From the IMG/VR virus record IMGVR_UViG_3300043803_001657, positions 1 to 24,024 of that record: 24,024 nucleotides of DNA; one strand, 5' to 3'. This DNA is from a virus. Below are positions 1 through 24,024 of the stretch, piece after piece. The number at the start of each line of letters is the position of its first letter. The stretch's first letter is position 1. The notes below the pieces were generated by a model, which was not told the DNA's origin, ran no database searches, and saw only the letters and a program-made list of their open reading frames with translations. Made by a program: the position numbers and the translations under genes.

Positions 1-108
1 CTCAAGGGGCACAACAACTTTCAAAAGAGTGACGCGGCGCGGGAGAGTTCCCGCAAGGCCGCGCATCGCTCTTGGACAAAACGACACGAAGAGGAGAACA
101 CACACTGA
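1..108 (+). CDS. C-terminal end of an unknown upstream gene (partial)
   Basis: Frame 1 is open from the window edge to a TGA at 106-108, giving 35 residues that begin LKGHNNFQKSDAARESS and end KRHEEENTH. The tail is very polar and charged. The stop shares its last base with the next ATG (TGATG), the same coupling used elsewhere in this window, which supports it being a real reading frame. The beginning lies outside the window and no family can be assigned. It precedes the late genes and may belong to a DNA-metabolism or regulatory block. Confidence 0.5.
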   Translation, partial: LKGHNNFQKSDAARESSRKAAHRSWTKRHEEENTH

Positions 109-680
109 TGAGCAAGGAGATTGAACTGGCTGCCGCTGACGCGCTGGCCCAAGACATTAACGCCAAGCACGCCGACATCATGGCGCGGGTGGCTAACGTA
201 AAGGAGCAGGCTGCCGAGATTGGCGCGCTGGCTAATGAGGTGGGCATGGCCCTGACCAGCGCACGCGACACGGTGGGCGATGCGTTTCACCATTGGCTGC
301 GCGAGAAGGTCGAGATGCCCGGCGTGACCGCCGAGCGATACATTCGGCACCATCGGAACTACCATCCGGGTCAGTTGTTCTTGCCCGGCTTTAAGCCTGT
401 CGAGGATCGGGCCAGCGTTCAGGCGCAGGCCGAGGCCAACGCTGAGACAGCGGAAGGCGACACACCGACGAAGGACGAGGTGCCAGAGGTGAGCGTGCGG
501 GACATCGCGGCCGGCTGGGTCTACGATGCGCGGCGGTGGTTCAGTCAGCTATTGGTCAAGATGCCACCTGACCGCATGAGCGCCGACCAGATCGAGGAAA
601 CGCTGCGCGTGGTCAAGCCTGTGCGGGACGCCATCTATGCCTACGAACAGAGGTATGTGCAGCTTAAGGGCCAAGTATAG
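108..680 (+). CDS. Hypothetical helical phage protein, 190 aa
   Basis: The ATG at 108 is preferred over an in-frame TTG at 72 because it overlaps the upstream TGA (TGATG) and is preceded by GAGGAG about 11 bases away. Residues 1-60 are alanine- and glutamate-rich and probably form a long helix. About residues 40-80 (alternating small and charged residues, then HHWLREKV and GVTAERYIRHH) recall phage proteins of the DUF3102 type, with a WL...K...S.RTAQRYMR-like pattern, but this is only a visual resemblance. A polar Glu/Thr-rich linker (residues about 105-130) separates a second helical region containing two Trp-containing segments. No catalytic motif is visible. It is followed 6 bases later by the nuclease-like gene and is likely co-transcribed. 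Function unknown. Confidence 0.8.
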   Translation: MSKEIELAAADALAQDINAKHADIMARVANVKEQAAEIGALANEVGMALTSARDTVGDAFHHWLREKVEMPGVTAERYIRHHRNYHPGQLFLPGFKPVEDRASVQAQAEANAETAEGDTPTKDEVPEVSVRDIAAGWVYDARRWFSQLLVKMPPDRMSADQIEETLRVVKPVRDAIYAYEQRYVQLKGQV

Positions 681-686
681 CCAAGC

Positions 687-1346
687 ATGGCTCTCGACGG
701 CATACAGTTGGGTCGGCTGATCGCTATTGAGCAAAGCCTTTCTAAGGTTTGCGGCGAGATAAGGACATTCCTTGCCGCTTCAACTCCAATGTCTCAGGCT
801 AAAATAGAACAATATCAAACCAAAGCAGAGCAATATCGACCAATTACAGAACAAGATGCCAACTCAGTATGGAGCGCAATTTTTGAGTCAATGACCGACA
901 CGAATCGCAAGCCGATGAGTGTGTCTTCAAAGAATTGGACGCATGGTTATGTGTATTGCATACACGATCCGACGCACGACAACTACAAGATAGGCAAGAC
1001 AACAGGCAGGCCAGACAGGAGACTTAAAGCATTGCAAACAGGAAACCCGAACGACCTTATGTTTAAGTTCGCGCTTAGGTCGCGCTCTGTATGGGAGACA
1101 GAAACACACATCCACAATGCGCTGGCTCATGGAAGACTAAAGGGCGAGTGGTTCAAATGCCCTGAGCATGAGGTTGTTTCGGCGTTTGCTTTTGCTCCAA
1201 GCTCTGAATGGTGCGACCGCGAGGGCCATCCTTGTGATCCGCCATGCATGGACGATTGGGCTGAAATTGAGATTTTGGGAAAGGAATCTCTTCAGTTTGA
1301 GGAGCGCGAGGAGCTTGCGACTGGCGGAAAATGCCAGCAAATTTAG
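687..1346 (+). CDS. GIY-YIG-like nuclease domain protein (T5orf172/MUG113 type)
   Basis: The 219-residue product has an N-terminal helical segment and a central domain from about residue 86 to 160. Visible motifs are GYVY at 87-90 (the GIY strand), KIGKT at 101-105 (the YIG strand), basic RRLKALQTGNP at 111-121, a glutamate- and histidine-bearing helix WETETHIHNAL at 136-146, and GEWFKC at 153-158. This order is characteristic of T5orf172/MUG113 members of the GIY-YIG superfamily, which cleave DNA using the Tyr, Arg and Glu side chains. The C-terminal tail holds several Cys residues (176, 183, 187, 216) with no clear zinc motif. The gene is visibly AT-richer than its neighbours, suggesting recent acquisition. 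It sits directly before the terminase genes, where HNH nucleases often lie in other phages, so a role in packaging or as a mobile endonuclease are both possible. Confidence 0.8.
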   Translation: MALDGIQLGRLIAIEQSLSKVCGEIRTFLAASTPMSQAKIEQYQTKAEQYRPITEQDANSVWSAIFESMTDTNRKPMSVSSKNWTHGYVYCIHDPTHDNYKIGKTTGRPDRRLKALQTGNPNDLMFKFALRSRSVWETETHIHNALAHGRLKGEWFKCPEHEVVSAFAFAPSSEWCDREGHPCDPPCMDDWAEIEILGKESLQFEEREELATGGKCQQI

Positions 1347-1372
1347 TGCGATTCGCTCAACTATACTAAAAG

Positions 1373-1396
1373 TTGACTCGCGGTCATTATCAAATG
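1373..1396 (+). promoter_or_regulatory. Start-associated element at small terminase, with start-codon hairpin
   Basis: TTGACTCGCGG begins at 1373, 21 bases before the ATG at 1394. It lies in the intergenic gap, since the previous gene ends at 1346, so the TTGAC here is not a by-product of a TGA stop. GGTCATT (1380-1386), loop ATCA and AATGACC (1391-1397... with the ATG inside) form a perfect 7-bp stem that would hide the start codon. The first 11 bases are the same as in the copy at 10397. Confidence 0.55.
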
Positions 1397-1906
1397 ACCG
1401 TCGCGCAACAACTCGCCCAGGCCAAGGGCGTAACCATCGGAAGGGTCAGCCAACTCAAGAAGAAAGGCTGTCCGTTAGATACATTAGAAGCCGCCGTTGC
1501 TTGGTATGAGGCCAACGTAACAGGCAACCGCAGGGCTCGCCGCGCCGTCAGCGCGGGCGATTGTCCCGAAGATTGCACAGCCGCCGGGCGCGTGGATCAG
1601 GCGCACGCGATGGTGGGCAAAAACTACGCGCTCTGGCAGGGCGCCGCAGCCCAAGGCCAGGTGCGGGAAGCCTGCGAACTGCAAAAGGCTTATTCGCTGT
1701 CCTGCAAAGACGCCTCGTGCGCCGAGGCCGAGTTTCTTGAGTGGCAAAAAAGGGTCGGCGCTTTGATGGAAAAATCCGCCGTGCTGTCCGCTTTCGACGC
1801 GGCCTTCGACTCGTGCCTTAAACGCCTGCATCGGGACTACCCCGACGCCGGCAAACTGGTTGCTGATGCGTGTCAGATTTTTTCGGACAAGTTAAAAGCA
1901 GCCTAA
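1394..1906 (+). CDS. Terminase small subunit (Nu1-like)
   Basis: 170 residues from the ATG at 1394; an upstream in-frame TTG at 1373 is rejected because it belongs to the start-associated element. Residues 2-32 (TVAQQLAQAKGVTIGRVSQLKKKGCP) read as a winged or helix-turn-helix DNA-binding segment with a VT.GRVSQLKK..P pattern, as in Nu1-type small terminases and other phage helix-turn-helix proteins. The remainder is helical with charged and cysteine-rich stretches and likely forms the oligomerisation part and the contact with the large subunit. In this family the protein recognises the packaging site and recruits the motor. The 3' end overlaps the large terminase gene by 37 bases. The call rests on the N-terminal motif and on position rather than overall similarity. 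Confidence 0.72.
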   Translation: MTVAQQLAQAKGVTIGRVSQLKKKGCPLDTLEAAVAWYEANVTGNRRARRAVSAGDCPEDCTAAGRVDQAHAMVGKNYALWQGAAAQGQVREACELQKAYSLSCKDASCAEAEFLEWQKRVGALMEKSAVLSAFDAAFDSCLKRLHRDYPDAGKLVADACQIFSDKLKAA

Positions 1907-3612
1907 CCGCCGACGATGTAGGCGCGGCGATTGCTCGCAAAGCGCAGCCGCCGCCCAAGCAGGGCGTGGTCGAGTGGGCCGAGGGCAACTTGTCCATCGG
2001 CAACACGGCACACTTGCACGGCCCGTATCGGACGCGGGAGACGCCTTACATCAGGGAAGTGTTGGAGTGCTTTGGCGACGAGTCCGTGCGGCGATTGTCT
2101 CTTGTGTGGGCGGCACAGACGGCGAAGACCACGGCCATTCTTGCTGGCATGGCCTACCGCCTTGACCAAAACCCAGCGCCCGCGCTTTGGGTGATGCCTT
2201 CGGCCCTGCTTGCGCGTTCCTTTTCCAAGTCGCGCTGGCTACCGATGGTGGAAAGCTCGGATGCATTGAAGGCGCACAAGCCAGACAACGCCGACGATCT
2301 GACGATCCTTGAGCAGCACTTTAAGGGCATGAGCGTCTATTTCGTCGGGTCGAACAGCCCGGCTAACCTGTCGAGCCGTTCTATCTCGCTCTTGATGATG
2401 GACGAGATGGACAAGTTCGCCGCGCAGTCGGGCAAAGAGGCCAGCCCGATCCAGCTTGCCGAGGCGCGCACCACAACCTTCCCGAATCACCTGATCGTTT
2501 GCACCTCAACGCCGACTTACGAGAACGGCGCAATTTGGACGGAGTGGCTCAAGGGCGACCAAAGGAAATACTTTGTGCCCTGCTTGGGGTGCGGGGAGGC
2601 GTGGCCCTTGGAGTGGGATCACATCAAATGGGACGAGTCGGCCAAACAAGAAAGCGGATGGAATATGCAAACCGTGGCCGAAACCACACGCTGCGTTTGT
2701 CCAAAGTGCGGCCACGCTCATGCCGAGCCAGACAAGCGAGAAATGTTAGATCGTGGTCAGTGGCGAGCTACAGACTTCGCTGCCGAAGCTGGGCGCAGAA
2801 GCTACCACCTTTCGTCTTTGTATTCGCCCTGGCGCAAGTGGTCGGACTTGTCCGTCAAATTCTTACAGGACAGGGATGCCGCTGGGGGCTTGCAGGACTT
2901 TTTTAATCGAGAGCTCGCTTTGCCGTGGAAGATGGACGGCTCACGCATTACCACCGCCATGATCCGCGAGCGCATCGACGCCTCGCCCAAGTATCTGCTG
3001 GGACAACCGCCGAGTGACGGGGTGCTGGCGCGGCTCATGGCCGTGGACGTGCAGCAAACCGAACTGTGGTGGCTGGTTCGCCAACTCCACGAAGACGGGA
3101 GTAGCTATCTCGTGCAATACGGGTCTGCCTTGGGATGGGGCGGGCTGTCAGAGAAATTCCGAGAGCTTGGTTGCCAGTGGGGCATTGTGGACGCCGGGTA
3201 TGCGGCCAAGGCCACCTCTGGCGTTTACAACTTTGTCTTCGGCACGGCGGGCAAATTCTGCGCGGCCTTCGGGCGAACCAAAAAGCACAACTCGTCTTTG
3301 AAGCCTTGGGAGACGGGCGAGCTTCAGATCGACGGCACTCGCACCATCCGCCAAATGCGTTTCGATGCGTTGCTCTGGCAGGAGCGGCTTTACCACGATG
3401 TGCTACGGGATGGCCGCGTGCCGTGGTATTTGCCGCGTGATCTGGCCAAGGACTACGTTTCGCAGATGCAAAACGAGGCGCTGGTAGACGATAAGGACGA
3501 AAAGAAGTGGCAACGATTCGGCCCCAACCACTTGGCCGACTGCGAGAAAATGGCGCTGGTCTACATGGATTGCTTCTTGTCGGCCTTCCGCGCACAGAAC
3601 GCCGCTCCTTGA
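1870..3612 (+). CDS. Terminase large subunit, GpA family
   Basis: 580 residues from a GTG at 1870 that overlaps the small subunit gene; no ATG fits the conserved N-terminus. The ATPase half has a variant P-loop AAQTAKTT at 81-88 (Ala where Gly is usual), Walker B LLMMDEMD at 174-181 and the coupling motif CTSTPT at 211-216. A zinc-ribbon-like insert follows, with CLGC at 238-241 and CVCPKCGH at 275-282, as is common in GpA proteins. The nuclease half has acidic residues in RNase H-like strands: AVDVQ (D393), IVDAGY (D441) and HLADCEK (D557). The enzyme cuts concatemeric DNA and drives it into the prohead through the portal. Length is slightly below lambda gpA (641 residues). Identification is secure from motif order and gene order. 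The TGA stop is part of the next start-associated element. Confidence 0.94.
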   Translation: MSDFFGQVKSSLTADDVGAAIARKAQPPPKQGVVEWAEGNLSIGNTAHLHGPYRTRETPYIREVLECFGDESVRRLSLVWAAQTAKTTAILAGMAYRLDQNPAPALWVMPSALLARSFSKSRWLPMVESSDALKAHKPDNADDLTILEQHFKGMSVYFVGSNSPANLSSRSISLLMMDEMDKFAAQSGKEASPIQLAEARTTTFPNHLIVCTSTPTYENGAIWTEWLKGDQRKYFVPCLGCGEAWPLEWDHIKWDESAKQESGWNMQTVAETTRCVCPKCGHAHAEPDKREMLDRGQWRATDFAAEAGRRSYHLSSLYSPWRKWSDLSVKFLQDRDAAGGLQDFFNRELALPWKMDGSRITTAMIRERIDASPKYLLGQPPSDGVLARLMAVDVQQTELWWLVRQLHEDGSSYLVQYGSALGWGGLSEKFRELGCQWGIVDAGYAAKATSGVYNFVFGTAGKFCAAFGRTKKHNSSLKPWETGELQIDGTRTIRQMRFDALLWQERLYHDVLRDGRVPWYLPRDLAKDYVSQMQNEALVDDKDEKKWQRFGPNHLADCEKMALVYMDCFLSAFRAQNAAP

Positions 3613-3631
3613 CACAAGCAACGAGGGCATG
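3609..3631 (+). promoter_or_regulatory. Start-associated element at gpW-like gene
   Basis: TTGACAC begins at 3609, GGGC ends at 3628 and directly abuts the ATG at 3629, giving a 20-base spacing. The TGA of the large terminase gene is embedded in the TTGAC. No clear hairpin lies between the two halves in this copy. Confidence 0.55.
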
Positions 3632-3889
3632 ACCGATGCGTCGATGCTCGCCCGTGTCTTCACGGCGTCCGAACTTTCCCAACTCAAAGCAAGCTGCAAG
3701 GCGCAAATTCTGGCGGGCGGCGCCTCTCAAGCGTTTGTTTTGTCAAGCAGTGTGGGCGGTCGGTCGGTGACGCTTCAGAAAAGTTACGATGCTTGGGAAA
3801 TGCTGGGCCTCATCGAGACGGCCCTTGCCATCAATGCCGGCGACATCGGCAACGACCGCGCCACCCGCGCCCAATACGGAGTATATTAA
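3629..3889 (+). CDS. gpW-like head-tail joining protein
   Basis: An 86-residue protein between the large terminase and portal genes, exactly where lambda W lies. Two helices (about residues 12-28 and 53-68) flank a short beta hairpin around FVLSSSVGGRSVTLQKSY, the layout expected of gpW and related small adaptors. In lambda, gpW binds the portal after DNA packaging, stabilises the filled head and prepares it for the tail. Similarity is by size, fold pattern and position, since these proteins diverge strongly. The stop is one base from the portal ATG, which implies translational coupling. Confidence 0.7.
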   Translation: MTDASMLARVFTASELSQLKASCKAQILAGGASQAFVLSSSVGGRSVTLQKSYDAWEMLGLIETALAINAGDIGNDRATRAQYGVY

Positions 3890-3890
3890 C

Positions 3891-6227
3891 ATGGCCAACC
3901 TCATCGACAAAATGGCCAAGGCGCTGGGCTTTTCCCGCATGGTCGAAGCCGCCAACTGGCGCCCGGAAGAACGCGCATGGGTGCAGTCGCAGGCGCAGGA
4001 CAGCAAGGTGGATATTTCCAACGGCGACCGCGTGCGCCTGCTCGGCCTGTCGCGCAAACTTTTTTACAACAACGCGATCGTCAGAAGCGCCATCCGCGAC
4101 AAGGCGACCTACTCGGTCGGCTCGGCCATCGCCCCGCAGGCCAACAGCGGCGATCCCGCATGGGATGACGCCGCCGAGGCGTGGTGGGACAACTGGAGCA
4201 AGTCGCCCGAAATCAGCGAGCGCCACGATATGCGCCGGCTGCAAATGCTCGTCTCTGAGGCCATCGACCGCGACGGCGAAATCTTTTGCATCCTGACCAA
4301 CAAGCGCGATGGGATGCCCGCCGTCCAAGTGGTCGAGTCGCATCGCGTGGCCAACCCGCCCGACAAGGCCGACCAGATCATTGATGGCGTGAGCCTCGAC
4401 CGCTTTGCGCGCCCGCTCGCTTATCATGTGGTCGAGGGCGACACCTTCAGCCAGCGCACCAGCCGCAGCATCCAGGCGGATCTGATGCTGCACGTTTACG
4501 AGCCCGAACGCCCCGACCAAGTGCGCGGGTATCCCGCCGTGGCCGTGGCGCTGAACAACCTCCTCGACCGCGACGAACTCCTCCGCTTTGAGATGCAGGC
4601 CGCGAAGATCGGCAGCAGCATCGGCCTTGTCGTTCAGAACGCGCAGGGCGGTGTAGGGGCCGAGGGATTCTTTGGCGACTTGTCCAAGAGCACAGGCGAA
4701 AGCCTGACCCGCGAAACGGTTTTCGGCGGCGGCATGATTCCGCGACTCAAGGCGACCGAGCGCATCGAGTCCTTCATGATGAATCGCCCCAACGAAAAGT
4801 TGGACGCGCATCTGGAGCAATACATCCGCGCAGCCGCGCTCGGCCTCGGCCTGCCTTATGAATTTATCTGGGACACCTCCGCTGTCGGCGGTGTGGCCCA
4901 GCGTTTCATCATTCAAAAAGCCGCCCGCGCCTTTGCCGCCCGGCAGGACGTTCTTATCTCCTCTTTCCTTGGCAAGCTCTGGAACTACGCCATCGCCAAC
5001 GCCATGCGCCGCCGCGAACTGCCGCAGAATCCGAACTGGCGCAGCGTTCACTGGCAGACCCCGCGCTCGATCACCGTGGACGTAGGCCGCGAAGCCGCCG
5101 CCCGCCGCGACGATGTGAAGGCCGGGCTCATGACCTTGGCCGACTTCTTTGGCGAGCAGGGGCTCGACTGGAAAACCGCCATGCAGGAAATCGCTGCCGA
5201 ACGTCAGTTCGCCGCCGAGCTCGGCGTGGTGGTCGGCGTCGAGCGCACCGAGGGGGCGACAGAGCCTAACGCAAACAACGAATCTGAACAGGCGACAATA
5301 ACCGAAGACGCCATTGATCCTTCAGAAGTTGAATACAGCGTAAAAAAAAAGACTCAGCTTGATTGCGGCACGGGAGATGGGGGATTCAAGCCAGGAAATA
5401 ACTGCGCCGGTGACTCTAAAGGCAAATCAAGTCCCTCGGCAAAGATAGTTAAGAGAGAAAGGGTCGGACCATTAAAACCAGAGGACATTGCCGACGACGG
5501 AAATTTGATAAAAGGCGAAATTGCGGGGCTTACAATCACAACCCCAGATAAGCCCGACGCGCTAGACAAACTAAGCAAAAAAACATCTTCGGAGCTTAGT
5601 GAAGTTCTTTCAGATCAAGAAACAGTTGATGCTCTTAAAAAAGCGGGCATCAAAAATATTCAGATTAAGAGTTCTTCAAAAACCCCCAGCGGCAATGTTT
5701 GGTATGGAGGCCATACAGACGGAAACTTGCTGCTTCACACACGCAGCGCCGACGCTATTGCGAAAAGTCCCGACGAATACAGAAAGACCTTTGGGCTGGA
5801 TCGAGTAATCAACCACGAAGCCGGGCATGGTATTTTTAGGGCCGCAACTGATTCACAGGTAAAAGACTTTGCTGGAGCCCTTAAGGGAAACCCAGTTGTC
5901 ACTGAAGCAATAAGCAAAAGAACCCGCGTGAAATATTTGCCAGGGGAACTGTTTGATGACTCTAGAACTAACAGAATCGTCGAGGAAAGTTTTGCGGAAA
6001 TTAACGGAATGAAGCGGTTTGATCGCAATTCCTACGACAGTTTGCCGGAAAACATTAGAAGCGCGGAAAGCGCCATAGAGAAGCAAGCCGAATTGCTGGC
6101 GGGGTTTAGAAAAAGAATCAGAGGCAAGATGCAGTCGGAAGAAACGCCGACCGAACTTTCCGCCCGCGCCCGCAAAAAGAAACGCATCTACAAGCGCAAG
6201 AAGTCCGATCCCAAGCCCTCCGCTTGA
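3891..6227 (+). CDS. Lambda-type portal protein with C-terminal zincin-like metallopeptidase extension
   Basis: 778 residues from ATG 3891, one base after the gpW-like stop; the open frame extends further upstream but only through that gene. Residues about 1-460 are a lambda gpB-type portal: RPEERAW near the N-terminus, RDGEIF, VESHRV, HVYEPERPDQVRGYPAV and, later, GLGLPYEF. The portal dodecamer forms the DNA channel and terminase docking site. From about residue 465 the sequence becomes AT-richer and contains a paired-cysteine linker DCGTGDGGFKPGNNCAG, then a domain with NHEAGHGIF (H642, E643, H646) and EESFAEING (E698, E699, E703). That HEXXH plus ExFAE arrangement is the zinc site of gluzincin-like peptidases and some toxin domains. 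The last 40 residues return to high GC and are very basic. The total far exceeds lambda gpB (533 residues). The peptidase activity is inferred from these residues only. Confidence 0.9.
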   Translation: MANLIDKMAKALGFSRMVEAANWRPEERAWVQSQAQDSKVDISNGDRVRLLGLSRKLFYNNAIVRSAIRDKATYSVGSAIAPQANSGDPAWDDAAEAWWDNWSKSPEISERHDMRRLQMLVSEAIDRDGEIFCILTNKRDGMPAVQVVESHRVANPPDKADQIIDGVSLDRFARPLAYHVVEGDTFSQRTSRSIQADLMLHVYEPERPDQVRGYPAVAVALNNLLDRDELLRFEMQAAKIGSSIGLVVQNAQGGVGAEGFFGDLSKSTGESLTRETVFGGGMIPRLKATERIESFMMNRPNEKLDAHLEQYIRAAALGLGLPYEFIWDTSAVGGVAQRFIIQKAARAFAARQDVLISSFLGKLWNYAIANAMRRRELPQNPNWRSVHWQTPRSITVDVGREAAARRDDVKAGLMTLADFFGEQGLDWKTAMQEIAAERQFAAELGVVVGVERTEGATEPNANNESEQATITEDAIDPSEVEYSVKKKTQLDCGTGDGGFKPGNNCAGDSKGKSSPSAKIVKRERVGPLKPEDIADDGNLIKGEIAGLTITTPDKPDALDKLSKKTSSELSEVLSDQETVDALKKAGIKNIQIKSSSKTPSGNVWYGGHTDGNLLLHTRSADAIAKSPDEYRKTFGLDRVINHEAGHGIFRAATDSQVKDFAGALKGNPVVTEAISKRTRVKYLPGELFDDSRTNRIVEESFAEINGMKRFDRNSYDSLPENIRSAESAIEKQAELLAGFRKRIRGKMQSEETPTELSARARKKKRIYKRKKSDPKPSA
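5345..5391 (+). promoter_or_regulatory. Candidate programmed -1 frameshift site in the portal gene
   Basis: A run of nine A at 5342-5350 is read as GTA AAA AAA AAG, so A AAA AAG (5345-5351) is in the zero-frame arrangement used by bacterial -1 frameshift sites such as dnaX. Five bases later GCTTGA (5357-5362) and TCAAGC (5386-5391) can form a perfect 6-bp stem. In the -1 frame, GAC TCA GCT is followed by TGA at 5360-5362, so shifting would give a portal of about 490 residues without the metallopeptidase domain. No upstream Shine-Dalgarno-like stimulator is obvious. Confidence 0.45.
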
Positions 6228-6251
6228 CATGAGCCGCCGCCTATATGGCGG
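6224..6251 (+). promoter_or_regulatory. Start-associated element at prohead protease gene, with start-codon hairpin
   Basis: TTGACAT begins at 6224, 21 bases before the ATG at 6245, and contains the portal stop. CCGCC (6237-6241), loop TATAT and GGCGG (6247-6251) form a perfect 5-bp stem that includes the start codon. GGGC is absent in this copy. Confidence 0.5.
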
Positions 6252-7105
6252 AACTCAAATTTGACGGCATCAGCGTGGCCACCGTTGGCCCCGCACTCGG
6301 CCACGAAATGTTCGTGGACACGGTAACCCTGCTCCAAGCCGAACAGGCGGGGCAGGCTGGTAGCCCGGTCAAAGTTTTTGTCGATCACGACGAGTCCATT
6401 GATTCGCTCATCGGCCTTCTCAACAACTTCCGCATCAAGGAAGACCAACTGCGCGCCGATTTGGAACTGCTTTCGGCTCATCCGCAGGCTGAGTTTTACG
6501 CTGAGATTCTTTCTAAAGCGCCTGGCCGCGTCGGATTTTCAATGGCCTTCAGTGGCAAGCCCGAAGAAGTGGGCGACCGCCGTTTTGCCCGCGTCGAAAA
6601 TCTGGTCAGCGTTGACCTCGTTTCGCGCCCCGCTGCGAACCGCGAAGGCGTTTTCCGCGCCGGCAGTGAGCCCGCCCAAGTTGACACCTCGGCGGAGGGC
6701 ATGACCGAATCTTCTGTCACCGAACAAGTCGAGTTTGACGCGAAAGCCGCCATCGAGGCGCTGACCGCTGTTGTCTCCAAGCTCGAAGAATCCGTCGCCG
6801 CGATCGCCGCCGACAAATCCGAACCCGCCGAGGCTGAAGTTGTCGCCGAGGAAGTGAAGTCCGAAGAGGCCGCGCCCGCTCCCGAAGCCGCCGAACTCTC
6901 CGCCCTCTCCGCGAAAGTCGCCGAGCTCGAAATCGCTCTCGCCGCCAAAGGCAGCGAGGCCGTCGCCAGCAACGCCATCGCCTCCGAAGACCCCGTTGAG
7001 CAGTTCAAAGCTGCCAGCGAGTCGAAGGACTGGAAGCGCGCCGCGCAAATCTTTTCCGCGAACAAGAGCGCCATCTATCGCGCTCGCAACGCCAGAACTT
7101 TCTAA
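6245..7105 (+). CDS. Prohead maturation protease fused to scaffold
   Basis: 286 residues. Residues 1-140 resemble phage prohead serine proteases: VDHDES places a histidine at 48, LRADLEL and AEFYAEIL precede VGFSMAF with serine 99, and VSVDLVSRPAAN (D124) matches the typical Val-Asp/Ser-Leu-Val-x-x-Pro-Ala end of the family. Residues about 150-250 are acidic, Ala/Glu-rich and likely coiled coil. The last 35 residues are basic and aromatic (DWKRAAQIF...IYRARNARTF), as expected for a coat-binding scaffold tail. The protease would cleave scaffold and itself during prohead maturation. An internal in-frame start at 6701 separates the two parts. It could belong to another capsid-protease clan, but the role is well supported by its place between portal and capsid genes. 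Confidence 0.78.
   Translation: MAELKFDGISVATVGPALGHEMFVDTVTLLQAEQAGQAGSPVKVFVDHDESIDSLIGLLNNFRIKEDQLRADLELLSAHPQAEFYAEILSKAPGRVGFSMAFSGKPEEVGDRRFARVENLVSVDLVSRPAANREGVFRAGSEPAQVDTSAEGMTESSVTEQVEFDAKAAIEALTAVVSKLEESVAAIAADKSEPAEAEVVAEEVKSEEAAPAPEAAELSALSAKVAELEIALAAKGSEAVASNAIASEDPVEQFKAASESKDWKRAAQIFSANKSAIYRARNARTF
6681..6703 (+). promoter_or_regulatory. Internal start-associated element marking nested scaffold start
   Basis: TTGACAC begins at 6681 and GGGC ends at 6700, immediately before an in-frame ATG at 6701; spacing is 20 bases as in intergenic copies. CCTC (6687-6690), loop GGCG and GAGG (6695-6698) form a 4-bp hairpin. The copy is inside an open reading frame, so it cannot be explained by stop-codon placement. 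Confidence 0.6.
6701..7105 (+). CDS. Nested in-frame scaffold protein (Nu3-like arrangement)
   Basis: 134 residues from an internal ATG in the same frame as the protease gene and sharing its stop. The product contains only the acidic Ala/Glu-rich coiled-coil part and the basic C-terminal tail, with no protease residues. This is the classic arrangement of lambda C and Nu3, where the scaffold is made in excess from an internal start. Evidence here is direct: GGAGGGC just before the ATG and a full copy of the start-associated element at the same spacing as at true gene starts. Function as free scaffold is inferred from known biology and composition. Confidence 0.65.
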   Translation: MTESSVTEQVEFDAKAAIEALTAVVSKLEESVAAIAADKSEPAEAEVVAEEVKSEEAAPAPEAAELSALSAKVAELEIALAAKGSEAVASNAIASEDPVEQFKAASESKDWKRAAQIFSANKSAIYRARNARTF

Positions 7106-7151
7106 GGGCCAACCCCCAAAGAAAAACCAACAACCAACAAACAAATAGTAT
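7106..7151 (+). promoter_or_regulatory. A/C-rich leader of the capsid gene
   Basis: The 46-base gap before the capsid ATG is almost free of G and T after the first few bases, with repeated CCAACAA/CAACAAAC units and an ATAGTAT just before the start. No Shine-Dalgarno and no start-associated element is present. An unstructured A-rich leader is a known way of obtaining strong initiation, which fits the most abundant virion protein. The role is an inference. Confidence 0.4.
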
Positions 7152-8000
7152 ATGGCTAACTCATTCGATTCAGCACTCGTCGTAGCGACGATCTCTGAAC
7201 AAGTGCAGACGGTGCTCGCCAACAGGTTGGCCCCGCTTCGCATCTTCAGCACGGATTTCAGCAACGAAGTCCGCAAACCCAAGGACACCATTCAGGTGCC
7301 CCTCGTCACGGCCACCAGCGCCACGACCACCAACCCGACCGATTTCACCCCGGCTTCCGACGTTACCGTTGGCAAGGCGACCGTGACGCTCGACCACTAC
7401 AGCCAGTTCTTCGGCATCACACAGGCCGACCTCGCTCTGGGTCACCGTCTGGAGAACTTGGTTCGTATCAACCTCAACGCCCTCGCCGACAAGTTGTTCT
7501 CGGTGGCGATCACCCCGATCACCACGGTTAACTTCGGCGCGGCCACGGTTACTACGACCACCATCACCCCCGGTTCCGGCCATCTCGCTTCCCTGTGGAG
7601 CGCGATCAGCAAGAGCGACCGCAAGGGCTTGGTTGTCACTCCCGAAATCTACAGCAAGTTGATCCCGACCAACGCCGATTTCCTCCCGCTCCAAAACGGA
7701 GCCTACGGATTCGACCAGGGCATCTACTACGCCAACTCGTTCTCTGGTGCGGTCACGGGCCTCGACGGCTTCGCGGTTTCGCCCGAAGCGGTTGCGGTGG
7801 CCTCGGCCATGCCTGTCATCGACCCGGCGGTCGCTAACCTCCTCTACGTCTCGGACAACGTGACGCTTGAGCAGCTTGGCATGACCGTCATGTATAACAT
7901 CACCGCCTCGCAGTCCACCCGCACGGTGACTGCCTCGGTCGAAGTTATGTTCGGATCGGCAGCCGGTCTGACCAGCGGCACCTGCGCGCTCATCATCTAA
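7152..8000 (+). CDS. Major capsid protein
   Basis: 282 residues starting MANSFDSALV. The sequence is rich in Thr, Val and Ala, with short alternating beta segments. The N-terminal helix-rich arm (FDSALVVATISEQVQTVLANRLAPLRIF) is followed by a stretch resembling VRKPKDTIQVPLVTAT, an arrangement seen in coat proteins of the HK97/P22 fold in which VRKG-like and V.VP-type motifs mark the A-domain strands. It sits directly behind the protease-scaffold gene and ahead of connector genes, where the coat gene is expected. No other head gene of the right size is present. It is followed by a structured, terminator-like gap, so it probably ends the strong head transcript. Confidence 0.85.
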   Translation: MANSFDSALVVATISEQVQTVLANRLAPLRIFSTDFSNEVRKPKDTIQVPLVTATSATTTNPTDFTPASDVTVGKATVTLDHYSQFFGITQADLALGHRLENLVRINLNALADKLFSVAITPITTVNFGAATVTTTTITPGSGHLASLWSAISKSDRKGLVVTPEIYSKLIPTNADFLPLQNGAYGFDQGIYYANSFSGAVTGLDGFAVSPEAVAVASAMPVIDPAVANLLYVSDNVTLEQLGMTVMYNITASQSTRTVTASVEVMFGSAAGLTSGTCALII

Positions 8001-8015
8001 GGCTCGTGTGTTCAC

Positions 8016-8050
8016 CTCCCGGCGGTTTGAGTGGCCCGCCGGGAGTTTCC
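8016..8050 (+). terminator. Strong hairpin after the capsid gene, terminator-like
   Basis: CTCCCGGCGG (8016-8025) and CCGCCGGGAG (8036-8045) form a perfect 10-bp GC-rich stem with a 10-base loop, followed by TTTCC. The T-tract is short, so termination may be partial, lowering expression of the glycosyltransferase genes relative to capsid. It could also protect the 3' end of the capsid message. Confidence 0.6.
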
Positions 8051-8060
8051 ATCTGGGTTT

Positions 8061-8092
8061 CGACCCGAAGGGTCGCGCTTCCACTCAGCGCG
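8061..8092 (+). other. Two further hairpins in the capsid-glycosyltransferase gap
   Basis: CGACCC-GAA-GGGTCG (8061-8075) is a perfect 6-bp stem. A competing stem GGGT-TTCG-ACCC (8055-8066) shares its left arm. CGCGCT (8074-8079) and AGCGCG (8087-8092) form a third perfect stem, followed by GCCCTTTCCTTTTG, which has a T-rich tail. With the 10-bp stem upstream, most of this 112-base gap is foldable, suggesting a double terminator or a structured insertion boundary. Confidence 0.5.
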
Positions 8093-8112
8093 GCCCTTTC
8101 CTTTTGTAGTCA

Positions 8113-9837
8113 GTGGCAAAGATTCATCTCGGCATCATTGTAGGCAACGAAGCGGCCATGATTGGCCGATTTCTTGACTCATTCTTGCCTCATGTTGATT
8201 CGATTTCAGTAGTCCGCGCCTGCGGCAACCAACCGCCCGACGAGACGCTGGACATCGTCAAGGCGCGTGGCTGCATCGTGGGCGAGTATGTGAATCGCGA
8301 AACAGGCAAGGAATGGCCCCACGTCGATAACTTCGCCGCCGCCCGCAACCAGACCTTTGCCCTCGCACCCGAAGGCACCGACTGGATCATGTGGGCCGAT
8401 TGCGACGATCTGCTGGCCGACTCAGGCGCCGAGGCGCTGGCCAAGATTCGCGGCGGCACCGAGATCATCAAAGGCGCTATCTACGCACCGTATGTGACCA
8501 GTGCGTCCGGCAGCTATGCCCGCCGCATCCGCCTCGTCCATGTGGATTGCTACAGCCAGTGGATCAATGCCGTTCACGAGGACATCGAGACGAAGGACGG
8601 CACCAAAAACACTTGGTGCATGGAACTTCAAGTCATCCACCTTCCCGAAAACAACAAGCGCGGCAGCGTAGTCCGCAACCGCGCCATCCTTGAAAGCGTG
8701 CCGCCAGAGCAACGCACGGGCCGCGAATGGTGGTTTCTCTTCCGCGAGTGTGAGACGCAGCAGGACATCCCGAAGGCAATGGAGGCCGCGATCTTTGCCA
8801 CGGCGCATCCTGACCTCGGTGACGAGGAAAAGTTCGTGGCCTATCAAACGATTGGGCGATGGATCAAAGATGTGGACGAGGCCGAGCGCCCCCTGTTGGA
8901 AGCTGTGCGCCTCATGCCGCACCGCCGCGAAGGCTACGCCGAGCTTTGCAAAATGCACACGGCCAGAGGCAACCCGAAAAAAGGGCTGGCCTATGCCTAC
9001 GCGATGGAGGCGCAACCTATGCCCGACGAACCCTCTTGGACGCACGATGCGTCCCTCTACGGATGGCGAGCGCACGATCTAAAGACGCTTGCCCTGGCTA
9101 AAGCCGGCCACACCAAAGAGGCCGAGCGCATCCGCAAAGAATGGCAGAAGCGCCTCAAGCCGCGCATTGCCGTGGGCCACCCGGCGGGCAGGGGGCAAAA
9201 GGACATCGAAGTCCGCAACCTCTGGCTGGAGCGAGCCGCGCACCCGGAGCGCGTGGCGTATTATTTTGGCATCTGCGAAAGCGACACGGAGGTGGTTGAG
9301 CAGTTGCAGCACTACCCGCACGCCTTGGCGCCCGCCGTTCCCGAAGGCCACTCCTCTTCCGTGGCCAACTACAACGCCGCCGCCCGCGCAGCCACGGCAT
9401 CAGGGGCTCGCATCTTCATTATGGCGCAGTCGGACGTTTACCCGCCGCATGGTTGGGATGAGCAAGTGATCCAAGCCATGACCCCGCACATGGACAAGCC
9501 GACCGTGCTGCACGTTTCGGATGGATTCAACAAGCCGGGCGAACAACTCATGACCATCATGACCTTCAACTGGCGGTGGTGGCTGGGCCGCGAATGGCTC
9601 CTTTGCCCCGAATACGACGGCTATTGGTCAGGCACCGAGTTTTCTTTCCGCTCTTACCGAGACGGCGTGGTCGAGGATGCGCGGCACATTAAGTTCTACC
9701 ACGACCACCCGCTATTCACAGGCGCGGCGACAGACGAGTGTTACCGCCGCCAGCAAAACCCAGAGGCCAACGAGCGCGGCAAAGCCGTCTTCCGCCGCCG
9801 CAACCCGGACGCCGTGGCACAAGGATGGGCGCCATGA
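8113..9837 (+). CDS. Glycosyltransferase, family 2-like N-terminal domain plus second C-terminal GT-A-like domain
   Basis: 574 residues from a GTG at 8113; no ATG or clear Shine-Dalgarno sits at a better place. Residues 1-150 are a GT2/GT-A fold: IHLGIIVGNEAAMIGRFLDS, FAAARNQ and the metal/nucleotide-sugar motif WADCDD at 94-99. Residues about 190-350 look like TPR-type helical repeats (AIFATAHPD, EAVRLMPHR, AYAMEAQP). Residues about 385-574 look like a second, divergent sugar-transfer domain, with MAQSDVYPPHGWDEQ and later DARHIKFYHDHP. It would transfer a sugar from a nucleotide donor; acceptor and sugar are unknown. It lies between capsid and connector genes and overlaps the next glycosyltransferase by ATGA, so the two are a coupled pair. 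Confidence 0.85.
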   Translation: MAKIHLGIIVGNEAAMIGRFLDSFLPHVDSISVVRACGNQPPDETLDIVKARGCIVGEYVNRETGKEWPHVDNFAAARNQTFALAPEGTDWIMWADCDDLLADSGAEALAKIRGGTEIIKGAIYAPYVTSASGSYARRIRLVHVDCYSQWINAVHEDIETKDGTKNTWCMELQVIHLPENNKRGSVVRNRAILESVPPEQRTGREWWFLFRECETQQDIPKAMEAAIFATAHPDLGDEEKFVAYQTIGRWIKDVDEAERPLLEAVRLMPHRREGYAELCKMHTARGNPKKGLAYAYAMEAQPMPDEPSWTHDASLYGWRAHDLKTLALAKAGHTKEAERIRKEWQKRLKPRIAVGHPAGRGQKDIEVRNLWLERAAHPERVAYYFGICESDTEVVEQLQHYPHALAPAVPEGHSSSVANYNAAARAATASGARIFIMAQSDVYPPHGWDEQVIQAMTPHMDKPTVLHVSDGFNKPGEQLMTIMTFNWRWWLGREWLLCPEYDGYWSGTEFSFRSYRDGVVEDARHIKFYHDHPLFTGAATDECYRRQQNPEANERGKAVFRRRNPDAVAQGWAP

Positions 9838-10400
9838 AGCTGGAAATCTTGATTCCCACCATCCCGTCGCGTGCGGCCATGCTGGAAAAGTTGCTTGCCG
9901 TCTTGAAGCCGCAGGCCAAGCGCAGCGTCCGCATCACTATTGATGACGGCCCCGGATCGGTCGGGGTTAAGCGCCAGCGTATGATCGAGCAAGCCACGGG
10001 CGACTATGTGGCCTTCGTGGACGATGACGATATGGTGGCGCCCGACTACGTTGCCCGAATCCTTCCCTGCCTTAAAAGCAAGCCCGACGTGGTCGGCATT
10101 ACCATGCACGTCACGATGGATGGAGAGGACTACCGCCCGTCGCCCATTTTCCGCCACAGCCTGCGTTTCCGCGACAACCACCACTGGCAGGGCCAAGACC
10201 GCACACCGCATCATTTGTGCGCCATTAAGCGCGAGGTGGCCCTACAAAGCCGCTTTCCCGATATGATGTGGGGCGAGGACTACAACTATGCGCTCGGCCT
10301 CCTGCCGCATTTACAGACCGAGGAATGGAGCGGCGACGAGCCAATCTACTTTTACAGCTACGTCACCAAGCACTACGACCCCGGCGTGGCGGGGCTTTGA
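9834..10400 (+). CDS. Small family 2 glycosyltransferase
   Basis: 188 residues from ATG 9834, which overlaps the upstream TGA as ATGA; an upstream in-frame extension is rejected because it runs through the first glycosyltransferase gene. Visible GT-A features are the N-terminal strand LEILIPTIPSRAAMLEKLL, the acidic VAFVDDDDMVAPDYV (DDDD at 63-66) that binds metal and nucleotide-sugar, and WGEDYNYAL (GED at 147-149) in the catalytic-base position of GT2 enzymes. It has no membrane anchor. It may modify a virion protein or a host surface glycan. The TGA stop belongs to the next start-associated element. Confidence 0.87.
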   Translation: MKLEILIPTIPSRAAMLEKLLAVLKPQAKRSVRITIDDGPGSVGVKRQRMIEQATGDYVAFVDDDDMVAPDYVARILPCLKSKPDVVGITMHVTMDGEDYRPSPIFRHSLRFRDNHHWQGQDRTPHHLCAIKREVALQSRFPDMMWGEDYNYALGLLPHLQTEEWSGDEPIYFYSYVTKHYDPGVAGL

Positions 10401-10419
10401 CTCGCGGACGTAGGGCATG
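10397..10419 (+). promoter_or_regulatory. Start-associated element at head-tail connector gene
   Basis: TTGACTC begins at 10397, 20 bases before ATG 10417, and GGGC directly abuts the ATG. TTGACTCGCGG is shared with the copy at 1373. I see no strong hairpin in this copy. Confidence 0.55.
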
Positions 10420-10755
10420 GCGAATCAGTTAGACACGGCGCACATCCTTGGCGTGGCCGCGATTACGGACGTAGGCGGCGAATATGTGACCATCGGTGGC
10501 ACACAACTCAAGGCCGTGGTCGGCGACATGGATTTGCGCGACGAGCTCGCCGAGGGCGGGGTGCGACAGATCCGCTCGGTGCGAGTCGGGATTCCGCGCA
10601 GCGAGTTTGAACGCTGTATTGCAATGGGAATTAAGACTGTGGAGATCCCTGCCATCTGGAGTCGCATCACCGTCCGCGACATCGAGCTTCAAGTCCTCGG
10701 CGTGGCGCAGGACGCGGCGGTCATCGAGATCACAGCCGGCGGGCTGGCGGAGTAG
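10417..10755 (+). CDS. Head-tail attachment protein, FII-like
   Basis: 112 residues, mostly beta strand: a hydrophobic N-terminus, VTIGGTQLKAVVGDMDLRDEL, VRQIRSVRVGIPRSEFERC, then VRDIELQVLGVAQDAAVIEITAGG. Small beta-rich proteins with a central IGG and a C-terminal D..V..I.a pattern are typical of lambda gpFII and similar head completion proteins, which form the ring that receives the tail. Position after the capsid block and before the gp10-like and tail-terminator genes fits. The family is divergent, so the role is inferred from position and strand pattern. Confidence 0.6.
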   Translation: MANQLDTAHILGVAAITDVGGEYVTIGGTQLKAVVGDMDLRDELAEGGVRQIRSVRVGIPRSEFERCIAMGIKTVEIPAIWSRITVRDIELQVLGVAQDAAVIEITAGGLAE

Positions 10756-10759
10756 GGCG

Positions 10760-11644
10760 ATGGCTGCGGCTATCTCAGTCGAGATTTCCTTGGACGAACT
10801 GCGGAAGATGGTGCCGAAGTTTTCCACGGCCACCACGCGGGAAGTGGGTATGGAGCTTTTCAAGCAGGCTCGACTCATGGTGCGCGACGATGGCGACAAC
10901 GGGCTTTTGGCGATTACGCCCCCCAAGACGCAGGAGATGGGCGAGAGCGCGACCACCCGCGACATCAATCGCGTCTTTGTCACAGCGGCAACCATCCGCG
11001 CCATCCTCAAAGACAGCGGAGAGCGCGGAGCCCGCTCGGCCTTTCGGCGATACATAACACCCGGCCCCGACTATTCGCAGGCCCGCGCCTTGGATTTCCT
11101 CAACAACCAAACGCCAACCACCGTAGAGGTTCGCCCCTACACCACCAAGAACGGCAAGCGCGTCCGCAGCTACACGCAGACGCGCCAAGTCTCCTCATTG
11201 GGCGATTCTCGCCTTGGGCGCTTGCAGTATGTGGATGATGCGCCGAGCCGAACCCTGCACAAATCGCGCAAGAACTCCCGTGGCCAAGTGCGGCAAGCAA
11301 CGTGGTCGCAGCTTGTGATGAGCAAGGGCCAGATGAACAGCTACACCAAGGAAGTGGTCAAGCGTGTCGGCACGATGAAAGCTGGCTGGGGCGCGGCAGC
11401 AAGGCAGGCTGGTCTTTCGGTCAATCTGCCAGCCTTCGCCGCCCGCAACGTCAAGCGCGCCAGCGGCAAGGGCCGCACAAGTGTCGCCAACCCCAACAAT
11501 ATGTATGTGGAACTGGCCAACACCACGCCCAACGCCGCAACGATCATCAACCAGGGCGCGGTGAATTGGGTGGTTCGCCTCCGCCAAAAGCAGATCGAGC
11601 GCGAAATGAACAACCGCATGAGCAAACTCGCCGCCGCCGCATGA
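10760..11644 (+). CDS. Probable tail completion / minor tail protein (gp10- or Z-like position), 294 aa
   Basis: ATG 10760 is 4 bases after the previous stop; the longer open frame upstream is a shadow of the connector gene. The N-terminus reads EISLDELRKMVPKFSTATTREVGMELFKQARLMV, a helical start similar to HK97 gp10-type and Z-type neck proteins, which bind between connector and tail tube. The centre is basic with many Arg and Ser (RSYTQTRQVSS, RTLHKSRKNSRGQVR) and the C-terminus is a basic helix, RLRQKQIEREMNNRMSKL. It is about twice the length of most gp10-like proteins, so extra domains are present. Function is assigned from order only. It overlaps the next gene by ATGA. Confidence 0.5.
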   Translation: MAAAISVEISLDELRKMVPKFSTATTREVGMELFKQARLMVRDDGDNGLLAITPPKTQEMGESATTRDINRVFVTAATIRAILKDSGERGARSAFRRYITPGPDYSQARALDFLNNQTPTTVEVRPYTTKNGKRVRSYTQTRQVSSLGDSRLGRLQYVDDAPSRTLHKSRKNSRGQVRQATWSQLVMSKGQMNSYTKEVVKRVGTMKAGWGAAARQAGLSVNLPAFAARNVKRASGKGRTSVANPNNMYVELANTTPNAATIINQGAVNWVVRLRQKQIEREMNNRMSKLAAAA

Positions 11645-12519
11645 TCCACCGCGAACTTGAAGGCGCCTTTGCCGCCTACCTTACCGCCAACCGCACAGGC
11701 ACCGCGCTGTCGGGCATCCCTGTGCGTCATGCTGTTCCCGTCGATGCGCTGTCCCTGCCGTGCGTCATTGTCGCCTCGGCCACAGCGGAATTGCTGGAGG
11801 GCGGCGTCCGACAGGCTACTCGCGCCACGATGGATTTCTCGGTCATCTCCGCCGCCAATGCCGGCGCAGGCTGGCAGGCCGCACACAAGGATCGTGTGGC
11901 CGCGCTGTCGCGCCTTTTGGACGATACCAACACCAACACCGCCCTTGCCGCCATCAACGCGGCACAGACGGATTTCACGCTCTACGGCTGGCATCTGGCC
12001 GAACTTACCAGCGAGACATCGGCCAATTACCAGAGCGACAGTATCCGCATCAGCCTTGTCGCAGGCGAGCGCATCAACACCTCCCCGACTGGCCCCACGG
12101 CCACCCCGCAAAATTACAGCCTGCGGCACGAGATCGAGCAAATCGTGTCGGCCCACCTCGGCACCGAGCTTCCCGGTGCCGTGACGGATGACTACACGGT
12201 GTATCCCTATTACTCGGAAACCGCTGTCCCGCCCCGTCGCATTGTCGCCGCCTGTCTTTCCGCCGAGCGCCCGTTTCCGCAGTTGGCCCGCTGGTCGGCG
12301 CAAGTGACCATCCACGTTATCACGCCCGGCCAATACGCCAGCACCCACGACGAAGCGGTTACTTTGGTGCAGGAAACCCTGCGCGATATTGTCGCCCAAG
12401 ACTTCACCACTGCGAACGTCACGGTGGCCGGGATGCTGGAGACGGGTCACTCGGTCGATAGCTCCGACAACCGCATTACCGACGTGTTGGCCGTGACCCT
12501 CTATTGCCAGCAGAATTGA
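11641..12519 (+). CDS. Tail terminator-like protein with internal duplication, 292 aa
   Basis: Start ATG 11641 overlaps the upstream TGA. The protein reads as two copies of one domain. Copy 1 (about 20-145) has LPCVIVASATAEL, DFSVISAANAGAGWQAAH, LSRLLDD and SIRISLVAGE. Copy 2 (about 175-292) has PRRIVAACLSAER, TIHVITPGQYASTHDE, VQETLRDI and DVLAVTLYC in the same order and spacing. Each copy resembles gpU/DUF3168-type tail terminators, which cap the tail tube as a hexamer and dock to the head. A fused dimer would give a three-subunit ring. The domain call is by strand and helix pattern and gene order. The TGA is part of the following start-associated element. Confidence 0.6.
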   Translation: MIHRELEGAFAAYLTANRTGTALSGIPVRHAVPVDALSLPCVIVASATAELLEGGVRQATRATMDFSVISAANAGAGWQAAHKDRVAALSRLLDDTNTNTALAAINAAQTDFTLYGWHLAELTSETSANYQSDSIRISLVAGERINTSPTGPTATPQNYSLRHEIEQIVSAHLGTELPGAVTDDYTVYPYYSETAVPPRRIVAACLSAERPFPQLARWSAQVTIHVITPGQYASTHDEAVTLVQETLRDIVAQDFTTANVTVAGMLETGHSVDSSDNRITDVLAVTLYCQQN

Positions 12520-12538
12520 CACGCCCCGCGAGGGCATG
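12516..12538 (+). promoter_or_regulatory. Start-associated element at tail tube gene
   Basis: TTGACAC begins at 12516, 20 bases before ATG 12536. GCCC (12522-12525), loop CGCGA and GGGC (12531-12535 region) form a small stem directly adjacent to the ATG. The preceding stop TGA is inside the element. Confidence 0.6.
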
Positions 12539-13087
12539 GCTATCACTTACGGCTCTGGCGCTGGCTTTTCTCGCTCGACCAGCAAGTCCTTTGAATACGT
12601 TGCCCCACAGGACAAGGACGGAAACGTGGCGGACAATATCCTCAAATACACGAGGACCGAAACCACAACCGAAACCGTTACTTCTACTTTTGGAGCTCCA
12701 GACATTGATGGCGATGACGCTTTAAGCGCCACACTTACATGGAGCGTTGATGAGGTAATTGTCGATCCGTCAAGTGCCGGTGTAGCGCCTACTGCCGCTC
12801 GCACCTACAACCCTCGGTGCGAAGCCTCGGCCACTATTCTTGCGGACTCTTTTACCTCTGCAACATTTGAAATAGATGGCACTACTTTTGACGTTTTGAG
12901 CGCCGAGAAAGCTGAGACGGCAGGCGATGTCGTTAAGTTTAACATTCGCGGCGTTTACTACGGAGCGGGCGGAAGCCTGACGGTCGGCAGCATTGCCGCA
13001 GGCGGCACCATCCGCACCGAAAAGCGGTTCAGCAACACCGATTTCGTCCGCACCGTCACCACAACCGTAGCCTTTAGCGGTTCGTAA
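12536..13087 (+). CDS. Probable major tail tube protein
   Basis: 183 residues, rich in Thr, Ser, Gly and Ala with alternating beta strands (TETTTETVTSTFGAP, ATLTWSVDEVIVD, VVKFNIRGVYYGAGG, RTVTTTVAFSG). It has no helix-rich region and no cysteine-rich motif. The size and all-beta character fit siphovirus tail tube proteins, and it lies between the tail terminator and the chaperone and tape-measure genes, the V position of lambda. The middle of the gene (about 12700-12900) is somewhat AT-richer. It could instead be a tail-associated decoration protein, but no better tube candidate is present. Confidence 0.57.
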   Translation: MAITYGSGAGFSRSTSKSFEYVAPQDKDGNVADNILKYTRTETTTETVTSTFGAPDIDGDDALSATLTWSVDEVIVDPSSAGVAPTAARTYNPRCEASATILADSFTSATFEIDGTTFDVLSAEKAETAGDVVKFNIRGVYYGAGGSLTVGSIAAGGTIRTEKRFSNTDFVRTVTTTVAFSGS

Positions 13088-13099
13088 CCGCGCAAGCGC

Positions 13100-13663
13100 A
13101 TGGACGCGCTCGCGGCAGAGTCTTTCTTAAACGCGCCGCACAAAGTGTGCGGTCTGCGGATGCAGCCCCTTTCCTTGGGCCACGCCTTCACGCTGGAGGC
13201 CATTGCCTCGCCCTTCTACCACGGCAACCTTGGCAGCGAGGCCGATCTGCGTCTGGCTGTGTGGATCTGCTCTCGCCCGCCTCTGACCCTGCCACAGATG
13301 GACGGATGGCGCTGCCGCCTGTGGAAGTGGCGCAAGATGGATTTTGTGGCCGAGGTGGCAAGGTGGCAGACCTACGTTGCCGACTACTGCGCGCCTCCGC
13401 AGATGTGGAACAAGTCGCCCAAGGCCGGCGAAGAACGCGGCGAACCCTCGCGCATCCCGAACGCCATCACGACCGTTGCCCGCCTCATGCGCCTTGGCAT
13501 GACCGAGAAACAGGCCTGGGCCACGCCAGTCGGCGCGGCGGCATGGTATGAAGCCGCAGCCTACGAAACCGAAAGCGGCACGCACCTCGATATTGTGACC
13601 GACTCGGAGCGTCTGGCCATCGCCAACAGCAAGGCCCGCAAGGAGGAGAAACAAAATGGCTGA
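13100..13663 (+). CDS. Probable tail assembly chaperone, 187 aa
   Basis: A helical protein between tail tube and tape measure, the position of lambda G/GT. Features include a hydrophobic N-terminal part (SLGHAFTLEAI), a conserved-looking DLRLAVWICSRPP, Trp-rich WRCRLWKWRKM, and a C-terminal helix ending in a basic KARKEEKQNG. Chaperones of this kind coat the tape measure during tube polymerisation. I found no slippery site that would create a frameshifted G-T fusion, so if this is the chaperone it appears single. The ATG at 13100 lies next to a GCGC-rich inverted sequence. It overlaps the tape measure gene by 8 bases. Confidence 0.5.
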   Translation: MDALAAESFLNAPHKVCGLRMQPLSLGHAFTLEAIASPFYHGNLGSEADLRLAVWICSRPPLTLPQMDGWRCRLWKWRKMDFVAEVARWQTYVADYCAPPQMWNKSPKAGEERGEPSRIPNAITTVARLMRLGMTEKQAWATPVGAAAWYEAAAYETESGTHLDIVTDSERLAIANSKARKEEKQNG

Positions 13664-14921
13664 AGTAAAAGTAAAAATCACAGCGGCCAACCAGACGCAG
13701 ACAGGCTTTCAGTCTGTGCTGGCCGACGCCAAGAAGACGGCAACTCAGGTGCAGCAAACTTTTTCGCGCACCTCGGCCCCCACGTTTCGCCCTATCCCGC
13801 AGGGCAAAACTCAGACAGGAGATTTTTCAAAAGAGCTTGCCGATTTGGCCAACGCTTCCAATGAGGGAACAAAAGCTGCCGCCGAGGAAATGCTGGCTGA
13901 ACTTCGCCGCGTCCGCGAAGGAGCGAAAACAACCGCCAGCGAAATAGAAAACATCCCGACGCAGGCCGGCGGGCTGATTGGAAGACTTTTCGGAGCCGGT
14001 GCCACGGGAGTCGGAATCGGCCTGGTCGTAAAGCAGCAGATTGAAAAAGTCGCCGAAGAATATACCAAGCTCATTGATCTAAACGCCACGCTCGACTCGT
14101 CATTCAAAGCGATCGGCAGCGCAACCACTTTCGACGGAATCATCAGCGGGGCAAAGCAGGCGCAGGAGCAAATCGCCAACATCGCAAAAGAAACGGAGAA
14201 TTTCAAAAGCGGCTTCCTAAACAATGTTGCAAATTTCTTCACGGGCGGGCAGTTGTTTGCCAACGCCGATCAGCTTGTTGCCGACGCAGGAAAAATCACA
14301 GTCCAGCAAGTTATTGCCAGCCTCAAAGAGCAAAACAAAAACCTGACCCAGCAAATTGCAGGAGCAAAAGAGGGGCGACTTGACCAAGTAGAAAAAGGGC
14401 AGGAAACCCAACGACAACGAGCAGGCTTGGAGTCGCAACTCAGAGCACTCGGCGCAAGCCCGGAACAAATTGCAACGGGCCTGCAAGCCTTCGACCGCCA
14501 GCGGAATTTGCAGCAAGAAAAGAAATTTGCCCAAGAAGACTTCACCGCGAGACAAAAGTTTGAGGAGCGCCAGAGGCGGGAGGCGGAAAGAAGCGGCCAG
14601 CGGCTTTCACCCGGAACACGTCTTGGCGACGTTGTTGGAAAAGAACTTGGGCCAGGCAACATTGAGGGCATAAAGCGGTTTGAGCGCGAGCAGATGTTGC
14701 AAAATCAAGAGGCAGCAAGGGCAGCGCAGCAACAGGCGATAATGACCGGCTCCTTCGGCGCCTCTCAACTCCAACGCATCGGCTTCGCCTCAAACGAGTT
14801 TTTCGACACCCGCCGCAAAGAAGACCCCACCAAAGTCATGGAGCGGATGCTTTCAGAGCAGAAAAAAACCAATCAAATCCTCGGAGCGGGCGAACCGTTG
14901 GTCTTGCCCGCATCCAACTAA
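13656..14921 (+). CDS. Short tape measure protein
   Basis: 421 residues; start ATG 13656 with a perfect AGGAGG at 13641-13646, 9 bases upstream, the best Shine-Dalgarno in the structural block. Residues 1-110 are polar and helical (Gln/Thr/Ala-rich). Residues 104-125 form a glycine-rich hydrophobic segment (GGLIGRLFGAGATGVGIGLVV), the membrane-like stretch common in tape measures. The rest is long coiled coil rich in Gln, Glu and Lys, including EERQRREAERSGQR. Tape measures set tail length at roughly 1.5 angstrom per residue, which would give a tail of only about 60 nm. The region after 13810 is AT-richer than its neighbours. Confidence 0.75.
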   Translation: MAEVKVKITAANQTQTGFQSVLADAKKTATQVQQTFSRTSAPTFRPIPQGKTQTGDFSKELADLANASNEGTKAAAEEMLAELRRVREGAKTTASEIENIPTQAGGLIGRLFGAGATGVGIGLVVKQQIEKVAEEYTKLIDLNATLDSSFKAIGSATTFDGIISGAKQAQEQIANIAKETENFKSGFLNNVANFFTGGQLFANADQLVADAGKITVQQVIASLKEQNKNLTQQIAGAKEGRLDQVEKGQETQRQRAGLESQLRALGASPEQIATGLQAFDRQRNLQQEKKFAQEDFTARQKFEERQRREAERSGQRLSPGTRLGDVVGKELGPGNIEGIKRFEREQMLQNQEAARAAQQQAIMTGSFGASQLQRIGFASNEFFDTRRKEDPTKVMERMLSEQKKTNQILGAGEPLVLPASN

Positions 14922-14926
14922 CTTCT

Positions 14927-15568
14927 ATGCAAATCGAAACAACAGGCGGCGGATTTCAAGACAGCGGCGACCGCAAGGTTTTACGCAAGGTTTACGTTTC
15001 CACAGGCGGGCAACTGCTCAACATCCCGACAAGTGAGCAGGGCTTTCCTCTGTCCTCGGTCAGCGCGAGCGAAGAGCCGGGCGGCATCCGCCGCGCCGTT
15101 GCCGAATACTCCCAAGGTGGCGAGGGGGGCGCGTCTTACAACGCCTACGGCAAGCGCATCGAGCTCACGGGCGGGACGCGGGAGGTGCCGATCTACAACC
15201 ACCCAACATTTGAAACACTAACTCCGCAGCAAATTCAGGACGTGCAGACGGCGGTCGAAAATAAAACCCAAGGGCCATTCGGTAGCGCGGCACAGACCAA
15301 ACTCTTCGGCTTTTTACTGCGGGGCACGGAATACTTTCTCGCCCCCGCAGTTGTTGGTCGCATCTCGGAAATCGAATCGACTCTGCCGAGCCTTTCTCCC
15401 ATTGCAAAAGTTGCCAACCCCTCGGAGCTAAACGCACCAAACGGAACCTTCTGGATTTGCACCGCGATTACGGCCAACCCCATCGGCACGCGCTATGAAG
15501 TGACCCGCGAATACACTTTGAGCTTCAGCGGGTGGGAAGACGTGGAAGCCCTCTACAGTTGGAGTTAA
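14927..15568 (+). CDS. Unrecognised tail-tip region protein, 213 aa
   Basis: It starts at ATG 14927, six bases after the tape measure stop. The N-terminus reads MQIETTGGGFQDSGDRKVLRKVYVS, and the C-terminus, RYEVTREYTLSFSGWEDVEALYSWS, is aromatic. Gly, Ser and Thr are frequent and predicted strands dominate; there is one cysteine (about residue 182) and no enzymatic motif. Position behind the tape measure is that of distal tail or hub proteins, so a structural tail-tip role is the likeliest inference. The next gene follows after three bases. Confidence 0.72.
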   Translation: MQIETTGGGFQDSGDRKVLRKVYVSTGGQLLNIPTSEQGFPLSSVSASEEPGGIRRAVAEYSQGGEGGASYNAYGKRIELTGGTREVPIYNHPTFETLTPQQIQDVQTAVENKTQGPFGSAAQTKLFGFLLRGTEYFLAPAVVGRISEIESTLPSLSPIAKVANPSELNAPNGTFWICTAITANPIGTRYEVTREYTLSFSGWEDVEALYSWS

Positions 15569-15571
15569 GCC

Positions 15572-16258
15572 ATGTCCGACTTCGCGCAAATCCGATTTCA
15601 GCCGAACAGGCCGCTTCTGCGCGAACTAAGCGCCGATCGTCTCAACACGATCCTGCAAGAGATTAAGCGCAACAAACCCAAGGGCGAGCGCGGCATCACG
15701 GTCAGACAAGACGGCACCGGAACCTATATCGGCCTTGCCGCTTCCCTGCCTCGCGGCGGCGGCACATCAACAGCACCCCACCCATTCAGGGTTATCACGC
15801 GCAACATTGAAGACCAGTGGTATTGGGGCGTGATCTACGAAAGCAGGGTTTACACAAATCTTTTTGCATCATCCGAACTCGTTGGACTGCTCACAAACGA
15901 GGCAGATGATGAAGATCCGGGCTGGAAACCAATCACCTACACCGAAGAAAAAGATTACATCTACCTGCAATGGGACGAAAGCGAAGGGGAGGCATCTGTC
16001 GATTCGGTGGGAGACAACGGGGCGCTAAACCCAGATTCTGACCTTGGCGATTCGGATTCGCAGGTGTGGATTGATTTTGAAGAGTTGCCGCCTGAGTTCA
16101 AAGCAGCGCGCAAAATCATTGCCGTTGCCACCGAATCCGAGGACGGAAGCCCGGCAATCTCTCAAGGAATCAAGCAGCACCAGCTTTTGCAGAATGTGTG
16201 CTTCAATGGCAATCCGATCAAATGGTGGTTTGATTATTCCACAGAGAACATTGGCTAA
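15572..16258 (+). CDS. Unrecognised tail-tip or baseplate protein, 228 aa
   Basis: The N-terminal 55 residues are basic and conserved-looking (PLLRELSADRLNTILQEIKRNKPKGERG, then VRQDGTGTYIGL), followed by a polar acidic central region rich in Glu, Asp and Ser (about 105-165) and a C-terminus ending VCFNGNPIKWWFDYSTENIG. The first part resembles a helical attachment segment followed by a beta domain, as in proteins that anchor fibres to a tail tip, but I do not recognise a family. The stop is immediately followed by the next ATG with no gap. Confidence 0.7.
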   Translation: MSDFAQIRFQPNRPLLRELSADRLNTILQEIKRNKPKGERGITVRQDGTGTYIGLAASLPRGGGTSTAPHPFRVITRNIEDQWYWGVIYESRVYTNLFASSELVGLLTNEADDEDPGWKPITYTEEKDYIYLQWDESEGEASVDSVGDNGALNPDSDLGDSDSQVWIDFEELPPEFKAARKIIAVATESEDGSPAISQGIKQHQLLQNVCFNGNPIKWWFDYSTENIG

Positions 16259-17128
16259 ATGAGCGCAGCCAGACTGCTTTATGTCGGGGGCCACTTGCCC
16301 TATTGTCCAAGCGGAGCCCCCTACGCCTTCCGCGCCGATCAAACGGCATTTGTTGCCCCTGATGGCAGCGGGTCGCTTTACCAGCTTAGACTAACGCCAG
16401 AGCAGTATGCTTATGCGTTTTGGCGCGTGAAGTCTTGGAAGGTCAGCGCAGACATAGAGATTGAAGACCAGACCACGGTTGGCACAGAAACGATAACATG
16501 GTCGCTGTCTTGCGCGTTTGAAGATATCTTAGAGCGGGAAGTAAATGAGGGGGAGCTTGTTTGCCAGCCCAACAGAAGTGAAGGCAGTCAAAGAATGCCG
16601 CTTGGCTCGCCATTTGCCGTGGTTTCAACTTACTTAGACGAGCCGCAAATCTTTGAAGGGCAACTTGAAACAGTCATTGACGGAGATTCAGTTGTTGAAG
16701 AAGCAGAGTTTCGCATTCGCACACTGATGGGGCTTTATTTTTTGCAAACATCTGAAGAGGGGGGCGAATATGAGGTCAATGCCGCAGGATTAAGCTCGGA
16801 TGAAAATGGCAATTTCTCCGTTTTGTTTCCGCTCATTTTAGACGTGGTTGCACAAACCGAGTCGGAAAATACATTTACAGCCTTGGCGACAACATTTTCC
16901 CGCGATGTTGACGAGGAAACTTTGGAGCCTTCAAACAGCGAAGAATCCGGTGAAATTGAAATAAAAGGACTTGGGCAAAACAATTTGGCCGTCCCGATTT
17001 ACATAGAGAAACCATCGGTCACCGTAACCAACCTTTCTCTTGAGCCGCATGAATACTACGAGTATGCGCTCAACAGCCAACTCGCACTTTACGATTCAGA
17101 GACGGGGGAAGTAATCGGGGAGTTTTGA
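16259..17128 (+). CDS. Unrecognised tail-associated protein, 289 aa
   Basis: The ATG directly follows the previous TAA. The protein begins MSAARLLYVGGHLPYCPSG and is strand-rich and acidic, with repeated Glu/Ser/Thr stretches (ETLEPSNSEESGEIEIKGLG). It carries no signal peptide, membrane segment or catalytic motif that I can identify. Codon use is AT-richer than in the head genes. Together with the two genes upstream it forms a set of three unassigned structural-looking proteins, likely baseplate components. Its TGA is part of the start-associated element at 17125. Confidence 0.7.
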   Translation: MSAARLLYVGGHLPYCPSGAPYAFRADQTAFVAPDGSGSLYQLRLTPEQYAYAFWRVKSWKVSADIEIEDQTTVGTETITWSLSCAFEDILEREVNEGELVCQPNRSEGSQRMPLGSPFAVVSTYLDEPQIFEGQLETVIDGDSVVEEAEFRIRTLMGLYFLQTSEEGGEYEVNAAGLSSDENGNFSVLFPLILDVVAQTESENTFTALATTFSRDVDEETLEPSNSEESGEIEIKGLGQNNLAVPIYIEKPSVTVTNLSLEPHEYYEYALNSQLALYDSETGEVIGEF

Positions 17129-17155
17129 CACAGACGCCACGGGCAAGGCCGTGCG
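17125..17155 (+). promoter_or_regulatory. Start-associated element with start-codon hairpin, GTG start
   Basis: TTGACAC begins at 17125. The start is the GTG at 17151, 26 bases away rather than 20. CACGG (17138-17142) and CCGTG (17149-17153) form a perfect 5-bp stem whose right arm contains the GTG. GGGC is present within the loop side, not at the start codon. Confidence 0.45.
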
Positions 17156-17681
17156 CGTTTACATCAATCTCGATTCCTCTGAATTTGTCGTGTCGCCCGT
17201 GCTGACGCAGCGGGTCAACACGCTATACTTTACCCGCCGCGACACGGTTCCGGTCGAGGTGCAGTTCGTGCGAGGCGGCTCGGTGGTTGAATTGGGCGCG
17301 GGGGCCACGGGCCAGATCGGCATCAAAAAGACTTTCACGGGCAACTTCCTTGCCAACGACACAGCCTGGACAAAAACAGGCACAGGATCGACAACCGTTT
17401 ACACCTTCGACCTGAACTTGAACACCGCAAACATGGACGCGGAGTTCAGCCCGGACGCCACGACCGAAAGCGTAACGGCCAAGATCGAGGTCACTTGGTC
17501 GGTTGGCAGCACAACCACAACAACGCTGCCGACATCAGCCGTGGTTTACAACGATGTGATTCGTGGGGGGGAGCCAGCTATCACGGTGGGATCGACCAGC
17601 TTTATTCTAAAATCCCCCGACACCTCCACATGGACAGTCTCCATCGACAACAACGGCGTTTTGACCGCCACCAAACAATAA
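17151..17681 (+). CDS. BppU-like beta-sandwich receptor-array protein, 176 aa
   Basis: The GTG start is chosen because the frame opens in the start-associated element and no ATG follows until residue about 95. The product has YFTRRDTVPVEVQFVRGGSVVELGAGATGQIGIKKTF, then long Thr/Ser-rich strands and a C-terminal WTVSIDNNGVLTATK. An N-terminal receptor-like beta sandwich with an R.DT..i.v.v...G pattern resembles the BppU family N-terminal domain of phage baseplate upper proteins, which attach fibres. A second protein with a similar pattern is encoded at 19194. The fibre with a signal peptide follows with a 1-base overlap (TAATG). Confidence 0.6.
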   Translation: MRVYINLDSSEFVVSPVLTQRVNTLYFTRRDTVPVEVQFVRGGSVVELGAGATGQIGIKKTFTGNFLANDTAWTKTGTGSTTVYTFDLNLNTANMDAEFSPDATTESVTAKIEVTWSVGSTTTTTLPTSAVVYNDVIRGGEPAITVGSTSFILKSPDTSTWTVSIDNNGVLTATKQ

Positions 17682-19018
17682 TGAAAACCCTGCTCGCCAT
17701 CTTTCTCGCCACGCTTTTCGCCGCCTCCTCGCACGGGCAGACGGTGAAGGCGCTGTCTTACAATGTGACGAATAGCACGGTGATTTGGACGAATACGAAT
17801 GCGCTGAAATTTGACGCTGATGTGCGGATTGGTAGCGCTCTTGACAACATTACGATAAGCCAAACGCGAATCATAGCTAATTCTGGGAAGTTTTTTAGTT
17901 TTGAAGAAGGACGTTTAAACTTTGGCGGGGGGGCATTGGTGCTTGAAGACATGGATAACATACAAGTTCACGGCCCCATAGAGTTCAACAACACAACCAA
18001 CGCCGCCCAAACCCGCACGAACTTATCACTCGGCTGGCCCGCCCTCACAAACAGCAATTCGGCCACGGCGCTATTGGGTTACGACACGAACGGTGCGGTG
18101 GTTTATACAAACACGAACGCATTAACTTTTGTAGCCCCCATAAGCGTAAGAGGAGCACAGTCAGCTTCAACCGTTACGATCAGTGACACCTCTCTTATTT
18201 GGGAAAGCCTCGAAAGAATAAATTTGGAGGAAATGATTTTTTATGGGCTGGGGGGAGCACAGGCTTTGGAGCTTTCATTTCAGAACGGTCCAAACATTAG
18301 TTATTATCCGCTCGATTTTGGCGGAACCAACGCCGCGCTGCACGCCGCCCAAACCCGCACGAATCTCGGACTTGGAGCCACCAATAGTGTGACTTTTGAA
18401 AGCGTAATCGCTGATGTCTTTTTAGTGTCCAGCCAAATTGATTTTGACTCGCCAAGCGCTGCTGCCGCGACAAGAACGAACCTCGGCCTCGGCGCGACCA
18501 ACAACCCCGCCTTTCGCGGTCTGACCTCAGACGGCAACATCGTCATCACCAATCAGTCGGCCACAAACAACGGCCTGCTTTTCGTTTACCGCACCAACAA
18601 CGAACCCTTCCTCGGCCTCGCCAACCTACTCGCCAGCAACAACACGACGATTTCCAACGAAACGCTGTTCCGCGTAGGAGTGGCCGAGGCGACGAATCAA
18701 TCGGCGCAGTTTGGTTTTCGTTCGACCAACACAAACGGCAGCGGCGTGGCTGTGTTTAGCGTGTTTGGCTACAACGCGCTGATGCAAATCGGCGCGGATG
18801 CCTCGACCAACGCCGTGATCTTTAGCGGCGGCGGCACGAACAATGAGGTGATGACGTTGATCCGCGATGGGGCCACCGAGTTTGCACGCCCGATTCGCTT
18901 CTCTACCAACGCCTCGACCCGCCCCGCGACAAACGCCCCGGCCAACACGACGAACGTGGTCGCATGGGTCGAAATGCGGATCGGCACTAATTCTTACCGC
19001 GCCCCGTTGTATCAATGA
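17681..19018 (+). CDS. Tail fibre-like protein with signal peptide and RTNLGLG repeats
   Basis: 445 residues from ATG 17681, overlapping the previous TAA by one base. Residues 1-19 (MKTLLAIFLATLFAASSHG) are a textbook signal peptide: one Lys, a hydrophobic core and small residues before a likely cut near Gly19-Gln20. The body is Asn/Thr-rich and beta-rich, with three copies of an AA(Q/A)TRTNL(G/S)LG element near residues 108, 222 and 262, followed by ATN...F motifs, as in phage fibre shafts. Two AT-richer blocks (about 17755-17945 and 18120-18300) suggest shuffled shaft modules. A receptor-binding role is likely. A secretion signal is unexpected for a virion protein, so it could instead be displayed on the host surface. 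Confidence 0.75.
   Translation: MKTLLAIFLATLFAASSHGQTVKALSYNVTNSTVIWTNTNALKFDADVRIGSALDNITISQTRIIANSGKFFSFEEGRLNFGGGALVLEDMDNIQVHGPIEFNNTTNAAQTRTNLSLGWPALTNSNSATALLGYDTNGAVVYTNTNALTFVAPISVRGAQSASTVTISDTSLIWESLERINLEEMIFYGLGGAQALELSFQNGPNISYYPLDFGGTNAALHAAQTRTNLGLGATNSVTFESVIADVFLVSSQIDFDSPSAAAATRTNLGLGATNNPAFRGLTSDGNIVITNQSATNNGLLFVYRTNNEPFLGLANLLASNNTTISNETLFRVGVAEATNQSAQFGFRSTNTNGSGVAVFSVFGYNALMQIGADASTNAVIFSGGGTNNEVMTLIRDGATEFARPIRFSTNASTRPATNAPANTTNVVAWVEMRIGTNSYRAPLYQ
18002..18021 (+). repeat. Direct repeat copy 1 in fibre gene
   Basis: A 20-base sequence starting gccgcccaaa and encoding AAQTRTN recurs identically at 18344-18363. It marks a repeated fibre shaft element and would be a ready site for recombination between modules. 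Confidence 0.7.
18344..18363 (+). repeat. Direct repeat copy 2 in fibre gene
   Basis: Identical to 18002-18021. A diverged third copy lies near 18461-18480 (amino acids AAATRTNLGLG), where the nucleotide sequence differs but the protein is conserved. Confidence 0.7.
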
Positions 19019-19197
19019 TTCACGAGCTTTCAGATTTCTTTACCCGCCCCGTCGTGGCCGTAGCTTCCTCACTCGGTAGCGTCATCGTCTCGCTGCTTCC
19101 GCATTTAGAGACGGGGATGCGTCTCGGAACCCTTGGATGCGGCCTCGCTATCGCCGTGCTGGCGCTCGGTAAAGCGTGGAGGGACAGAAACAAATGA
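19015..19197 (+). CDS. Small membrane protein, holin-like, 60 aa
   Basis: Start ATG 19015 overlaps the fibre stop (ATGA), and the stop TGA overlaps the next ATG. Residues about 11-28 (RPVVAVASSLGSVIVSLL) and 35-53 (MRLGTLGCGLAIAVLALGK) are two hydrophobic segments, followed by a basic tail KAWRDRNK, the plan of a small class II holin. Its location inside the fibre array rather than next to the amidase is odd. It may be a second holin, an antiholin or a membrane anchor for surface-displayed fibre. No sequence motif is decisive. Confidence 0.6.
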   Translation: MIHELSDFFTRPVVAVASSLGSVIVSLLPHLETGMRLGTLGCGLAIAVLALGKAWRDRNK

Positions 19198-19559
19198 GCG
19201 CCTGCACTTCATCTCAAGCCGATCTGTGCTGGACGCGCGGCGACTCCGGGCGGCTCGATGTGTCGGTTAAAGACGCGGACGGCACGGCCTACAATCTTAC
19301 AGGGGCCACGCTTTTTCTGACAGTGAAGAACGCGCTCACCGATGCCGATTCTGCCGCCGTCATTCGCAAAGAAGTCACCACGCACAGCAACGCGGCGGGT
19401 GGGCTGTCCCATTTCGATCTTTTGACCACCGACAACGCGACCGCAGGCACTCGCTACTACGATGTGCAAATCAAAGGCGCTGACAACAAGGTTTACACGT
19501 TGTTCGGCGGCTTGTGGAAAGTGCTTTCTGACGTAACCACTCGCACCGCACCGCTCTAA
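19194..19559 (+). CDS. BppU-like small receptor-array protein, 121 aa
   Basis: ATG 19194 overlaps the upstream TGA; the longer open frame from 19176 is inside that gene. The product has a cysteine-bearing N-terminus MSACTSSQADLCWTRGDSGRLDVSV, then KDADGTAYNLTGATLFLTVKN, VIRKEVTTHSNAAGGLSHFDLL and RYYDVQIKGADNKVYTLFGG. The RGDSG/RLDV...G.. pattern and the D-G-T-A strand turns match the BppU N-terminal immunoglobulin-like domain used in phage baseplates. It resembles the protein at 17151 in layout, so the two may be diverged paralogues. One base separates it from the next gene. Confidence 0.65.
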   Translation: MSACTSSQADLCWTRGDSGRLDVSVKDADGTAYNLTGATLFLTVKNALTDADSAAVIRKEVTTHSNAAGGLSHFDLLTTDNATAGTRYYDVQIKGADNKVYTLFGGLWKVLSDVTTRTAPL

Positions 19560-19560
19560 C

Positions 19561-20385
19561 ATGGCCGCGTATCACAAAGTCGAGGTCAGCCTGAACACCA
19601 ACGCGGTTGAAGTGGGCATCCCTTCGCCGCAGACAGTAAACGTGACGCTGCCGACAATCGGCCCTGCGGGGCCAACCGGGGCAACGGGAGCCACGGGCGC
19701 AACAGGCGCGACCGGGGCGCAGGGGCCAGCGGGCACAGGCATTGAAACGCTTACGACCCAAGGCGACTTGCTTTATCGCGGTGCATCGGTTGCTGCCCGC
19801 CTCCCCATCGGCACCAGCGGCCAAATTCTTAAAGTCGCAGCGAGCGGCATTCCTGAATGGGGCGCGGCCCCGGCGTCGGGCGTGTCTTCGGTCAACGGAG
19901 CCACAGGCGCTGTGACCATAGGCGCATTTTCATACGGAAGCGGGGGCGGCGGTCTTGTGCCGCAAGCCACGAGCGGCGATGCGGGCAGATTCTTAAAAGG
20001 AGACGCAAGCTGGAGCCTGCCAACAACCAGCGATGTGCAGGGGCTTTCAGACGCGCTCGCCGCAAAGCAAAACACAGGCGACTATGTAACCCCGACTCGC
20101 GTAGAGACGGACTACTTTGATCGCGGCGGCGACAACGCCGCAACGCGCCCCGGCACGGGAGGGCAAAAACGCTATCAAGTAGTTCTTTCCAACGACACGA
20201 GGCTCATAGATCAGCGTAGTATCGCGTGGATCACTCCCGCGCCGTCATCGCCAACTGACAACACGACAAATCCCGCCCTCGGATCGGTGTCCTACGACGG
20301 CAATTATCTTTATGTGCTTGTGCAAACCCCCGGCAGCCAAAGCCGCCGCTGGGGGCGCGTGCCCATGCCTCTCAACTGGACTTAA
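19561..20385 (+). CDS. Collagen-like tail fibre protein, 274 aa
   Basis: N-terminal attachment part (residues 1-33), then about 27 residues of perfect Gly-X-Y (GPAGPTGATGATGATGATGA and on) at about 34-60, which would form a collagen-like triple helix. Next is a shaft with a DLLYRGASVAARLPIGTSGQILKV segment, a module repeated in the following gene near residue 215. A linker (SSVNGATGAVTIG) common in fibres and a C-terminal beta-rich tip ending RVPMPLNWT follow. Such trimeric fibres bind host surface receptors. The collagen part is repetitive at DNA level and so liable to length change. Confidence 0.83.
   Translation: MAAYHKVEVSLNTNAVEVGIPSPQTVNVTLPTIGPAGPTGATGATGATGATGAQGPAGTGIETLTTQGDLLYRGASVAARLPIGTSGQILKVAASGIPEWGAAPASGVSSVNGATGAVTIGAFSYGSGGGGLVPQATSGDAGRFLKGDASWSLPTTSDVQGLSDALAAKQNTGDYVTPTRVETDYFDRGGDNAATRPGTGGQKRYQVVLSNDTRLIDQRSIAWITPAPSSPTDNTTNPALGSVSYDGNYLYVLVQTPGSQSRRWGRVPMPLNWT
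19660..19740 (+). repeat. Short tandem repeat coding for Gly-X-Y
   Basis: Nine-base-periodic coding of Gly-Ala-Thr (GGN GCN ACN) with varied third positions. Varied codons suggest selection on the protein repeat rather than recent slippage. Confidence 0.75.
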
Positions 20386-20388
20386 TCT

Positions 20389-21648
20389 ATGGCCCTAAAC
20401 GACATCAAAGTTCCCAAGGAAAACGCGCAGGGCACGTTTGACGAAATTGCCTTGGCCGCGTCCGACCTCAAACTCGGCACCACCGCAAACCTCCCGCTCA
20501 AAACAGGCACAAACGGCGTAGTCGAGGCGGGGGCATTCGGCACGGCGGCAGGGAGCTTTTGCGAGGGGAATGATGCGCGGCTTTCGGATGACCGCGACCC
20601 GAATCTTCATGCCGCCAGTCACCTCCCCGAAGGCGCGGATGAGCTTTTTGATCAGTCGTTGAATACAACGGATAACGTTGCGTTCAGTAACGTAATATGC
20701 TCCAGCGGCGTCGAAACTTCCGATCTTATTGTTAATAGTAGTTTTGAGTTTAAGGACACAGCAAACGATTTTTTTGCAACAATATCTGCTTCTGACAAAC
20801 TTAGTGCAAACAGGCAAATTGATTTACCCAACGCCAGCGGAACCCTCGCCCTGCAAGGAGCCATCACCACATCGGGCCTCACCCAAGCCACCGCAAGAAT
20901 TTTGGGCAGAACGACAGCGAGCAGCGGCTCCATTGAGGAGATCCAAATCGGATCGGGCTTGAGCTTGTCGGCGGGGGAGTTGTCGGCAACGGGCGGAAGC
21001 GGCATTGCTGCCACCGTCGTGGACGCCAAAGGCGATCTCATCGTGGCCTCGGCAGCGGACACTGTGGCGCGGCTTCCTGTGGGCGGGACGAACGGCCATG
21101 TGCTTACAGTCGATTCGGCGGAAACCTTGGGAGTCAAATGGGCGGCGGCTTCGGGCGGCGGGTCTGGCGGCACAAAGACCTACGCCGTCTTCACCGCCGA
21201 ACACAACCAACCGCCTGCCACCGCCTTCGCCACCCTCGACACCCGCAACAGCATCGCCGTCTTGGACTTCGACGCCGCCACGGACGAAAGCGCAGTATTT
21301 GTCGGCGTGATTCCCGAAGGCGCTTCGCTTGGCAGTGGCCTCAAGGTTTTCATTCACTGGATGGCAAGCACCGCAACGAGCGGCAACTGCCGCTGGGGCG
21401 TTCAGTTTGAGAAGTCTGGCACAGACCTTGATTCGGACTCATTCGACACGGCCACGGAAGCGCACAGCGCGGCCAACGGCACAAGCGGCATCGAGACTGT
21501 GACCGAAATCACCGCCACGGCCATCGACTCGCTGGCGGCAGGCAACAGGTTTCGCTTGAAGGTCTTTCGCAATGCCGACGATGCGACCAACGACACCATG
21601 ACAGGCGATGCGGAGTTGGTCGCTGTGGAAATTAGGAGCGCGGCGTAA
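20389..21648 (+). CDS. Long tail fibre protein, 419 aa, mosaic
   Basis: The N-terminus (MALNDIKVPKENAQGTFDEIALA) is followed by FCEGNDARLSDDRDPNLHAASH, a module widespread in phage fibres. About residues 85-145 are encoded by a clearly AT-richer stretch (20650-20830), a likely swapped shaft block ending in QIDLPNASGTLALQG. Next comes KGDLIVASAADTVARLPVGTNG-type shaft shared with the collagen fibre. The C-terminal domain, from YAVFTAEHNQPPATAFATLDTRNSIAVLDFD onward, is a beta-rich tip. It is likely to bind host receptors as a trimer. The stop overlaps the next ATG (TAATG). Confidence 0.82.
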   Translation: MALNDIKVPKENAQGTFDEIALAASDLKLGTTANLPLKTGTNGVVEAGAFGTAAGSFCEGNDARLSDDRDPNLHAASHLPEGADELFDQSLNTTDNVAFSNVICSSGVETSDLIVNSSFEFKDTANDFFATISASDKLSANRQIDLPNASGTLALQGAITTSGLTQATARILGRTTASSGSIEEIQIGSGLSLSAGELSATGGSGIAATVVDAKGDLIVASAADTVARLPVGGTNGHVLTVDSAETLGVKWAAASGGGSGGTKTYAVFTAEHNQPPATAFATLDTRNSIAVLDFDAATDESAVFVGVIPEGASLGSGLKVFIHWMASTATSGNCRWGVQFEKSGTDLDSDSFDTATEAHSAANGTSGIETVTEITATAIDSLAAGNRFRLKVFRNADDATNDTMTGDAELVAVEIRSAA

Positions 21649-22307
21649 TGGCTTACCAATTCGCACAGGCAAACACACAAAAGCTGGATGCTGGCACATC
21701 TTTCACCGTGTCTGGCTACGGGTCGTTTTCTGTAGCGGCTTGGTTTTACGAGAACTCAGCAAACACTGGAGCAGATGGTCGCGGCATCGTGTCTAAAGAC
21801 AATCTGACCACACAACGTCAATTCAACCTTGCAACAATTTCAAGCAAGGTTCGCCTGTTTGTCGGCAACACCAGCGGCCTTGCCATCCGCAGAGACACAT
21901 CAACAAACGTCACCTCCGCAACATGGCAGCACGTTTGCGGCGTTTTGACTGCATCGACAGCTTGCGACATTTATTATAATGGTTCGCTCGACAATGGCGT
22001 GACAAGCGGCACCGCGCCCGCTGCCGCAGGAAGCAGCACATCGCCGTTGCTGATTGGAGGATTCAACAACGCTGCCACGGTAAACCACCTTGATGGCCGC
22101 ATAGCCGAAGTCGGCATCTGGAACGCAGCCCTAACCGCCGCCGAAATTGCCTCCCTCGCCAAAGGCATGACTTGCGACAAGGTGCGCCCGCAGTCGCTTG
22201 TCTTCTATAGTCCTCTCTGCCGCGACCTCATTGACTACAAAGGCGGCTTGACCATCACGAACAACAACACGGCGACAGTTGCCAACCATCCGCGAGTTTA
22301 TGCCTAA
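21648..22307 (+). CDS. LamG-type (concanavalin A-like) lectin domain protein, 219 aa
   Basis: Residues about 10-180 match a LamG/ConA-like lectin fold: FTVSGYGSFSVAAWFYENS, GIVSKDNLTTQRQFNLATIS, TWQHVCGVLTA, IYYNGSLDNGVTSGT, LLIGGFNN, LDGRIAEVGIWNAALTAAEI and LAKG. The W-x-H-V, NG and DG(R)I(A)EV(G)IWN motifs are typical. Such domains bind cell-surface glycans and occur on phage tail tips. There is no signal peptide. It overlaps the next gene by 8 bases, implying coupled expression. Confidence 0.85.
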   Translation: MAYQFAQANTQKLDAGTSFTVSGYGSFSVAAWFYENSANTGADGRGIVSKDNLTTQRQFNLATISSKVRLFVGNTSGLAIRRDTSTNVTSATWQHVCGVLTASTACDIYYNGSLDNGVTSGTAPAAAGSSTSPLLIGGFNNAATVNHLDGRIAEVGIWNAALTAAEIASLAKGMTCDKVRPQSLVFYSPLCRDLIDYKGGLTITNNNTATVANHPRVYA

Positions 22308-22725
22308 CTACTACCGCATTTCCGACCCCAACGATGTCCGCGACCTTGGCGACCAGATGGCCGCGTGGGAACTTGCCGACAACCCGAAGCGTTTTGATTG
22401 GGCCGTCCAAAGCGCACCCCCAAGCGTAGATGCCGTGTGGACTGACGGCGCGTGGATCGTCCCGCCGTTGCCGACGATGACCGCCGACGAATGGGTGGAC
22501 GCACAAGGCTTTTACGGAAAGCGCCCGACAACCCTGCTCTATCTCAAGCTGAAGCTCGACGCAGCGCAACTGACCTCGCCCAAGCTCGCTGCTGTGCAGG
22601 CATGGCTTGATGGCATGATTGTCGCGGGTGTGACCGCGCCCGATGAGAAGCGCAGCGACTATCCTGCCGCGCCGTTTTCGTTTGAGGAAGCATCCGCAGA
22701 GGCGCTTTCTGTTCTCGCCGCGTAG
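22300..22725 (+). CDS. Unrecognised small protein of fibre region, 141 aa
   Basis: ATG 22300 is within the upstream gene, overlapping its stop by 8 bases. The N-terminus (MPNYYRISDPNDVRDLGDQMAAW) and centre (PTMTADEWVDAQGFYGKRPTTLLYLKLKLD) are followed by a helical AVQAWLDGMIV and a C-terminal acidic helix. It may be a fibre assembly or attachment factor, by position. No known family is recognised. Confidence 0.68.
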   Translation: MPNYYRISDPNDVRDLGDQMAAWELADNPKRFDWAVQSAPPSVDAVWTDGAWIVPPLPTMTADEWVDAQGFYGKRPTTLLYLKLKLDAAQLTSPKLAAVQAWLDGMIVAGVTAPDEKRSDYPAAPFSFEEASAEALSVLAA

Positions 22726-22728
22726 GCT

Positions 22729-22751
22729 TTGACACCCCGCTTCGGGGCATG
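22729..22751 (+). promoter_or_regulatory. Start-associated element at holin gene
   Basis: TTGACAC begins at 22729, 20 bases before ATG 22749. It lies after the preceding TAG (22723-22725), so TTGAC is not the stop codon here. CCCCG (22735-22739), loop CTT and CGGGG (22743-22747) form a perfect 5-bp stem just before CATG. Confidence 0.62.
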
Positions 22752-22916
22752 ACGAAATATGTCCTTGATCGGCTGGCAGAGAACTCAACGTGGCGCGGCT
22801 TGGTGATGCTGCTAACTGCGGTCGGGGTGCAAGTTGATCCCGCGCAAAGCAACGCCATCATTGCCGCCGGGCTGGCGCTGGTGGGCCTAATCAACGTCTT
22901 TCGTCGGCAGAAATAA
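22749..22916 (+). CDS. Holin-like small membrane protein, 55 aa
   Basis: 55 residues from ATG 22749: a polar N-terminus MTKYVLDRLAENSTWRGL, a hydrophobic segment VMLLTAVGVQVD, a short polar turn PAQSN, a second hydrophobic stretch AIIAAGLALVGLINVF and a basic tail RRQK. This STWRG...L.A..G......P.....I..AG.A..G.I.....R pattern is typical of small phage holin-type proteins next to lysis enzymes. It would form lesions in the inner membrane, letting the amidase out. Its position before the lipoprotein and amidase genes supports this. Confidence 0.75.
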   Translation: MTKYVLDRLAENSTWRGLVMLLTAVGVQVDPAQSNAIIAAGLALVGLINVFRRQK

Positions 22917-22919
22917 TCC

Positions 22920-23060
22920 ATGCGCCTCGCACTATTGGCGCTGGTCGCGCTTTGCCTCACGGGCTGCGCGGGCCTCAAGTGGGCGGTTGGCTACAACCCG
23001 CAGACGAAACAGTGGACGGTGAGCGGCGAGCTTCCTCCTCCGGGCAGCAACAAAAAGTGA
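22920..23060 (+). CDS. Small lipoprotein, possible Rz1-like spanin, 46 aa
   Basis: ATG 22920. MRLALLALVALCLTGCAG has a lipobox LTGC with the lipidation cysteine at residue 16, followed by 30 polar residues ending PPPGSNKK. A short lipoprotein of this size and proline-rich end in the lysis cassette is what an outer-membrane spanin (Rz1) looks like, although the usual partner Rz (an inner-membrane coiled-coil protein) is not obvious. It may be a single-component or divergent spanin, or another outer-membrane lipoprotein. The stop TGA overlaps the amidase GTG (GTGA). Confidence 0.68.
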   Translation: MRLALLALVALCLTGCAGLKWAVGYNPQTKQWTVSGELPPPGSNKK

Positions 23061-23698
23061 ACTTGCTGTGCTACCTAAAACGCTTATTCGCGCCATTCGG
23101 GCGTGGCCCACGACCGACCTTGCCGAACTCCTCGGACTCCTCCACAGCGAAATCCACCGCCGCGCCGAAACCGAGCGCAAAGCCGCCAAAAAGCGCCCCA
23201 AGCACAAAGGCGAAAAGCCCTAAGAGATACCCGGAGAAGCTGCTCAACACGCCGAACGTGTCGGCGGGCAAGCGCATCAAGCCAAAGGCAATCGTGTTGC
23301 ACCACACGAGCGGCACCTACGGGGGATCTGTCGCATGGTGCATGAACCCGGCGAGCAGGGTCAGCTATCACTGCATCGTGGCGAAAGACGGCAGGCGCTC
23401 TACGCTGGCCGATCCAGACGAGCGGACATGGCACGCTGGGCGCAGCGAATGGCGCGGCAAGCGCGACTTGAACAGTTGGAGCATCGGCGCGGCCTTTGAA
23501 GGCGATAGCTACAAGCGCCCGTTAAGCGAGGACGAGATGGCGAGCATGGCCGAATACCTTGAGCCGTTAATGCGGCTGTATCGACTCACGCTGGATGATG
23601 TGACCGACCACCGCACCGTTTCGCCGGGACGCAAAGACGATCTCAACCCGACTGAGTTTGCGCGGTTCAAAAAGTATCTGGCTGCGCGGTTGGCATAG
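23057..23698 (+). CDS. N-acetylmuramoyl-L-alanine amidase (Amidase_2), endolysin
   Basis: 213 residues if started at the GTG 23057, which overlaps the lipoprotein stop (GTGA). Zinc amidase motifs: IVLHHTSG (H82 or H83 as ligand), SYHCIVAKDGR (104-113), WHAG (125-128), WSIGAAFEGD and TDHRTVSPGRKDDLNP (H185, K193 and D194/D195 in the third-ligand region where T7 lysozyme has Cys). The enzyme cuts the amide between muramic acid and L-alanine in peptidoglycan. Residues 1-60 are a Ser/Pro/Ala/Lys-rich stretch that overlaps a better-looking ORF in another frame (23068-23223). An alternative in-frame start is the GTG at 23258, which would give 146 residues, close to T7 lysozyme, but it would lose the YPEKLLNTPN part that looks conserved in this family. 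Confidence 0.85.
   Translation: MNLLCYLKRLFAPFGRGPRPTLPNSSDSSTAKSTAAPKPSAKPPKSAPSTKAKSPKRYPEKLLNTPNVSAGKRIKPKAIVLHHTSGTYGGSVAWCMNPASRVSYHCIVAKDGRRSTLADPDERTWHAGRSEWRGKRDLNSWSIGAAFEGDSYKRPLSEDEMASMAEYLEPLMRLYRLTLDDVTDHRTVSPGRKDDLNPTEFARFKKYLAARLA
23068..23223 (+). CDS. Possible overlapping small lysis-cassette protein, 51 aa
   Basis: An ORF from GTG 23068 to TAA 23221-23223 reads VLPKTLIRAIRAWPTTDL, then AELLGLLHSEIHRRAETERK and a basic end KKRPKHKGEKP. The pattern (amphipathic helix with Leu heptads, highly charged C-terminus) is more protein-like than the amidase frame at the same place, which is low complexity. No strong Shine-Dalgarno precedes it. If real, the lysis cassette has a nested gene; if not, this is a shadow of the amidase linker. 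Confidence 0.4.
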   Translation: MLPKTLIRAIRAWPTTDLAELLGLLHSEIHRRAETERKAAKKRPKHKGEKP

Positions 23699-23741
23699 CG
23701 ATTGCTTTTGTTATTACGAAGGTGAAAGGAGGACTCCAACA

Positions 23742-23873
23742 ATGCACCGATCAACCGAATTGGGTTTGGTTTACAGCCCCTACGGCGGACTCGGCTTTGT
23801 CCCGCGCATCACTCCGAGGCGAACTGCGGTTCGTTTCAGCGTGTTGCGTTGGTTTCTAAAGCTGTTTGCGTAA
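23742..23873 (+). CDS. Very small unknown protein, 43 aa
   Basis: ATG 23742 is preceded by AAGGAGG at 23726-23732, 9 bases upstream, a near-perfect ribosome site stronger than those of most other genes here. The product begins MHRSTELGLVYSPYGGLGF and ends RWFLKLFA, basic and aromatic with no membrane segment. It does not resemble the phage genes upstream. It is likely to be expressed, but its function is unknown; it may belong to the host or to a separate transcription unit. Confidence 0.55.
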   Translation: MHRSTELGLVYSPYGGLGFVPRITPRRTAVRFSVLRWFLKLFA

Positions 23874-23885
23874 ACAAAAGCGCCG

Positions 23886-23920
23886 TTTGCTATACACAAG
23901 CGCGCATTGCGTATAGCGAA
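23886..23920. repeat. Imperfect inverted repeat, possible operator or recombination site
   Basis: TTTGCTATAC (23886-23895) and GTATAGCGAA (23911-23920) are complementary over GCTATAC/GTATAGC and most flanking bases, separated by 15 bases. The arms are AT-richer than the spacer. It could be a dyad operator, a terminator without T-tract or the arms of an attachment or recombination core. I cannot decide between these. Confidence 0.5.
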
Positions 23921-23937
23921 GTTCACACAATGGGAGG

Positions 23938-23956
23938 GGGCGATTTGCCTCCGCCC
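23938..23956. terminator. Possible hairpin between converging genes
   Basis: GGGCG (23938-23942) and CGCCC (23952-23956) form a 5-bp stem with a 9-base loop, just after the end of the putative minus-strand gene and after the + strand genes. It may serve as a terminator for either side. It has no T-tract on the + strand. Confidence 0.3.
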
Positions 23957-24024
23957 TTAGCGCCACCCCAAAGCAATCGCCATGAACCCCGCATTGGCGC
24001 AGGCATAAAACAGAAAGCACGTTC
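23957..24024 (-). CDS. Possible C-terminal end of a convergent gene (partial)
   Basis: On the minus strand a frame is open from the window edge to a stop at 23957-23959 and reads approximately TCFLFYACANAGFMAIALGWR, hydrophobic with a basic end, like the tail of a membrane protein. Only about 21 residues are visible, so this is weak. If correct, it marks the right boundary of the phage late operon. Confidence 0.3.
   Translation of the reverse strand, partial: TCFLFYACANAGFMAIALGWR

Follow-up and report, generated by a model that had tools for sequence, protein, structure and literature searches.

The tail region of a freshwater phage genome was found to encode a fibre-like protein, SPfib, that carries a conserved Sec-type signal peptide ahead of a hypervariable repeat body, and its product is filed here, from sequence, as a phage-encoded exported envelope protein assembled from fibre modules. 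Export of SPfib is considered very probable, and the best explanation as a whole, which we hold at a probability of about 45%, is that an exported hypervariable fibre would act at the host envelope, most likely in exclusion.

Genomic setting of SPfib

The analysed window is the complete 24,024-bp IMG/VR record of a freshwater virus of bacteria, in which a lambda-type terminase and portal, a lectin-like gene and an amidase are encoded. Its TerL has its nearest match in Akkermansia phage Moulinsart (31%), a weak hint that the host may belong to the Verrucomicrobiota. Scans of genome contigs returned no relative, and matches in Mesorhizobium, lying inside an unrelated 905-aa ORF, were rejected as chance. 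Outside the tail genes, the 812-aa ORF of the lambda-family portal (3789–6227) has a long C-terminal extension whose HEAGH motif (VINHEAGHGIF) recalls a zinc metallopeptidase, two glycosyltransferase-family-2-like genes follow what is probably the major capsid gene within the head cluster (8113–10400), and a gene with a T5orf172/MUG113 (GIY-YIG-like) domain is located upstream of the terminase (687–1346).

Table 1. Predicted features of the SPfib gene and its neighbours in the window
Feature	Position	Strand	Remarks
SPfib, whole gene, predicted exported fibre-like protein	17681..19018 (incl. stop codon)	+	445 aa; open ORF at exactly these coordinates
SPfib, predicted Sec-type signal peptide MKTLLAIFLATLFAASSHG	17681..17737	+	cleavage predicted before Q20; Met1 invariant, core uncharged
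SPfib, mature fibre-like part	17738..19015	+	start QTVKALSYN..TNTNALKF; RTNLSLG/RTNLGLG repeats; conserved C-terminal ~200 aa (SDGNIVITNQ...RAPLYQ)
Preceding gene, fibre/baseplate-like, without signal peptide	17151..17681	+	176 aa; C-terminal VSIDNNGVLTATKQ; named BppU1 by analogy only
smTM, small membrane protein	19015..19197	+	60 aa; two hydrophobic stretches, holin-like size
BppU_N-like small adaptor	19194..19559	+	121 aa; phrog_1084, E 7e-17; PF10651 weak, under cut-off
Collagen-type ordinary fibre, without signal peptide	19561..20385	+	tip ...WGRVPMPLNWT; tail fibre PHROGs
Ordinary fibre, second piece, without signal peptide	20389..21648	+	same ORF as collagen part in several relatives

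The SPfib gene is tightly packed among its neighbours (Table 1): its ATG overlaps the stop codon of the preceding gene (TAATG), and the overlap of a small membrane protein gene with its own end, mentioned in the preliminary description, was confirmed as ATGA at the start of smTM. The product of the preceding gene gave weak PHROG matches of unknown function only and no match in a Pfam search. Among relatives, the junction before SPfib ranges from overlap to 7 bases past the stop codon, and a frameshift or read-through fusion of the two genes was rejected on inspection, as both the spacing and the sequence of the junction vary. The gene smTM lies directly after SPfib in 11 of the 12 distinct relatives, the exception being L021 (8826–9040), where its place is taken by an unrelated membrane protein of 70 aa that has a single hydrophobic segment and a tail resembling a coiled coil. 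Further downstream, the ordinary fibre of the window is divided into two ORFs of 274 and 419 aa, the first with its own tip at the end, suggestive of an inserted tip module; in several relatives a single ORF of roughly 570–1170 aa spans both pieces.

The signal peptide and its conservation

The N-terminus of SPfib (MKTLLAIFLATLFAASSHGQTVKALSYN) opens with MKTLLAIFLATLFAASSHG followed by QT, and displays a positive n-region, an uncharged hydrophobic core and a predicted cleavage site between S-H-G and Q. Its hydropathy peak over nine residues (2.82) is the highest among 25 gene N-termini of the window, the runner-up reaching 2.09. A fixed signal-peptide rule of our own (early K/R, no D/E, hydrophobic core and cleavage motif) was applied to the 227 genes of 13 related loci, which came from protein scans of viral contigs and of which 12 are distinct (L017 and L018 are the same sequence); it returned 13 matches, namely SPfib once per locus and nothing else. 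The preliminary description had called this N-terminus a textbook Sec signal and proposed a comparison with homologues; the call is borne out by the sequence features, the fixed rule and conservation, with Met1 and the signal peptide retained in all 12 distinct relatives and with M1 and Q20 invariant in their alignment.

A set of 110 relatives was selected on a basic N-terminus and a hydrophobic core, the cleavage site not being a selection criterion, and 106 of these proteins have a small-x-small site followed by Q or N; 77 distinct signals were collected. The positive n-region, hydrophobic core and small-x-small cleavage site of Sec/SPase I substrates are all found in the SPfib family. Over 27 distinct 19-codon signals, the core lacks charged residues, with L, A, T, C, F, I, V, S and G as its sole constituents, and pN/pS was 0.45, a ratio that is indicative given the non-independence of the pairs and that points to purifying selection on the signal region. 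An AlphaFold monomer of SPfib had a mean pLDDT of 41, and only the signal helix (residues 2–26) scored better.

A start further downstream had also been considered in the preliminary description, and the signal would then be a wrong-start artefact. Codon 22, the sole plausible alternative further on, reads GTG in the window and ATG in several relatives, which speaks for such a start, but it is CTG in L002, L003 and L004 and is therefore not a conserved start; moreover, Met1 is invariant and the stretch ahead of codon 22 is constrained as protein. These observations contradict a downstream start and make it highly improbable. Improbable too, though less so, is the reading that SPfib is an ordinary virion fibre in which the hydrophobic N-terminus acts as a virion attachment helix and not as a working signal. 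Its position in the tail gene cluster and its fibre repeats would suit such a role, and packing of small hydrophobic N-termini against one another is conceivable in principle, but the conserved small-x-small motif before Q and the positive n-region are signal-peptide traits, and hydrophobic cores are freely interchanged across the 77 distinct signals, unlike a binding helix.

A fibre-like, variable body

The body of SPfib has one RTNLSLG and two RTNLGLG repeats, in agreement with the fibre shaft noted in the preliminary description, and its relatives L048, L041 and L181 have repeats of the type NGGTGATN...ARTALGLG. Such shaft repeats are typical of virion tail fibres, which carry no secretion signal, whereas SPfib has one. 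An alignment of relatives revealed a strongly conserved C-terminal region and a variable middle. No match to SPfib was found in PHROGs, Pfam, PADLOC (anti-phage defence profiles) or PDB sequences; the protein thus lacks a known family and therefore a homologue with known function, a point against the main reading. An N-terminal baseplate-attachment domain was not recognisable with PHROG or Pfam, and the fibre-like sequence begins directly after the signal.

Anchoring elements were likewise sought. The C-terminal YadA-type membrane anchor of trimeric autotransporter adhesins was not recognised, Pfam giving no match for SPfib, L041, L048, L061 or L032, and the YadA-head-like repeats of L041, seen by eye only, were not confirmed by Pfam. 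Neither an outer-membrane anchor nor a lipobox was seen in SPfib, which counts against an action at the envelope; the signal of the window has no Cys, and the Cys residues of relatives mostly follow Leu or Pro (e.g. ATLC, VAPC), which is not a lipobox. In L061 (2217–3998), an exported fibre of the SPfib family has a long insert that appears beta-propeller-like by eye and has no Pfam match.

A close likeness lies in phage tail fibres with NGGTGATNAxxARTNLGLG-type shaft repeats and in BppU/collagen-type fibres, among them that of Akkermansia phage Moulinsart (WAK79082.1), with which SPfib shares its kind of shaft repeat. These known fibres and the SPfib family have some tip modules in common and are encoded next to BppU-like adaptors within the fibre region, but the known fibres possess a baseplate-binding part and no signal peptide, whereas the SPfib family has a conserved signal peptide.

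Spread and gene layouts of predicted exported fibres

Judged by their sequences, exported-fibre genes are widespread, occurring in many related viruses and in at least three layouts. A neighbour-based survey, in which smTM (60 aa) and not SPfib served as the query, gave 63 close loci, four of them cut at a contig end. The gene before the smTM homologue has a signal peptide in 54 of the 59 non-cut loci (52 by the rule, plus L028 and L059 on inspection), a figure that is not a count of independent events because some loci are near-identical. Among the remaining five, L045 and L050 have such a gene elsewhere in the locus, L046 resembles L045, and L073 and L083 have no signal-peptide gene ahead of smTM. 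The exported bodies at smTM loci range from 138 to 818 aa and have very different sequences. A separate DNA scan for TRTNLGLGA codons found 67 ORFs, with a signal peptide in 57 of the 59 that have an intact 5′ end; since this motif probably characterises a single host group, the scan does not speak for all phage fibres. The preliminary description had raised the possibility that the end of a host gene was captured. A single such event is contradicted, for the signal is a long-standing trait of the family, occurs on very different bodies and is spread across dozens of phages.

In class A, which includes the window, a fibre/baseplate-like gene is followed by the exported fibre, the membrane gene, a BppU_N-like gene and a collagen-type fibre. 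Class B (L190, L206, L200, L199, L218) has a 613-aa gene that is terminase-like by position alone, a BppU-like gene, a 107-aa gene, the exported fibre, another BppU-like gene and a collagen-type fibre, without the small membrane gene. Class C (L204, L171) comprises a collagen fibre, the exported fibre, a small second signal-peptide gene and a membrane gene. The second signal-peptide protein of class C is short (MKKLLLLVAALALALTAHAQLVPQ...; L204 7444–7848, L171 8474–8929) and is followed by a 70-aa membrane protein. Two exported fibres each are present in L199, L204 and L171. A tblastn search of known phages gave no match for SPfib or a class B relative. Between L012 and the window, the C-terminal part of the fibre is 87% identical and the terminase just 22%, and the exported-fibre cassette thus appears mobile.

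Relation to virion fibres

By a strict pattern, at least 42 of 50 loci have a signal-less collagen-type fibre downstream, so the virion would have other fibres and the exported fibre would be an extra one. The tip of the L171 exported fibre is 60% identical over 70 aa to that of a signal-less collagen fibre in L205, which supports the view that exported and virion fibres are drawn from a common building kit. Within class A, the tip types of the exported fibre and of the virion fibre of the same phage never coincide, tip classes having been set by simple text patterns under which most virion tips fall into "other". A decoy copying the phage's own virion tip is not supported in class A on this ground, and the absence of coincidence also counts against our main reading. 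Of the display on the host surface proposed in the preliminary description, as decoy receptor or for exclusion, the surface location fits the sequence evidence for export, while mimicry of the phage's own fibre is weakened by the differing tips.

The shared tip modules bear as well on a quite unlikely alternative, in which SPfib would be a virion fibre that is exported first and joined to the particle outside the cytoplasm, during or after lysis. Besides the likeness between L171 and L205, the location of SPfib directly after the fibre/baseplate-like gene, paralleling the adaptor–fibre pair at 19194–20385, is in keeping with external attachment. However, tailed phages assemble in the cytoplasm, the signal-less fibres are kept for the virion job, and the literature searched yielded no example of this. 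It contained no description of signal peptides on phage tail fibres, and since subscription journals lay mostly outside its scope, this absence is weak evidence.

A possible role at the host envelope

For the main reading, we propose that the host Sec system would export SPfib and that signal peptidase I would cut before Gln20, leaving a mature repeat fibre with an exchangeable C-terminal tip. The mature protein would not serve as a normally assembled virion fibre; it would act in an extracytoplasmic location, either the periplasm or the surface of an infected or lysogenic cell. In exclusion, a role assigned tentatively, SPfib would bind or cover an envelope structure used by phages, by which the producing cell may be shielded from further phages or progeny kept off debris. 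Against this stands the location of SPfib among the late tail genes, whose products would by default be assigned to the virion.

Exported proteins encoded near fibre genes have precedents. Lambda has, between J and stf in its tail fibre region, the gene lom for an exported protein; its product is a barrel protein of the outer membrane, whereas SPfib is fibre-like. T5 Llp is an exported receptor blocker whose gene adjoins that of the receptor-binding protein (PMC9586334), and thus resembles SPfib in being an envelope-exported phage protein encoded beside receptor-binding protein genes. Llp is a small periplasmic lipoprotein made early, whereas SPfib is a long repeat protein without lipobox from the late tail region, and the precedent is counted in favour of envelope exclusion as an analogy and not as a homologue.

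The main rival for an envelope role is adhesion. SPfib would then be an exported adhesin of lysogens with which the host sticks to surfaces, cells or polymers, a lysogenic-conversion trait like PblA/PblB in concept; these fibre-like proteins of Streptococcus phages are proposed surface adhesins (PMC4508584), and they resemble SPfib as fibre-like phage proteins proposed to act on the bacterial surface. A tyrosine-integrase domain match was found in 20 of 24 relatives (16 above the curated cut-off), and most of these phages therefore look temperate; the SPfib-family body is hypervariable and modular, as in adhesins; and one PblB, itself a tail-fibre-like phage adhesin, has a reported putative signal peptide (PMC4508584). 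However, S. mitis PblB is released via phage-induced permeabilisation, matters for tail morphogenesis and differs from SPfib in sequence and host, so that it too is an analogy and not a homologue. In addition, the start/stop overlaps place SPfib in an apparent late operon, so that expression in a quiet lysogen is doubtful, and the lack of a detected surface anchor weighs against adhesion as well. We regard an adhesin as unlikely, and exclusion or receptor masking is favoured over it.

Fibres of tailed phages are regarded as products of the cytoplasm, and the conserved signal of this hypervariable family of fibres suggests that they serve the phage at the host envelope. That a large and hitherto undescribed class of tailed phages makes Sec-exported fibres as a dedicated, fast-diversifying extracytoplasmic component, either a layer for host exclusion or capture or fibres added to virions outside the cytoplasm, is a broader proposition that we consider conceivable though doubtful. 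Annotation pipelines would call such exported fibres "tail fibre" or leave them blank. Through the SPfib family, the diversity of fibres in temperate phages of freshwater bacteria may become linked, in a testable way, to superinfection exclusion or to adhesion.
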